Shown: positions 1 through 64,000 of the stretch, one piece after another
Position numbering within the stretch: position 1 is the first letter of the stretch
Layout of the letters: every line of letters starts with the position of its first letter
Assembly: GCF_018524365.1 (NCBI RefSeq)
Contig: NZ_JAEKFT010000008.1
Location: 1-64,000 of the forward strand
Direction of reading: 5' to 3'
Length of the DNA stretch: 64,000 nucleotides
From: Denitromonas iodatirespirans
Lineage (GTDB): Bacteria > Pseudomonadota > Gammaproteobacteria > Burkholderiales > Rhodocyclaceae
The notes under the pieces: model-generated
Database searches by the model: none
The model's input: only the letters and a program-made list of their open reading frames with translations
Told to the model about the DNA's origin: nothing
Translations under genes and position numbers: made by a program

Positions 1-1
1 T

Positions 2-97
2 TGGTCGCATATCGGCCTCGTGACGCTCAATCCAGAGCGAGACGCTGTCGTCAATGCGACACTTCATGCTGAAGACATACACACGTTAGTTGCATGA
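2..97 (+). CDS. 3' end of an unidentified upstream gene
   Basis: The second forward frame is open from the window edge to a TGA at 95-97. It encodes about 31 residues ending in HAEDIHTLVA, too short for a family call. The stop overlaps the ATG of the next gene as ATGA, an arrangement typical of translationally coupled genes. It could be the end of a separate restriction-island gene. It could also be the N-terminal part of the ATPase that follows, with a frameshift between them. Confidence 0.35.
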   Translation, partial: WSHIGLVTLNPERDAVVNATLHAEDIHTLVA

Positions 98-1014
98 ATC
101 AGGCGACAACTATCTTGACTTGCTCCGAACTCAATACTGGCTCGAAGTTCTTCAATGGTCTTCGTGATCTTGAAATGGAGGTCAAGATTGGCAAGTTCTT
201 GGAGCGCTATGCCGATTTCAGCTTCTACATCGACTACGACCGCCGCAAGCAGGATCGCTCCGACAATACCGAGACTAAGTTGCCGCCGGCGGTATTGTTC
301 TTCCGAGAACGAGACAAAGACGGCGACCCCATTCCGATTAAGGCATCTCGAGGCGAAGAGAGCATTTTTATTTGGTGCTTCTTCTTGGCCATCGTTCAAC
401 TAGTGTTGGACCAAGCTGAGGCATACAAGTGGGTGCGCTACATCTACATTGATGATCCGATGTCTTCACTAGACGAGGGCAACATCGTGATGGTTGCACA
501 TCATCTTGCGCAGATGCTGAAGGATCCACCGCGAGATTTGCGAGTAGTTGTTTCGACCCACCATGTGCTGTTCTTCAACGTGCTGTGCAATGAAATCAGC
601 AAATCGAGAAAATATTTTTTGACGCGAGAGCGGCGCGGGCGCGGTTTTACTGTTCAGGAAACCGATAGCACTCCATTTCTCTATCACCTGTCGTCGCTGC
701 TTGAATTGCATCAGGCCATGCAGTCTGGTGCGCTGTACACGCATCACTTCAACATGTTGCGCCGGGTGATGGAGCAGACAGCCTGCTTCTTCGGCTATGC
801 CAAGTGGGAGGAATGCATTAAGCCTGCTCCAGAAGCGGAGGACCCCAACCAAACCGGCTATAAGCGGGTGATCGACCTGATGAGCCACGGCGACTATTCG
901 CTATATGAGCCGCGGGAAATGCTGCCGGAGAACAAGGAGCATCTCGGCAGGGCGCTGCGGCAATTCGTCAGAACCCACCCCTTCAGCCCGGCACTCTTCG
1001 GAGGGGCAACATGA
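94..1014 (+). CDS. AAA/ABC-type ATPase C-terminal half (RloC/PrrC-like), lacks Walker A
   Basis: This 306-residue protein looks like the C-terminal half of the large ATPases (COG4694, RloC/PrrC type) found in type I restriction loci. A signature-like SRGEES lies near residue 84, Walker B plus D-loop (IYIDDPMSSLDE) near 117-128, and a switch histidine in STHH near 154. No Walker A P-loop or coiled coil is present, so it cannot bind ATP alone like the full-length family. An in-frame stop at 70-72 blocks upstream extension. The ATG overlaps the upstream stop as ATGA, and its own stop overlaps rhuM as ATGA. Either the N-terminal half is a separate upstream gene or a frameshift has split the gene. 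Whether it retains RNase activity cannot be judged. Confidence 0.65.
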   Translation: MNQATTILTCSELNTGSKFFNGLRDLEMEVKIGKFLERYADFSFYIDYDRRKQDRSDNTETKLPPAVLFFRERDKDGDPIPIKASRGEESIFIWCFFLAIVQLVLDQAEAYKWVRYIYIDDPMSSLDEGNIVMVAHHLAQMLKDPPRDLRVVVSTHHVLFFNVLCNEISKSRKYFLTRERRGRGFTVQETDSTPFLYHLSSLLELHQAMQSGALYTHHFNMLRRVMEQTACFFGYAKWEECIKPAPEAEDPNQTGYKRVIDLMSHGDYSLYEPREMLPENKEHLGRALRQFVRTHPFSPALFGGAT

Positions 1015-2036
1015 GCGAATTGATTCTCTACACCACCGAAGACGGGCGCAGCCAGATCAAGCTGCGGGCCGAGCAGCAGACGGTCTGGCTGACGCAATTG
1101 GAGATGGCCGAGCTATTCGACGCCACCAAGCAGAACATCTCGCTGCACCTGCGGAACATCTTTCAGGACGGGGAGCTCGACCCGGCAGCAACTGTCAAGG
1201 AATCCTTGACAGTTCAAACCGAGGGGGCTCGGGAGGTGCGGCGCACCGTCGCGCTCTACAACCTCGACGCCATCCTGGCCGTGGGCTACCGGGTGCGCTC
1301 GCCGCGTGGGGTGCAGTTCCGCCGCTGGGCCAGTACGGTGCTCAAGGAGTACCTGCTCAAGGGCTTCGTCATGGACGACGAACGCCTGAAGAACCCGGAT
1401 GGCCGCCCGGATTACTTCGACGAGATGCTGGCGCGCATCCGCGATATCCGCGCCTCGGAGAAGCGCTTCTACCAGAAGGTGCGTGACCTGTTCGCTTTGA
1501 GCGTCGATTACGATAAGACCGACCAGGCGACGCAGACCTTTTTCGCCACGGTGCAGAACCTGTTGCTTTACGCTGTGACCGAGCAAACGGCCGCGGAGCT
1601 GATCATGGCCCGCGCCAACCCGGATGACCGCCACTTCGGCCTGCTGCATTGGCAGGGCACCAAGGTGCGCAAGCAGGACATCCTGATCGCCAAGAATTAC
1701 CTCACCGAAGACGAGATCGACACCCTGAACCGCCTGGTGGTGATCTTTCTCGAAACCGCCGAGCTGCGCACCAAGCGCCGCGAGGAAATCCACATGAGTT
1801 TCTGGCGCCAGAATGTGGACCAGATCATCGGCAGCAACGGCTTTCCGGTGCTCACCCATGCGGGCAAGATCAGCCATGCGCAGATGGAACGCAGCACGAG
1901 CGCGCTGTATCTGGATTTTGACCAGCGCCGCAAAAAGGAAGAGGCCCGCGAGGCCGACGCGCAGGATGACGCCGAATTGAAAGCCCTGGAAGACACACTC
2001 AAGAAACGCCCCGGAAAGCCCCATTCGCATGACTGA
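1011..2036 (+). CDS. RhuM family protein (COG3943)
   Basis: This 341-residue protein matches the RhuM family, named after a Salmonella pathogenicity-island gene and common in restriction-modification and other defence islands. The N-terminus (about 1-110) has the family's winged-helix-like region: QTVWLTQLEMAELF, then RTVALYNLDAILAVGYRV. The C-terminal half (SFWRQNVDQII, then LYLDFDQRR) is also typical. The last residues are charged. Its biochemical role is not established. It overlaps the ATPase by 4 bases and hsdM by 8, so it belongs to the same operon. A perfect inverted repeat lies inside the coding region at 1190-1214. Confidence 0.85.
   Translation: MSELILYTTEDGRSQIKLRAEQQTVWLTQLEMAELFDATKQNISLHLRNIFQDGELDPAATVKESLTVQTEGAREVRRTVALYNLDAILAVGYRVRSPRGVQFRRWASTVLKEYLLKGFVMDDERLKNPDGRPDYFDEMLARIRDIRASEKRFYQKVRDLFALSVDYDKTDQATQTFFATVQNLLLYAVTEQTAAELIMARANPDDRHFGLLHWQGTKVRKQDILIAKNYLTEDEIDTLNRLVVIFLETAELRTKRREEIHMSFWRQNVDQIIGSNGFPVLTHAGKISHAQMERSTSALYLDFDQRRKKEEAREADAQDDAELKALEDTLKKRPGKPHSHD
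1190..1214. repeat. Perfect 12-bp inverted repeat inside rhuM
   Basis: Two 12-base arms (AACTGTCAAGGA and its complement) are separated by one base. They encode the stretch ATVKESLTV. The symmetry could form a hairpin in mRNA or act as a protein-binding site, or may be a chance product of the codons used. Confidence 0.7.
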
Positions 2037-3648
2037 AAACGATCAAAAACAACTCGGCAAGACGCTCTGGAACATCGCGGACCAATTGCGCGGGTCGATG
2101 AATGCCGACGACTTCCGCGATTACATGCTGTCCTTCCTGTTTCTGCGCTACCTCTCGGACAACTATGAGCAGGCGGCGAAGAGGGAGCTGGGGGCGGACT
2201 ACCCCGACGCCAATGCGATCGGCAATGGTGGAAAGACGCCTCTATCGGTTTGGTATGCCGACAATGCCGCCGATGTTGTCGATTTCGAGAAGCAGATGCG
2301 CCGCAAGGTGCACTACGTGATCGAGCCGCCCTACCTGTGGGGCAGCATCGCCCACCTCGCAAAAACGCAAAGCGACAAGTTGCTCGGCACGCTGCAGCAG
2401 GGCTTCAGGTACATCGAGGAAGAATCCTTCCAGAGCAATTTCCAAGGCTTGTTTTCGGAAATCAACCTTGCCTCGGACAAACTCGGGCGCAAGTACGAGG
2501 ATCGCAATGCCAAGCTGTGCTCGATCATTTCGGAGCTGGCGCGCGGCATGGCGTTGTTCTCGACCGACACCGATACGCTGGGCGATGCCTACGAGTACCT
2601 GATCGGGCAGTTCGCGGCGGGTTCGGGCAAGAAGGCGGGCGAGTTCTACACGCCGCAGCGGATTTCCGACATCCTGTCCGCCATCGTCACGCTCGACGGT
2701 CATGCGCCGGAGGAAGGGCCACGCAAGAAGCTGGAAAGCGTGTTCGACTTCGCCTGTGGCTCGGGCTCCTTGCTGCTGAATATCAGGCATCGCATGAAGG
2801 AGGCGGGCGGCAGCATCGGCAAGATCTACGGGCAGGAATACAACGTCACCACCTACAACCTGGCGCGCATGAACATGCTGCTGCATGGGGTGAAGGACAC
2901 CGAGTTCGAGATCTACCACGGCGATACGCTCGCCAACAGCTGGGACTTCCTGCGCGAGACCAACCCGGCGAAGAAGCCACAGTTCGATGCGGTGGTGGCC
3001 AATCCGCCGTTCAGCTATCGCTGGGACCTGGGCGACACCATGAGCGAAGACATGCGCTTCAAGAATCATGGCGTGGCCCCGAAGAGCGCGGCGGACTTCG
3101 CCTTCCTGCTGCACGGGCTGCACTACCTCAAAGACGACGGCGTGATGGCCATCATCCTGCCGCATGGGGTACTGTTCCGCGGCGGCGCAGAGGCGCGTAT
3201 CCGTCAAAAGCTTCTGAAGGACGGCCATATCGATACGGTGATCGGACTGCCGGCGAACCTGTTTTACTCGACGGGCATCCCGGTCTGCATCCTCGTGCTG
3301 AAGAAGTGCAAGAAGCCGAATGACGTGCTCTTCATCAATGCGGCGGAGCTCTTCGAAAAAGGCAAACGCCAGAACCAGCTCACGGAAACACACATCGGCA
3401 AGATCATCGACACCTACCAATTCCGCAAAGAAGAAGCCCGCTACGCGCGGCGCGTGAGCATGGAGGAAATCGAGAAAAACGATTTCAACCTGAACATCTC
3501 GCGGTATGTGAGCACGGCGGTCGCGGAGGAGGAGATTGACTTGGCGGACGTCCACCGGCAACTGGTGGATATCGAGAAAGACATCGTTAAGGCAAAAGAC
3601 AAGCACAACGCGTTCTTGCGGGAACTTGGCCTGCCGCCATTGCCTTGA
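2029..3648 (+). CDS. hsdM: Type I restriction-modification DNA methyltransferase subunit HsdM
   Basis: HsdM transfers a methyl group from S-adenosylmethionine to adenine at sites chosen by an HsdS subunit. The 539-residue protein has the N-terminal HsdM helical domain (LWNIADQLRGSMNADDFRDYMLSFLFLRYLSDNY), SAM-binding motif I (FDFACGSGS, about 238-246) and the catalytic NPPF motif (about 324-327). The length is normal and the gene looks intact. It overlaps rhuM by 8 bases. No hsdS or hsdR lies in the window: the gene directly downstream is a broken DUF5655-like gene, then the island ends. Without HsdS from elsewhere it would have no target recognition, so it may be an orphan. Confidence 0.95.
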   Translation: MTENDQKQLGKTLWNIADQLRGSMNADDFRDYMLSFLFLRYLSDNYEQAAKRELGADYPDANAIGNGGKTPLSVWYADNAADVVDFEKQMRRKVHYVIEPPYLWGSIAHLAKTQSDKLLGTLQQGFRYIEEESFQSNFQGLFSEINLASDKLGRKYEDRNAKLCSIISELARGMALFSTDTDTLGDAYEYLIGQFAAGSGKKAGEFYTPQRISDILSAIVTLDGHAPEEGPRKKLESVFDFACGSGSLLLNIRHRMKEAGGSIGKIYGQEYNVTTYNLARMNMLLHGVKDTEFEIYHGDTLANSWDFLRETNPAKKPQFDAVVANPPFSYRWDLGDTMSEDMRFKNHGVAPKSAADFAFLLHGLHYLKDDGVMAIILPHGVLFRGGAEARIRQKLLKDGHIDTVIGLPANLFYSTGIPVCILVLKKCKKPNDVLFINAAELFEKGKRQNQLTETHIGKIIDTYQFRKEEARYARRVSMEEIEKNDFNLNISRYVSTAVAEEEIDLADVHRQLVDIEKDIVKAKDKHNAFLRELGLPPLP

Positions 3649-3667
3649 CCCATTCGGGACCGACCCC

Positions 3668-3889
3668 ATGAGCGACATCAAACTCTTCCGGTACGCCAAC
3701 GAGGGCGCGACCGAACTGGCCGGCAAGTCCGTCGCCATTGAGAAGACGCTGAAAAAGCTGACGGCAAGAATCAACGGGGCCATGTCAAAGACGTCGAGAC
3801 AGGCCGCACCACTATTGAAGCCTCACCTCATCTCTCGAGGCATCCGACACCGGAGGCGCTACTGCGAATCCACTTGCCCGTCGCGATAG
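3668..3889 (+). pseudogene. Truncated DUF5655-like gene at the edge of the restriction island
   Basis: An ATG 20 bases after hsdM begins MSDIKLFRYANEGATELAGK and continues through AIEKTLKKL. This is recognisably the N-terminus of a family, often found beside type I hsd genes, that normally continues into a nuclease-like domain of more than 200 residues. After about residue 35 the similarity stops and the reading frame runs out in unrelated sequence, overlapping the 3' end of the convergent antiporter gene. It is best read as a remnant left by a deletion or recombination that also removed hsdS. Confidence 0.6.
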
Positions 3890-5094
3890 CGGGCGAGCCG
3901 ATCGCCCCGGAAGGCCAGCTTGAACAGGATCGGGGTCAGGAAGGTGGTGAGGATCCCCATCAGCACCAGGGTGGAGAACATGGTCGTGCCGATGAAGCCT
4001 TTCTGGAAGGCGATGCCGGCGACGACCAGTTCCATCACGCCGCGGCCGTTGAGCACGCAGCCCAGGCCGATGGCTTCGCGGTTGGCCATGCCGACAATGC
4101 GCCCGCCCAGCCAGCCGGCGAACAGCTTGGTGAGGATGGAGGCGAGGATGACGACGGCGGGGAAGCCGAACTCGCTGAAGGCCTCCGGGTGGAATTCCAG
4201 GCCGAGGTAGGCGAAGAAGATCGGCGCCAGGAAGCCGCTGGTGATGGAGGCCAGGGTGGCGCGCAGGTCTTCGTAGCGCGAGGCGAGGAAGTGGCGCTTG
4301 TCGAGAAACAGGGCGCCGAAGAAGGCGCCGATCACGAAGTGGAAGCCGAGCGCCTCGCTGATGGTGCCGAAGATCAGCACGAAGATGATCACGATGCCGA
4401 ACAGCGCCTCGGGCCCGAAGATGCGGATCAGGGTTTCGGGCACGGCGTGGACGCTGACGTTGCGCGTTTCGAGCCAGGTGAGCAGCGCGTTCATGGCCAG
4501 CACTACGAGGGCCAGCGCGCCGAGCTTGAGCGTTGCCAGGCCGACCGCGCCGGCGGCATCGGCGAGGTTCAGGTTCTGCGGCATGTTGAGCACGATGCCG
4601 AGGATGAACAGCGCGGCCACGTCGTTGGCCACGGCGGTGGCCAGGGCGTATTTGGCCACCCGGGTATGCAGGATGCCCAGGCCCTCGAGCAGCTTGACCG
4701 CCACCGGCAGCGCGGTGATGGAGATGCATAGCCCGAGGAAGATCATGCGCATCATGTCCTGTTCGTAGGCGGCGGCCACGGCGGCCCCGCCGATGAAGGG
4801 GATCAGGAAGCTGAGCACGGCCAGCAGCAGCCCCCGCCCGCGCATGGCGTCGAGGATGTCGGCAAAGCGGATCTCCAGCCCGGCATTGAGGATGATCAGG
4901 AAGATCGCCAGCTCGGTGACGCCCGACAGCGCGGCATTGGGGGCGATGAGATCGAGCAGGGCCGGCCCGAGCAGGATGCCGGCGAGGATCTCGCCGATCA
5001 TCTCGGGTTGCTTGTAGCGGGCGAACAGGCGCCCGAGCAGCCGCGCCGCGACGATGAGGACGAGAAGGCTGGAAAGCAGCGACACGATGGGCAC
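3859..5094 (-). CDS. Cation:proton antiporter (CPA2, Kef-type membrane domain)
   Basis: A 411-residue integral membrane protein of the Na+/H+ exchanger superfamily (PF00999), exchanging a monovalent cation for protons across the inner membrane. It is almost entirely hydrophobic with about 12 predicted helices. Family landmarks are the N-terminal KQPEMIGEILAGILLGP and LAIFLIILNAGLEI, and the later LNGRGVMELVVAGIAFQKG. The C-terminus ends soon after the last helix, with no RCK/TrkA-N domain, so it is not a full KefB/KefC. The 3' end is convergent with the restriction-island remnant. Confidence 0.88.
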   Translation of the reverse strand: MPIVSLLSSLLVLIVAARLLGRLFARYKQPEMIGEILAGILLGPALLDLIAPNAALSGVTELAIFLIILNAGLEIRFADILDAMRGRGLLLAVLSFLIPFIGGAAVAAAYEQDMMRMIFLGLCISITALPVAVKLLEGLGILHTRVAKYALATAVANDVAALFILGIVLNMPQNLNLADAAGAVGLATLKLGALALVVLAMNALLTWLETRNVSVHAVPETLIRIFGPEALFGIVIIFVLIFGTISEALGFHFVIGAFFGALFLDKRHFLASRYEDLRATLASITSGFLAPIFFAYLGLEFHPEAFSEFGFPAVVILASILTKLFAGWLGGRIVGMANREAIGLGCVLNGRGVMELVVAGIAFQKGFIGTTMFSTLVLMGILTTFLTPILFKLAFRGDRLARYRDGQVDSQ

Positions 5095-5196
5095 CTGCCG
5101 ACACAGGGGGCGATGAGCTTATCACGGCCGCCGGGCGCCGATGGGGCGGCAAAGATGTAACGTTTTCAGGCCGTGAACCGGTGCGGGAGAAGGCGC

Positions 5197-5772
5197 TCAG
5201 GACGTGGCCGCTGGCGTATGCCGGAAGGTAAATCGGCCGATCTCGTGCGCTTGCTGCGCATCGACCGACAGCACGCGCACGTGCATCTCGTGGGCCGGCC
5301 GGCCGCGTAGTTCGGCGATGCGGGCCATGAGTACGATCTCGCCGCGGCTGGCATCGAACGGGATGTCGCGCAGCCAGTGGGTGTCGCCGCCCAGCGAGAG
5401 ATCGCTGGCCACATCGAGCCGCTGCACGCCGTCGAGCGGCAGCTGGAGGCGCCCGACCACCACGTCGTCGTCGGCACCCACCGAGCAGTTGACGCTCCCG
5501 TTGCGCTGAACCCGGTATTCGCGCACCCGTAGCCCCTGTTCGACCAGCCGTTCGACAAAGTCGGGGCTGACGACGGCGCTCAGTTGCCCGGCGGCGAACG
5601 CGTCGCGCAGGGCGCGGGCCATGCCTGCGAGGCGGTCGATCTGTGCGCCGCAGGCGTCGCAGGCGAACAGATGCGCATCGATCCGCTCGGTGGTGGCGTC
5701 GTCGGTGTCGCCGAACCAGTAGTCCAGCAGATCGGTGAAGGCGGGGTGGTTGCGGGAAGTGGGAGTGCTCAT
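5197..5772 (-). CDS. Zinc-finger anti-sigma factor partner of the ECF sigma factor
   Basis: A 191-residue soluble protein with an N-terminal HxxxCxxC zinc motif (H34, C38, C41 in AHLFACDACGAQ), the hallmark of ZAS-type anti-sigma factors. No transmembrane segment follows. The C-terminal half is a predicted beta-rich sensor domain of unknown ligand. Its ATG overlaps the stop of the sigma factor gene by 4 bases (ATGA), as expected for a coupled sigma/anti-sigma pair. A cytoplasmic signal is likely, since the protein appears soluble. Confidence 0.75.
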   Translation of the reverse strand: MSTPTSRNHPAFTDLLDYWFGDTDDATTERIDAHLFACDACGAQIDRLAGMARALRDAFAAGQLSAVVSPDFVERLVEQGLRVREYRVQRNGSVNCSVGADDDVVVGRLQLPLDGVQRLDVASDLSLGGDTHWLRDIPFDASRGEIVLMARIAELRGRPAHEMHVRVLSVDAQQAHEIGRFTFRHTPAATS

Positions 5773-6347
5773 GATCGCCGGCCTCCGGATTCGAGACAGG
5801 TACGCAGCTTGGCGATGCCCCGGTGGCGGATGACGCGCACGTTACCTGGGCGCAGGCCGAGCATGTCCGCCACGTCGTCCGCAGAGCGGTCCTCGTAGAA
5901 GCTCATCACCAGCACGGAGCGCTCACGCTCGGGCAGGCGCTGCAGGCAGTCGGCCATGCGGTCGTGGTCGAGTCGCGGCGGCTCGGCAATGTCGGCGATC
6001 GACAGGCTGTCGCCGTAGCGCCCCAGCAAGGCGTCGCGACGCTGCCCGCTGCGGCGCATCTCCAGCACCGTCATGCGGCACGCGCCGAGCACGAAGGAGA
6101 CGACGCGCGCCGGTTCGCGCAATGCGCCGCTGCGCAGTTGTTCGATGGTCAGGGTAAGCACATGCTGCATGAGGTCGGCCGCGGCATGTTCGTCGCGCAG
6201 GTGGCGCAGCCCGTAGCGGCGCGCACGCGGGGCCAGCAGGCGATACAGCTGACCCTCGGCCTCCGTCGCCTCGCCGGCCGGCGCATCGGCGATGCAGCGG
6301 GCCAGCCGGGCTTCGGGGCCGTCGAGATCGAGATCTGCCATGTCCAT
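5769..6347 (-). CDS. ECF-type RNA polymerase sigma factor
   Basis: A 192-residue sigma-70 family factor of the extracytoplasmic-function type. Region 2 lies at roughly 30-95 (LLAPRARRYGLRHLRDEHAAADLMQHVLTL has the region 2.1-2.2 pattern). Region 4 lies at about 130-185 (LQRLPERERSVLVMSFYEDRSADDVADMLG followed by the recognition helix). It is the first gene of a sigma/anti-sigma operon and is divergent from the MBL protein across 95 bases, so the MBL gene is a natural candidate target. An alternative start two codons in (6341) cannot be excluded. Confidence 0.85.
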   Translation of the reverse strand: MDMADLDLDGPEARLARCIADAPAGEATEAEGQLYRLLAPRARRYGLRHLRDEHAAADLMQHVLTLTIEQLRSGALREPARVVSFVLGACRMTVLEMRRSGQRRDALLGRYGDSLSIADIAEPPRLDHDRMADCLQRLPERERSVLVMSFYEDRSADDVADMLGLRPGNVRVIRHRGIAKLRTCLESGGRRS

Positions 6348-6442
6348 GACGCGGAGGCGCTATGCATCGCCTGCAAAAAAGACTGTAACGATCTGCCCGG
6401 AGGCAACACATCCTGCCGTTTTTCCCCACAGGAGCGTACATC

Positions 6443-7174
6443 ATGGTAACCAATCCCCAATCCGGCACCAACGTCGTCGAGATCGCCGACGGCATCTACC
6501 GCATCAACACGCCGATCCACCTGCCGGACGGCGCCCGGTTCAGTTTCAACCAGTACTTGATCGTGGACGACGCACCGCTGCTCTTCCACACCGGGCCACG
6601 CAAGTTGTTCCCGCTGGTCAGCGAGGCCATCGGCCATGTGATGCCGCTCGAAGGGCTCCGCTATGTCGGGCTGTCGCATGTGGAGTCCGACGAATGCGGG
6701 GGCATGAACGCGTTTCTCGCGGCGGCCCCGCAGGCGGTGCCGCTGTGCAGCCAGATCGCGGCCATGGTGTCGATGAACGATCTGGCCGATCGCGCACCGC
6801 AGGCGATGGTAGACGGCGAGCTGCTGTCGCTGGGGCGCCGCGCGATCCGCTGGTTCGACACGCCGCACATGCCGCATGGCTGGGATTGCGGGCTGATGAT
6901 GGAGGAGACCTCGCGCACCTTCTTTTGCGGCGACCTGTTCACCCAGCCCGGCGGCGGCGAGGTGGCGCTGACCGAGGCCGACATCCTGGCCCCGAGCGAA
7001 GCCTTTCGACAGCCGCTGGACTACTTCGCCCACGCGCCCGGCACCGCTGCCATGTTGCACCGGCTGGCCGACGAGGCACCCGGGACGCTGGCCTGCATGC
7101 ACGGCAGTGCTTGGCAGGGCGACGGCGGGGCGCTCCTGCGCGCGCTGGCGGCGGCTGTGGCGCCCGTGGCGTAG
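6443..7174 (+). CDS. MBL-fold di-iron protein (ODP/flavodiiron-like)
   Basis: A 243-residue metallo-beta-lactamase-fold protein resembling the oxygen-binding di-iron proteins. The usual HxHxDH metal motif is replaced by HxExDE (H79, E81, D83, E84 in SHVESDECGG), with further ligands at H142 or H145, D164 and H220. This ligand set is that of the di-iron flavodiiron/ODP group rather than zinc hydrolases. There is no flavodoxin domain, so it is a stand-alone module. A role in O2, NO or peroxide sensing or detoxification is inference. It starts 95 bases from the divergent ECF sigma gene and has an AGGAG upstream (6428-6432). Confidence 0.8.
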   Translation: MVTNPQSGTNVVEIADGIYRINTPIHLPDGARFSFNQYLIVDDAPLLFHTGPRKLFPLVSEAIGHVMPLEGLRYVGLSHVESDECGGMNAFLAAAPQAVPLCSQIAAMVSMNDLADRAPQAMVDGELLSLGRRAIRWFDTPHMPHGWDCGLMMEETSRTFFCGDLFTQPGGGEVALTEADILAPSEAFRQPLDYFAHAPGTAAMLHRLADEAPGTLACMHGSAWQGDGGALLRALAAAVAPVA

Positions 7175-7180
7175 CAGGCC

Positions 7181-11559
<4,379 letters not shown>

Positions 11560-11887
11560 AGGTGGACGACTGCTTCTCTGTTAGGGGGCATTGGCCGTCG
11601 TCGCGCCGGGTGCGGAAGTCCGCCCCGGGCAGTCACGCGGCGCCGGCTCTCATGAACCGTTCTCCTCTCCTACTACGGACGCGATCGGCCAAGCTGAAGG
11701 CGAAACGACAGTTTTTGACAAACCGGGCTGCGGTGCCGGTTGCCCGTGCCGCGTGTTCCGTCGGCAATGCCAGCGCCATTCAAGGCCGTGTCGCCGGGCG
11801 GCCGGCTTCGTTGACCCGTCAAGAGGCCGGGTCTAGCTTGAAAGAACCCTCTCCGAAGGCCCGGCAACAAGACAGGGAGACACGGCA
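11560..11887. other. 328-bp divergent intergenic region
   Basis: This is the space between the divergent hybrid kinase and sulfite oxidase-type genes. It should hold both promoters. A TTGACA at 11715-11720 resembles a -35 element but has no convincing -10 at the right distance. A GGGAGA at 11875-11880 is the likely ribosome binding site for the next gene. No open frame here looks coding. Confidence 0.5.
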
Positions 11888-13210
11888 ATGAACGACAAAC
11901 AGCTCGAGCGGGGGATCCACGCGCTGTATGCGCAGGATCCGCAACAGGCGGACTGGCTGGTCTGGGGGCGCAAGGTGGATCCGACCAGCCGGCGAGGTTT
12001 TCTCAAGAAGACGGGTTTGCTGGCGATGAGCGCTGCGGTAGGCGCCCACATTCCGTTCTGGGAAAAGATGCCCGGCGGGCTGATTCCGGCGGCGCTGGCG
12101 GCATCGCCCGAGCCTTTCGTGATTCCCGGGCGGGAGGGGCTGCGCGTGCTCAACGACCGGCCCATCAATGCCGAGACACCGGCCCACCTGTTGGACGACG
12201 AGGTGACGCCGGCCAGCCGCATGTTCGTGCGCAACAACGGCATTCCGCCGGTGGAGGCCTCGGTCGACCCGGCGACCTGGACGCTCGAGGTGGCGGGCGA
12301 GTCATGCCAGACCCCGATGAACTTCACCATCGCCGAACTCAAGGCGCGCTTCGCGCACCGCACCTATCAGCTGCAGATCGAGTGCGGCGGCAACGGCCGC
12401 GCGGAGTTCAACCCGCCGGCCACCGGCAACCAGTGGTCGACCGGTGCCGTGGCCTGCCCGACCTTTACCGGCGTGCGCCTGCGCGATGTGCTCGAAGCCT
12501 GTGGCATCAAGGAAGATGCGGTGTATGTCGGCTACTACGGCGCCGACACGCACCTGAGCGGCGACCCGACCAAGGTGGTGATCTCGCGCGGCGTGCCGAT
12601 GGCCAAGGCGCTGCGCGACGAGACGCTGATTGCCTGGGCCATGAACGGCGAGGACATCCCCGCGCTCAACGGCCACCCCCTGCGCCTGGTGGCCGGTGGC
12701 TGGCCGGGGTCGGTGTCGGGCAAGTGGCTGAAGAAGATCGTCATCCGCAACCAGGAGCATGACGGCGCGAAGATGACCGGGCATTCCTACCGCGTGCCGT
12801 GCACGCCGGTCGCACCGGGCACCGAGGTGCCCAAGGAGAACATGTGCATCATCGAGTCGATGCCGGTCAAATCGCTGGTCACCTTCCCGAAGTCGGGGAT
12901 CACCCATCCCCAGGGCGAGGTGCTCGCCGTGCGCGGGCATGCCTGGGCGGGCGATCTGGAAGTGGCGGAGGTGTTCGTGTCGATCGATTTCGGCGCGACC
13001 TGGCAAAAGGCCACGCTGAGACGGCCGGTCAACCCGATCGCCTGGCAGCACTGGCAGGCCGAGCTGCGCCTCCCCGAGAAAGGCTATTTCGAGGTCTGGG
13101 CGCGGGCCGTCGATAGCCAGGGACGCTCCCAGCCCATGGTGTTGCCAGGCTGGAACCCGCGCGGCTATCTCAACAACGCATGTCATCGCATCGCGGTGAA
13201 GGCGGTATGA
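11888..13210 (+). CDS. Tat-exported molybdopterin sulfite oxidase family enzyme (SorA/SoxC-like)
   Basis: A 440-residue molybdenum enzyme of the sulfite oxidase family, probably oxidising sulfite or sulfane sulfur in the periplasm. A twin-arginine signal (TSRRGFLKK, about residues 33-41) follows an unusually long 32-residue leader and precedes a hydrophobic segment. The molybdenum-ligand cysteine is in QIECGGNGRAEF, the cofactor domain continues through GGWPGSVSGKWLKK, and a C-terminal Mo-co dimerisation domain follows (VLAVRGHAWAGDLEVAEV). The cytochrome c gene starts 3 bases after the stop, so electrons probably pass to it, as in SorAB and SoxCD. Substrate and exact subfamily cannot be decided from sequence alone. 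Confidence 0.85.
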   Translation: MNDKQLERGIHALYAQDPQQADWLVWGRKVDPTSRRGFLKKTGLLAMSAAVGAHIPFWEKMPGGLIPAALAASPEPFVIPGREGLRVLNDRPINAETPAHLLDDEVTPASRMFVRNNGIPPVEASVDPATWTLEVAGESCQTPMNFTIAELKARFAHRTYQLQIECGGNGRAEFNPPATGNQWSTGAVACPTFTGVRLRDVLEACGIKEDAVYVGYYGADTHLSGDPTKVVISRGVPMAKALRDETLIAWAMNGEDIPALNGHPLRLVAGGWPGSVSGKWLKKIVIRNQEHDGAKMTGHSYRVPCTPVAPGTEVPKENMCIIESMPVKSLVTFPKSGITHPQGEVLAVRGHAWAGDLEVAEVFVSIDFGATWQKATLRRPVNPIAWQHWQAELRLPEKGYFEVWARAVDSQGRSQPMVLPGWNPRGYLNNACHRIAVKAV

Positions 13211-13213
13211 GCC

Positions 13214-13558
13214 ATGAACGCGACCGTGAGACGCGCGGCCTTCGTCGCGCTGGGGTGCCTCAGTCTGGCGGCGGGCGCCAGGGAGATCGACCCTGAGTCG
13301 GGCTTTGTCATCGACAAGAACTGGGAGGAGGTGAAGGCCACCTGCACGGCCTGCCATTCATCCAAACTGGTGATCGCGCAGCGCGGCTCGCGCGCCACCT
13401 GGAAGGGCATCATCCGCTGGATGCAGGCCACCCAGGGCTTGTGGCAGTTCGAGCCCGAGATGGAAGACCGGATCCTGACCTATCTGGCGACCAACTACCC
13501 GCCCGGCAAAGACTACCGACGCAAGCCGTTGTCGCCGCTGCTGATGCCGCCGCAGTAG
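13214..13558 (+). CDS. Monohaem c-type cytochrome, partner of the sulfite oxidase-type enzyme
   Basis: A 114-residue exported protein with a signal peptide (about 1-22, ending AAGA) and a single haem-binding CTACH motif near residue 46. The downstream WKGIIRWMQATQGLW supplies a methionine that could be the distal ligand. Size and position match the SorB-type electron acceptor of bacterial sulfite dehydrogenases. It begins 3 bases after the enzyme gene. Confidence 0.85.
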   Translation: MNATVRRAAFVALGCLSLAAGAREIDPESGFVIDKNWEEVKATCTACHSSKLVIAQRGSRATWKGIIRWMQATQGLWQFEPEMEDRILTYLATNYPPGKDYRRKPLSPLLMPPQ

Positions 13559-13868
13559 GCCGTCGGTCACGCCCCCGAACCCGGATCCCGACGCCCCGGG
13601 TCAAAAAAATCCGGCCACTTGCCGACAAGCGGTAGGGAGAGTCGAGCGCATAGCCGTGGCCGTTCGCCGGTAGATGTTGCAGAGCCGCATGGCGGGGGCG
13701 TTTTCGGTGGTCGCGCCGTGCTCGGGCGCCTCTGACTTTCGTCTGATTCCGGATTTGATCGCAGTCAAAGTCGTGTTTTGGCATGCGCCGGGGGCGGTCA
13801 GAAAATGCTTCAGGAATGGCTCGTGGCGTCGACAACGCACTCATGCCCTCACTTTCCTGGAGCAGGAA
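13559..13868. other. 310-bp intergenic region upstream of the chemoreceptor
   Basis: No coding frame is convincing here. It contains the FliA-type promoter described separately, and an AGCAGGAA just before the chemoreceptor ATG that can serve as ribosome binding site. No terminator for the cytochrome gene is evident. Confidence 0.5.
13602..13628 (+). promoter_or_regulatory. Candidate FliA (sigma-28) promoter for chemoreceptor
   Basis: CAAAAAAA, 11 bases, then GCCGACAA. This compares well with the sigma-28 consensus TAAAGTTT-N11-GCCGATAA: the -10 matches 7 of 8 and the spacing is exact. It lies about 240 bases before the chemoreceptor start, and chemoreceptors are standard members of the FliA regulon. 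Confidence 0.6.
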
Positions 13869-15890
13869 ATGCGTCTCCTCTTCACACCGGCCATCGGCGT
13901 TCTCAACCGCCTGCGGTACACCACCAAGTTTTTCCTGGTCGGCGCGGTCACCGCGCTGGTCGCGTGCAGCTTGCTCTTCGCTCTGTATGTGCAGATCGAT
14001 GTGCGGGCGGAAATGGCCGAGCGCGAAGTGCACGGCCTGGCCGTGTTCGAGGATGCGCTCAAGGCGCTGGCGCTGATGCAGCGCCATCGCGGCGCGTCGG
14101 CCGCGGTGCTGGGCGGCGATGCCAGCATCGCGCCGACGCGTGAGCGGCTCGCCGGCGAGCTCGATCAGGCGATGGGGGCGGTGGATTCGGCCATTGCCGG
14201 GCCGGGGCGGGCGTTTGCGCTCGACAGCGCCTGGGCGTCGATCAAGTCGCACTGGCCGGCGCTGCGCGGCGGCACGCCGAACGACATTGTCGCCAACGTG
14301 AAGCAGCATACGCAGATGATCGAGGAGACGATGCGGATGCTGGGAGACATCGGCGCCGCGGCGGGGCTTGCCATGGACCCGGCGGTCGATACCTCGAACA
14401 TGCTCGCCGCACTGCTCGGCCCGCTGCCCGAGATGACCGAGCGCCTGGGCCGCATGCGTGCGCTTGGTGCGAGCGTGCTGGCCAAGGGCGCCTTGAGTGC
14501 CGACGACGAAAAGCGGCTGTATGACCTGCAAGGCCAGATCAAGCTGGTGTCGGCGAATCTGCATGACAAGCTGCGCCGTGCCGGCGCTGCCAATGCCGCG
14601 CTGACGCAGCGCTTCGCCCAGGCGTCCGACGATATCGCCGGGCGCATGGCGGTGGTGGACAAGGCGGTGCAGGCCCAGTTGATCGAGCAGGCCTTCGCGA
14701 TGAAGCCGGGCGAGTTCTTCTCGCTGGCCACGGCGGCGATCGATCGCGTCTACGAGGTCAATGCGCAGGCCATTTTGCCGGCCACCCGCGATGCCCTGCG
14801 CAGCCGCGCCGACGCAGACCGGCGCTTTTTGACGATCCAGATGATGGTGGCCGTGGCGGCGATCCTGTTCGTGGGCTATGTGCTCGGTGCCATGTACCTG
14901 GCCATCGTCGGTTCGGTGCGCGAACTGAACGTCGGCGCCGGGCAGCTGGCGGGCGGTGACTACACCGCGCGGGTGGTCTTCTCGGCCAGGGACGAGCTGT
15001 CGGAAGTGGCGCGCCAGTTCAACGGCATGGCCGAGCAACTGGCGGGGATCATCCGCCAGGTGAAGGACACCTCGACTTCGCTGAGCGATGCGGCCAGCGA
15101 GATGGCGGCCAACGCCAGCCAGGTGGCCGACGGCTCGGAGCGCCAGTCGGAGGCGGCGTCGAGCATGGCGGCGGCGGTCGAGGAGATGACCGTCAGCATC
15201 GACGAGATCAACCGGCATGCGCAGTCGGCCTCGGCGCAGAGTACCGATTCGGGCCGCTTGTCGCGCGAGGGGGCCGAGGTGGTGCATCGCTCGGTCGAGG
15301 AGATGGAGCGCATCGCCGCCTCGGTCAACCAGGTGGCCGACGTCATTGGCGCGCTCGGCGAGCGCTCGGGCCGGATATCGACCATCGTCAGCGAAATCCG
15401 CGAGATTGCCGACCAGACTAACCTGCTGGCGCTGAACGCTGCCATCGAGGCGGCCCGCGCGGGCGAGCAAGGCCGCGGCTTTGCGGTGGTGGCCGACGAA
15501 GTGCGCAAGCTCGCCGAGCGCACGGCCAAGGCGACCGGGGAGATCACCGGCATGGTCGGTGCGATCCAGGAGGGCACGACTCGCGCCGTGGGCACCATGG
15601 AGGAGGGGGTCGGCCGCGTGCAGGCGGGCGTGGCACTGACCAAGCAGGCGGGGACCTCGATGGCGCAGATCGATGCCGGGGCGAGCCAGGTGGTGGTTGC
15701 GGTCGAGGAGATCTCGGCGGCACTGCGCGAGCAAAGCGCGGCGAGCAACGACATCGCACGGAACGTGGAGGCCATCGCGCAGATGAGCGAGCAGAACAGC
15801 GCCGCCGTGCGTGCTGCGGCGCGCACTGCCGAATTGCTCGATGCCATGGCGCGCAGCATGAACACACAGGTGGCGCGCTTCAAGGTCTGA
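13869..15890 (+). CDS. Methyl-accepting chemotaxis protein with NIT-like periplasmic sensor
   Basis: A 673-residue chemoreceptor. The first membrane helix is at about 16-40. A large helical periplasmic region follows with the NIT-like motif [17 protein letters not shown] (about 65-80), then the second helix (about 318-345), HAMP (about 345-400) and the signalling hairpin ([20 protein letters not shown], about 510-530). The start at 13869 was chosen because it puts the first membrane helix near the N-terminus and has an AGCAGGAA upstream; the open frame runs further up without coding character. The NIT fold is known for nitrate/nitrite sensing, so a nitrate-related signal is plausible but unproven. 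Its sensor region resembles the stand-alone protein at 19396-20292. Confidence 0.9.
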
Positions 15891-15925
15891 CGTGTCCGCT
15901 GGGCGCTCGCCAGTCGGCGCACGCG

Positions 15926-16666
15926 TCAGGCGATGCCCAGCCGCGCGATGATCGCCTGCATGTGCTGCCAGTGCGAGCCTTCCCAGAACACCCGCCGGCA
16001 GGTGTCGCAGGTGCTGAACGCCGGCTGCCGGTGCGCCACGTCGGGCGGCACGCGGCCCTCCGCCTCGCTGCGCGCGAGGGGGCGCAGCGGGGTGTTGCAG
16101 TCCAGGCACAGAGTGAGGGGGCGGGCGCTGCGTGCCAGGTCGAGGCGGGCAAACACTTCTTCGATCTGCTTGGACGGCTTCAGCGCGTGGATGTAGCAGC
16201 CGTGGGTGATGCTGCGGCGCTTGAGCAGGTCGCGGTCGCGGGTGAGGACGATGCGGTGGTCGCGCGCGGCCAGCGCTTCGATCTCGCCGTCGTCATAGCC
16301 GTTGTCGTACAAAGTGTCGAAGCCGGTCATGCGCAGCAGACGGGCAAGGCCGCCCATGTGCGCATCGGCGATGAAGCGGGTGCGGCGCAGAGGGGTGGGG
16401 CGCACACGCAGCAGGGGCGAGATGTCGAAGGCCTCGAACACCGGGTACACCGCCACCCGGTCGCCATCGGCCAGCTGCCGGTCGAAATCCACCGATTCGC
16501 CATTGACCAGCACCAGTTCGACCTCGGTGTGGGGTACGCCGAGCGCTTCGATGACATGCTTGACCGAGGCCGTGTCCGGGCTTTGCGCGGTGAATTCCCG
16601 ATGCCGCCGGCCCGGCGCCAGGAAATCGTTCAGCTCGGCATAGAAGCGAAAGCGGGTGGCGCTCAT
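15926..16666 (-). CDS. Mut7-C family RNase-like protein with N-terminal ubiquitin-like domain
   Basis: A 246-residue protein with two modules. The N-terminal 85 residues form a MoaD/ThiS-like ubiquitin fold (VELVLVNGESVDFDRQLADGDRVAVYPV). The C-terminal Mut7-C domain is a PIN-type nuclease (FIADAHMGGLARLLRMTGFDT, then RIVLTRDRDLLKRR) followed by a zinc ribbon (CLDCNTPL and CDTCRRVF). The start at 16666 gives a protein of typical size; the frame stays open much further upstream but overlaps another gene in a different frame. RNA is the presumed substrate, from family knowledge. Confidence 0.88.
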   Translation of the reverse strand: MSATRFRFYAELNDFLAPGRRHREFTAQSPDTASVKHVIEALGVPHTEVELVLVNGESVDFDRQLADGDRVAVYPVFEAFDISPLLRVRPTPLRRTRFIADAHMGGLARLLRMTGFDTLYDNGYDDGEIEALAARDHRIVLTRDRDLLKRRSITHGCYIHALKPSKQIEEVFARLDLARSARPLTLCLDCNTPLRPLARSEAEGRVPPDVAHRQPAFSTCDTCRRVFWEGSHWQHMQAIIARLGIA

Positions 16667-16755
16667 GCCGGTTGGAGTGGGGCGCCGGACCGGGGGTTCG
16701 TGACCACCGGCGCCGACGCCCGTTGCCCCTTGCATGACGTCCGCCGCGCAGATGC

Positions 16756-17877
16756 CTAGCGAACGATGTCCAGCTTGCCGCTGAGTTCCGATACGGTCGT
16801 GTCGCGCACGACGGAATCGTCCAGCGAGACGAGCATCGTCGCCAGATCTTCCTGCACACGCATGGTCGCGGCGATATCGTCTGCGGAGGCAAAGCGCTCG
16901 CCGAGCGATTCGGGCGGCGTGTCGAGTACCTGGCCGACCGGGCGGTCGCCCAGCGAGGCCCAGCGTGTGGCGTCGGGCGTCATGCCGACCAGCATGCGGG
17001 CGCGGGCACGGGCGGCGAGTAGCTGGTTGCGGGGGATGTCTTCGAACGTGGCGTCGATGTCCACCTCGGCAAGATCGCCGACGGTGGCGATGCCGACGTT
17101 GCGCAACTTTCCGCCGAACTCCGCGCCCACCCCTTCGATGGTCTCGACCGGCAGGCGTGCGCCCACCTTGCGCTGGGGCTCGCAGCCGGGGATGCGCCGG
17201 GGCGATTCGTCGGGCATGACGCAGGGGTCGACGCTGACGTCGACATCCTCGACCGTCATCGCCGCAATCACACCGGCATTGAGCAGCTTGTGATGGAACA
17301 GGCCGTCGTTGCCGCGCGCGATGCGCGAATCCTGGCGGAAGCTCAGCATGCCGGTGATGGTGATCTCGAGGCACAGGCCGTAGGGGTTGTTGTGCTCGAA
17401 GCATTCGTCGGCGTGATAGGTCACCGACAGCCTTTCCGTGACGCCGACGCTGCGCGACAGCTGGGTCTGCACGGCATTGACCACGGTTTTCGAGGCCTCT
17501 ACGGTGCCGCTCACGCTGGTCGAGACGCTGCTCTCGCCGCCGGGGACCGATGCCTTGACGCCGGCCTGCACGGTGGTGGTCAGCGACGCGCCTACGGTCG
17601 TCGATACCGAGTTGCTCAGTTGCGTCGCGATCTTTTCGGTGATGGTTACCGCCACCGGCTCCTGGTCGAAGTGCTCGCCCTGAAGCCGCCGGCACTGGAT
17701 GCGGCCCAGGCGGTCGAAGCTGCGAATGGTGGTTTTGTAGGGGATCTCCCGGAACAGGATGGCGTCGAGTTCGCTGCGACTCTGTGCGCTATCGAGCGCC
17801 TGCTCGATGGCGTCCGCCGCCGAAGAGCCCGGTTCGATGATGGGCGAAGCGCCCACTTCTGTCGTCGTATCAAACAT
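16756..17877 (-). CDS. Unknown protein: Ser/Thr-rich beta region plus helix-hairpin-helix
   Basis: A 373-residue protein with no family I can name. Residues about 70-185 alternate hydrophobic with Ser/Thr over long stretches (TQLSNSVSTTVGASLTTTVQ, SSVSTSVSGTVEASKTV). This predicts long amphipathic beta strands like those of aerolysin/ETX-MTX2 pore-forming proteins. Residues about 225-285 contain a helix-hairpin-helix-like unit (VETIEGVGAEFGGKLRNVGI, then TVGDLAEVD), a fold usually used for DNA or protein contacts. No signal peptide is visible. It is monocistronic, between a Mut7-C gene and a divergent chemoreceptor pair. The function is unknown; a beta-barrel-forming or sheath-like role is inference. 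Confidence 0.65.
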   Translation of the reverse strand: MFDTTTEVGASPIIEPGSSAADAIEQALDSAQSRSELDAILFREIPYKTTIRSFDRLGRIQCRRLQGEHFDQEPVAVTITEKIATQLSNSVSTTVGASLTTTVQAGVKASVPGGESSVSTSVSGTVEASKTVVNAVQTQLSRSVGVTERLSVTYHADECFEHNNPYGLCLEITITGMLSFRQDSRIARGNDGLFHHKLLNAGVIAAMTVEDVDVSVDPCVMPDESPRRIPGCEPQRKVGARLPVETIEGVGAEFGGKLRNVGIATVGDLAEVDIDATFEDIPRNQLLAARARARMLVGMTPDATRWASLGDRPVGQVLDTPPESLGERFASADDIAATMRVQEDLATMLVSLDDSVVRDTTVSELSGKLDIVR

Positions 17878-18134
17878 GTCTCACCTCTCGTCGTGTGATG
17901 GATGTGGCGCGCGGATTGGTGCGCCTTGCGCGTCCGCACACTCGGTGTACGGGCCAGGACGCGATTCGGATGCATGCGGCGCACCTCGCCGCGCGCCGGC
18001 GATGGGGGCGATGCACCGCCACGGTGCAACCCCTGCGGGCCGCACGGCGCCACGACGGTGCGCGATCTGGCCTGCGCATCGGCCGGATGCCGTGCTGCGC
18101 CCCAAAAAGGGCAGGGCATCACCGGCCACCTCGC

Positions 18135-18151
18135 TTGGCACACGGCTTGCA
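18135..18151 (+). promoter_or_regulatory. Candidate sigma-54 promoter
   Basis: TTGGCACACGGCTTGCA matches the sigma-54 consensus TTGGCACG-N4-TTGCA at all but one position, with GG and GC ten bases apart. It lies about 25 bases before the chemoreceptor-like gene start, leaving room for a normal leader. It would require an enhancer-binding activator; none is encoded nearby. Confidence 0.65.
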
Positions 18152-18175
18152 TCTTGCGGTGCACGAAATATCTGA

Positions 18176-19384
18176 ATGCGTGTGCTCGCCATGAAAGATC
18201 CCCTCACTGCCGCTCCGCCCGACCTCCGCTTGCGTGGGGTGACGCTGACGCAACTCGCGGCATGGGGGTTGGCCACGGTTGCCGGCCTGATGCTCGGTGC
18301 CGGTCTGTCCGGTAGCGGCTCGCCGGCGCTCGTCGGGGCCGGTGGCGCCCTGCTGGTGGTCTCGGCGGTTCTGGCCTGGCGGCTGGCGAGCGGGCTGGCC
18401 GGCGGCTTGCGGCAGATCGACGCCTTCGCCCATCGTCTGGCCGCGGGCGACCTGGTGGCCCGGCTGGAGGGCGCGCGCTGCGGCCCGCTGGCCCCGCTGG
18501 CCGAGCGCCTCAACGCCATGGCGCGCTCGCTGGCCGAGGTGTTTCTCGGCTTCGCGCGCATGTCGCAAGAGATCCACAGCGTGGCCGACGAGAGCAAGCA
18601 CAACGCCAGCGGCGGAGACGACGGGGTGCGGCGCCAGCGCGACATCACGTTGTCCTCGTCGGCGACGCTGGAGCAGCTGTCCGTCAGCCTCGGGATGACG
18701 CGCGACAGCGCCCGCAGCACGGCCGAGGTGGCGGAGGCATCGTGCCGGATCGCGCAGGCCGGCGCTGCACAGGTGAGCGGGCTGGCGGACGGCCTGGCGG
18801 GTCTGGCCGCCACGGTGGGCGAGACGGCGACCGCCGCGACGCGCCTGGGCGAGCGCTCGCGGGAGATCGACGCCATCGTCGGCCTGATTTCGGAGATCGC
18901 GGCGCAGACCAATCTGCTGGCGCTGAATGCGGCCATCGAAGCGGCACGCGCCGGTGAGCAGGGGCGCGGCTTTGCGGTGGTGGCCGACGAGGTGCGCGTG
19001 TTGGCGCAGCGCACCGGCGATGCGACACGCGAGATCGGCGAGCGGATCGAGCGGGTGCGTGGCGATGTGGCGGAGATGATCGGCGCCATGGCGCACACCC
19101 AGGAAAAGGTCGGGCTCAGCGTCGGCGATGCCGGCCAGGCGGTCGAGGCGCTGCAGCGGGTGGCGGCGAACGCCCAGCGCACACAGGCGCTGATCCAGGA
19201 CATCGCAGCGGCCAGCCGCGAGCAGAGCGAAGCCAGCCAGAACATTGCGCAGGACATCGAGCAGGTGGCGCAACTGGCCGATGCCAACGAGCAGCTGGTG
19301 CGGGAAAACAGCGAGCTGTCGCGCTACCTGAGCGAGCTGGCGGTCCAGCTGACCGGTGCGCTGGACGACTATCACTACGAATAG
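18176..19384 (+). CDS. Chemoreceptor lacking a periplasmic sensor domain
   Basis: A 402-residue methyl-accepting-type protein. Two closely spaced membrane helices (about 25-42 and 50-68) are separated by only a few residues, so almost nothing is exposed to the periplasm. HAMP follows (about 68-120), then a signalling domain with the canonical tip ([20 protein letters not shown], about 242-261). An alternative in-frame ATG lies at 18191; neither start has a strong ribosome binding site. The next gene, 11 bases downstream, encodes a membrane-anchored NIT-like protein that could supply the missing sensor. A sigma-54-type promoter precedes it. Confidence 0.85.
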
Positions 19385-19395
19385 GGAATTTCGCC

Positions 19396-20292
19396 ATGGA
19401 CACACTGTTGTGGGGACTGGGCGGCGGGCTGCTCGCCGTGTGGGGCGCCGGGGCGGTGTGGCGTGCCCGGCGGCGTGCCGAGGCCGAACGTGCCGTCGCG
19501 CACAGCCTGCTGGCGTGCCGCGCCTTGCTGGTGTTGGTCGCCGCGTTCCAGCAGCACCGCGGCATGAGCTCGGCGCTGTTGTCGGGCGATGGCAGTTTCG
19601 GCGGCCCGCTGGCGCGCAAGGCGCGCGAGATCGACAACGTGCTGCCCGAATTGAAAAGCGTGGCCGAGGCCGAATCGGACGCGCCGCATCCCTGCCTGAC
19701 GGTGAACGATCTGGCGCTGTTCGGACATCGCTGGGGGCGCTTGCGCGAGACACTGAGCAGCCTCTCGGTGGAGCAGAGCATTGCCCAGCACAGCGCCCTG
19801 ATCGCCCAGTTGCTGCAGTGGCTGGCGGCGCTCGGCGAGGCGCGGGTCGAGCCCTTGTTCGACGAGCGCAGCGCGCGGGACGTGGTGCGCAACTATGTCA
19901 GCCGCCTGCCGGCGTTGACCGAGTGCCTCGGCCAGGCGCGGGCGCTGGGCCTGAGCGTCGCGGCGCGCGGCGGCTGCTCGGCGGTGGCGCGTGTGCGCCT
20001 GATGTTCTTGGTCGCCCGCGCCGAAAACCTGTTGGCGCAGGCGTCGAACGGCGTGTCGCGCGGGCGCTGCGCCGACGAGGCCGAAGCGGCGGTGCAGGCC
20101 ATGGCACAGATGGTCAAGACCCGCCTGCTGGCGCGTGCCGCGGTCGGCGTGTCGGTGCAGGAGGTGTTCGAGGTGGCGAGCCGTGCGGTGGACGGTGTGT
20201 TCGCGTGGGCCAATGAAACCGGCGATCAGCTGACGCAGGCGCGCCAGTCGTCGCCAGGCAATGGGGCTGCGACGACGGCGTGGGCCGCGTGA
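19396..20292 (+). CDS. Stand-alone membrane-anchored NIT-like sensor protein
   Basis: A 298-residue protein with an N-terminal membrane helix (about 5-22) and a helical domain bearing the NIT-type motif AFQQHRGMSSALLSGDGSF (about 50-68). It has no HAMP, kinase, cyclase or chemotaxis signalling module. The second half parallels the sensor of the chemoreceptor at 13869-15890: LPALTECLGQARALGLSV here against [18 protein letters not shown] there, and VFEVASRAVDGVF against [13 protein letters not shown]. It starts 11 bases after the sensor-less chemoreceptor and is probably co-transcribed. A role as detached sensor subunit of that receptor is inference. Confidence 0.7.
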   Translation: MDTLLWGLGGGLLAVWGAGAVWRARRRAEAERAVAHSLLACRALLVLVAAFQQHRGMSSALLSGDGSFGGPLARKAREIDNVLPELKSVAEAESDAPHPCLTVNDLALFGHRWGRLRETLSSLSVEQSIAQHSALIAQLLQWLAALGEARVEPLFDERSARDVVRNYVSRLPALTECLGQARALGLSVAARGGCSAVARVRLMFLVARAENLLAQASNGVSRGRCADEAEAAVQAMAQMVKTRLLARAAVGVSVQEVFEVASRAVDGVFAWANETGDQLTQARQSSPGNGAATTAWAA

Positions 20293-20362
20293 TGCGCGCC
20301 CGTCGGCTGTCTTGTGTCGTCGGCGTCGACCGGCGTGTTGTCCTGATCGCGGGGCGGACATC

Positions 20363-22504
20363 TTGAATCTCGTGACACCGCCGGCCGAATGCCTGCCCGA
20401 CACGTGCCGTCCCGTACCGTCCGCCTGGCCCCTAATCGACAGCGAGCGGGTGTTGCAGGTGCTGGTGCGCAACCTCGACGGCATGGTTTTTCGCTGTGCG
20501 ATCGATGCGCACTGGACGCTGCATTTCGCGAGCGACGGGGTCGAGGCGCTGACCGGCTACCGGCCGGACGAACTGGAGGGCAACGCGGTCGTCTCGCTGG
20601 AGGCCTTGATCCACCCCGACGACCGGGCCAGCGTGCGCGAGGTGATCGACGAGGCCTGCCGCGGCGTGGGGCGGTATCGCGTGAAGTATCGCCTGCAACA
20701 TCGCGATGGGACTGACAGATGGGTGCTGGGGCGCGGCGCCGTGGTGCGCGACGAACAGGGCGAGCGGGTGCTGGAGGGCTTCATCGAGGACGTCACCGAG
20801 CAGCTGACCCGCCAGCGCCTGCTGGCCGATGCCGAGCTGCGCTACCGCAGCATTTTCGAGGATTCGGTGATCGGCATGTTCCAGACCTCGATCGATGGCC
20901 ACTACCTGGCGGCCAACCGGGCGCTGGCCGACCTCTACGGGTATGACAGCCCCGAGGCCTTGATCGCGGGGTTGTCGGACATCGCCACCCGGCTGTATGT
21001 CGATCCCACGCGGCGGGAGGAATTCACCACGCTGATCCGCGAGCATCATCGCGTGGCCGATTTCGAGTCCGAAGTCTATCGCCGTGACGGTAGCCGCATC
21101 TGGATCGCCGAAAACGCCCATGTGGTGTTCGGGCCGGACGGTCAGCCGCTCTACTACGAGGGCACGGTCGAAGACGTGACCAAGCAGCACGGCTATCGCA
21201 AGCAGCTGGAGTATCAGGCCACCCACGACCCGCTCACCGGCCTGCCCAACCGCAATCTGCTGCAAGACCGCCTGCAGCAGGCCCTGCGCCAGGCCCAGCG
21301 ACGCGGGAGCCGCGGCGCGCTGGCCTTCGTCGATCTGGACAACTTCAAGTTCGTGAACGACAGCCTCGGCCATGGCGCCGGCGACCGGCTGCTGGTCGAG
21401 GTGGCGCGGCGGCTCAAGGCCAGTGTGCGCGAATCGGACACCGTGGCGCGCTATGGCGGCGACGAATTCGTGCTGATCCTCGGCGACTACGAGGGGCTCA
21501 GCGATACGCTGCACATCCTCCACCGGATCCAGGACGTGGTCGGCGCGCCGATCGCGCTGCAGGGGCATCAGATCCATGTCAATTGCAGCATCGGCGTCAG
21601 CGTGTTTCCGGACGACGGCGGCGATCTGGAAGTCCTGCTGCGCCATGCCGACGCGGCCATGCACCATGCGAAGACGCTGGGCAAGGGGCAGTTCCAGTTC
21701 TATACCGAGTCGCTCAACGTGGCGGCGCGCGAGCGCCTGGCGCTCGACTCGGCCCTGCGCCAGGCGATCGAGCAGGACGGGTTGCATGTGGTGTACCAGC
21801 CCAAGGTCGGCGCGCATGGCCAGCTGTATGGTTTCGAGGCGCTGGTGCGTTGGGACAGCGAGGCATTCGGCAGCGTGTCGCCGGCGCGCTTCATCCCCTT
21901 GGCCGAAGAGAACGGGCTGATCGGCCATCTGACCTGGTTCGTGCTGCGCCATGCCTGCCATCAGGCGGCGACCTGGCGGGCGCAGGGGCACGGGCACCTG
22001 CGCGTGGCGGTCAATATCTCGCCCAGCCTGTTCCGCGAGAAGGATCTGGCGGCACTGGTGCAGTCGGTCCTCGACGCCGCCGGCCTGCCGCCGGAAAACC
22101 TCGAACTCGAAATCACCGAAGGCATGCTGATGGGCGACGTGCAGCGGGCGCTGGCGGTGCTCAAGGAGCTCAAGGCGATGGGCGTGTTCATCGCCATCGA
22201 CGATTTCGGCACCGGCTATTCGTCGCTGGCCTACCTCAAGCGCTTTCCGATCGACATCCTCAAGGTCGATCGTTCCTTCGTCATGGAATGCGATCTGGGC
22301 AACGAGGCGGTGGCCATCACCCGTGCCATCGTCTCGCTGGCCCACAGCCTGAACCTGCGCGTGGTGGCCGAGGGGGTGGAAACCGCCTCGCAGCTGGCCG
22401 TGCTCAACGCGCTGGGCTGCGAGGAGTTTCAGGGCTACCTGTTTGCCAAGCCCTTGCCGGGGCCCGAGGCGGCGGCCTTCCTCGACGCCGCGCCGGCAGC
22501 CTGA
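20363..22504 (+). CDS. PAS-PAS-GGDEF-EAL cyclic-di-GMP turnover protein
   Basis: About 713 residues from a TTG start (a GTG at 20372 is an alternative). The frame is open further up, but that part is arginine-rich and not protein-like. Two PAS domains (about 40-275) precede a GGDEF domain with an intact YGGDEF near residue 366 and an EAL domain with GFEALVRW near 491 and IDDFGTGYSSL. Both catalytic signatures are intact, so either synthesis or hydrolysis of cyclic di-GMP is possible. No membrane helix is present, so the PAS domains likely sense a cytoplasmic signal. Confidence 0.9.
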   Translation: MNLVTPPAECLPDTCRPVPSAWPLIDSERVLQVLVRNLDGMVFRCAIDAHWTLHFASDGVEALTGYRPDELEGNAVVSLEALIHPDDRASVREVIDEACRGVGRYRVKYRLQHRDGTDRWVLGRGAVVRDEQGERVLEGFIEDVTEQLTRQRLLADAELRYRSIFEDSVIGMFQTSIDGHYLAANRALADLYGYDSPEALIAGLSDIATRLYVDPTRREEFTTLIREHHRVADFESEVYRRDGSRIWIAENAHVVFGPDGQPLYYEGTVEDVTKQHGYRKQLEYQATHDPLTGLPNRNLLQDRLQQALRQAQRRGSRGALAFVDLDNFKFVNDSLGHGAGDRLLVEVARRLKASVRESDTVARYGGDEFVLILGDYEGLSDTLHILHRIQDVVGAPIALQGHQIHVNCSIGVSVFPDDGGDLEVLLRHADAAMHHAKTLGKGQFQFYTESLNVAARERLALDSALRQAIEQDGLHVVYQPKVGAHGQLYGFEALVRWDSEAFGSVSPARFIPLAEENGLIGHLTWFVLRHACHQAATWRAQGHGHLRVAVNISPSLFREKDLAALVQSVLDAAGLPPENLELEITEGMLMGDVQRALAVLKELKAMGVFIAIDDFGTGYSSLAYLKRFPIDILKVDRSFVMECDLGNEAVAITRAIVSLAHSLNLRVVAEGVETASQLAVLNALGCEEFQGYLFAKPLPGPEAAAFLDAAPAA

Positions 22505-22520
22505 ACCGCGCCGGTTCGCC

Positions 22521-23624
22521 TCAGGCCGCCACCATGCCTGCCACCTGCTGGCCGATCGCCAGCGCGGCGGTGAGGCCGGGTGACTCGATGCCGAGCAAAT
22601 GGATGAGCCCGGGCGTGCCATGCTGCGCCGGGCCGTCGATGCGGAAGTCGGCATCCGGCATGCCGGGGCCGACGATCTTGGGGCGCACGCCCGCGTAGCC
22701 GGGCTCGAGCCGGCCGTCTTCGAGTTGCGGCCACCAACTGCGGATGGCGGTGTAGAAGGCCTCGGCGCGCGCCGGGTCGACGTGATAGTCGGGCTGGTCG
22801 ATCCATTCCACATCGGGGCCGAACTTGGCCTGGCCGCCCAGATCGAGCGTGAGGTGCACCCCCAGCCCGCCCGGCTCGGGCAGCGGATAGATCAGGCGCG
22901 AGAAGGGGGCCTTGCCGGTGAGCGTGAAATACACGCCGCGCGCGAACCAGGCCTGTGGCAGCTGAGCTTCTGCCGGCCCGCCGAGGCGATGGCCGAGGGC
23001 AACGGCGTCGAGGCCGGCCGCATTGATCACCCAGCGGGCGCGCAGATCCATCTCCTGCTCGCCGCCGACACGCAACACCACGCCGTCGCCGTCGGGGCGG
23101 CCATCCTCCACCGGGCTGCCCAGCGCCAGCATGGCGCCATGGCGCTCGGCATCGCCGAGCAGCGCGAGCATCAGGCCGTGGCTGTCGACGATGCCGGTCG
23201 ATGGCGACAGCAGCGCGGCATGGGCGTCGAGCGCCGGTTCGAGCGCGGCGATCTGCCTACGGTCGAGGAGCTGCAGGTCATGGACGCCATTGGCCGCCGC
23301 TTTGCTGCGGATCAGCTGCAGGCCCTCGGCCTGTTCGACCTTGGGCGCGACCACCAGCTTGCCGCAGCGCGCATGCGCCACGCCGCGCTCGGCGCAATAG
23401 GCATAGAGCGCATCGCGCCCGGCCACGCACAGGCGCGCCTTGAGCGAGCCGGGCGGGTAGTAGAGTCCGGCATGGATGACTTCGCTGTTGCGCGAACTGA
23501 TGCCGGTGCCGAAGGCCGTTTCGCGCTCCAGCACGATCACCTCCCGGCCCGCCTCGGCAAGCGATTTCGCGCAGGCGAGGCCGACCACGCCCGCGCCGAT
23601 GACCACGCAGTCGACGGTTTCCAT
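22521..23624 (-). CDS. FAD-dependent oxidoreductase (L-2-hydroxyglutarate oxidase-like)
   Basis: A 367-residue DAO-family flavoprotein. The N-terminal dinucleotide-binding motif is [20 protein letters not shown]. Other family segments are [20 protein letters not shown] and a C-terminal FAD-contact region ([16 protein letters not shown]). These match the LhgO/YgaF group, which oxidises L-2-hydroxyglutarate and passes electrons to the membrane. The exact substrate is not certain. It is convergent with the GGDEF-EAL gene, with only 16 bases between stops. Confidence 0.85.
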
Positions 23625-23732
23625 GTTGTCTCGATGAGTTGTTGCGGCAATGAGCGCCGGCGGTTGCCGGCGGCTCGATGGGCGGGTTGTATCAGATTTG
23701 GGTGTGGGCAGATAGGGGCGACGTCGGCGGGT

Positions 23733-25001
23733 TCAGAAGGTAACGCTCACGCCTTCTTCCAGCAGATCCTTCGGTTCGTAGGACACCTGGTCGACGATCC
23801 GGTCGTCGGCGTCGAGCACCGTGATGGTGTCCCGGTCGTTGTTGAGCTTGACGGCGTAGCTCAGCGGGACGCGCAGCGTTTCGCCGCGAGCGATGCGGCC
23901 CAGGAGGGTCTGCCGGCCCCGGGCGTCGGCGATATGCCAGTGACCGAGGTCGGCGTCAGTGTTGCTGGTGTTGAGCAGGGTGACGGTTTCGTGATGATGC
24001 TCCGGCTGCTCGACGGGATTGATCAGGGCGGCGATGATACGGATGCCGCTGGGGTGGCGCGGGCGCGATGGCTGCACGCCGGCAACGGTGGCGGGCAGGA
24101 TGTAGTCGTCGGGCACCATCACCACGTCTTCGGGGGCGAACATCAGGCGCAGCGTGGTGCCTTCGGCGCGGATCATGTCATGCAGGTTGCCCACTTCCAG
24201 AGTGGGCAGCAGCAGGCGGTCGTCGCGATGGCGGGTGTCTTCGCGCAGCCAGGGGTCGAAGGCGTCGAAGTTGATGTGGCCGGCCTGGAAGTAGGGCGCG
24301 ATGCGGCGGAACAGCTTGGGCCACATCACGCTGTTCTGCAGGGCATCGATGCCGTCGATATGCAGGCCGGTGCTCATCGAAGGCGCATGCGCCCAGAAAC
24401 CGAGCCGGTTTTCCCGCGCATGGCGCACGTCGGCGCGCAGGTGCTCGCGCAGCTCGGGCGGCAGGCCGAGGTAGAAGGCGCCGTAGGCATGGCCTTCGCG
24501 CAGCATGTAGGCGTTGAGGCTGGCATCGAGCATGTGCGGCTGCATGAAGATGCGCGAACCGTCGATGGCGGGGTGCTCGCCGGTGTAGACGAAGGCCACG
24601 CTGCGCCCGTAGGTGTCGAGCCCGAGCGACAGGATGTAGCCGCGCACCGGGTGGCGCTCGACCGATTCGACCTTGAAGGGGTGCGTGTCGAAATACTTGA
24701 TGGTGCCGAAGCCGAGGCGTGCCATCAGCGCATCGCGCGCGGCCAGGGCCAGCGGCAGGTGCTGGTGATACTCGATGTCTTCGACCTCGAAGTGGGTCTC
24801 CAGCGCATCCACGCCTTCGAAGCGGATGCTGGTGATGCCGGCCAGATTGAAGCCGGGCGCGCGGTTGGGGCGGGGCAGGCGTTCGATCAGCTGCGGGTTG
24901 TCGGGCTGGAACTTGATGGTGTCGCCGTCCGGCTCCGGCCCGCTGAGCGGGATGTCCGGATAGTGGATGTGGAAGTTGCCTTTGATGAGGGTGTAGGCCA
25001 T
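23733..25001 (-). CDS. SNase-like nuclease fold with C-terminal lamin-tail domain
   Basis: A 422-residue protein. The middle region has staphylococcal-nuclease-like features (IKYFDTHPFKVESV, then GHAYGAFYLGLPPELREHLR and ENRLGFWA). The C-terminal about 100 residues form an immunoglobulin-like lamin-tail (LTD) domain (ETVTLLNTSNTDADLGHWHI, then DRIVDQVSY). The start at 25001 (MAYTLIKGNFHIHY) was chosen over an upstream extension that reads as non-coding. No signal peptide is visible. Nuclease activity is not assured because the catalytic Arg/Glu/Arg set cannot be matched with confidence. Confidence 0.7.
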   Translation of the reverse strand: MAYTLIKGNFHIHYPDIPLSGPEPDGDTIKFQPDNPQLIERLPRPNRAPGFNLAGITSIRFEGVDALETHFEVEDIEYHQHLPLALAARDALMARLGFGTIKYFDTHPFKVESVERHPVRGYILSLGLDTYGRSVAFVYTGEHPAIDGSRIFMQPHMLDASLNAYMLREGHAYGAFYLGLPPELREHLRADVRHARENRLGFWAHAPSMSTGLHIDGIDALQNSVMWPKLFRRIAPYFQAGHINFDAFDPWLREDTRHRDDRLLLPTLEVGNLHDMIRAEGTTLRLMFAPEDVVMVPDDYILPATVAGVQPSRPRHPSGIRIIAALINPVEQPEHHHETVTLLNTSNTDADLGHWHIADARGRQTLLGRIARGETLRVPLSYAVKLNNDRDTITVLDADDRIVDQVSYEPKDLLEEGVSVTF

Positions 25002-25180
25002 GGCCGTCTCCCGGATGCGTGCCCTGTCGGTGCGGCGCCCGGTAAGGCGCCTACTCTTCAGGGTAGTCGGCGCGCGTGCGAATGGCATTGTTTGGCCCGC
25101 GCCGGAACGGGGCCGGAGGCACGGATGTCCGATCAATGATAGTTTTGTGCATTGCACTGAAGTTGTGACGAGGACACCCC

Positions 25181-25525
25181 ATGCGTATCGACCCCAATCA
25201 ACAAAAGCTCTTCGAGGCCTTTGCGCGCCGCCAGGCGCGCCCGCTCAGCCCGTGGCAGAAGATCGTGGGCTCGGTGGCGGCGATCGGCCTGTTCGGGCTG
25301 GCGCTGGTGTTCTCGGTGGTGGTGTTTGCCGTGGTGCTGACGGTCGGTGCCGCGGCCGGCGCCTGGTTCTGGTGGAAGACGCGCGCGCTGCGCAAGCAGA
25401 TGCGCGAGGCGCAGCCCGGCCGCTCGCAGCCCGGTCAATCGCAGGAGGGGCTGGTGATCGAAGGCGAGGTGATCCGCGAGGTCGACGAGTCCGAACCGGA
25501 AGCGCCTGGCCCGCGGTCGCGCTGA
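25181..25525 (+). CDS. Small single- or two-helix membrane protein, unknown function
   Basis: 114 residues: a basic N-terminus, then a hydrophobic stretch at about 28-66 (one long or two short membrane helices ending in AWFWWK), a basic region, and an acidic proline-rich tail. No recognisable family. It lies divergent from the SNase-LTD gene across 179 bases. Confidence 0.65.
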   Translation: MRIDPNQQKLFEAFARRQARPLSPWQKIVGSVAAIGLFGLALVFSVVVFAVVLTVGAAAGAWFWWKTRALRKQMREAQPGRSQPGQSQEGLVIEGEVIREVDESEPEAPGPRSR

Positions 25526-25528
25526 GGC

Positions 25529-26113
25529 TCAGGCGAAGAGGTTGATCTGCTGGCCGGGGTCGGTGCGCGGCGCGATCTGGGAGAGCGCCTGCTGAAGCTG
25601 CCGGGTGCCGCCCTCGGCGCCCTGGGCCGGGTCGTTCTGGGTGGCCTGTTCGCGCTGGGCCTGCTGGATCAGCTGGGCGGCGATGGCCGCCACCCGATAA
25701 TCCTGTGACGACGGGTCGGCCGGCGCCAGCGCGGCGCGCTGGATCTGTTGGGCCTTGGACAGGGTTTCTTCCGGCGTGCGGCCGGGCGAGACATCGATGC
25801 TCACTTCGCCGCCGACCGCATAGACTTGGCCGTCGGGCCCGCGAATGGTGGTGAAACTGGCCCCGCCTTGGGCCAGTCCGCCAGCGGCCGACAGGTGGGC
25901 CGCTTCATGCGAGCGCACCTGGCGGTCGGTGCTGGCCAGGGCGCTGACTTCGGCCGCGACGGCGGCGGCCTCCCGCTTGTCGGTCTCGGCGCTGCGCGCT
26001 GCCGGCGCGGCATCGCCCGCTGCGGCCCGGGACTGGGGCGCGGCAAGCGACACGGGCAGGCTGGCGGAGACGGACATCATGCGATATCCCCCTGAAGCGT
26101 TCGATGCTCCCAC
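25529..26113 (-). CDS. SprA-related putative metalloprotease
   Basis: A 194-residue protein of the SprA-related family (PF12118). The core is DRQVRSHEAAHLSAAGGLA, with an HExxH-type zinc-protease motif (HEAAH), followed by GPDGQVYAVGGEVSIDVSPG. The rest is Ala/Gln-rich and low in complexity. No proteolytic activity is established for the family as far as I know. An in-frame ATG at 26080 (MMSVSAS) is a plausible alternative start. It is convergent with the small membrane protein, with stops 3 bases apart. Confidence 0.82.
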   Translation of the reverse strand: MGASNASGGYRMMSVSASLPVSLAAPQSRAAAGDAAPAARSAETDKREAAAVAAEVSALASTDRQVRSHEAAHLSAAGGLAQGGASFTTIRGPDGQVYAVGGEVSIDVSPGRTPEETLSKAQQIQRAALAPADPSSQDYRVAAIAAQLIQQAQREQATQNDPAQGAEGGTRQLQQALSQIAPRTDPGQQINLFA

Positions 26114-26190
26114 TCTAGTGGGTTTCGCGGCGACGAAAAAGGGTTAGATGGACTTCATTGCGGCGGAGAATTGCCTGTCGGGACAGGCGC

Positions 26191-26862
26191 TTAGCCGGCC
26201 TTTTCGGTGGGCGGGGCGGCGTTGGCCAAATGGTGGTCGAACCAACGCACCAGCACGGGGATGATCCGGGCCAGCGTGGCCGGCGCGGAGAGGCCGGTGT
26301 CGTCGATTTCCTGCCAGGCGGCCTCGGTGCGAATCAGGCTGTAGGCCTGGTGCATCATGGCGCGGCCGGGGGCGTGCTGGCCGACCGCCACGCAGAGCGG
26401 CAAGGCCAGGGCGCGTAGCGGGCCGGCGCCGGCCAGGTCGATGCGCCCGCCGATGCAGAACAGCGCGTGCAGCCGGTCGGTCGAGCGGCTGGCGGCGCGA
26501 ATGGCCGCGCCGCTGGCGGTGCCGCCGGTTACCAGGCCACGCGCCAAATCATGCAGCGGCGGTTGATGGTCGAGCCAGGCCAGGGCTGCCTCGATGCGGG
26601 TGGCCAGCAGCGGGGTGTTGTAGCGCAGATCGGGGTCGCGCTCGTCTTCATGGGGCGTGACCAGATCCAGGCCGAGCGTGGCGTAGCCGGCCTGGTTGAG
26701 CGCATGGCAGATGGCCGTTTCGCTGGCGCTCTGGTCGTCGTCTAGGGTGCTGCGCGCCAGGATGACGAGCGCGCGCACGTCGGGCGCATGGGCCAGCCGG
26801 GCGGCCAGCCAGACGGGGCCGGCGGGCAGGCTGAGGGTGGTGTGGCGGAGGGTCAGCGACAT
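26191..26862 (-). CDS. Alpha/beta hydrolase family protein with degenerate nucleophile elbow
   Basis: A 223-residue dienelactone-hydrolase-like alpha/beta fold. The expected GxSxG nucleophile elbow is replaced by TGGTASGAA, so the serine is shifted relative to the classical motif, as in some hydrolases found beside phosphoribosyltransferases. A possible catalytic Asp lies near IDDTG and the C-terminal WFDHHL offers histidines. It follows the AmmeMemoRadiSam genes on the same strand with an 18-base gap, so it may be co-transcribed. Confidence 0.7.
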   Translation of the reverse strand: MSLTLRHTTLSLPAGPVWLAARLAHAPDVRALVILARSTLDDDQSASETAICHALNQAGYATLGLDLVTPHEDERDPDLRYNTPLLATRIEAALAWLDHQPPLHDLARGLVTGGTASGAAIRAASRSTDRLHALFCIGGRIDLAGAGPLRALALPLCVAVGQHAPGRAMMHQAYSLIRTEAAWQEIDDTGLSAPATLARIIPVLVRWFDHHLANAAPPTEKAG

Positions 26863-26880
26863 GGCGCGAGCATCGCACGC

Positions 26881-27974
<1,094 letters not shown>

Positions 27975-27975
<1 letters not shown>

Positions 27976-28538
27976 CAGCGCACCTCCTCCTCCTTCCACT
28001 TGAGCACCGGGTAGGTGGCGACCATGACCGACGGCCCCCAGAAGTCGGCCGGCAGGCGGGCCTTCTTCTTGAGTTCGGCCAGGAAGTCGCGCGGTTCGGG
28101 CAACTGCTCCCACACCTGCGGCAGGAAGGTGGCCCGCTGGCAGCCATTGAAGAAGATCACGCCGTCCTCGCCCGGCCGCAATTGTGCCAGCACGTCGTCT
28201 TCGGTCTTGGCATCGAGAAACTCGGCGCGCCCGAGCAAGGACACTTCGAGGCGGATGTCGGGCCATTCTTCGGCCGTCAGCGCGGCAAAGCGCGGGTCGC
28301 GCAGCGCGGCGGCGACCGCGTTGGCGGCTACATCTTCGCCCAGCGGTCGTTGCGGCTGGAGGCTGCCGATGCAGCCGCGCAACTGGCCATGGCGCTTGAG
28401 TGTGACGAAGGTGGCGCCGCGTTCGGCCAGGTTGGGATCGTCGGGCGGCGGCTCGGGGCGCAGGCCCAGCGCATGTTCGATGGCGGCGCGGGCGCGGGCC
28501 AAGAGGCGCGGGCCGAGGTCGGGGTCAGTGGGCGACAT
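27975..28538 (-). CDS. amrA: AmmeMemoRadiSam system protein A (AMMECR1 domain)
   Basis: A 187-residue AMMECR1-domain protein with the invariant LRGCIGS at residues 53-59 and the downstream NAVAAALRDPRF typical of the family. It overlaps the MEMO-like gene by 14 bases and the radical SAM gene by one, so all three are translated from one message. Confidence 0.93.
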
Positions 28539-29343
28539 GGCGTTGGGCCGGGGTGAAGGCGATGCTGGTGTAGCCCACCACCCGGTTGCGGTCGCCGGCG
28601 GTATCGCCGGAGTTGCGCAAGTCGAGCACGGTGGGCATGAGGTGGTGGCGCTGGGCGGCGAGCAGCATGCCGTCGATGGGCAGTGCGCCGCAGGCCTGGT
28701 CGAAGGCCAGCCCGCTTTGCAGGCGCTCGATCTGAGCGACGGTCGACTGGTCGCGCCAGCGGGCCTGCTGGTAGGGCAGGTAGTGCGACAGATCGGAGGA
28801 GATGACGATCAGCGTGTCATCACTGCCCCACACGCGTTCGAGCACATGGGCGACCCGCTCGGCGGTGGTGTCGCCGACGACGATCGGCAGCAGGGTGAAG
28901 TGGTCGAGCACGGTCTGCAGGAAGGGGAGCTGGACTTCGATCGCATGCTCCGCGGCATGCGGGGCGTCGTCCACCTGCACGTCGGGTTCGTCCTGCAGCG
29001 CCAGCCAGCTGTCGCGATCGATCGTCACCTCGCCCAGCGGCGTGGCGAAACATTGGGCGGCCGGAAGGGCAAAGCCGCGCACCGGCACGCGGTGACAGGG
29101 GCCGAGCAGCACCACGCGCCGGTAGTACTCGCGGGTGCTGCGCAAACTGGCGTAGGCGCTGGCGGCGATCGGGCCGGAATAGACATAGCCGGCATGCGGC
29201 ACGATCAGGGCCTTGGGCCAATGCACGGTGTCCTGCGGCATGGCCATGTTGAGCATCTCGCTGACCATGGACTGCAGGGTGCGCGGGTCGGCCGGATAGA
29301 AGGCGCCGGCAACGGCCGGCGGGCGGAGGGAGGCGTTGGCCAT
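28525..29343 (-). CDS. amrB: AmmeMemoRadiSam system protein B (MEMO1 family)
   Basis: A 272-residue MEMO-like protein related to class III extradiol dioxygenases. Conserved segments are VAGAFYPADPRTL, LIVPHAGYVYSGP, and SSDLSHYLPY, which carry the metal-ligand-type histidines. The start at 29343 was preferred over 29364 because an AAGGA lies eight bases before it. It is the first gene of the B-A-radical SAM run. Confidence 0.9.
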   Translation of the reverse strand: MANASLRPPAVAGAFYPADPRTLQSMVSEMLNMAMPQDTVHWPKALIVPHAGYVYSGPIAASAYASLRSTREYYRRVVLLGPCHRVPVRGFALPAAQCFATPLGEVTIDRDSWLALQDEPDVQVDDAPHAAEHAIEVQLPFLQTVLDHFTLLPIVVGDTTAERVAHVLERVWGSDDTLIVISSDLSHYLPYQQARWRDQSTVAQIERLQSGLAFDQACGALPIDGMLLAAQRHHLMPTVLDLRNSGDTAGDRNRVVGYTSIAFTPAQRHVAH

Positions 29344-29385
29344 GTCGAATGTCCTTGGAACCACTGCAACTATTTGATTATAGGT

Positions 29386-30651
29386 TTATCCCGCGGTTCC
29401 TACCCAGGCCAGGCCGGCGCCCAGGCCGAGCCCCACGGCGAGCATGGCGAGGAATACCTGCCGGCTCAGCGCACGCCCGCCGACGCTCATCGCCAGGCCG
29501 GTCTTGAACGCGAGATTGGACATCATGGCCAGGCCGATGGCGATCACCGTGGGCACCGCCTCGAGCCGTTCGAGCGAGAACAGGCGCAGGCTCGACAGCG
29601 TGATGGCGTCGACATCGGTCAGGCCCGAGGCCACCGCGAGCAGGTACAGCCCCTTGCTGCCGGCCACGTCCGACAACCAGGCCGCACCGAGCAATACGGC
29701 GGCGTAGATGGCGCCGAAGGTGATGGCGGTGCGCAATTCGGTCGGGTTCTTGGTGTCGGGCACCGGTGAGCCGTCGCGCGCCATCAGCGTTCGCCACTGG
29801 TAGGCCAGGGCGCCCAGGCCGAGCGCCAGGCCGGGCAGGGCGATCTGCGCCAGCGGCAACAGCAGGCTGGGTGCCAGCACCGCGCACACCACCGCGACCC
29901 GCACCAGCATGACCAGATTGGCGATGAGGATGACCAGCGCCGAAATGGGCACGAAATCCTGCCGCTTGCTGGCATCGCGGGCGAACACCAGCGTGGTGGC
30001 GGTGCTCGATACCAGTCCGCCGAAGAGCCCCACCAGCGGCGCGCCGTAGCGCCCGCCGACCAGCTGGAGCGCGGCATAGCCGGCCAGGCTGACGCCCGAG
30101 ATGAGCACCACCATGAGCCAGATCTGATAGGGGTTGAGGGCGCCGAAGGGGCCGAAGTTCTGGTCCGGCAGCACCGGCAGGATGACCAGCGACAAGATGC
30201 CGAACTGCAGGATGGAGTGCCAGTCGCGCGCGGTGAGGCGTGTTGCCCAGCCGCGCAGCGTGGGCTTGAAGTAGAGCAGCACGGTGGCGCCCACGGCGAT
30301 CATGATCGACAGGCGCACGATGCCTTCCCACACCATGAAGCCGAGGGTATGGCACAGCAGCAACGCCACCACCGAGGTGGTGCCGGGCTCTTGCGGATCG
30401 GGGTCTTGCAGGTAGGCGGCGATGATCATCGCGCCGATCAGCGTCAGGCTGATCAGGAAAGGCCACAGGCTGTCGAAGCGCTCGCCGATCAGGCCGCTGA
30501 GCGCGCCGAGCAGGCCGACCAGGGCGAAGGTGCGCAGCCCGGCGCGGGGGTTCTCGCGGCGTTCGCGCTCCAGCCCGAGCAGCAGCCCGATGCCCAGGGC
30601 AATCAGGACGGCTTGGAGCTGGGTGGGGTCGAGCGGGAGTTCGGTTTCCAT
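29386..30651 (-). CDS. MgtC/SapB-DUF4010 family membrane protein
   Basis: A 421-residue integral membrane protein. The N-terminal third is an MgtC/SapB-type domain (LIALGIGLLLGLERERRE, then LRTFALVGLLGALSGL). The remainder is DUF4010 with a GLFGGLVSSTATTLVFA segment. About 12 helices are predicted. The start at 30651 (METELPLDP) removes an upstream extension that lacks coding character. It is 42 bases upstream of the AmmeMemoRadiSam genes on the same strand; co-transcription is possible. Confidence 0.85.
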   Translation of the reverse strand: METELPLDPTQLQAVLIALGIGLLLGLERERRENPRAGLRTFALVGLLGALSGLIGERFDSLWPFLISLTLIGAMIIAAYLQDPDPQEPGTTSVVALLLCHTLGFMVWEGIVRLSIMIAVGATVLLYFKPTLRGWATRLTARDWHSILQFGILSLVILPVLPDQNFGPFGALNPYQIWLMVVLISGVSLAGYAALQLVGGRYGAPLVGLFGGLVSSTATTLVFARDASKRQDFVPISALVILIANLVMLVRVAVVCAVLAPSLLLPLAQIALPGLALGLGALAYQWRTLMARDGSPVPDTKNPTELRTAITFGAIYAAVLLGAAWLSDVAGSKGLYLLAVASGLTDVDAITLSSLRLFSLERLEAVPTVIAIGLAMMSNLAFKTGLAMSVGGRALSRQVFLAMLAVGLGLGAGLAWVGTAG

Positions 30652-30749
30652 CGTGAGCGGCTCGTGGTGGGCGCCGAGCCCCATTCTACGCCCCTCGGCG
30701 GCATGCAACAGACCGTGCCGCGGCGCATTCGCGCAGGTAGAATCGCGCC

Positions 30750-31451
30750 ATGCAAAAAACAGCGCATCGCCATTTCGCCCTGGTGCCGGCCGCCGGCGGT
30801 GGCTCCCGCATGGGCCGGGAGACGCCCAAACAGTATCTGAGCCTGATGGGCGAGCCACTGCTGCGCCACACCTTGCGGGTGTTGTGCGCGGCACCGCAGA
30901 TCGAGCGGGTGTATGTGGTGCTGTCGGTCGGCGATCAACACTGGAACGCTTTCGACTGGCGCGATCTGGGCGACAAGCTCACGCCGGTGTACGTCGGCGG
31001 CGCCACCCGCGCCGACAGCGTGCTCGGCGGCCTGCGGGCGATCCGCCCCGATGTGCGCGATGGCGACTGGATCCTGGTGCACGACGCGGCCCGTCCGTGC
31101 CTGGCCCCCTGGCATGTCGACGCGCTGATCGAGGCGCTGGACGACGACGAGGTCGGCGGCCTGCTGGCCGTGCCGGTGGCCGATACGCTCAAGCGGGCCG
31201 ACGCCCAGAGTCGTGCCGCCGCCACGGTGCCGCGCGACAGCCTGTGGCAGGCCCAGACGCCGCAGATGTTCCGCTACATGATGCTGCGCCGCGCCCTCGA
31301 ATCGGCCCGCGACGTGACCGACGAAGCCAGCGCCATCGAGGCCGCCGGCCTGCGCCCGCGCCTGGTGCGCGGCGATCCGACCAATCTCAAGGTCACCTAT
31401 CCGCTCGACCTGCATCTGGCCGAGTGGATCCTGCAGAACCGGGAGCGCTGA
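30750..31451 (+). CDS. ispD: 2-C-methyl-D-erythritol 4-phosphate cytidylyltransferase
   Basis: A 233-residue enzyme of the MEP isoprenoid pathway that makes CDP-methylerythritol from CTP and methylerythritol phosphate. The CTP-binding loop [10 protein letters not shown] (13-22) with the following PKQYL, the middle VHDAARPC, and the C-terminal [11 protein letters not shown] are all family motifs. The stop is one base from the ispF start, a standard ispDF pair. Confidence 0.97.
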
Positions 31452-31452
31452 C

Positions 31453-31947
31453 GTGAACCTTCCCTTTCGTATCGGCCAGGGCTTTGACGTGCATGCCCTG
31501 GTGGCCGGCCGGCCGCTAATCATCGGCGGCGTGACGATCCCCTTCAGCCATGGCCTGCTCGGCCACTCCGACGCCGACGTGCTGCTGCATGCCATCACCG
31601 ATGCGCTGCTCGGCGCTGCCGGCCTGGGCGACATCGGCCGCCACTTCCCCGATACCGATCCGGCCCATGCCGGCGCCGACAGCCGCGAACTGCTGCGCCA
31701 GGCGATGGCGGCGGTGCGTGCCGCGGGCTATGTGGTGGGCAATGTCGATGCCACCGTGATCGCACGTGCGCCCAAGCTGCTGCCGCACGTGCCGGCGATG
31801 GCCGCCAACATCGCCGAGGATCTCGGCGTGGCTGCCGACTGCATCAACATCAAGGGCAAGACCACCGAGAAGCTCGGCTTCACCGGCCGTGGCGAAGGCA
31901 TCGCCGCCCAGGCGGTGGCGTTGCTCTACCGGGGCGATGCCGGCTGA
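31453..31947 (+). CDS. ispF: 2-C-methyl-D-erythritol 2,4-cyclodiphosphate synthase
   Basis: A 164-residue MEP-pathway enzyme that cyclises the CDP intermediate with release of CMP. The metal site is in GFDVHAL, followed by [19 protein letters not shown] and the C-terminal [16 protein letters not shown]. It starts at GTG and its 3' end overlaps thpR by 11 bases. Confidence 0.97.
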
Positions 31948-32485
31948 GTCTTCACCGGTGGCCGACCCGGCGCCGCGCGTGCGGGTGTTCTTCGCGCTGT
32001 GGCCCAGCGCTGCCATCGCGACCGAACTGCACCGCGCCGCCCGCCGGGCCGCACCGCGCGATGCCCGCCTGATGCGCGCCGATACCCTGCATCTGACCCT
32101 GGCCTTCATCGGCGATGTGGCCCCCGACCGTCTGCCGGCCATCGAAGCGGTCGGCGACCAGGTGCGCTGGCCGCGCTGCATGCTGCGGCTCGACCAGCTC
32201 GGCCACTGGCCGCACAACCAGATCCTGTGGGCCGGCAGCCAGTCGCCACCGGACACCCTGGCGCAGCTGGCCGATGAATTGTCCGTGGGCTTGCAGGCGA
32301 TCGGCATTACGCTGGCGCCACGGCCGTTTGTCCCCCACATCACGCTGGCACGGCGCTGCCGGCACGCGGTGGCGGCGGACATGCGGCCGATCGACTGGCC
32401 GGTCGACGGCGGGGTACTGGCCGTCTCGCAACGGGACCACACCGGCGCACGCTATCTGATGCGCCGCCGCTGGCCGGCACACTGA
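31937..32485 (+). CDS. thpR: RNA 2',3'-cyclic phosphodiesterase / 2'-5' RNA ligase family
   Basis: A 182-residue 2H phosphoesterase with both HxT motifs: HLTLAFIG (about 53) and HITLARR (about 135). Typical members open 2',3'-cyclic phosphates on RNA and can join 2'-5' linked tRNA halves. The start ATG at 31937 overlaps ispF. Confidence 0.92.
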
Positions 32486-32499
32486 CAACAGGAGGCAGC

Positions 32500-33192
32500 A
32501 TGAAAACCATCGGCCTGCTCGGCGGCATGAGCTGGGAATCGACCGTGAGCTACTACCAGGCGATCAACCGCGGCGTGAACGCAGCGCTGGGTGGCCTGCA
32601 CTCGGCACGGGTGATGCTCGCCAGCGTCGATTTCGGCCCCATCGAAGCGGCTCAGCATCGCGGCGACTGGGACGCCACGGCGCAGATGCTCACCGAGGCG
32701 GGCCGGTCTGTCGAAGCGGGCGGGGCGGATTTTCTGCTCATCTGCACCAACACCATGCACAAGGTGGCCCCGCAAATCGAGGCGGCGCTGTCGATTCCGC
32801 TGCTGCATATCGCCGATGCCACCGGCGAGGTCTTGCAGGCGGACGGCGTGCGCCGTGTCGGCCTGCTCGGCACCCGCTTCACCATGGCGCAGGACTTCTA
32901 CACCGGCCGGCTGCGCGAGCGCTTCGGGCTGGATGTGCGGGTGCCCGAGGCGGAGGCGCAGGATGTCGTGCACCGCATCATCTATGACGAGCTGTGCCAT
33001 GGCGTGGTGTCGGACGCCTCGCGGGCGCGCTATCTCGAGATCATCGCGGGCCTGCACGCGCAAGGCGCCGAGGCGGTGATTCTCGGCTGCACCGAGATCG
33101 CCCTGCTGGTGCAGCCGGCCCACACCAGCGTGCCGCTCTACGACACCACCGCCCTCCATGCCGCGGCAGCCGTCAAGTACGCTCTGAGTTGA
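32500..33192 (+). CDS. Aspartate/glutamate racemase family protein
   Basis: A 230-residue cofactor-independent racemase of the Asp/Glu/hydantoin family. N-terminal MKTIGLLGGMSWEST and the two catalytic cysteine regions, ICTNTMHK and ILGCTEIALL, are intact. The YgeA-like aspartate racemase group is the closest by motif. It is 14 bases after thpR, with AGGAGG just before the ATG. Confidence 0.9.
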   Translation: MKTIGLLGGMSWESTVSYYQAINRGVNAALGGLHSARVMLASVDFGPIEAAQHRGDWDATAQMLTEAGRSVEAGGADFLLICTNTMHKVAPQIEAALSIPLLHIADATGEVLQADGVRRVGLLGTRFTMAQDFYTGRLRERFGLDVRVPEAEAQDVVHRIIYDELCHGVVSDASRARYLEIIAGLHAQGAEAVILGCTEIALLVQPAHTSVPLYDTTALHAAAAVKYALS

Positions 33193-33195
33193 AAG

Positions 33196-33657
33196 CTACT
33201 TGCGCCGCAGCCGCAGATCGGTGACGAAATCCTGCGGCGGGCCGATGTCGATCTTGGCGAAGTCGGGGTGGCGCGGGTTGATCAGGTAGTTGCGTTCCGC
33301 CGGGATCACCGCGCTGGGCACCGCCAGTACCGCGCTGCTGCCGCGCGCGATCCAGTCGCTGCCCAGCGCCTGCAGATGGGCGCGGTTGGCCGGATCGTTC
33401 CACTGCTCGGGCAACTCGGCGAGTTCGATCTGCTCGACCTTGAAGCGCTTCGGCAAGGTCGCCGGGATCATCACATAGCGGGCGCGCAGCGGCTCATCCT
33501 GCACCAGGATCTCAAGCATCGCCAACGACTGGCTGGCCGCGGTATAGACCATGGGCACGCCCTTGCGATTCCAGCGCCCGCCGTAAAGGCGGGCGCCTTC
33601 GCCGCTAAAGGCGGTGTCGGCGAAACGGGCGGTGACGAGGCGCCAGAGGGTGGTCAC
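33196..33657 (-). CDS. RES-domain toxin of a split RES/Xre toxin-antitoxin pair
   Basis: A 153-residue RES-family protein; characterised members degrade NAD+. The core GARLYGGRWNRKGVPMVYTA and LAMLEILVQ carry the family's conserved Arg, Tyr and Glu. It starts at GTG. Its Xre/DUF2384 antitoxin lies upstream on the same strand, but instead of the usual few bases there are 618 between them, filled by an inverted-repeat element. The start codon lies inside an 8-base direct repeat (33650-33657) that flanks the element, so the insertion kept the start but replaced everything before it. No good ribosome binding site remains. The toxin may therefore be poorly expressed or uncoupled from its antitoxin. 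Confidence 0.85.
   Translation of the reverse strand: MTTLWRLVTARFADTAFSGEGARLYGGRWNRKGVPMVYTAASQSLAMLEILVQDEPLRARYVMIPATLPKRFKVEQIELAELPEQWNDPANRAHLQALGSDWIARGSSAVLAVPSAVIPAERNYLINPRHPDFAKIDIGPPQDFVTDLRLRRK
33650..33657. repeat. Left copy of 8-bp flanking direct repeat
   Basis: GTGGTCAC at 33650-33657 recurs at 34234-34241. The two copies bracket the inverted-repeat element and look like a target-site duplication. On the minus strand this copy begins the toxin coding sequence. Confidence 0.6.
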
Positions 33658-34233
33658 TGGTTTGCGCCTCGCCGGCGAGGCGTGTGCGATTCGGGTGAGG
33701 GACGTTGGCCGGGTCTCGCCCCGGCGGGCGAATTACTTCTTTGTCGCGACAAAGAAGTAATCAAGAAAACGCCCCCGACTGTGCCGCCGGCTTCGCCGGT
33801 GCCCTCTCTACGCCCGGCGCCGGCGGGTCGTGTCGCAAACTCGCCCTTCGGGCTCAAACAGCGACACGACAATTCCCGCCGTCGCCGTTCTCCGTTCGGC
33901 GGCACAGAAGGGGAAGGGCATGCGGGCTCGGCTTCGCCATTGCCCGCGCAAGAACCGAATGCCGTGCCTATGGGCACCCCCTCCCCCTCTGTCGTGCCGA
34001 GCGCAGCAAGTGCGGGGCGGAAAAAGCGGCTTCGCTGTCTAAGCCCGCAGGGCGAGTTTGCGAAGTCCGCCCGCCCCGTGCTTGCGGAGGGAGGGAAGCC
34101 CGAAGGGCCACGACAGTGGGGCGTGCTTCTTTGCCTAGCTTTCTTGCACGAGCAAGAAAGTAGGTCGCCCGCCGGGGCGAGACCCGGCCAACGGTCGCCA
34201 TCGAAAAACCCCGCTGGCCGAAGTGCAAAAAAA
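33658..34233. mobile_element. MITE-like inverted-repeat element, non-coding
   Basis: About 576 bases with no convincing gene. A perfect 29-bp inverted repeat sits at 33703-33731 and 34165-34193. Imperfect symmetry extends outward to the ends and inward over about 130 bases. Just inside the left arm is a 28-base perfect palindrome (33733-33760), and just inside the right arm a CTTTCTTGC/GCAAGAAAG hairpin (about 34138-34164). Several smaller GC-rich hairpins lie between. It is flanked by an 8-base direct repeat. It resembles a family of large non-coding repeats seen in GC-rich proteobacteria. Mobilisation by a transposase elsewhere is inference. Confidence 0.65.
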
Positions 34234-34241
34234 GTGGTCAC
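34234..34241. repeat. Right copy of 8-bp flanking direct repeat
   Basis: GTGGTCAC matches 33650-33657. Joining the two copies would place the RES start codon 34 bases after the antitoxin stop, a normal spacing for such an operon. Confidence 0.6.
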
Positions 34242-34275
34242 GGTACCCGTAGAGCGGATCACGCCAGCCATCCGC

Positions 34276-34731
34276 TCAACCATACACCCCGTGTTCGATC
34301 CGCCCCAGGGTCTCCATCACCGTCTGGGCGCCGATGTCGGTGTCGAGCAGCGACAGCGGTGTGTCGCCGCCGAGGGCGGCGTTGGGGGATTTGAGCCAGT
34401 CGAGGGCGGGGGCGAGCTCTTCGAAGACTTCTTCGGCGCGCTCGACGACGCGTGCCAGACGCACGACCTTGGCGGACTCTTCGCTGCTCAGCGTGCCTTC
34501 CTTCTTGCGGCGGGCCAGGGTGCGTTCGGGGATGGCGAGTGCCGAGGCCAGTTCGTTGTGGCTGAGGCGCAGGGCCTTGGCGAGCGCGTCGATGGTGGCC
34601 GAGGAGATGCCCTGGCGGATCAGGTCCACCCATTCCAGCGGCGTGCGCGGCTGGTGGTGCAGGACTTTGCGGCCGCCCAGCAGACGGTCTGCAGAAAAGG
34701 CGGAGGTGGGCAGTGCGCCGACGGTGCTCAT
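34276..34731 (-). CDS. Xre/DUF2384 (ParS-like) antitoxin of the RES pair
   Basis: A 151-residue antitoxin. The N-terminal helix-turn-helix-like region (DALAKALRLSHNELASALAI, then PERTLARRKKEGTLS) is followed by a C-terminal DUF2384 domain (WLKSPNAALGGDTPLSLLDT, ending GAQTVMETLGRIEHGVYG), the usual pairing for RES toxins. An AGGAG lies 6 bases before the ATG. It should bind its own promoter and neutralise the toxin. The toxin gene is displaced downstream by the inserted element. Confidence 0.88.
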   Translation of the reverse strand: MSTVGALPTSAFSADRLLGGRKVLHHQPRTPLEWVDLIRQGISSATIDALAKALRLSHNELASALAIPERTLARRKKEGTLSSEESAKVVRLARVVERAEEVFEELAPALDWLKSPNAALGGDTPLSLLDTDIGAQTVMETLGRIEHGVYG

Positions 34732-34823
34732 GTGGACTCCTGGAGTGCCATATGGCACAGAGTCTAGACACTTTTGGCAGATGATGCCACCGTCGCCGGC
34801 AGGGCCGGGGTATTGGCCGCTCG

Positions 34824-34848
34824 CAAAAAGGGCGCCCTCCGGCGCCCC
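34824..34848 (-). terminator. Rho-independent terminator after the host-attachment gene
   Basis: On the minus strand a GC-rich stem (GGGCGCC pairing with GGCGCCC around a short loop) is followed by five T. It lies 26 bases after the stop of the host-attachment gene. Confidence 0.75.
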
Positions 34849-34873
34849 GTTTGTGGGTGGATGCGTCAGTCGA

Positions 34874-35308
34874 TCAGAGGCAGATGCTGCCGCCCAGGCG
34901 GACGGCGAGGTCCGGTTCGGCGGTTTTGGTGTAGTCCTTCTCGACCCGGTCGGTGACCAGCTGGGCGGTCGGGCCGTCCATGACGGCATTGAGCATGCCC
35001 ATGAAGGCGGGTGGAGCGACCAGGATGGCACGGCCGAAGGCGTTGTTGTTGCGTCCCTGATAGAACTCCTGGGCAAGTTCCTGGGCAAAGGCGCGTGCGG
35101 CCTGGGTCTTCGGCGGCGTGTGAGATTCGTAGCCGCTGCCGGGCGACGACTGGATGCTTCCGGGTCGATCGGTGACGAGGTCCTTGTTCTTCTGTCGGCT
35201 TTCCGGGTGGATCAACTCCTTGACCAGCTTGAGTCCTTTGTTCGGCCCATAGTTGGCATAGAGTTTGGCAAGGCTGGCGTTGGCAACCAGGATCCATGTG
35301 ATAGCCAT
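34874..35308 (-). CDS. Host attachment family protein (PF10116)
   Basis: A 144-residue protein starting MAITWILVANASLAKLY, then RAFAQELAQEFYQGR and ILVAPPAFMGMLNAVMD, all typical of the family first linked to attachment of Agrobacterium to plant cells. Members occur widely in free-living bacteria and resemble release-factor-like domains; the actual function is not settled. It is monocistronic with its own terminator. Confidence 0.85.
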   Translation of the reverse strand: MAITWILVANASLAKLYANYGPNKGLKLVKELIHPESRQKNKDLVTDRPGSIQSSPGSGYESHTPPKTQAARAFAQELAQEFYQGRNNNAFGRAILVAPPAFMGMLNAVMDGPTAQLVTDRVEKDYTKTAEPDLAVRLGGSICL

Positions 35309-35489
35309 AGATGTTCCTCCGAAAGAGTGGGTGATCAGCTGTGTACGTCCGATCCGTCCAGACGGCGCACGACAGCGCTTCTAGCGTAGCCAGTTGCCCT
35401 CGACACTTCAAAACGCCGCTTGTCGGACCAGCGCGCTGCGGGGCCGTCCATGCCCGGGAAACCCGCGCCATGGGCCGTTCGGCTGTCGT

Positions 35490-36524
35490 TCAACCGTTCG
35501 TCAGACGCTCGCGGGCGCGGCGATCTGCCGCGGCCAGGGTGCTGATGTCCTGCGTGTCGGCGCGGGCGAACAGGTCGAGCAGGGTGTCGTAGATCCCCGC
35601 GATTCGGGCATCGACCGTGGCGTCGTCACCGAAATAGGTGTGACACACCTGGATGATCCCGCCGGCGTTGATGGCGTAGTCGGGCGCGTAGAGGATGTTG
35701 CGCGCGCGCAGCGCGTTGGCCAGATCGTCGGTGGCCAGCTGGTTGTTGGCGGCGCCGGCGACGATTGCCACGCGCAGGCGGGGCAGGGTGCGCGGGTTGA
35801 TGATGGCGCCGAGCGCGCAGGGGGCGAAGACGTCGGCTTCCACCTCGACGATGGCCTCGGGGGCGACCGTGGCGGCGCCCAGGCGCGTCGCCAGCGCCTG
35901 GCAGCGCGCGCTGTCGATATCGGTGAGCGTGAGGCGCGCGCCGGCATCGAACAAGGCCTGGCTGAGTGCCGCGCCGACATGGCCGAGCCCCTGGACGGCG
36001 ACATGGACGCCGGCCAGGGTGTCGGCGCCGAGCCGGTGACGCACGGCGGCACGGATGCCGTGATAGACGCCTCGCGCGGTGTAGGGCGAGGGGTCGCCGC
36101 CGGCCCCGTCGCGCGTGATGCCGGTGACGAAACGCGTGACCCGGGCGATCTGCGCCATGTCGGCCGGGCTGGTGCCGACATCTTCGGCGGTGATGTAGCG
36201 CCCGCCGAGCCGGTCGATGGCCTGGCCGAGCGCGGCGAGCAGGGCGGGGGTCTTGATGTGCTTGGCGTCGCCGATCACCACCGCCTTGCCGCCCCCGATC
36301 GGCAGGCCGGCCAGTGCCGATTTGTAGGTCATGCCGCGCGACAGGCGCAGCGCATCGGTCAGCGCGGCCGCTTCGCTGGCGTAGGGCCAGATGCGGCAAC
36401 CGCCCATGGCGGGGCCGAGCGTGGTGTCGTGGATGGCGATGATGGCGCGCAGGCCGCTGGCGTCGTCGTAGGCAAAGACGACCTGTTCGTGCCGGTCGAA
36501 GTCCGGGGCGGAGAAGCATTCCAT
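35490..36524 (-). CDS. Leucine/phenylalanine/valine-type amino acid dehydrogenase
   Basis: A 344-residue Glu/Leu/Phe/Val dehydrogenase that deaminates a branched or aromatic amino acid with NAD+. The catalytic region is GPAMGGCRIWPY, then GMTYKSALAGLPIGGGKAV with the lysines of this family. The NAD-binding fold has VAVQGLGHVGAAL, and the tail has YAINAGGIIQV. AGGAGG precedes the ATG at 36524, and an upstream extension is non-coding. Leucine dehydrogenase is most likely by length and motif. Confidence 0.88.
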   Translation of the reverse strand: MECFSAPDFDRHEQVVFAYDDASGLRAIIAIHDTTLGPAMGGCRIWPYASEAAALTDALRLSRGMTYKSALAGLPIGGGKAVVIGDAKHIKTPALLAALGQAIDRLGGRYITAEDVGTSPADMAQIARVTRFVTGITRDGAGGDPSPYTARGVYHGIRAAVRHRLGADTLAGVHVAVQGLGHVGAALSQALFDAGARLTLTDIDSARCQALATRLGAATVAPEAIVEVEADVFAPCALGAIINPRTLPRLRVAIVAGAANNQLATDDLANALRARNILYAPDYAINAGGIIQVCHTYFGDDATVDARIAGIYDTLLDLFARADTQDISTLAAADRRARERLTNG

Positions 36525-36606
36525 GGCTGGCCTCCTGGCGTTTGCCGCCTGGAAAACGCCCATCGCCCCGTCTTGGCGGCATCCCCTCGGGCGATCGACG
36601 CTCCGA

Positions 36607-37386
36607 TCAGTTGGAGTGGCCGCTGGCCGAAGGGTTCGCGCCAGCAGCCGGATCGAGGCCGTACAGCCGCTTGAGCTGGGCGTAGGCGGCCGGGTAGGCG
36701 GCACGCAGTTGGATCGGCCGCTCGAAAAAGGCTTCGCTCATCACGGCGAAGAATTCGGCCGGGCTCTCGGCGGCGTAGGCATCGATCGGCAGGGGTCGGC
36801 CGGTATCCACGCGCTCGCAGAAATCGTCGTAGGCGGCTGCGAAGATGCGTGCCCAGGCGGCCCGTGTCATGTCCGGGCCGAGCGGCGGGAAGCCGTCGGC
36901 CTCGCCGTTGCACATGTCCAGCTTGTGGGCGAATTCATGGATCACCACGTTCAGCCCGTCGGCAGGCTCGAGCGGTTGCCAGGAGACGATCACCGGGCCG
37001 CCCGGCCAGGCCTCGCCAAGCACCGGGTCATCGTATTCGTGCACCACGCCGTCCTCGTCCATCTCCTCGCGCGGGATGACGAAGTCGCCCGGATAGACCA
37101 CCACGCCCACCCAGTCGCGATAGGCCGCCAGGCCGGTGTTGAGGATCGGCAGGCAGGCCTGCAGTGCGATGGCCAGGAGCATGTCGTCGGTGAGCACCAG
37201 GCCGCCGGCGCCGTGGAAGGTCTTCTGGTCGAGGAAGGCGAGCGCCAGTGCGCGCAGGCGCTCGCGGGCGTCGGCGGGCAGGTAGGCGAGAAACGGCAGG
37301 CCGCCCTCGACGCGTTGCCACTGCGCCTCCGATACCGCGGCCGGCTCGCCGCGGCCGAAGAGCCAGCGCTTCAACACCCGGAGCAT
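36607..37386 (-). CDS. mtfA: Zinc-dependent peptidase MtfA
   Basis: A 259-residue member of the MtfA (Mlc titration factor) family. The zinc-protease motif HEFAHKLD lies in VIHEFAHKLDMCNGEADG, with a downstream ESPAEFFAVMSE glutamate. In E. coli MtfA binds and titrates the glucose repressor Mlc and has peptidase activity; whether Mlc exists here is unknown. It starts 1 base after the EamA transporter stop, so the two are co-transcribed. Confidence 0.9.
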   Translation of the reverse strand: MLRVLKRWLFGRGEPAAVSEAQWQRVEGGLPFLAYLPADARERLRALALAFLDQKTFHGAGGLVLTDDMLLAIALQACLPILNTGLAAYRDWVGVVVYPGDFVIPREEMDEDGVVHEYDDPVLGEAWPGGPVIVSWQPLEPADGLNVVIHEFAHKLDMCNGEADGFPPLGPDMTRAAWARIFAAAYDDFCERVDTGRPLPIDAYAAESPAEFFAVMSEAFFERPIQLRAAYPAAYAQLKRLYGLDPAAGANPSASGHSN

Positions 37387-37387
37387 G

Positions 37388-38284
37388 TCAGCCCTCGACC
37401 TTGAGGCGCGTGGTCAGCCAGATGCCGGAGAGGATCAGCGCGATGCCGACGCCATGGAAGAGGGCCGGCAACTCGTCGAGAAAGATCACCGACAGGATCG
37501 TGCCGAACACCGGCATCAGGTGGATGAACAGTGCGCCGCGGCTGGGCCCGACCATGGCCACGCCGCGGTTGTAGAACACATAGCCGAGAAAGCCGGGGAA
37601 GATCGCCGTATAGGCGATGGCCATGATGCTGCCCGTATGCACCACGATATGCCGGCCCTGCGACAGCTCCCAGGCCCAGGCCGGCGCGAGTACCGCGATG
37701 CCGACCACCGTCATGGCCGCCAGCATCACCATCGGGTGCATGCCGCTGGGGCGCCACTGCAGGCCGACGGTGTAGAGCCCCCACACCATCACCGCCACGA
37801 GCATCCAGAAGTCGCCGGGGTTGAACTGCCAGCCGAGCAGCATCGCCGGGTGGCCATGGGTGACGATGACGGTCACGCCGATCAGCGACAGCACCACGCC
37901 GATGACCTCCAGCCGGTGCAGCCGGCGGCCCAGCAGCACGCCGGCGAGCAGCAGGGTGGCCACCGGGATCAGCGAATTGAGCATGGTGGCGTTGATTGCC
38001 GTGGTGTATTGCAAGGCCAGGTAGGCGAAGGTGTTGTAGCCGCCCACGCCGAGCGCGCCGAGCAGCACGATCGGTCGCCAGTGGCGCAGTACCAGCGGCC
38101 ACTGGGTGCGCAGATGGGGCCAGGCGAAGGGCAGCATCAGGCACAGGGCCAGCGTCCAGCGCCAGAAGGCGAGGCCGAGCGGCGGCACGTCGGCGCGGAC
38201 GCCGCGGCCGATGACCATGTTGCCCGACCAGAAGAGGGCGGTCAGGGTGAGCAGCAGGTAGGGCAGATCGAAGAGGCGGCGCAT
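37388..38284 (-). CDS. EamA-family (DMT) transporter
   Basis: A 298-residue inner-membrane protein with ten predicted helices in two EamA repeats (about 10-140 and 155-290). Typical segments are WSGNMVIGRGVRADVPPLGLAFWRW, NATMLNSLIPVATLLLAGVL and FIHLMPVFGTILSVIFLDE. Probably a metabolite exporter; the substrate cannot be predicted. Confidence 0.88.
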   Translation of the reverse strand: MRRLFDLPYLLLTLTALFWSGNMVIGRGVRADVPPLGLAFWRWTLALCLMLPFAWPHLRTQWPLVLRHWRPIVLLGALGVGGYNTFAYLALQYTTAINATMLNSLIPVATLLLAGVLLGRRLHRLEVIGVVLSLIGVTVIVTHGHPAMLLGWQFNPGDFWMLVAVMVWGLYTVGLQWRPSGMHPMVMLAAMTVVGIAVLAPAWAWELSQGRHIVVHTGSIMAIAYTAIFPGFLGYVFYNRGVAMVGPSRGALFIHLMPVFGTILSVIFLDELPALFHGVGIALILSGIWLTTRLKVEG

Positions 38285-38609
38285 GTCGGGGGTTGGGCGT
38301 GAGGCGTTTTGGCGAAGGCGCGATTATCATCTGCGCGTCAGCTCCGCTCAATGAGAGATAATCCTTGAAACCTCAGTTGGCCGCTTGTCCATGGCTGATT
38401 CGCCACATGATTTCCGACCGCTGTAATTTCAGTTCGATTGACCCGTCGGGTGGCAGCGCTACGCGGTCGCTGGCACGCCGGGTCGGGCGTCCGGCTTTGT
38501 CGCTTCTCCTTGCAGGCAGATGCCTGCCGCGTCGTCGCTTCGCGCCGGCCATCCCGCCCAGACGCACCAACAACCACGTCCAACCGAGGTTTCAAGGATA
38601 ATCCCGGCC
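38285..38609. other. 325-bp intergenic region upstream of relA
   Basis: Most of this space is a segment bounded by an inverted repeat (annotated separately). Inside is a small hairpin with GCAGGCA arms (about 38512-38527). A 66-codon minus-strand frame is arginine-rich and not convincing. The relA ribosome binding site (AAGGAT at 38594-38599) lies inside the right arm. Confidence 0.5.
38358..38602. repeat. Inverted-repeat-bounded segment upstream of relA
   Basis: A 23-base arm at 38358-38380 (starting ATAATCCTTGAAACCTC) is matched by its complement at 38580-38602 with 21 of 23 positions identical. The segment between is 199 bases and has no good coding frame. No clear target-site duplication was found. 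It could be a small non-autonomous mobile element or a repeated regulatory region; the right arm supplies the relA ribosome binding site. Confidence 0.6.
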
Positions 38610-40811
38610 ATGGTATCCGTCACCAACGCTATTTCCTACGCCGAATCGGAAACACCGCCGATCGATCGCATCTGCGAAGGCCTGCCCGCGGCTGACCGGC
38701 AACGCATCGAAGCGGCCCTGTCGCTGATCACCGAACAGTACGCCCAGCAGCCGCTGGGCACCGGCGAGCCGACCCTGCGCCACGCGCTGGGCATGGCGCT
38801 GATCTGCGTCTCGCTCAAGATGGACGGCGACGCCCGGCTGGCCGCGCTGCTGTTCGCCCTGCACAGCCACATGGACAACGCCACCGAATACCTCGAGAAG
38901 CATTTCGGCGCGCGCGTGGCCCGGCTGGTGGGTGGGCTGCACCGTCTCAACGGCCTGCGCGTGATCACCCGCAAGACGGCCACCAACCGTGCGCCCGAGA
39001 TGCGCCAGCAGTCCGAAACCCTGCGCAAGATGCTGCTGGCGATGGTCGAGGACATCCGCGTGGTGTTGCTGCGCCTGGCCTCGCGCACCCAGACCCTGCG
39101 CTACTACGCCGAGCATCCCGAAGCCGAGTCGCAGTTCGACGCGGCGCGCGAGAGCCTGGACATCTACGCGCCGCTGGCCAACCGCCTGGGCGTGTGGCAG
39201 CTCAAGTGGGAGCTGGAGGATCTGTCCTTCCGCTTTCTCGAGCCGGACACCTACAAGCGCATCGCCAAGATGCTCGACGAGCGTCGGGTCGAGCGCGAGC
39301 AGTTCATCGCCGACGCGGTCACCCGGCTGCGCGAGGAGATGGCCGCCGCCGGTATCAGCGGCGAGGTGTACGGGCGGCCCAAGCACATCTTCAGCATCGT
39401 CAACAAGATGCGCTCGAAAGACCTCGACTTCTCGCAGGTGTACGACGTGCGCGCCTTGCGCGTGCTGGTGAGCCAGGTGCGCGATTGCTACGCGGTGCTG
39501 GGCATCGTGCACCAGATCTGGACGCCGATCCCCAAGGAATACGACGACTACATCCTCAAGCCCAAGGGCAACAACTACCAGTCGCTGCACACGGCGGTGC
39601 GCGCGGCCGACGGGCGGGCGCTGGAGGTGCAGATCCGCACCCACGACATGCACCAGCATGCCGAGTTCGGCGTGGCCGCGCACTGGCGCTACAAGGAAGG
39701 CAGCGGTGCCGGCGGCAGCGCCTATGACGAGAAGATCGCCTTGCTGCGCGATCTGTTGTCATGGCGCGACGAGGTGACCGATGCCGACCACTGGGAAGAA
39801 AAATACCGCGACGCCTCGCTCGACGACACGCTCTACGTGATGACGCCGCAGGGGCGGGTGGTCGATCTGCCGCGCGGCGCCACTGCCGTCGACTTCGCCT
39901 ATGCACTGCATTCCGACCTGGGCCATCGCTGCCGCGGCGCCAAGGTGGATGGCCACCTGATCCCGCTCAACAAGCCGCTGGAGAGCGGGCAGACGGTGGA
40001 GATCACCGCCGCCAAGGAAGGCGGCCCGTCGCGCGACTGGCTCAATCCGCAGCAGAACTACGTCACCACCGGCAAGGCGCGGCGCAAGATCAAGCAGTAC
40101 TTCGCCCAGCTCGAACAGGGCGAGTTGCTCGAACGCGGCCGTGCGGTGATCCACCGCGAGTTGCAGCGCGAAGGGCAGACCCAGTTCAACAACGAGACCC
40201 TGGCCCAGCGCCTGGGCTTCAAGAACACCGACGCGATGTTCATCGCCGCCGGGCGCGGCGAGGTCGGCCCGCGGGCGGTGCAGATCGCCACCCAGGCCGA
40301 GCAGGTGAGCACGCCGGCGACCGACGAAGTCATCATCAGTCGCCGCCGCCAGCGCAGCACCGACGACGACATCCTGGTGGTCGGCGTGGGCAAGCTGATG
40401 ACCTCGCTGGCGCGCTGCTGCAAGCCGGCACCGCCCGATGCGGTGGAGGGGTTCGTCACGCGCGGGCGGGGCATCTCGGTGCATCGGGTCGATTGCCCGG
40501 ACTTCCAGGCCCTGCTCAAGCGCCACCCCGAGCGTGCCATTCCCGCCACCTGGGGCGAGGGCGTGGATGCGCCGGGCAGCCGCTATCCGGTCGATGTGGT
40601 GGTCGAGGCCAGCGACCGCCAGGGCCTGCTGCGCGACATCTCCGACGTGCTCTCGCGCGAGAAGCTCAACGTCATCGCCGTCAATACGCTGACCCGCAAG
40701 GGCAAGGCGCACATGCGCTTCACCATCGAGGTCAACGGCTCGCAGCAGATCCAGCGCGCCATCGGGCTGATGAGCGACGTGGCCGGCGTGGAGCAGGCAC
40801 GGCGCACCTGA
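38610..40811 (+). CDS. relA: (p)ppGpp synthetase RelA (degenerate hydrolase domain)
   Basis: A 733-residue RelA/SpoT homologue. The N-terminal HD region reads ALLFALHSHMDNATEY instead of the HDxxED signature, so hydrolase activity is probably lost, as in beta/gamma-proteobacterial RelA. The synthetase domain contains YGRPKHIFSIVNKM, VYDVRALRVLV and GNNYQSLHTAV. TGS (about 410-470), a conserved-cysteine region (LARCCKPAPPD) and a C-terminal ACT domain follow. It would make (p)ppGpp on stalled ribosomes. The ATG at 38610 follows AAGGAT by ten bases; frame upstream is non-coding. Confidence 0.93.
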   Translation: MVSVTNAISYAESETPPIDRICEGLPAADRQRIEAALSLITEQYAQQPLGTGEPTLRHALGMALICVSLKMDGDARLAALLFALHSHMDNATEYLEKHFGARVARLVGGLHRLNGLRVITRKTATNRAPEMRQQSETLRKMLLAMVEDIRVVLLRLASRTQTLRYYAEHPEAESQFDAARESLDIYAPLANRLGVWQLKWELEDLSFRFLEPDTYKRIAKMLDERRVEREQFIADAVTRLREEMAAAGISGEVYGRPKHIFSIVNKMRSKDLDFSQVYDVRALRVLVSQVRDCYAVLGIVHQIWTPIPKEYDDYILKPKGNNYQSLHTAVRAADGRALEVQIRTHDMHQHAEFGVAAHWRYKEGSGAGGSAYDEKIALLRDLLSWRDEVTDADHWEEKYRDASLDDTLYVMTPQGRVVDLPRGATAVDFAYALHSDLGHRCRGAKVDGHLIPLNKPLESGQTVEITAAKEGGPSRDWLNPQQNYVTTGKARRKIKQYFAQLEQGELLERGRAVIHRELQREGQTQFNNETLAQRLGFKNTDAMFIAAGRGEVGPRAVQIATQAEQVSTPATDEVIISRRRQRSTDDDILVVGVGKLMTSLARCCKPAPPDAVEGFVTRGRGISVHRVDCPDFQALLKRHPERAIPATWGEGVDAPGSRYPVDVVVEASDRQGLLRDISDVLSREKLNVIAVNTLTRKGKAHMRFTIEVNGSQQIQRAIGLMSDVAGVEQARRT

Positions 40812-40989
40812 TCGGCGCGTTGCCGGGGGCGTAGTTCTTTCGGACGAGGCCTCCTCCCTCTTTCGGGGGATGGCCGTCCGGCCGATTGTGGCGCTGTGCC
40901 GTCCTTCGTATCGTTCATGCCATGAAGCGGGTATCCGCGCCTCCGGTGGCCGGATGCGCCGATGCCCGCGGTCGAACGACGAGGTGCGC

Positions 40990-41724
40990 ATGGACATGAG
41001 GATCAGTCAGGCGCGGCGCCAGATGGCCGGCTGTCAGACCGACGACCGGACGGAAGCCGTCGCGCTGCTCAAGGCGATGCCCTTGCTCAAGGGCATTCGG
41101 GCCGGCACGCTGGCCTTGCTCGCCGAGCATGCCGCCGGCTTGCGCTACGAGCGCGACGAGATCGTTTTCCGCCGCGGCTCGGTGCCCACCGGCCTGTTCT
41201 TCGTCATCGAGGGCGGCATCAAGCTGCTGGCGCTGGAGCCGGACGGGCGCGAAAAGGTCATCGAGCTGTTCACCGAGAAGCGCTTTTTCGGCGAGATCGG
41301 CGTTTTCCGCCTGGCGCGCTATCGGGCCTGGACGCAGGCGGTGCGCGCGACGCGTTTGCTGCACATCCCCTCCGACGCGCTGCGCCAGGCGGTGCGTGAA
41401 GATCACGACCTGGCCCTGCGCATGCTCTCCGAGGTGTCGGGGCGGGTGCAGTCGCTGATCGAGTCGATCAGCCAGACCGCGCCGCTGCTGGCCCACAAAC
41501 GGGTGGCGGCCTACCTGATCGAGCAGCAGGGCGCGGGGGACGCGCCGGCCGGCTGCGTGCGCCTGGCGGCGCCCAAGTACACCATTGCCTCGATGCTCAA
41601 CCTCAGCAGCGAAGCCCTGTCGCGGGCGCTGCGCAAGCTGCGCGACGCCGGCTTGATCGATGGCGGCGGGCGCACCATCCGCATCCTCGATCATGAGGCG
41701 TTGAGCGCGCTGCTCAACGACTGA
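40990..41724 (+). CDS. Crp/Fnr family transcriptional regulator
   Basis: A 244-residue regulator with an N-terminal cyclic-nucleotide-binding fold (VFRRGSVPTGLFFVIEGGIK, then EKRFFGEIGVF) and a C-terminal helix-turn-helix (YTIASMLNLSSEALSRALRKLRDAG). The N-terminal cysteine cluster of FNR is absent, so it is not a 4Fe-4S O2 sensor; it is closer to the DNR/NNR-type group. Its position 227 bases before narK1, on the same strand, suggests control of the nitrate genes. The start at 40990 was chosen over an arginine-rich extension. Confidence 0.85.
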   Translation: MDMRISQARRQMAGCQTDDRTEAVALLKAMPLLKGIRAGTLALLAEHAAGLRYERDEIVFRRGSVPTGLFFVIEGGIKLLALEPDGREKVIELFTEKRFFGEIGVFRLARYRAWTQAVRATRLLHIPSDALRQAVREDHDLALRMLSEVSGRVQSLIESISQTAPLLAHKRVAAYLIEQQGAGDAPAGCVRLAAPKYTIASMLNLSSEALSRALRKLRDAGLIDGGGRTIRILDHEALSALLND

Positions 41725-41950
41725 TTCCACCCTTCTCCCGGCCCCGGGCACGGCGTTTCTCGCCTGTCCGGGGCCGTGTCGTTGACGGCGCTCGGTGTGC
41801 GCCGGTGATGCGAGGCCGGACCGCCTAGTCCTTTTGATCTAGTTCCTCTGCGCAGCCGATCTCCTGCGGATGGCGAATGTTGCGCTTGCCGCCCAGCCGA
41901 TACGCTCGGTGGCATTGAAACGTCCGTGTGCAGCAGGAGGAATTACGCCA

Positions 41951-43219
41951 ATGGCGACGCTACGTCATCAGCAGATATCCGTGCTTTCGTCGAGCACCGT
42001 GGCTTTCACGGTGTGCTTTGCGGTGTGGATGATCTTTGCGGTCATCGGCGTGCCGATCAAGGCGCAGCTGAACCTCAACGAGACCCAGTTCGGCCTGCTG
42101 GCCTCGATGCCGGTGCTCACCGGCGCGCTGGTGCGTCTGCCGCTCGGCCTATGGGGCGACAAGCTGGGCGGCCGGCTGGTGTTCTTCGTGCTGATGCTCA
42201 GCACGGTGCTGCCGATCTATCTGATCGGCCATGCCACGGAATACTGGCAGTTTCTCGTCATCGGCTTGTTCGTCGGCCTGGCCGGCGGTTCGTTCTCGGT
42301 CGGCATCGCCTACTGCGCGCGCTGGTTCGAGCGCAAGCGCCAGGGCCTGGCGATGGGCATCTTCGGCGCCGGCAACTCGGGTGCCGCGCTGACCAAGTTC
42401 GTGGCGCCGACCATCGTCGCCGCCTGGGGCTGGGAGATGGTGCCGACGGTGTATGCCGTGGCGATGCTGGTCACGGCGCTGGCCTTCTGGGTGTTCAGTT
42501 ACGACGATCCGTCCCATCGGGTGGCCTCGCATGTGACCTTCGGCGACCAGCTGCGTGCACTCAAGGATCCGCGGGTGTGGAAGTACTGCCAGTACTACTC
42601 GATCGTCTTCGGCGGCTATGTGGCGCTGGCCTTGTGGATGACCAAGTACTACGTCACCGAGTACGGCTTTTCGCTGCAACTGGCGGCGCTGCTGGCGGCG
42701 GCGTTCTCGCTGCCGGGCGGGGTGCTGCGCGCCTTCGGCGGCTGGTTCTCCGACCGCTTCGGCGCCCACAAGGTGACCTGGTGGGTGATGTGGGTGTCAT
42801 GGATCTGCCTGTTCATCCTGTCCTACCCGCAGACCCATCTGACCATCCTCACCGTCAATGGGCCGAAGACCTTCGACATCGGTCTCAACCCGTGGGTGTT
42901 CACCGCGCTGATGTTCACCGTCGGCGTGGCCTGGGCCTTCGGCAAGGCCTCGGTCTTCAAGTACATCTCCGACGAATTCCCGCATGACATCGGCGCGGTG
43001 TCCGGCATCGTCGGCCTGGTCGGCGGCCTGGGCGGCTTCCTGCTGCCCATCCTCTTCGGCGCGATGGTCGATCTGACCGGCGTGCGTTCCAGCTGCTTCA
43101 TGTTGCTCTACGGCGTGACCTGGGTGTCGCTCATCTGGATGTACTGGACCGAGGTGCGCGGCACCGAGGTGCTCAAGGGTGAGCCGGACATGGCCACGGC
43201 CAACGCGCTGGGCAAGTGA
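41951..43219 (+). CDS. narK1: NarK1-type nitrate/proton symporter
   Basis: A 422-residue MFS transporter with 12 predicted helices. Nitrate-porter signatures are GLLASMPVLTGALVRLPLGL, then GAGNSGAALTKFVAP and the second-half VSGIVGLVGGLGGFLLPI. AGGAGG lies nine bases before the ATG at 41951. In Paracoccus and Thauera relatives, NarK1 (symport) and NarK2 (exchange) cooperate, either fused or adjacent. Here they are separate genes 31 bases apart. Confidence 0.9.
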   Translation: MATLRHQQISVLSSSTVAFTVCFAVWMIFAVIGVPIKAQLNLNETQFGLLASMPVLTGALVRLPLGLWGDKLGGRLVFFVLMLSTVLPIYLIGHATEYWQFLVIGLFVGLAGGSFSVGIAYCARWFERKRQGLAMGIFGAGNSGAALTKFVAPTIVAAWGWEMVPTVYAVAMLVTALAFWVFSYDDPSHRVASHVTFGDQLRALKDPRVWKYCQYYSIVFGGYVALALWMTKYYVTEYGFSLQLAALLAAAFSLPGGVLRAFGGWFSDRFGAHKVTWWVMWVSWICLFILSYPQTHLTILTVNGPKTFDIGLNPWVFTALMFTVGVAWAFGKASVFKYISDEFPHDIGAVSGIVGLVGGLGGFLLPILFGAMVDLTGVRSSCFMLLYGVTWVSLIWMYWTEVRGTEVLKGEPDMATANALGK

Positions 43220-43250
43220 TTCCGGTTTCGAGATAGCAAGGGAGAATCGA

Positions 43251-44906
43251 GTGAATACGACCAATGTCGAGCGCCTGCCGCTCGCACCAACGACCGGCAG
43301 TGGCGCCGATATCGAACATTGGGATCCGGAAGACGAAGGCTTCTGGGAGCGATCGGGCAAGCGCATCGCCAACCGGAACCTGTGGATCTCGATCCCGGCC
43401 TTGTATTGCGGGTTCGCGGTGTGGGCGATGTGGGGAATCATCTCGGTGCAGATGCTCAACCTCGGTTTTCCGTTCACCAAGGAGCAGCTGTTCACCCTTA
43501 CCGCGATCTCCGGCCTGTCGGGCGCGACGATGCGGATCCCGTCGTCATTCTTCATTCGCCTGGCCGGCGGACGCAACACGATCTTCCTGACCACGGCCAT
43601 GCTGCTGACCCCGGTCATTGGCACGGGTATCGCCCTGCAGCACCAGGATCTTCCCTTGTGGGTGTTCCAGCTCCTGGCGCTGTGGTCGGGCGTGGGCGGT
43701 GGCAACTTCGCCAGTTCCATGTCGAATATCAATCCCTTCTTCCCGAAGCGCCTCCAGGGGACGGCGCTCGGGCTGAATGCGGGGCTGGGCAATTTCGGTG
43801 TGACCGCGACCCAGATCTTCATTCCGCTGTTCATGACCGTGGGGCTGTTCGGTGCCGTCGGCGGCGAGGCGATGACGCTGGTGAAGGATTCTGGCTGGCT
43901 GTTCGGCAAGATTCCGGCCGGTTCGCCCACCTATATCCAGAACGCCGGCTTCGTGGGCATCCTGATTCTGGTGCCGGTGGCGATTGCCGCCTGGTTCGGC
44001 ATGAACAACCTGCGTACGGTCTCGCCGCAGACCGGCGTGGCCGCCAGCTTTGCCAAGATCACCTGGCTCTACACGCTGGCCTTCATTCCGTCGATCCTCG
44101 GCCTGTATCTGTATCTGCCGGCGCCGACCGGTCTCGGCCTGATCAACGCCTGGTTCCTGGTGCCGCTGGATATCGCCATGGCGCTGCTGATCATGAAGCT
44201 CGCCGCGTTTGGCCCCATGAAGGAGAACGTCGCCAAGCAGTTCGCGATCTTCTCGAACAAGCACACCTGGGCGATGACGGCGCTCTATGTCGTGACCTTC
44301 GGTTCCTTCATCGGGTTTTCGCTGGCCCTGCCGCTGGCGATCACGGTGATCTTCGGCGACAAGCATGTCCTGGACGCCGCCACCGGCGTGTGGAGCCATG
44401 TCAAGAATCCGGCCGCCCCCTCCGCGCTGACCTATGCGTGGATCGGTCCCTTCGTCGGCGCCGCGGCACGCCCGGTCGGTGGCTGGATTTCGGACAAGCT
44501 CGGCGGCTCCATCGTCACGCAGGCGGTGTCGGCGGTCATGGCTGCGGCGTCGGTCGCGGCGGGTTACGTGATGTACCTGGCCTATCACTCCGAGACGCCG
44601 GAGCAGTACTTCATGCTCTTCATGGTGTGCTTCACGCTGTTGTTCCTTGCTTCGGGCGTGGGCAACGGCTCGACCTTCCGCTCGGTCGGACACATCTTCA
44701 ATCGTGAGCAGGCCGGCCCGGTGCTGGGCTGGACCTCGGCGGTCGCCGCCTATGGTTCGTTCGTGGCGCCGACGATGATCGGCGGGCAGATCCATGCCGG
44801 CACGCCCGAGAACGCCATGTACGGCTTTGCCATGTTCTACGCCGCGTGCCTGGTCATCAACTGGTGGTTTTACCTGCGTCCCAACGCTTACGTCAAAAAC
44901 CCCTGA
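43251..44906 (+). CDS. narK2: NarK2-type nitrate/nitrite antiporter
   Basis: A 551-residue MFS transporter of the NarK2 type, exchanging periplasmic nitrate for cytoplasmic nitrite. It starts at GTG (43251) after GGGAG. A ~45-residue cytoplasmic N-terminus with DIEHWDPEDEGFWERSGKRI precedes 12 helices; nitrate signatures are LNAGLGNFGVTATQIFIPL and a second-half AARPVGGWISDKLGG. Its position between narK1 and narG fits the standard nar operon. Confidence 0.92.
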   Translation: MNTTNVERLPLAPTTGSGADIEHWDPEDEGFWERSGKRIANRNLWISIPALYCGFAVWAMWGIISVQMLNLGFPFTKEQLFTLTAISGLSGATMRIPSSFFIRLAGGRNTIFLTTAMLLTPVIGTGIALQHQDLPLWVFQLLALWSGVGGGNFASSMSNINPFFPKRLQGTALGLNAGLGNFGVTATQIFIPLFMTVGLFGAVGGEAMTLVKDSGWLFGKIPAGSPTYIQNAGFVGILILVPVAIAAWFGMNNLRTVSPQTGVAASFAKITWLYTLAFIPSILGLYLYLPAPTGLGLINAWFLVPLDIAMALLIMKLAAFGPMKENVAKQFAIFSNKHTWAMTALYVVTFGSFIGFSLALPLAITVIFGDKHVLDAATGVWSHVKNPAAPSALTYAWIGPFVGAAARPVGGWISDKLGGSIVTQAVSAVMAAASVAAGYVMYLAYHSETPEQYFMLFMVCFTLLFLASGVGNGSTFRSVGHIFNREQAGPVLGWTSAVAAYGSFVAPTMIGGQIHAGTPENAMYGFAMFYAACLVINWWFYLRPNAYVKNP

Positions 44907-44971
44907 ACGCGCACCCCGGGGGCGGGAAGGCGTCGCCCCGTACCTCATAAGCTAGAAGGAAGGAGCAACAA

Positions 44972-47900
44972 GTGAGTCACTTTCTGGATCGACTGAAGTT
45001 TTTCGAGCGGGTCAAGGAGACCTTCTCCAACGGCCACGGCATCGTCACCGACGAAGACCGCAACTGGGAAGACGCCTACCGCAACCGCTGGCGCCACGAC
45101 AAGGTGGTGCGCTCCACCCATGGCGTGAACTGCACCGGCGGCTGTTCGTGGAAGATCTTCGTCAAGAACGGCCTGGTGTCCTTCGAGATGCAGCAGACCG
45201 ACTACCCGCGCACCCGCGAGGATCTGCCCAACCATGAACCGCGCGGCTGCCAGCGCGGCGCCTCGTTCTCGTGGTATCTGTACTCGCCGCACCGGATCAA
45301 GCACCCGATGATCCGCGGCCGTCTGCTCGAGCTGTACCGTGCCGAGCGCAAGAGCGGCAAGGATCCGGTCGAGGCCTGGGAAGCGATCCAGAAAGACGAG
45401 CAAAAACGCGACAAGTACGTGCGCGTGCGCGGCCTGGGCGGTTTCGTGCGCACCTCGTGGGACGAGGTCAGCGAGATCGTCGCCGCGGCCAACGTCTACA
45501 CCATCAAGAAGTGGGGCCCGGACCGCATCTACGGTTTCTCGCCGATCCCCGCGATGTCGATGATTTCCTACGCCGCCGGTGCGCGTTACCTGTCGCTGAT
45601 CGGTGCCGCCTGCGGCTCCTTTTACGACTGGTACTGCGACCTGCCGGCCGCCAGCCCGCAGACCTGGGGCGAGCAGACCGACGTGCCCGAAGCGGCCGAC
45701 TGGTACAACTCGACCTACCTGATCATCACCGGCGCCAACCTGCCGATGACCCGCACGCCGGACGCCCACTTCGCCACCGAGGTGCGCTACAAGGGCGCCA
45801 AGATCGTCTCCATGGCGCCGGACTACGCCGAGTACGTGAAGTTCGCCGACCTGTGGATGCCGGTCAAGCAGGGCACCGACTCCGCCGCCTTCCTGGCCAT
45901 GGGCCATGTGGCGCTCAAGGAGTTCTACATCAACAAGCAGGATCCGTACTTCCAGCAATACGCCCGCAAGTACACCGACCTGCCGATGCTGGTCATGCTG
46001 CGCAAGCATGACGGCGGCTATGTGACCGACCGCAACCTGCGCGCCTCCGACTTCAACGGCGCCATGGGCGAGACCAACAACCCCGAGTGGAAGACGGTGG
46101 CCTTCGACACGAAGACCAACAGCTATGTCGCGCCGAACGGCTCGATCGGCTTCCGCTGGGGCGAGGACGGCAAGTGGAACCTGCTCGAAAAGTCCGGCGC
46201 CGGCGCCGAGACCGAGCTGGAGCTGTCGTGCATCGACAGCCGCGACGACGTGGTGTCGGTCGGCTTCCCGCACTTCACACCGGGCGAGCCGGCGCTGCTG
46301 TGGAAGAACGTGCCGGTGCGCAAGCTCACCCTGGCCAGCGGCGAAGAGGCGCTGGTGGCCTCGGTGTTCGACCTGCAGGTGTCGCAGTACGGCATCGACC
46401 GCGGCCTGGGCGGCGACAATGTCGCCACCTCCTACGATGACGACACCGTGCCCTACACCCCGGCCTGGGCCGCCAAGTACACCGGCGTCAAGGCGGCCGA
46501 CCTGGAGCGTACCGGCCGCGAGTTTGCCGACAACGCCTCGCGTACCAAGGGCAAGTCCATGGTCATCATGGGCGCGGCGATCAACCACTGGTATCACAAC
46601 GATCTGTCCTACCGCGCGATCATGAACCTGCTGCACATGTGCGGCTGCGTGGGCCAGACCGGTGGCGGCTGGGCGCACTACGTGGGTCAGGAAAAGCTGC
46701 GTCCGCAGGCCGGCTGGGCGCCGATCGCCTTCGCGCTCGACTGGCAGCGTCCGCCGCGCCACATGAACTCCACCTCGTACTGGTACTTCCACACCGACCA
46801 GTGGCGCTACGAGACCATCGACGCTGACGCGCTGCTCTCGCCGGCCGGCAAGAACCGCAACAAGGGCCTGACCCTGGCCGACTACAACGTCAAGGCCACC
46901 CGCATGGGCTGGCTGCCGTCGGCGCCGCACTTCAACCGCAACCCGGTCGCGCTGGTGGCCGAGGCCGAGAAGGCCGGCGCCAAGGACGAGGCCGGCGTGG
47001 CGCAGTACGTGGTCGAGCAGCTCAAGAGCGGCAAGCTGGATGTGGCCTTCGCCGATCCGGACGCCGAGGAGAACTGGCCGCGCAACCTCATCGTGTGGCG
47101 CGCCAACCTCATCGGTTCGTCGGCCAAGGGGCACGAGTACTTCCTCAAACACCTGCTCGGCGCGCAGAACGGCGTGATGAGCGAGGGCGGCGCCGGCAAC
47201 GGCTGCAAGGAAGTCAAATGGCGTGAAGAAGGCCCGACCGGCAAGCTGGACCTGATGGTGGATATCAACTTCCGCCTCAACTCCACCGGCGCCTATTCGG
47301 ACATCATCCTGCCGACGGCCACTTGGTACGAGAAGAACGACCTCAACACCACCGACATGCACCCCTTCATCCATCCGCTGGGTGAAGCCGTCACGCCGGG
47401 CTGGGAGTCCAAGTCCGACTGGCAGATCTTCAAGCGCCTGTCGAAGGAGTTCTCCAAGCTCGCCGCCAAGCACCTGCCGGGCGCCAAGGACCTGGTGGCG
47501 CTGCCGATGCAGCACGACTCGGCCATGGAACTGGCCCAGCCGCTGGGCGAGGCGCGTGACTGGAAGATGGGCGAGTGCGAGCCGATTCCGGGCAAGACCA
47601 TGCCGATCCTCAAGGTGGTCGATCGCGACTACGCCAGCACCTACAACAAGTACATCGCGCTCGGCCCCTTGATGGTCAAGCTGGGCAACAATGTCAAGGG
47701 CATCGACTGGGACACCCAGGCCGAGTACGAAGAGCTCAAGAAGTGCAACTACACGGTGACCGAAGAGGGCGTGTCGAAAGGCATGCCGTCGCTGGAAGAA
47801 GACATCTACGTGTGCGACGCGATCATGCGCATGGCACCGGAGACCAACGGCGAGGTGGCCCACAAGTCGTGGAGCGCGCTGTCGAAGAAGACCGGCATCG

Positions 47901-48724
47901 ACCACCACCACCTGTACGCCGGCCGTCATGAAGACAAGATCACCTTCCGCGACATCGTCGCCCAGCCGCGCAAAATCATCACCGCACCGACCTGGTCGGG
48001 GATCGAGTCCGAGACGGTGTCCTACACCGCCGGCTACACCAACGTGCATGAACACATCCCGTTCCGCACGCTGACCGGCCGGGCCCACTTCTACCAGGAT
48101 CACGAGTGGTTCCTCGACTTCGGCGAGGGCTTCTGCACCTTCAAGCCGCCGGTCGACCTCAAGGCCCATGACAACGTGCCGGCCAGCGTCCGCGCCAAGC
48201 CGCACCTGACGCTGTCGTGGATCACCCCGCACTCCAAGTGGGGCATCCACTCCAGCTACCAGGACAACCTGCGCATGCTCAACCTGTTCCGCGGCGGCCC
48301 CTACATCTGGCTGTCCGAGGAAGAAGCGGCCACGGTCGGCATCCGCGACAACGACTGGGTCGAGGCGATCAACAGCAACGGCGCCACGGTGGCCCGGGCG
48401 GTGGTCTCGCAGCGCGTGCCGCGCGGCATGGCGCTGATGTACCACGCCCAGGAAAAGAACATCAACGTGCCCGGCTCGAACACCACCGGCAAGCGCGGCG
48501 GCATCCTCAACTCGGTGACCCGGGTGGTGGTCAAGCCGACCAACATGGTCGGCGGCTACGCCCAGCTGTCGTACAGCTTCAACTACTACGGCACGGTGGG
48601 CTGCCAGCGTGACGAGATGGTGGTGCTGCACAAGATCGAGGATCAGGACATCGACTGGCTCGAGCGGCCGCTGACGCCCGAACGCGAGGCCCGGCGCAAC
48701 CCCGAGGGCATCGGCTCGAAGTAA
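44972..48724 (+). CDS. narG: Respiratory nitrate reductase alpha subunit (molybdenum, FS0)
   Basis: A 1250-residue bis-MGD molybdoenzyme that reduces nitrate to nitrite on the cytoplasmic side of the membrane. The N-terminus has the FS0 cluster ligands (HGVNCTGGCSWKIF and the later RGCQRGASFSW) and continues through the molybdopterin oxidoreductase and dinucleotide-binding domains to YSFNYYGTVGCQRDE near the end. Full-length, GTG start preceded by AAGGAAGGAG. No Tat signal is expected for this membrane-bound, cytoplasm-facing form. Confidence 0.97.
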   Translation: MSHFLDRLKFFERVKETFSNGHGIVTDEDRNWEDAYRNRWRHDKVVRSTHGVNCTGGCSWKIFVKNGLVSFEMQQTDYPRTREDLPNHEPRGCQRGASFSWYLYSPHRIKHPMIRGRLLELYRAERKSGKDPVEAWEAIQKDEQKRDKYVRVRGLGGFVRTSWDEVSEIVAAANVYTIKKWGPDRIYGFSPIPAMSMISYAAGARYLSLIGAACGSFYDWYCDLPAASPQTWGEQTDVPEAADWYNSTYLIITGANLPMTRTPDAHFATEVRYKGAKIVSMAPDYAEYVKFADLWMPVKQGTDSAAFLAMGHVALKEFYINKQDPYFQQYARKYTDLPMLVMLRKHDGGYVTDRNLRASDFNGAMGETNNPEWKTVAFDTKTNSYVAPNGSIGFRWGEDGKWNLLEKSGAGAETELELSCIDSRDDVVSVGFPHFTPGEPALLWKNVPVRKLTLASGEEALVASVFDLQVSQYGIDRGLGGDNVATSYDDDTVPYTPAWAAKYTGVKAADLERTGREFADNASRTKGKSMVIMGAAINHWYHNDLSYRAIMNLLHMCGCVGQTGGGWAHYVGQEKLRPQAGWAPIAFALDWQRPPRHMNSTSYWYFHTDQWRYETIDADALLSPAGKNRNKGLTLADYNVKATRMGWLPSAPHFNRNPVALVAEAEKAGAKDEAGVAQYVVEQLKSGKLDVAFADPDAEENWPRNLIVWRANLIGSSAKGHEYFLKHLLGAQNGVMSEGGAGNGCKEVKWREEGPTGKLDLMVDINFRLNSTGAYSDIILPTATWYEKNDLNTTDMHPFIHPLGEAVTPGWESKSDWQIFKRLSKEFSKLAAKHLPGAKDLVALPMQHDSAMELAQPLGEARDWKMGECEPIPGKTMPILKVVDRDYASTYNKYIALGPLMVKLGNNVKGIDWDTQAEYEELKKCNYTVTEEGVSKGMPSLEEDIYVCDAIMRMAPETNGEVAHKSWSALSKKTGIDHHHLYAGRHEDKITFRDIVAQPRKIITAPTWSGIESETVSYTAGYTNVHEHIPFRTLTGRAHFYQDHEWFLDFGEGFCTFKPPVDLKAHDNVPASVRAKPHLTLSWITPHSKWGIHSSYQDNLRMLNLFRGGPYIWLSEEEAATVGIRDNDWVEAINSNGATVARAVVSQRVPRGMALMYHAQEKNINVPGSNTTGKRGGILNSVTRVVVKPTNMVGGYAQLSYSFNYYGTVGCQRDEMVVLHKIEDQDIDWLERPLTPEREARRNPEGIGSK

Positions 48725-48732
48725 GCAGACAA

Positions 48733-48811
48733 CGTAGGGCGGATAAGCCGCAACGCGGCGTCATCCGCCGCATGCAACACGGCGGAAGGCGCTGCGCTTT
48801 TCCGCCCTACG
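48733..48811. repeat. 79-bp palindromic REP-like repeat between narG and narH
   Basis: Outer arms CGTAGGGCGGA (48733-48743) and its complement (48801-48811) enclose further GC-rich symmetric sequence including CATCCGCCG and CGGCGGAA. The structure can fold as a long hairpin in mRNA. It sits in the narG-narH gap, which is usually only a few bases in nar operons. Confidence 0.7.
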
Positions 48812-48835
48812 ACGACACAGGAATTGGAGAATCAA

Positions 48836-50407
48836 ATGAAAATCCGCGCGCAATTCGCGATGGTATTCAACCTCGACAAGTGCATCGGTTGCCATACCTG
48901 CTCGGTGACCTGCAAGAACGTGTGGACCAACCGCAAGGGCGTCGAATACGCCTGGTTCAACAACGTCGAGTCCAAGCCCGGCATCGGCTATCCGAAGCAG
49001 TGGGAAGACCAGGAAAAATGGAAGGGCGGCTGGGAGAAGATCAACGGCAAGCTCGAGCTCAAGGCCGGCGGCAAGATCAAGAAGATGATCCAGATCTTTG
49101 CCAACCCCAACCTGCCCGAGATCGACGACTACTACGAGCCGTTCTCCTTCGACTACGCACGCCTGCAGAACGCGCCGCTGTCCGAGGCCGCGCCGACCGC
49201 GCGCCCGATCTCGCAGATCACCGGCGAGAAGATGGACAAGGTCACCTGGGGCCCGAACTGGGAAGACGACCTGGCCGGCGAATTCGCCTCGCGCTCGCGC
49301 GACGCCAACTTCGCCAACATGCAGAAGGAGATGTACAAGCAGTTCGAAAACACCTTCCACATGTACCTGCCGCGCATCTGCAACCACTGCATCAACCCGG
49401 CCTGTGTCGCGTCCTGCCCCTCGGGCGCGCTGTACAAGCGTGAAGAGGACGGCATCGTGCTGTCCGACCAGGACCGCTGCCGCGGCTGGCGCATGTGCAT
49501 CTCCGGCTGCCCGTACAAGAAGGTGTTCTTCAACTGGGAATCGTCCAAGGCCGAGAAGTGCATCGGCTGCTACCCGCGTGTCGAGAACGGTCTGCCGACC
49601 GTGTGTTCCGAGACCTGCGTGGGCCGCATCCGCTACAACGGCATCATCCTGTACGACGCCGACAAGATCGAAGCGGCCGCCAGCGCCGACGATACCCAGG
49701 ACCTGTACCAGAACCACCTGGACATGTTCGTCGACCCCTTCGACCCGAAGATCATCGCCCAGGCCAAGAAGGACGGCATCACCGACGACTGGATCCTTGC
49801 CGCGCAGAAATCGCCCATCTACAAGATGGCCGTGCAGTGGAAGATCGCCTTCCCGCTGCACCCCGAGTACCGCACGCTGCCGATGATCTGGTACGTGCCG
49901 CCGCTCTCGCCGGTGCAATCGCAGATCGACCAGAAGAACCTGCCGACCGAGGTCGACGGCGTGCTGCCCAAGGCCGAAGCCATGCGCCTGCCGGTGCAGT
50001 ACCTGGCCAACCTGCTCACCGCGGGCAAGGAGCAGCCGATCGTCGATGCGCTCAACCGCATGATCGCCATGCGCTCCTACCAGCGCTCGATCCATGTCGA
50101 CGGCAAGGCCGACACCCGTGCGCTCGACGCCACCGGCATGACCGAGGACATGGCCAAGGAGATGTACCGCTACCTGGCGATTGCCAACTACGAAGACCGC
50201 TTCGTCATCCCGACCTCCAAGGAAGAGATGCGCCTGGACGATTACTACGGCTTCCAGGGCCAGACCGGCTTCACCTTCGGCAACGCCTCGTCGCTCGGCG
50301 TGACCAACAACGCGCTGTTCCCGGCCCGCCGCAAGGACACGGTCGAGTCGCGCGAACCGGCCCCGCTGGCCGAGCCGACGCATGACGCGTCCGGCGAACA
50401 GTACTGA
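48836..50407 (+). CDS. narH: Respiratory nitrate reductase beta subunit (Fe-S)
   Basis: A 523-residue subunit carrying four iron-sulfur clusters that wire NarI to NarG. Cysteine groups are visible: CIGCHTCSVTCKNVW (about 16), CNHCINPACVASCPSG, CRGWRMCISGCPYKK (the tryptophan marks the 3Fe-4S site) and CIGCYPRVENGLPTVC. The ATG at 48836 has GGAG six bases upstream; a TTG four codons earlier is less likely. Confidence 0.97.
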   Translation: MKIRAQFAMVFNLDKCIGCHTCSVTCKNVWTNRKGVEYAWFNNVESKPGIGYPKQWEDQEKWKGGWEKINGKLELKAGGKIKKMIQIFANPNLPEIDDYYEPFSFDYARLQNAPLSEAAPTARPISQITGEKMDKVTWGPNWEDDLAGEFASRSRDANFANMQKEMYKQFENTFHMYLPRICNHCINPACVASCPSGALYKREEDGIVLSDQDRCRGWRMCISGCPYKKVFFNWESSKAEKCIGCYPRVENGLPTVCSETCVGRIRYNGIILYDADKIEAAASADDTQDLYQNHLDMFVDPFDPKIIAQAKKDGITDDWILAAQKSPIYKMAVQWKIAFPLHPEYRTLPMIWYVPPLSPVQSQIDQKNLPTEVDGVLPKAEAMRLPVQYLANLLTAGKEQPIVDALNRMIAMRSYQRSIHVDGKADTRALDATGMTEDMAKEMYRYLAIANYEDRFVIPTSKEEMRLDDYYGFQGQTGFTFGNASSLGVTNNALFPARRKDTVESREPAPLAEPTHDASGEQY

Positions 50408-50420
50408 GGAGGATCGACGC

Positions 50421-50969
50421 ATGCAGACCTACAAACTGCTCGCCGAGCTGCTGGACTATCCGAACCAGGCGCTGGTCCGCGAGCTGGACAACGCCGTCAC
50501 CGAACACGGGACGGCGCTGGTCTGGCTGGCCGAGATCGACCGCGACGACGTGTTCAGCACGGCCGACCGCCAAGCCATCGCCGGCTTCATCGACGCGCTG
50601 ATCGCGCAGGACGCCACCGAGCGCGAAGCGGCCTACGTGGCCACCTTCGACATGGTGCCGGACCACAGCCTGCACCTGACGCATCACCTGTTCGGTGACG
50701 ACAAGAACCGCGGCCCGGCGCTGATCGACCTGTCGGAGTACTACAAGTCCTTCGGCTTCACGCACGAGGAAACGGAGATCCCCGATTTCCTGCCGCTGAT
50801 GCTGGAGTTCGTGTCGCAACTGGACGCGCCGGGCGCCAAGGTGTTCCTCGCCGATGTGGCGAAGATCTTCACGGTGCTGGCGCAGAACCTGGAAAAGGCC
50901 GGCAGCCCCTACGCGCCGCTGATCCGCATTCTCGAAAACCACGGCACGCTGACCCGTCTGGCAGCGTGA
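50421..50969 (+). CDS. narJ: Nitrate reductase assembly chaperone NarJ
   Basis: A 182-residue TorD-like chaperone needed for insertion of the molybdenum cofactor and maturation of NarGH. The start at MQTYKLLAELLDYP has AGGAGG just upstream. HLTHHLFGD and GFTHEETEIPDFLPLMLEF are family segments. It lies 13 bases after narH and 10 before narI. Confidence 0.92.
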   Translation: MQTYKLLAELLDYPNQALVRELDNAVTEHGTALVWLAEIDRDDVFSTADRQAIAGFIDALIAQDATEREAAYVATFDMVPDHSLHLTHHLFGDDKNRGPALIDLSEYYKSFGFTHEETEIPDFLPLMLEFVSQLDAPGAKVFLADVAKIFTVLAQNLEKAGSPYAPLIRILENHGTLTRLAA

Positions 50970-50979
50970 GGAGAGTGAC

Positions 50980-51672
50980 ATGTCTTTGATGAAATTTCTG
51001 TTCGCGGTCTATCCGTACATCTGCCTGACCATCTTCGTGGTGGCCAGCTGGATCCGTTTCGACTACCAGCAATACACCTGGAAGACCGACTCCTCCATGC
51101 TCCTGTCGAAAAAGAGCATGGTGGTGGCCAGCAACTTCTTCCACATCGGCATCCTGTCGATCTTCGGCGGCCACTTCGCCGGTCTGGTGCTGCCGCACGG
51201 CCTGTGGCTGGGCCTGGGCATCTCCGACATGACCCACCAGTGGATCGCGATCATCGCCGGCATCGTCTTCGGCCTGATGTGCCTGATCGGCGGCGCCATG
51301 CTGTGGTCGCGCCGCATGTTCAACCCGCGCATCCGCGCCACCGGCCGCAAGAACGACATGTTAGTGATCAGCTGGTTGATGGTGACGCTGTTGCTGGGCC
51401 TGTCGACGGTGCCATTCTCGATCGGCCATGCCAACAACAACGATCCGTCGGTGATGCTGGCGCTGGCCGACTGGGTGAAGAGCATCCTGGTGCTCAACCC
51501 CCAGCCGGAGCTGCTCGAAGCGGTCGATCCGATCTTCCGCGCCCACATCTTCTTCGGCATGACGGTGTTCCTGATCTTCCCCTTCACCCGTCTGGTGCAC
51601 ATCCTCACCGCCCCGCTGAGCTATGTCGGCCGGGCCTACCAGATCGTGCGCACCAAGCGTCGCGCGGCCTGA
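50980..51672 (+). CDS. narI: Respiratory nitrate reductase gamma subunit (cytochrome b)
   Basis: A 230-residue membrane protein with five predicted helices that oxidises quinol and passes electrons through two b haems to NarH. The haem-ligand histidines are in NFFHIGILSIFGGHFAGL and in the C-terminal IFFGMTVFLIFPFTRLVHIL. Last gene of the structural operon; a strong terminator follows. Confidence 0.96.
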   Translation: MSLMKFLFAVYPYICLTIFVVASWIRFDYQQYTWKTDSSMLLSKKSMVVASNFFHIGILSIFGGHFAGLVLPHGLWLGLGISDMTHQWIAIIAGIVFGLMCLIGGAMLWSRRMFNPRIRATGRKNDMLVISWLMVTLLLGLSTVPFSIGHANNNDPSVMLALADWVKSILVLNPQPELLEAVDPIFRAHIFFGMTVFLIFPFTRLVHILTAPLSYVGRAYQIVRTKRRAA

Positions 51673-51688
51673 GCACCGTGACGTCCCA

Positions 51689-51722
51689 GGGCGACCGCCG
51701 ATCTCGGGCGGTCGCCCGTTTT
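51689..51722 (+). terminator. Rho-independent terminator after narI
   Basis: An 11-bp perfect stem (GGGCGACCGCC with its complement, loop of seven bases) is followed by GTTTTC. It separates the narK-narI operon from narXL. Confidence 0.8.
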
Positions 51723-51764
51723 CGTTGACCAGGCTCATGGACGCAAGCGGCCGGGGAGGGCATC

Positions 51765-53762
51765 TTGGCAGGCATTGACGAACATCCCGTTGGTACGGAA
51801 TACGCGCTCTTGAATACCCTGCTCGGCCAGAAGCTGGCGACCAAGATCATCGGCGTGCTGCTGGCCTTCTTCCTGCTCGCGCTGGTGGCCATCGGCCTGA
51901 CGCTCTACTCGTCGTGGAAACTCGAAGGCGTGGCCGCGGCGATCAACGACGCCGGCAGCCTGCGCATGCGTTCCTGGAAAGTGGCCCACCACGCCGCCGT
52001 ACTGCCGCTCGACGGTGCCAGCCGCGATGCCCGCCTGGTCGTCCTGCGTCACGACATGGCCGACATCGAAGCGGTGCAGGCGGGGCTCGCCAAGGGCGAT
52101 CCGGCACGGCCGCTCTTCATCCCGCGAGACGACGGCATCCCCGACGATGTGGCGGCCATTACCCGGGTGTGGCATGCCGAGATCCGGCCGTTGATCGAGC
52201 AGGTGACCGGCGCGGACTCGCCCGAGGCCGCCCGCCAGGCGGTGATGGCGCTCGAAGGCGCCACCTACGGCTACGTCAAGAGCATCGACACCGTGGTGCG
52301 CAAGATGGAGAACAGCTTTACCGCCCACACCAATGTGCTGCGCAGCTACCAGGTGTTGCTGGTGGCGCTGGCGGTGATCGGCACGGTGGTGCTGATGCGC
52401 TTCTTCTTCGTCGCCGTGATCCGCCCGCTCGACACCCTGCAAAGCGGCATGCAGCGCATGGAGCGCGAGGATTTCACCGCCCGCGTGCCGGTGCTCACCA
52501 ACGACGAGTTCGGCGAGGTGTCGCGCGGCTTCAACCGCATGGCCGGCCACCTCGAAGGACTCTACGGCACGCTCGAAGAGCGGGTGGCCACCAAGACCCG
52601 GTCGCTGGCCGAGAAGAACCGCGAGCTGTCGATTCTCTACAACATCGCCCACCTGCTGCGCCAGCCGATGAGCATCGAGGAGCTCTCGCGCGGCTTCCTC
52701 GAAGAGGTGCGGCGCACCTTCGATGCCGATGCCGCCTCGGTGCGGCTCTTCGATGCCGCCGCCGACAATCTCTACATCACCACCCACCAGGGCCTGGCCA
52801 CCGAGTTCATCGACGAGGAAGCCATTCTCGACTGCGGCAACTGCCTGTGCGGGCAGGCGGTGCTGGGCGACATCCCGATCGTCAGCGGCACCGCGGACCC
52901 GGACAGCGCACGCACCCGCGACACCTGCAACCGGGCCGGTTTCGAGACCGTCAGCGCGGTGCCGGTCAATCACAACAACCGGGCGCTGGGCATCTTCAAC
53001 CTCTACTTCCGCCGCAAGCTGGAGATCTCCGAGGGCGACCGGCAGGTGCTGCAAAGCCTCGGCCAGCATCTGGGCATGGCCATCGACAACGTGCGCCTGC
53101 TCTCGCGCGAGAAGGAGATGGCGGTCTCCGAAGAGCGCAACCTGATCGCCCGCGAGCTGCATGACTCGATCGCCCAGGGGCTGGCCTTCCTCAACCTGCA
53201 GGTGCAGATGCTCGACGATGCGCTGGCCCATGGCCGGATCGAGGAGACCGGCGAGGTGGTCGAGATGATCCGCCAGGGCATCCAGGAGAGCTATGCCGAC
53301 GTGCGCGAACTGTTGCAGCACTTCCGCGCCCGCCTGCCGCAGCAGGATCTGGCCGCCGCGCTGCGCCTGGCGGTGGATCGCTTCTCCGAACAGAGCGGCG
53401 TGAAGGGCGAGCTGCGGGTGCATGGCGCCAGCCCGCCGTCGATTGCCGAGGTCGATACCCAGTTGCTGTACATCGCGCAAGAGGCGCTGTCCAATGTGCG
53501 CAAACACGCCCAGGCGCAGCATGTGCTCGTCGAGCTGTGGCGCGATACCGACAGCCTGCGCCTGGAGATCCGCGACGACGGCATCGGCTTCGAGTCACAG
53601 GCGGCGGGAGCGCCCGACCAGGGCGAGCACGTCGGTCTGCACATCATGGGCGAGCGCGCCGCGCGCATCGGCGGCGTGCTGGACATTCAATCGCAACCGG
53701 GCGGCGGGACGGCGGTCAGCCTGCGCCTGACCGAACGGGATCAGGAGACAAGCACGGCATGA
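51765..53762 (+). CDS. narX: Nitrate/nitrite sensor histidine kinase NarX
   Basis: A 665-residue NarX-type kinase starting at TTG after GGGAGGG. A membrane helix at about 28-48 is followed by the nitrate-binding P-box INDAGSLRMRSWKV (about 59-72), a periplasmic helical domain, a second helix (about 190-212) and HAMP. A cysteine-containing GAF-like module comes next (CGNCLCGQAV and RDTCNRAG), then a HisKA_3 domain with ERNLIARELHDSIAQ and a C-terminal ATPase domain. It should phosphorylate NarL in response to nitrate. Its stop overlaps narL. Confidence 0.93.
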   Translation: MAGIDEHPVGTEYALLNTLLGQKLATKIIGVLLAFFLLALVAIGLTLYSSWKLEGVAAAINDAGSLRMRSWKVAHHAAVLPLDGASRDARLVVLRHDMADIEAVQAGLAKGDPARPLFIPRDDGIPDDVAAITRVWHAEIRPLIEQVTGADSPEAARQAVMALEGATYGYVKSIDTVVRKMENSFTAHTNVLRSYQVLLVALAVIGTVVLMRFFFVAVIRPLDTLQSGMQRMEREDFTARVPVLTNDEFGEVSRGFNRMAGHLEGLYGTLEERVATKTRSLAEKNRELSILYNIAHLLRQPMSIEELSRGFLEEVRRTFDADAASVRLFDAAADNLYITTHQGLATEFIDEEAILDCGNCLCGQAVLGDIPIVSGTADPDSARTRDTCNRAGFETVSAVPVNHNNRALGIFNLYFRRKLEISEGDRQVLQSLGQHLGMAIDNVRLLSREKEMAVSEERNLIARELHDSIAQGLAFLNLQVQMLDDALAHGRIEETGEVVEMIRQGIQESYADVRELLQHFRARLPQQDLAAALRLAVDRFSEQSGVKGELRVHGASPPSIAEVDTQLLYIAQEALSNVRKHAQAQHVLVELWRDTDSLRLEIRDDGIGFESQAAGAPDQGEHVGLHIMGERAARIGGVLDIQSQPGGGTAVSLRLTERDQETSTA

Positions 53763-54418
53763 GTGATCGGATTCGCGTTCTGCTGGTCGACGACCACGCC
53801 TTGTTCCGCAGCGGCATCAATTCGTTGCTCAAGCGCAGCGAGGAGTTCGAGGTGGTGGGCGAGGCGGCCGACGGCCTGGAAGGCGCCAAGCGCGCCAAGC
53901 AGCTGCAACCCGACGTGGTGCTGCTCGACCTGCACATGCCGGGGGTCGGCGGCCTGGATGCGCTCAAGCTGATCCTCGAAGACGTGCCCGGCACCCAGGT
54001 GCTGATGCTCACCGTGTCGGAAGATTCCGAAGACCTGCTCGGCACGCTGCGCACCGGCGCCACCGGCTACCTGCTCAAGAACATCGAGGCCGAAACCCTG
54101 ATCGACGCCATCCGCATGGCCTCGCGCGGCGAACCGGTGATCTCGCCGCTGATGATGGGCAAGCTGCTGGCCAACCGCACGGGCGCCAGCCCCGCAGCGC
54201 CGGTGGCCGACGGCGCGCTCGACAAGCTCACTCCGCGCGAGCGCGACATCCTCGGCTGCATCGCCAAGGGCCAGAGCAACAAGCAGATCGCGCGCAATCT
54301 CGACGTGGCCGAGAGCACGGTCAAGATCCATGTGCAGAGCATTCTCAAGAAGCTGCACCTGAGCAGCCGCGTGCAGGCGGCGGTATTCGCCGTCGAGCGG
54401 GGGTTCGCCGCGCAATGA
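53759..54418 (+). CDS. narL: Nitrate response regulator NarL
   Basis: A 219-residue LuxR-type response regulator. The REC domain has the phospho-acceptor in VVLLDLHMPG and the DNA-binding domain has LTPRERDILGCIAKGQSNKQ followed by STVKIHVQSILKKL. The ATG overlaps the narX stop (ATGA), so this is its cognate regulator and probably the activator of the nar operon. Confidence 0.93.
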   Translation: MSDRIRVLLVDDHALFRSGINSLLKRSEEFEVVGEAADGLEGAKRAKQLQPDVVLLDLHMPGVGGLDALKLILEDVPGTQVLMLTVSEDSEDLLGTLRTGATGYLLKNIEAETLIDAIRMASRGEPVISPLMMGKLLANRTGASPAAPVADGALDKLTPRERDILGCIAKGQSNKQIARNLDVAESTVKIHVQSILKKLHLSSRVQAAVFAVERGFAAQ

Positions 54419-54792
54419 GCGAGCGGCCGATCGTCTATTCCTGCTCGGGCTGCTCCAGCGCCGCGCAACTGGCCAACCACTTCGCGCTGCGGCTCGACCG
54501 GGAGGGGCGGGCCGACATGTCCTGCATTGCCGGCGTGGGCGGTCATGTGGCGCCGCTGGTGCACATGGCGCGCACCGGCCGCCCGCTGATCGCGCTCGAC
54601 GGCTGCGTGCTTGCCTGCGTGCGCGAAACCCTGGCCCAGCACGGCCTGACGCCGACGGTCCATGTGCGCCTCGACACCTTCGGCGTCAAGAAGCTCAAAA
54701 AGACCGATTTCGACCCGGCCCAGGCCCGCGCGCTATACCCGCGCCTGCTCGAACAACTCGCCGGTGTCGTTGCGCCGGACGACGCTGACTGA
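54415..54792 (+). CDS. DGC-domain putative zinc-binding protein
   Basis: A 125-residue member of PF08859, named for its Asp-Gly-Cys motif (IALDGCVLACVRETL near residue 61). Other cysteines (YSCSGCSSAAQ and DMSCIAGVGG) make a four- or five-cysteine metal site. It overlaps narL by 4 bases, so it is translated together with the nitrate two-component system. Its role there is unknown. Confidence 0.82.
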   Translation: MSERPIVYSCSGCSSAAQLANHFALRLDREGRADMSCIAGVGGHVAPLVHMARTGRPLIALDGCVLACVRETLAQHGLTPTVHVRLDTFGVKKLKKTDFDPAQARALYPRLLEQLAGVVAPDDAD

Positions 54793-54916
54793 GGGGCGGG
54801 CGACGCATTGTGACGATGTGATGGCGCGACGCAACATTAAGTTTTGGTGACACCTATCAGGCACTCCATGCCTGTGACGATAGGCTACTCGTCCGGAAAT
54901 ATTGCGAGTGCACAGC

Positions 54917-56776
54917 ATGTCTCTGAAGTTGCGTATCACCTTGCTCAGCGCCCTGATCACCGTCATGGTCGCGCTCCTGATGGGCGCGCTCGGCGCCGTC
55001 GGTCAGCAACACATGGGCGAGCGTCTGATCGATGCCGAACAACGCAGCAATGCCGGCGTGTGGGCCCGTGCGCTGGGCCGGCTGTACCGGCAGATGGCCC
55101 CCACCGTGACGGCGCTCGAGAGCGAATTCGACCTGCGCACCGCCCTCAAGCAGGGCGATGCCGTCGCGCTGGCCGGGTACGCCGAGCGCTTCATCGGCCT
55201 GACCGGTGACGGCGGCGGCTACGACCACCTGTCGATCCACGCGCCCGACGGCCGGTCGCTCTACCGCAGCCAGTCGGCGCCGCCGCTGGAGATCGACGCG
55301 CTGGTGGCGGCCGTGGCCCGGCAAAATCAGGAGCTGACCGACCTCGTCGCCACGCCCGGCGGCGTCCCGTGGGCCGTCAAGGCCTTTCCGCTGCGCTCGC
55401 GCGACCGGTTGATCGGCATCGCGGTACTGGTCAAGGGCCTGGCGCCGATGGCGGCGGCGATGGCCGAGGAGAGCGGCCAGGGGATCGTCATCCGCGGCAC
55501 GGCCCAGACGACGCTGACCAGCGGCCTGCCGGACGGCATCGATGCAGACCGGCTGTGGGCGTCGTTCTCGGGCGATGCGCGGCAGACGGTGTGGCGTACC
55601 GGGGCGGCTGGCTACCGGGTCAATCGGCTGCCGGTGAGCAACGCCGCCGGTGTGGTGATCGGGCATTGGCTGGCGGTGTGCGAGGCCACTGCGGCACTGG
55701 ATGAGGCGTCGCGCTTTCTGTGGCGGGCCGGCGCGGCGCTGGCCCTGATCGTCGGGCTCGGCATCGCCGGCCTGTATGCGCTGATGCAGCACTACCTGGC
55801 GCCGCTGGTGCGCGCCGCCGGGGTGGCCGAAGCCATCGCCGGCGGGCAGTTGTCGGTGACGGTGGCGCGCGGCGGGGTGGCCGAAGTGGCCACGCTGGAG
55901 CACGCGATGGCGCAGATGGTCGGTGCGCTGCAGGCCCTGGTGGCCGACATCGGCCGGGTGGCGACCCAGGTGGATGCGGCCGCCGGACAGCTCGACCGTG
56001 GCGTGCAGAGCGGCCATGCGGATCTGCTCGCCCAGCACGGCGAATGCCGCGACATCACCGAGGCGGTCGACGAGATCACCGCCGCCATCGGCCAGATCGT
56101 GGATTGCACCCGTTCGGCCAACGCCGCGGCCGTGCAGATCGAGACCTCGTCGGAGCGGGGGCGCGAGGCGATCGCCGAGAACCGCGAAGCGGTCGCGGCG
56201 CTGTCGGCGACGCTGGCGCACGCCACCGACGCCAGCCGAGCCGTGCATGCGCTGACCGCCCAGGTGGCCGGTGTGCTCGCCGAAATCGGCGAGATCGCCG
56301 ACCAGACCAACCTGCTGGCCCTCAACGCCGCCATCGAAGCGGCGCGCGCCGGCGAGCAGGGGCGGGGATTCGCAGTGGTGGCCGACGAGGTACGCAAGCT
56401 GGCCGGACGCACGCGGCAATCGACCGAGGTGGTCGATGGCATCCTGCGCCGCTTGTCGCAGGACGTGACCGGCGCCGTCGATCGACTCGACGCCGTCGGC
56501 GAGGCGATGAACCACACCCAGCACCAGAGCGAAGCGCTCAACGCGCGCTTTGCCGACATTGCCGCGCAGATCGGCGGCGTGGTGCAACTGAACCAGTCGG
56601 TGGCGTCGGCGGTGCATTCGCAGGAAGGCATCACCGAAACCATTGCCGAGCGCATGCGCGGCTTTCAGGCGCGCTCGGAGCGGGCTGTGAGCCACAGCGG
56701 CGCGCTGAGCGACACCTCGCGGGCGTTGCGCGCGCTGGCCGAGTCGCTGAAGGCGACGACGGCGCGTTTCGCCTGA
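54917..56776 (+). CDS. Methyl-accepting chemotaxis protein
   Basis: A 619-residue chemoreceptor: first membrane helix at about 6-28, then a periplasmic region of about 240 residues resembling a double-dCache/sCache-type sensor ([40 protein letters not shown]). The second helix follows at about 280-300, then HAMP and a signalling domain with the standard tip ([20 protein letters not shown]). The ATG at 54917 was chosen over a TTG five codons upstream. The ligand is unknown. Confidence 0.88.
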
Positions 56777-56840
56777 TCCCCGGCGGGCACGTTTTGGCGT
56801 AACCTCGGTCCGACCTGAAGGACACGGCCGGGAGCATGAC

Positions 56841-57971
56841 ATGCGACAGGTGACCCTCGTGGGAGCAGGCAAGATCGGCGAGGTGATTGCCGATCTGTTG
56901 ATCGCCTCAGGCGATTACGCAGTGACGGTGGTCGATCGGGACGCGCAACGCTTGGCGCGCCTGGCGCAGGTACTGCCGGCGGCGAACCTGTGCCAGATCG
57001 ATGCCGGCGATGCCACGCAATTGGCCACGGTGCTGTCCGACCAGCAGGCACTGATCAATGCCTGCCCCTTCGACCTGAGCGCGCCGCTGGCCGAGGCGGC
57101 GGTGGCGGCCAGGGTGCATTACTTTGACCTGACCGAAGACGTGGGCAGCGCGCGCGCAATCCGCGCCCTGGCCGACGGCGCCGCGTGCGCGCTGGTGCCG
57201 CAGTGCGGCCTGGCGCCGGGCTTCATCTCGATCGCCGCCTACGATCTGGCCAGGAGTTTCGACGAGCTGCACGATGTGCACATGCGCGTCGGGGCGCTGC
57301 CAAAGTTTCCCTCCAACGGGCTCAAGTACAACCTCACCTGGAGCACCGACGGGCTGATCAATGAATACCTCAACCCCTGCGAGGCGATCGTCGGTGGCAT
57401 GCTCAAGGAGATGCCGGCGCTCGAAGAGTTGGAGCATTTCTCGCTCGACGGCGACGACTACGAAGCCTTCAATACCTCCGGCGGGCTGGGCACGCTGTGC
57501 GACACCCTGCAGGGGCGGGTGCGCAACCTCAACTACCGCACGGTGCGCTATGTCGGCCATCGCGACGTGATGAAGCTCCTGCTGCACGATCTGCGCCTCG
57601 GCGAGCGGCGCGCCTTGCTCAAGGAGATTTTCGAATCGTCGATCCCGGTCACCCTGCAGGACGTGGTGCTGGTCTTTGTCAATGTCAGCGGCCTCAAGGA
57701 CGGGCTGCTGATGCAGGAGACCTATGCGCGCAAGATCTACAACCGGGTGATCGGCGGCCGTCAGCGCAGCGCGATTCAGGTCACCACCGCCAGCGCGATC
57801 TGCGCGGCGCTCGATCTCCTGCTCGACGGCCGCCTGCCACAGCAAGGCTTCGTGCGCCAGGAAGACATCCCGCTGGATGCGTTTCTCGACAACCGTTTCG
57901 GCCGTCACTACGTGATCGACGGCGAAGAACCGCACACCGTAGCCAGCGGCGGTCTGCGGCAGATGCGATAG
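56841..57971 (+). CDS. Saccharopine dehydrogenase-like / lysine 6-dehydrogenase-like enzyme
   Basis: A 376-residue member of the saccharopine dehydrogenase family with an N-terminal Rossmann fold (VTLVGAGKIGEVIADLL). Bacterial lysine 6-dehydrogenases have the same fold and length and deaminate lysine to aminoadipate semialdehyde. The next gene, 11 bases on, is an antiquitin-type dehydrogenase for exactly that semialdehyde, which favours a lysine or saccharopine role over other family activities. Confidence 0.78.
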   Translation: MRQVTLVGAGKIGEVIADLLIASGDYAVTVVDRDAQRLARLAQVLPAANLCQIDAGDATQLATVLSDQQALINACPFDLSAPLAEAAVAARVHYFDLTEDVGSARAIRALADGAACALVPQCGLAPGFISIAAYDLARSFDELHDVHMRVGALPKFPSNGLKYNLTWSTDGLINEYLNPCEAIVGGMLKEMPALEELEHFSLDGDDYEAFNTSGGLGTLCDTLQGRVRNLNYRTVRYVGHRDVMKLLLHDLRLGERRALLKEIFESSIPVTLQDVVLVFVNVSGLKDGLLMQETYARKIYNRVIGGRQRSAIQVTTASAICAALDLLLDGRLPQQGFVRQEDIPLDAFLDNRFGRHYVIDGEEPHTVASGGLRQMR

Positions 57972-57982
57972 GAGGCTTCACG

Positions 57983-59479
57983 ATGGATGCAGCACGGATT
58001 TTCGACACCCTGGGCATGGACCGCGCGGCGCTCGACGGCGGCGACTGGCCGGTGAGCTCGCCGATCGACGGCGCCGTCATCGCTCGGCTGACGCTCGACG
58101 ATGCGGCGGCAGTGGACGCCAAGATCGCCCGCAGTGTCGAGGCGTTTGCGCAGTGGCGCCGCGTGCCCGCACCGCGGCGCGGCGAGCTGGTACGCCGTTT
58201 CGGCGGCCTTTTGCGCCGGCACAAGGCCACGCTCGGCGCGCTGATCACGCTGGAGGCGGGCAAGATCGTGGCCGAGGGCGAGGGCGAAGTGCAGGAGATG
58301 ATCGACATCTGCGACTTCGCCGTGGGCCTTTCGCGCCAGCTCTATGGCCGCACCATCGCCTCCGAGCGGCCCGATCATGCGCTGCGCGAGACCTGGCATC
58401 CGCTCGGCCCGGTGGGCGTCATCTCCGCCTTCAATTTCCCGATGGCGGTGTGGTCCTGGAACGCGGCGCTGGCCATCGTCTGCGGCAACAGCCTGCTGTG
58501 GAAGCCGTCGGAGAAGACGCCGCTATGCGCCATCGCCTGCCAGCATCTGTTCGAACAGGCGATGGCGGATTTCGACGAGGCGCCTGAAGGCTTGTCGCAG
58601 CTGCTGCTGGGCGGGCGGGAGGTTGGCATGACGCTGGCCGACGATGTGCGCGTGCCGCTGATCAGCGCCACCGGCAGCTGCGCCATGGGCCGCCAGGTGG
58701 GCGCGCGAGTGGCGCAGCGTTTCGGTAAATCCATCCTGGAACTGGGCGGCAACAACGCCATCATCGTCGCTCCCAGTGCCAATCTCGACCTGGCGGTGCG
58801 GGCCATTGTCTTCGGTGCGGTGGGCACCGCCGGCCAGCGCTGCACCAGCACGCGGCGCATCTTCGTGCATCAGTCGATCTATCCGGCCGTGGTCGAGCGC
58901 CTGCAGCAGGCCTATGCGGCGCTCCCCATCGGCGATCCGCGCGAGCCCAGCACGCTGGTCGGGCCGCTGATCGACGCCCGTGCCTTGACCCAGATGGAAG
59001 ATGCGCTGCAGGCCGCACGCGAGCAGGGCGGCAAGGTCGTTGGCGGCGAGCGGGTGCTGGCCGACCGATGGCCTGGCGCCTACTACGTGCAACCGGCCCT
59101 GGTCGAAGGCGGCGGGGCCATCGACAACAGCGTCGAGGAGACCTTTGCGCCGGTGCTGTACTGCTTCCGCTATGACGCGCTGGACGAAGCCATCGCCCGC
59201 CACAATGCGGTGCCGCAGGGCTTGTCGTCGGCCATCTTCACCACCGACGTGCGCGAGGCCGAGCGCTTCCTGGCGGCTACCGGCAGCGATTGCGGCATTG
59301 CCAATGTGAATGTGGGCACCAGCGGCGCCGAGATCGGCGGCGCCTTCGGCGGCGAGAAGGCCACCGGCGGCGGGCGCGAGTCGGGCTCCGACGCCTGGCG
59401 CGGCTACATGCGGCGGCAGACGGCGACGGTCAATTACTCGGACGAACTGCCGCTGGCCCAGGGGGTGCGCTTCGGTTGA
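57983..59479 (+). CDS. Aldehyde dehydrogenase, antiquitin (ALDH7) type
   Basis: A 498-residue NAD-dependent aldehyde dehydrogenase. The catalytic Cys is in GTAGQRCTSTRR (about 285) and the general-base Glu in LELGGNN (about 253). Sequence and length match ALDH7/antiquitin, which oxidises alpha-aminoadipate semialdehyde to aminoadipate in lysine degradation. GGAGG precedes the ATG at 57983. It forms a two-gene unit with the saccharopine dehydrogenase-like gene. Confidence 0.85.
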   Translation: MDAARIFDTLGMDRAALDGGDWPVSSPIDGAVIARLTLDDAAAVDAKIARSVEAFAQWRRVPAPRRGELVRRFGGLLRRHKATLGALITLEAGKIVAEGEGEVQEMIDICDFAVGLSRQLYGRTIASERPDHALRETWHPLGPVGVISAFNFPMAVWSWNAALAIVCGNSLLWKPSEKTPLCAIACQHLFEQAMADFDEAPEGLSQLLLGGREVGMTLADDVRVPLISATGSCAMGRQVGARVAQRFGKSILELGGNNAIIVAPSANLDLAVRAIVFGAVGTAGQRCTSTRRIFVHQSIYPAVVERLQQAYAALPIGDPREPSTLVGPLIDARALTQMEDALQAAREQGGKVVGGERVLADRWPGAYYVQPALVEGGGAIDNSVEETFAPVLYCFRYDALDEAIARHNAVPQGLSSAIFTTDVREAERFLAATGSDCGIANVNVGTSGAEIGGAFGGEKATGGGRESGSDAWRGYMRRQTATVNYSDELPLAQGVRFG

Positions 59480-59488
59480 GGTGCAGCG

Positions 59489-60472
59489 TCAGTCGGCAAA
59501 GAAGCGCTGCGTGACCTCGGCGGGTAGTTCCTGGCCGGTGGCGCGGGCGCGCTTGAGCAGGGTCCAGTAGTAGCGGTAGGAGGCGCGGTCGTGGAGCTTG
59601 CCGGCGTGCTGGATCGGGCCCCAGTGGGCGTCCTGGGCGGCGGTGAGAATGGCGACGGCGCTCTCGACCTCGGAGAAGTCCGGTCGCATGGCGTCGAGGA
59701 TCGGGGTGATCTGGTTGGGGTGGATGCTCCACATGCGCAGATAGCCGAACTCGCGGCGGGCGCGCTCGGCGTCGCCGCGGATGATGTCGACATCCTTGAT
59801 CTCGGTGGTGACATTGTGGCTGGGCACCACGCCGTGGGCCAGCGCAGCGGCGGCGATTTCGCACTTGGCGCGCGCGACCAGCGGGTGCTCGAACTGCCCG
59901 GGGCTGCGCATGGCGGCGCCGGGAATCGCACCGTGGTGGGCGCTGACGAAATCCATCAGGCCGAAATCCAGACTTTCGACGCCATCGAGGGCGGCGATCT
60001 GCCAGGCATCGCGCAGCGCGCCGTGGGTCTCGATGAGGACATGGACGGGCAGGGCGGTGCCGGTGCGATTGGCGGCCTCCTGCGCGCGCAGATAGGCCAG
60101 TTGTTCGTGCACGTCAGCCACCGAGCGCGGCTTGGGGAAGGTGATGAAGGCCAGCCGTTGGCCGGCCTCCTCGATCAGGATGTCGATGTCGCGCCGCCAG
60201 TGGTCATGGGTGATGTCATGGATGCGCGCGCCGACCCGGTCGAAACGATTGGCATCGGACATCACCATGGCAGCGGCCATGCGCGCATGCGCGGTTTCCT
60301 GTCCGGCCGGCGCGCCGTCTTCGCAGTCGCAGGTGATGTCGAACACCGGGCCCATCTGCTGCTGGATGTCCATGGCCTTGGCGATGAGTTTTTCGCTGCC
60401 GGCGTAGTGATCGATGGCGGGCATGTCGGGCAGCGTACGCTCGCCCTGGAAGAGGACTTGGTCGGGATGCAT
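59489..60472 (-). CDS. HpcH/HpaI-type CoA ester lyase (malyl/citramalyl-CoA lyase-like)
   Basis: A 327-residue aldolase-like lyase of the CitE/malyl-CoA lyase group. Metal- and CoA-site segments are ITCDCEDGAPAGQE, ITFPKPRSVADV, HVLIETHGALRDAW and MWSIHPNQI. Probably cleaves or forms a C-C bond on a CoA ester such as malyl-CoA. It lies downstream of mdh on the same strand but behind mdh's terminator. Confidence 0.82.
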   Translation of the reverse strand: MHPDQVLFQGERTLPDMPAIDHYAGSEKLIAKAMDIQQQMGPVFDITCDCEDGAPAGQETAHARMAAAMVMSDANRFDRVGARIHDITHDHWRRDIDILIEEAGQRLAFITFPKPRSVADVHEQLAYLRAQEAANRTGTALPVHVLIETHGALRDAWQIAALDGVESLDFGLMDFVSAHHGAIPGAAMRSPGQFEHPLVARAKCEIAAAALAHGVVPSHNVTTEIKDVDIIRGDAERARREFGYLRMWSIHPNQITPILDAMRPDFSEVESAVAILTAAQDAHWGPIQHAGKLHDRASYRYYWTLLKRARATGQELPAEVTQRFFAD

Positions 60473-60513
60473 GGCGAAGCCGTGATGGGGTGAATGTTGC
60501 GAAGCAGAATAGC

Positions 60514-60543
60514 AAAAAAAATCGGGGGCGAATTCGCCCCCGA
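60514..60543 (-). terminator. Rho-independent terminator of mdh
   Basis: On the minus strand a perfect 11-bp stem (TCGGGGGCGAA and its complement, palindromic) is followed by a run of at least seven T. It lies 27 bases after the mdh stop. Confidence 0.85.
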
Positions 60544-60569
60544 CTTGATGTTGCCGATCCGGGAAAGGA

Positions 60570-61559
60570 TCAGAGCAGGTCTTTCACGCCTTCGCGCTCT
60601 TCGAGCAGCTCGTTGAGCGTGACGGTCATGCGCTCGCGCGAGAACTCGTCGATTTCCAGGTCCTTGACGACCTTGTACTCGCCGTTCTCGGTGACGCACG
60701 GCACGCCGTAGATGATGCCTTCGGGGATGCCGTAGGAGCCGTCGGAGGGCACGCCCATGGTGACCCATTCGCCGTTCGAGCCGAGCACCCAGTCACGGAT
60801 GTGATCGATGGCGGCATTGGCGGCCGAGGCGGCGGAGGACAGGCCGCGCGCTTCGATGATGGCCGCGCCACGCTTGCCGACGGTGGGCAGGAACACGTCG
60901 CGGTTCCATGCGTCGTCGTTCACCAGCGACTTGACGCTGTCGCCGTTGGACAGGCAGAAGCGGTAGTCGGCGTACATGGTGGGCGAGTGGTTGCCCCACA
61001 CCACCAGCTTGGTCAGGCTCGACACTTCGCGGCCGGTCTTGGCAGCCAGTTGCGACAGCGCGCGGTTGTGGTCCAGGCGCAGCATGCCGGTGAAGTTCTT
61101 CGGATTGACACGGCCGAATTTCTCGGCGGTCTTCATGGCGATGTAGGCGTTGGTGTTGCAGGGGTTGCCCACCACCAGCACCTTGACGTTGGGATCGGCG
61201 TACTGGCCGATGGCAGCGCCTTGCACGGTGAAGATCTTGGCGTTTTCGGTCAGCAGATCCTTGCGCTCCATGCCGGGGCCACGCGGACGGGCGCCGACCA
61301 GCAGGGCGACTTGCGCATCCTTGAAGGCGACATTGGGGTCGTCGGTGGCGACCATGCCGGCGAGCAGCGGGAAAGCGCAGTCTTCGAGCTCCATCATCAC
61401 GCCCTTGACGGCCTTCTGAGCCTGCGGCAGGTCGAGCAGCTGAAGAATGACCGGCTGATCCTTGCCCAGCATTTCGCCACTGGCGATGCGGAACAACAGG
61501 CTGTAACCGATTTGACCGGCTGCGCCGGTGACGGCGACGCGGACTGGGGCTTTGCTCAT
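60570..61559 (-). CDS. mdh: Malate dehydrogenase
   Basis: A 329-residue NAD-dependent malate dehydrogenase of the type with cytosolic-like sequence common in beta-proteobacteria. Landmarks are [19 protein letters not shown] (dinucleotide binding), [16 protein letters not shown] (mobile loop arginines) and [12 protein letters not shown] (catalytic histidine). The start at 61559 follows GAGAGGGAA. It is divergent from gntR and the sdh genes, a TCA-cycle cluster. Confidence 0.95.
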
Positions 61560-61656
61560 GGACGATTCCCTCTCGAAGTGAGTGTGTGAAGACAGCATTC
61601 GGCCGGCTGAACGCGCCCACGAAGCGGGGCGAAACTGGCTGTGCCGAGTCGCGCAA

Positions 61657-61668
61657 GATACTAGTATC
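61657..61668. promoter_or_regulatory. 12-bp palindrome in the mdh-gntR divergent region
   Basis: GATACTAGTATC is a perfect 12-base palindrome centred between the divergent genes, about 98 bases from the mdh start. GntR-family regulators bind short palindromes and commonly control their own divergent promoters, so this is a candidate operator. Confidence 0.4.
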
Positions 61669-61699
61669 GGACTTGCGGAAAGTCAATTCATGTTATTTG

Positions 61700-61711
61700 T
61701 CTTATATAAGA
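61700..61711. promoter_or_regulatory. Second AT-rich palindrome in the mdh-gntR region
   Basis: TCTTATATAAGA is a perfect 12-base palindrome in an AT-rich patch that also looks like promoter -10 sequence. It lies 50 bases before the gntR start and could be an operator or overlapping promoter. Confidence 0.4.
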
Positions 61712-61760
61712 TAGAAGAGTTAGTATAGACGCATGTCAACTTTTGTGATGAAATACGCCG

Positions 61761-62489
61761 ATGACCCAGACGTCCCCCACCTTCAGCCCGCTCTATCGTC
61801 AGATCAAACGTCTGATGCTGCAGGCGCTCGAATCCGGCGAATGGGGGCCGGGTCAGGCCATCCCGAGCGAGCAGGAACTTGCCGCGCGCTTTGGCGTCAG
61901 CCAGGGCACCGTCCGCAAGGCCATCGATGAGATGGCGGCCGAGAATCTGCTGGTGCGCAAACAGGGCAAGGGCACCTATGTCGCCTCCCACAACGATCCC
62001 CGTGCGTTGTTCCGCTTCCTGCGGCTGGTGCCGGAGGGCGAGGATCTGTCGCACCCCGTCAGCGTGCCGCTCGAGTGCTGGCGCGCCAAGGCGGGGCAGG
62101 AGGCGGCTCGGGTGCTGGCGATCGAGCCCGGTTCGCCGATCATCATCATCCGGCGTCTTCTTGAATTTAGCGCAAAACCGGTGGTTGTCGACGAAATCTA
62201 TCTGCCGGGCGAGATCTTTCACGGGCTGACCATCGAAGTCCTGCAGGACTGGCGGGGGTCTTTGTACAGCCTGTTCGAGTCGCGCTACGGCTTGCGGATG
62301 ATTCGCGCCGAGGAGCGTATTCGCGCGGTGGCGGCCGATCGGCGGACGGCCGAGATGTTGCGCGTCGAAGAGGGCGTGCCCTTGTTGTCGGTCGAGCGGG
62401 TGACTTTCACCTATGGCGATCGGCCGGTCGAATGGCGGCGCGGTTTGTATTCGACCGCCGAACACTATTATCTGAATGAGCTGAATTAA
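61761..62489 (+). CDS. GntR/HutC-family transcriptional regulator (UTRA domain)
   Basis: A 242-residue regulator. The winged helix-turn-helix is at about 15-75 (IPSEQELAARFGVSQGTVRK, then GKGTYV) and the effector-binding UTRA domain at about 95-240 (IIIIRRLLEFSAKPVVVDEIYLP). It is divergent from mdh and directly upstream of sdhC, so control of these TCA genes by a small carboxylate is a reasonable inference. Confidence 0.9.
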   Translation: MTQTSPTFSPLYRQIKRLMLQALESGEWGPGQAIPSEQELAARFGVSQGTVRKAIDEMAAENLLVRKQGKGTYVASHNDPRALFRFLRLVPEGEDLSHPVSVPLECWRAKAGQEAARVLAIEPGSPIIIIRRLLEFSAKPVVVDEIYLPGEIFHGLTIEVLQDWRGSLYSLFESRYGLRMIRAEERIRAVAADRRTAEMLRVEEGVPLLSVERVTFTYGDRPVEWRRGLYSTAEHYYLNELN

Positions 62490-62527
62490 TGGCTTGGCGC
62501 GCACTCAGGTGCGGTGACGTCAGCGGT

Positions 62528-62533
62528 TATAAT
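62528..62533 (+). promoter_or_regulatory. Candidate -10 element of the sdh promoter
   Basis: TATAAT lies 57 bases before the sdhC ATG. The -35 region at the normal distance (TCAGGT) is weak, so an activator may be needed. Confidence 0.45.
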
Positions 62534-62589
62534 CGACGTTTTTCGTGGGAGTAAGGCGGCATTCGTGCGGCCATGCATTGGGGAAAAAA

Positions 62590-62979
62590 ATGTCTGAAAT
62601 GACAGTCACAAAAAAACGCCCGAAACATTTGGCGTTGCATGAGATCAGACTGCCCTTGGCGGGCTTTGTCTCGATTCTTCACCGAGTGAGCGGTGCGGGT
62701 TTGTTCTTGATGTTGCCGCTGCTGTTGTCCTTGTTCGGCAATAGCCTGGGATCTGCCGAGACGTTTGCGACCTACAAGCAGACCGTGTCGAACCCGCTGG
62801 TGAAGCTGATCCTCTTCGGCTTGCTGTGGGCCTATTTGCACCATTTCTGTGCCGGCATCCGCTTTCTGCTGCTGGATATGCACAAGGGCCTGGATCTGGC
62901 GGCCTCGCGCCAGTCCGCGCGTCTGGTGCTCATCGTCAGCCTGGTGTTGACTGTCCTGATCGGGGTGAAGCTATGGTGA
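62590..62979 (+). CDS. sdhC: Succinate dehydrogenase cytochrome b556 subunit
   Basis: A 129-residue membrane anchor with three predicted helices. The quinone/haem region HRVSGAGLFLMLPLL and the haem-ligand histidine in LHHFCAGIRFLLLD are typical of SdhC. GGGG/AAAA-rich sequence precedes the ATG. Its stop overlaps the sdhD start. Confidence 0.93.
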   Translation: MSEMTVTKKRPKHLALHEIRLPLAGFVSILHRVSGAGLFLMLPLLLSLFGNSLGSAETFATYKQTVSNPLVKLILFGLLWAYLHHFCAGIRFLLLDMHKGLDLAASRQSARLVLIVSLVLTVLIGVKLW

Positions 62980-63320
62980 ATCGTATCGTTGTCGGCGCGC
63001 ACTATGGCTTGCGCGACTGGCTGGGCCAGCGTGTGACTGCCGTGGTGATGGCGCTGTATTCGGTGTTCTTCGCTATCAACGCGCTGATGTTGCCGGAAAT
63101 GTCGTACGAAGCCTGGAGCGGCATGTTTGCCGGCGGCTTCATGCGTTTCTTTACCTTCCTGTTCTTCATGTCGCTCTTCTATCACGCCTGGGTGGGCGTC
63201 CGTGACATCTTCATGGACTACATCAAGCCGGTCGGTGTTCGACTGGTACTGCACGTGATCGTCTTGTTCTTGCTCATCGGCTACGCCGGTTGGGCGGCCC
63301 AGATTCTGTGGAGGCTGTAA
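62973..63320 (+). CDS. sdhD: Succinate dehydrogenase hydrophobic membrane anchor subunit
   Basis: A 115-residue three-helix anchor. [19 protein letters not shown], then [20 protein letters not shown] contain the quinone-site Asp and haem-side His of SdhD. It overlaps sdhC by 7 bases. Confidence 0.93.
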
Positions 63321-63322
63321 GG

Positions 63323-64000
63323 GTGAAAATCGCTAAGCTTACTTATGATGCGGTGATTGTCGGTGCCGGCGGTGCAGGTCTGCGCGCTGCGCTGCAGTTG
63401 TCCGAGTCCGGCCTCAAGACGGCGGTGCTGACCAAGGTCTTCCCGACGCGCTCCCACACGGTTGCCGCACAGGGCGGGGTGGCCGCTTCGCTGGGCAACT
63501 CGACCGAAGACAACTGGCACTGGCACATGTACGACACCGTCAAGGGGTCGGACTGGCTGGGCGACCAGGATGCCATCGAGTTCATGTGCAAGAAGGCCAA
63601 CGAAGTGGTCGTCGAGCTCGAGCACTACGGCATGCCCTTCGACCGTCTCGACAACGGCAAGATCTACCAGCGCCCGTTCGGCGGTCACTCGCAGAACTAC
63701 GGCCAGTCCCCCGTGTCGCGCTCCTGTGCCGCGGCCGACCGGACCGGTCATGCCATGCTGCACGCGCTGTATCAGCGCAACGTGCGCGCCAAGACCCAGT
63801 TCTACGTCGAGTGGATGGCGCTCGACCTGATCCGCGATGCCGACGGTGACGTGGTCGGCGTGACGGCCATGGAAATGGAAACCGGCGAAGTGTCGATCTT
63901 CCATGCCAAGGCGGTGATTTTCGCCACCGGCGGCGCCGGCCGGATCTACTACAGCTCGACCAATGCCTTCATCAACACCGGCGACGGCGTGGGCATGGCG
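63323..64000 (+). CDS. sdhA: Succinate dehydrogenase flavoprotein subunit (5' part, runs off window)
   Basis: The first 226 codons of SdhA, which oxidises succinate to fumarate with covalently bound FAD. FAD-binding [18 protein letters not shown], the flavin-attachment histidine region [18 protein letters not shown] and [10 protein letters not shown] are intact. The start is GTG at 63323, two bases after the sdhD stop, with GGAGG upstream. The gene continues beyond the window. Confidence 0.96.

Follow-up and report, generated by a model that had tools for sequence, protein, structure and literature searches.

A MITE within an operon is an already known kind of arrangement, with Chunjie of Geobacter uraniireducens as the precedent. 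A review describes this MITE as 178-235 bp long, with many copies of varying size and conserved direct repeats (PMC10969869). One copy lies in an operon for phosphate uptake, one of two, which the review says it disrupts; the title of the original report, as cited there, reads "without disturbing the operon structure" (PMC10969869). The same review mentions two MITEs that flank a class 1 integron in Acinetobacter (PMC10969869). Among RES toxins, that of the NatR-NatT pair is described as depleting NAD and NADP, the pair binding its own promoter (PMC11535050).

Here we analyse a RES/Xre pair in a stretch of 64,000 nt from Denitromonas iodatirespirans (hereafter, the window). Like NatR-NatT, as that pair is described, it combines a RES toxin with an Xre/MbcA/ParS antitoxin whose gene lies upstream. 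The element between the two genes resembles Chunjie as the review presents it, being short, bounded by inverted repeats, present in many copies and, in one of them, inside an operon. Unlike Chunjie (178-235 bp, conserved direct repeats), it measures 491 bp, direct repeats were not found, and it stands inside a toxin-antitoxin pair in a position common to six genomes. The family also recalls the MITE-flanked integrons of Acinetobacter, with short inverted-repeat elements on either side of variable cargo. It differs from them in that the cargo, mostly one or two genes, lies between the two arms of a single element, and in that attC-like sites were noticed, by eye, in a single locus (L162). Among the papers listed in a literature search, judged by titles and abstract openings, none concerned a repeat element inside a RES/Xre operon or such arms with exchangeable cargo.

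The RES/Xre pair and the element within it

The features of the locus are the following.

33196..33657, strand -: RES toxin, 153 aa, GTG start (PF08808, E 4.8e-32; NF049844, 169.6 bits against a cut-off of 110)
34276..34731, strand -: Xre/MbcA/ParS antitoxin, 151 aa (PF09722 and PF20432; NF049845, 131.7 bits against a cut-off of 90)
34745..34758: GTGCCATATGGCAC palindrome in the antitoxin upstream region, candidate operator (upstream sequences compared by eye)
34252..34277, strand -: hairpin with an 8-bp stem directly 3' of the antitoxin stop, paired in the computed RNA fold
33703..34193: element core, repeat to repeat, 491 bp, near-palindromic and two-armed (own-genome matches, RNA fold)
33703..33731, strand +: terminal inverted repeat, toxin side, 29 bp, perfect
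34165..34193, strand -: terminal inverted repeat, antitoxin side, 29 bp, perfect
33732..33761: perfect palindrome of 2 x 15 nt within the toxin-side arm (inverted-repeat search)
33658..33702: probable toxin-side outer extension of the element, today the toxin leader (family outer-end matrix score 8.6)
34194..34275: outer segment on the antitoxin side, which the unsplit relatives lack (weak family signal, matrix score 1.1)
33650..33657, strand +: GTGGTCAC, covering the first toxin codons and no target duplication
34234..34241, strand +: second GTGGTCAC, a chance match missing from the other split genomes

The antitoxin comes first, on the same strand as the toxin, and both proteins exceed the curated NCBIfam cut-offs. 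The two genes, their common strand, their coordinates and the gap of 618 nt, as given in the preliminary description of this DNA, were all reproduced, and Pfam and NCBIfam agree on the assignment. With this gap the pair departs from the close adjacency of RES/Xre type II toxin-antitoxin loci, which unsplit relatives display with 13 and 46 nt. A GCCANATGGCA palindrome was seen by eye upstream of the antitoxin in all eight genomes that have the pair; this fits one autoregulated promoter, and the palindrome may be its operator. The hairpin after the antitoxin is perfect in G005 too and imperfect in the others (by eye). A second, diverged RES/Xre pair (30-39% identity) lies near the first in L034:4260-5077 and L055:1477-2319.

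The perfect 29-bp inverted repeat noticed in the preliminary description was found at 33703-33731 and 34165-34193. It sits within 41-bp arms with 90% complementarity, and shuffles give an expectation of 0.00 matches for a 25-nt piece of it. The genome was searched with positions 33658-34233 (576 nt, octamers excluded), and scoring of 40 of the 83 candidates gave at least 52 matches. Two other full-length copies (95 and 91% identical) span positions 33-536 and 46-536 of the 576-nt query; among the matches listed, the remaining copies start at position 18 or later and end at 548 or earlier. Because the copies stop at the repeats, we take 33703-34193 as the family core, with the octamers outside it.

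Beyond the repeat, the outer ends of the family share a degenerate extension, closing in something like TGCCTTCGGCGGAGGTTC. A gapless matrix built from 65 flanks at other sites (the same 65 that had entered an earlier nhmmer profile) was used to score the flanks of the element at the toxin-antitoxin site (site A) in the window genome, G000, and in G002, G004, G005 and G008. In G000 the toxin-side flank scores 8.6, which 0.05% of random window 22-mers attain; the score is 11.6-13.3 in G002, G004 and G008 and 2.8 in G005 (1.3% of random). The antitoxin-side scores are weak (1.1-2.3, reached by 1.6-2.9% of random 22-mers; 1.1 and 2.9% in G000). With the nhmmer profile no site A sequence reached 0 bits; the search is uninformative because shuffles alone passed this mark (best 2.5). 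Since the toxin-side flank fits the family matrix, we hold with moderate confidence that the outer end of the element abuts the toxin start and supplies the toxin leader; we are less sure of its antitoxin-side border. The start codon is GTG in G000 and ATG in the five other split genomes.

The preliminary description had taken two flanking copies of GTGGTCAC as the borders of the element, which amounts to a model of insertion in G000 with an 8-bp target duplication. The octamer is indeed present at both places, and the 34-nt gap that remains after removal of the element and one copy is arithmetically correct. As borders the copies do not hold, standing 40-45 nt outside the inverted repeat, where the family core ends. 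The window contains three copies of the octamer against a shuffle mean of 1.95, and 17.7% of 20,000 random flank pairs of equal size share an 8-mer direct repeat. The five other split genomes hold the element at the same site, and in none of them does GTGACCAC occur in the first 120 nt after the antitoxin; orthologous operons without this junction had been named in advance as evidence against the model. Because none of the five relatives has the octamer and 17.7% of random pairs match, the pair of copies is best taken as chance. The core borders, the orthologs and the random rate together rule out the target duplication, and we give the model as a whole hardly any credence. No target site duplication was recognised by eye at site A or at a second site (B), the borders being blurred by divergence.

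The RNA of the spacer (33640-34278) folds at a computed -396 kcal/mol (z -15.2, none of 20 shuffles as good). A conserved hairpin masking the ribosome site of the toxin was considered and dropped because the leader folds are too different between genomes. Rfam gave three matches in 33000-35400, each below its gathering score. An open frame of 209 aa running through the element (33654-34283, strand -) has no Pfam match and is probably spurious.

Occupied and empty sites in relatives

A search for related antitoxins yielded 29 loci, and for each we measured how far the aligned toxin begins from the end of the aligned antitoxin. This distance is at most 49 nt in 25 loci and 321-2009 nt in the other four (L030-L033), all of which carry the same repeats. 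Eight of ten genomes of the genus have the pair, six with the element at site A and two with normal gaps (six of the eight are the same records as L030-L033, L046 and L048). Unlike typical RES/Xre loci, the split sub-clade has gaps of 318-2003 nt: 618 nt in G000, 816 nt in both G008 and G009, 646 nt in G002 (measured to the aligned toxin start, one codon past its ATG), 2003 nt in G004 and 318 nt in G005. The unsplit gaps are 46 nt in G007 and 13 nt in G006. These are the empty sites that the preliminary description had proposed to look for by alignment to related operons, and a repeat element is what splits the pair. The flanks of site A are homologous among the split relatives, with the same repeats present. 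In G004 (L032) one repeat end is lost, and IS3-like genes were seen by eye between antitoxin and toxin.

At site B, another insertion of G000, every one of the six split genomes has the element; in G006 and G007 the site is empty. At site C, both ends are present in G000, G002, G008 and G009, partial matches occur in G004 and G005, and G006 and G007 are empty by coordinates. The occupied and empty states of sites A, B and C show that the element was at site A before the six split genomes diverged, and its insertion there is ancestral to the sub-clade. The earlier claim of an insertion exactly at the toxin start thus survives in part: the end of the element appears to reach the start codon and form the leader. 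The insertion, shared by six genomes, is no private, recent event.

The element family, its arms and their cargo

A 28-nt end pattern (at most three mismatches) matches in seven of the ten genus genomes, with no match in G003, G006 and G007 and none for a reversed control; G000 has 23 repeat ends. In a family-level sample of 150 genomes (G000, G002 and G005 included), 27 genomes from 16 of 68 genera have an end match, many of them variants with two or three mismatches. MITEs have terminal inverted repeats, a length under about 600 bp and no transposase gene inside. The window element has this size and structure (491-bp core, terminal inverted repeats, no Pfam match inside), and its family has many dispersed copies; it lacks a target site duplication at site A. 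No transposase with matching ends was recognised in the cargo segments looked at, and on this ground the large repeat-bounded segments were set aside as candidates for the autonomous transposon. IS3-like frames noticed by eye in L105 and L032 may be later insertions.

We compared 30 arms from 15 elements at sites A, B and C, leaving out site A of G004 (one end lost) and site C of G004 and G005 (partial matches). The best match is the ortholog for 15 arms, another arm in the same genome for eight and neither for seven. Mean identity is 0.81 between orthologous arms, 0.79 within a genome and 0.75 in the remaining cases; by median, orthologous arms (0.87) stand clearly above those of the same genome (0.78). 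The toxin-side arm of site A in G000 is 98% identical to site C of the same genome and 89% to its best ortholog, and both site A arms of G008 and G009 are mutual best matches (98-99%). Purely orthologous inheritance does not fit the 15 arms whose best match is not orthologous. The comparison supports a history in which some arms were inherited and others overwritten from other copies, and such a mix implies that part of the sequence at the site is younger than the site itself.

At sites D (L106, L109, L111, L114, L164) and E (L108, L110, L115, L116, L162), each of five genomes has 0.8-2.0 kb between the arms, and this sequence is unrelated from one genome to the next. The proteins between them include HNH, TIR and nuclease-like types and others of no recognised type. 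The left flank of site D matches in 10 of 10 pairs, and the right flank of G004 in one of its four pairs. Both flanks of site E match in 10 of 10 pairs; where G002 or G004 is paired with one of the other three genomes (six pairs), the left match extends over 37-63 nt only. Between the arms, the genomes have 24-320 nt in common at D and 0-188 nt at E, most of it repeat edge.

PADLOC was run on 20 cargo frames from 18 segments, picked as the longest or most gene-like, with the frames of L105, L162 and L163 omitted. At 1e-3, seven frames match and 13 do not: HNH in L114 and L115 (weak), TIR in L110 and L207, a nuclease-like part of L111, a methyltransferase in L107 and a cyclase in L214. None of ten control proteins matches (seven near the window site, three beside other elements); because this set is small, we claim no enrichment value. 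Pfam adds Mrr (L209) and T5orf172/MUG113 (L211). In L207-L214, from other genera of the family, variant ends (mostly TTGCCGGG...) bound TIR, Mrr, T5orf172, cyclase and unknown frames. In L107 (G005), L105 (G009) and L163 (G004), the arms enclose a gene that we take to be NnrU-like together with neighbours that vary, an N6/N4 DNA methylase in L107 being one of them.

The stretch L162:2237-3758 resembles integron cassettes with attC-like sites (by eye), and the TACAACACGTT junction of L162 is common to L106/L155 and L114. At site A no attC site was noticed. An integron integrase scores above the cut-off in seven of the ten genus genomes; no element arms were found in the 12 integrase loci fetched (L176-L187). 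One match below the cut-off, directly beside an element site (G009:C4:904227-904394, with counterparts in G002, G004, G005 and G008), is probably a housekeeping tyrosine recombinase.

Because the arms enclose cargo at other sites, the window element looks like a family member without cargo. It might then be kept because its arms dock exchangeable cargo through homologous recombination, any effect on the toxin being incidental. This explanation has in its favour sites D and E, where the same arms enclose unrelated cargo at orthologous positions, the signs of arm exchange and the IS3-type-looking genes seen by eye inside the G004 element at site A. We find it rather doubtful: no gene was recognised by eye in the site A interiors of G000, G002, G005 and G008, half of the 30 arms still match their own ortholog best, and exchange is read from the sequences. 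A wider version, put forward tentatively and with well under even belief, covers Denitromonas and other genera of the family. Here the homogenised arms would be the borders of chromosomal docks at fixed sites 3' of genes, with exchangeable genes, often nuclease-, TIR-, methyltransferase- or cyclase-like, swapped by recombination through the arms. The toxin-antitoxin spacer would be such a dock without cargo, and would at the same time set the ratio of toxin to antitoxin.

Maintenance and probable expression of the toxin

All six split genomes retain an open toxin frame. Among them dN/dS for this gene is 0.09-0.16 at dS 0.3-0.8, pairwise values that a recent loss in G000 alone would escape; it is 0.17-0.24 between split and unsplit genomes and 0.33 between the two unsplit ones, G006 and G007. 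Antitoxin dN/dS among split genomes is 0.07-0.34, the highest values all involving G000 (0.25-0.34). These ratios show the toxin to be under purifying selection.

The same element family lies between hypD and hypE in G009, G005, G002, G008 and G004, with gaps of 646-841 nt (loci L198-L202) against 27 nt in G006, the unsplit counterpart (L203). No hypD was found in the fetched stretch of G000, G001 and G003, and hypE has no match in G007. All nine genomes with a hypE match have it as an open frame, and in the other four split genomes it is 93-96% identical to that of G009; the gene behind the element has evidently been kept.

The preliminary description had allowed for silencing, which would leave the pair a decaying remnant. 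The 618-nt spacer, its strong fold with T-tailed hairpins and the GTG in place of ATG in G000 would fit such decay. Purifying selection on a toxin open in six of six split genomes, together with the retention of hypE behind the same element, makes it very unlikely.

The element could also bring its own promoter, in which case transcription of the toxin would not depend on the antitoxin promoter. To place the family relative to genes, we counted 37 full elements, orthologous copies included, with single-end elements and repeated 60-nt flanks left out. On heuristic gene calls, 31 could be classified: 18 lie between convergent genes, 13 between codirectional genes and none between divergent genes (7, 5 and 0 of 12 in G009 alone). 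For comparison, 7 of the 55 gene pairs in the window are divergent and hold 30% of the intergenic bases, and the 7 convergent pairs hold 6%. An own promoter gains from the element-derived toxin leader and from the 44-154 nt that separate the 13 codirectional copies from the next gene start. It loses from the absence of copies between divergent genes and, weakly, from a scan of 33100-35000 with no sigma-70-like site (0.1 expected), a consensus scan that misses other promoter types. We consider it unlikely.

Our preferred reading, to which we give a probability of roughly 0.55, is an ancestral MITE-like insertion that became a tolerated read-through spacer and lowers the toxin relative to the antitoxin. 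A two-armed element, with no transposase recognised inside, entered the operon in an ancestor common to six of the ten genus genomes sampled, landing between the antitoxin stop and the start of the toxin. Its outer end appears to have turned into the toxin leader, and it probably stayed at site A while its arms were overwritten from other copies. The long gaps beside the short unsplit ones, the like pattern at sites B and C, the toxin dN/dS, the hypD-hypE case, the missing sigma-70 consensus, the strong fold and the placement of the family all speak for this reading. The toxin is presumably still made, since it is under purifying selection, and the most likely source is read-through from the antitoxin promoter across the spacer. 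As the spacer is predicted to fold into one long hairpin, translational coupling would be broken and the toxin would be lower than the antitoxin. Terminator-like sites number six on both strands of 33100-35000, against 1.5 expected, and four of them lie in the gap on the toxin strand (34028-34045, 34165-34180, 34208-34224, 34239-34251), which speaks against free read-through. The weakly family-like antitoxin-side border, the low leader score of G005 and the raised antitoxin ratios of G000 also count against the reading.

The genus thus offers a natural series of spacers, of 13, 46, 318, 618, 646, 816 and 2003 nt, that bears on the question of whether tight coupling is a requirement of toxin-antitoxin pairs. 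If the arms do act as docks, they would be a further way, beside integrons and phage/satellite hotspots, to swap single defence-like genes at fixed sites.
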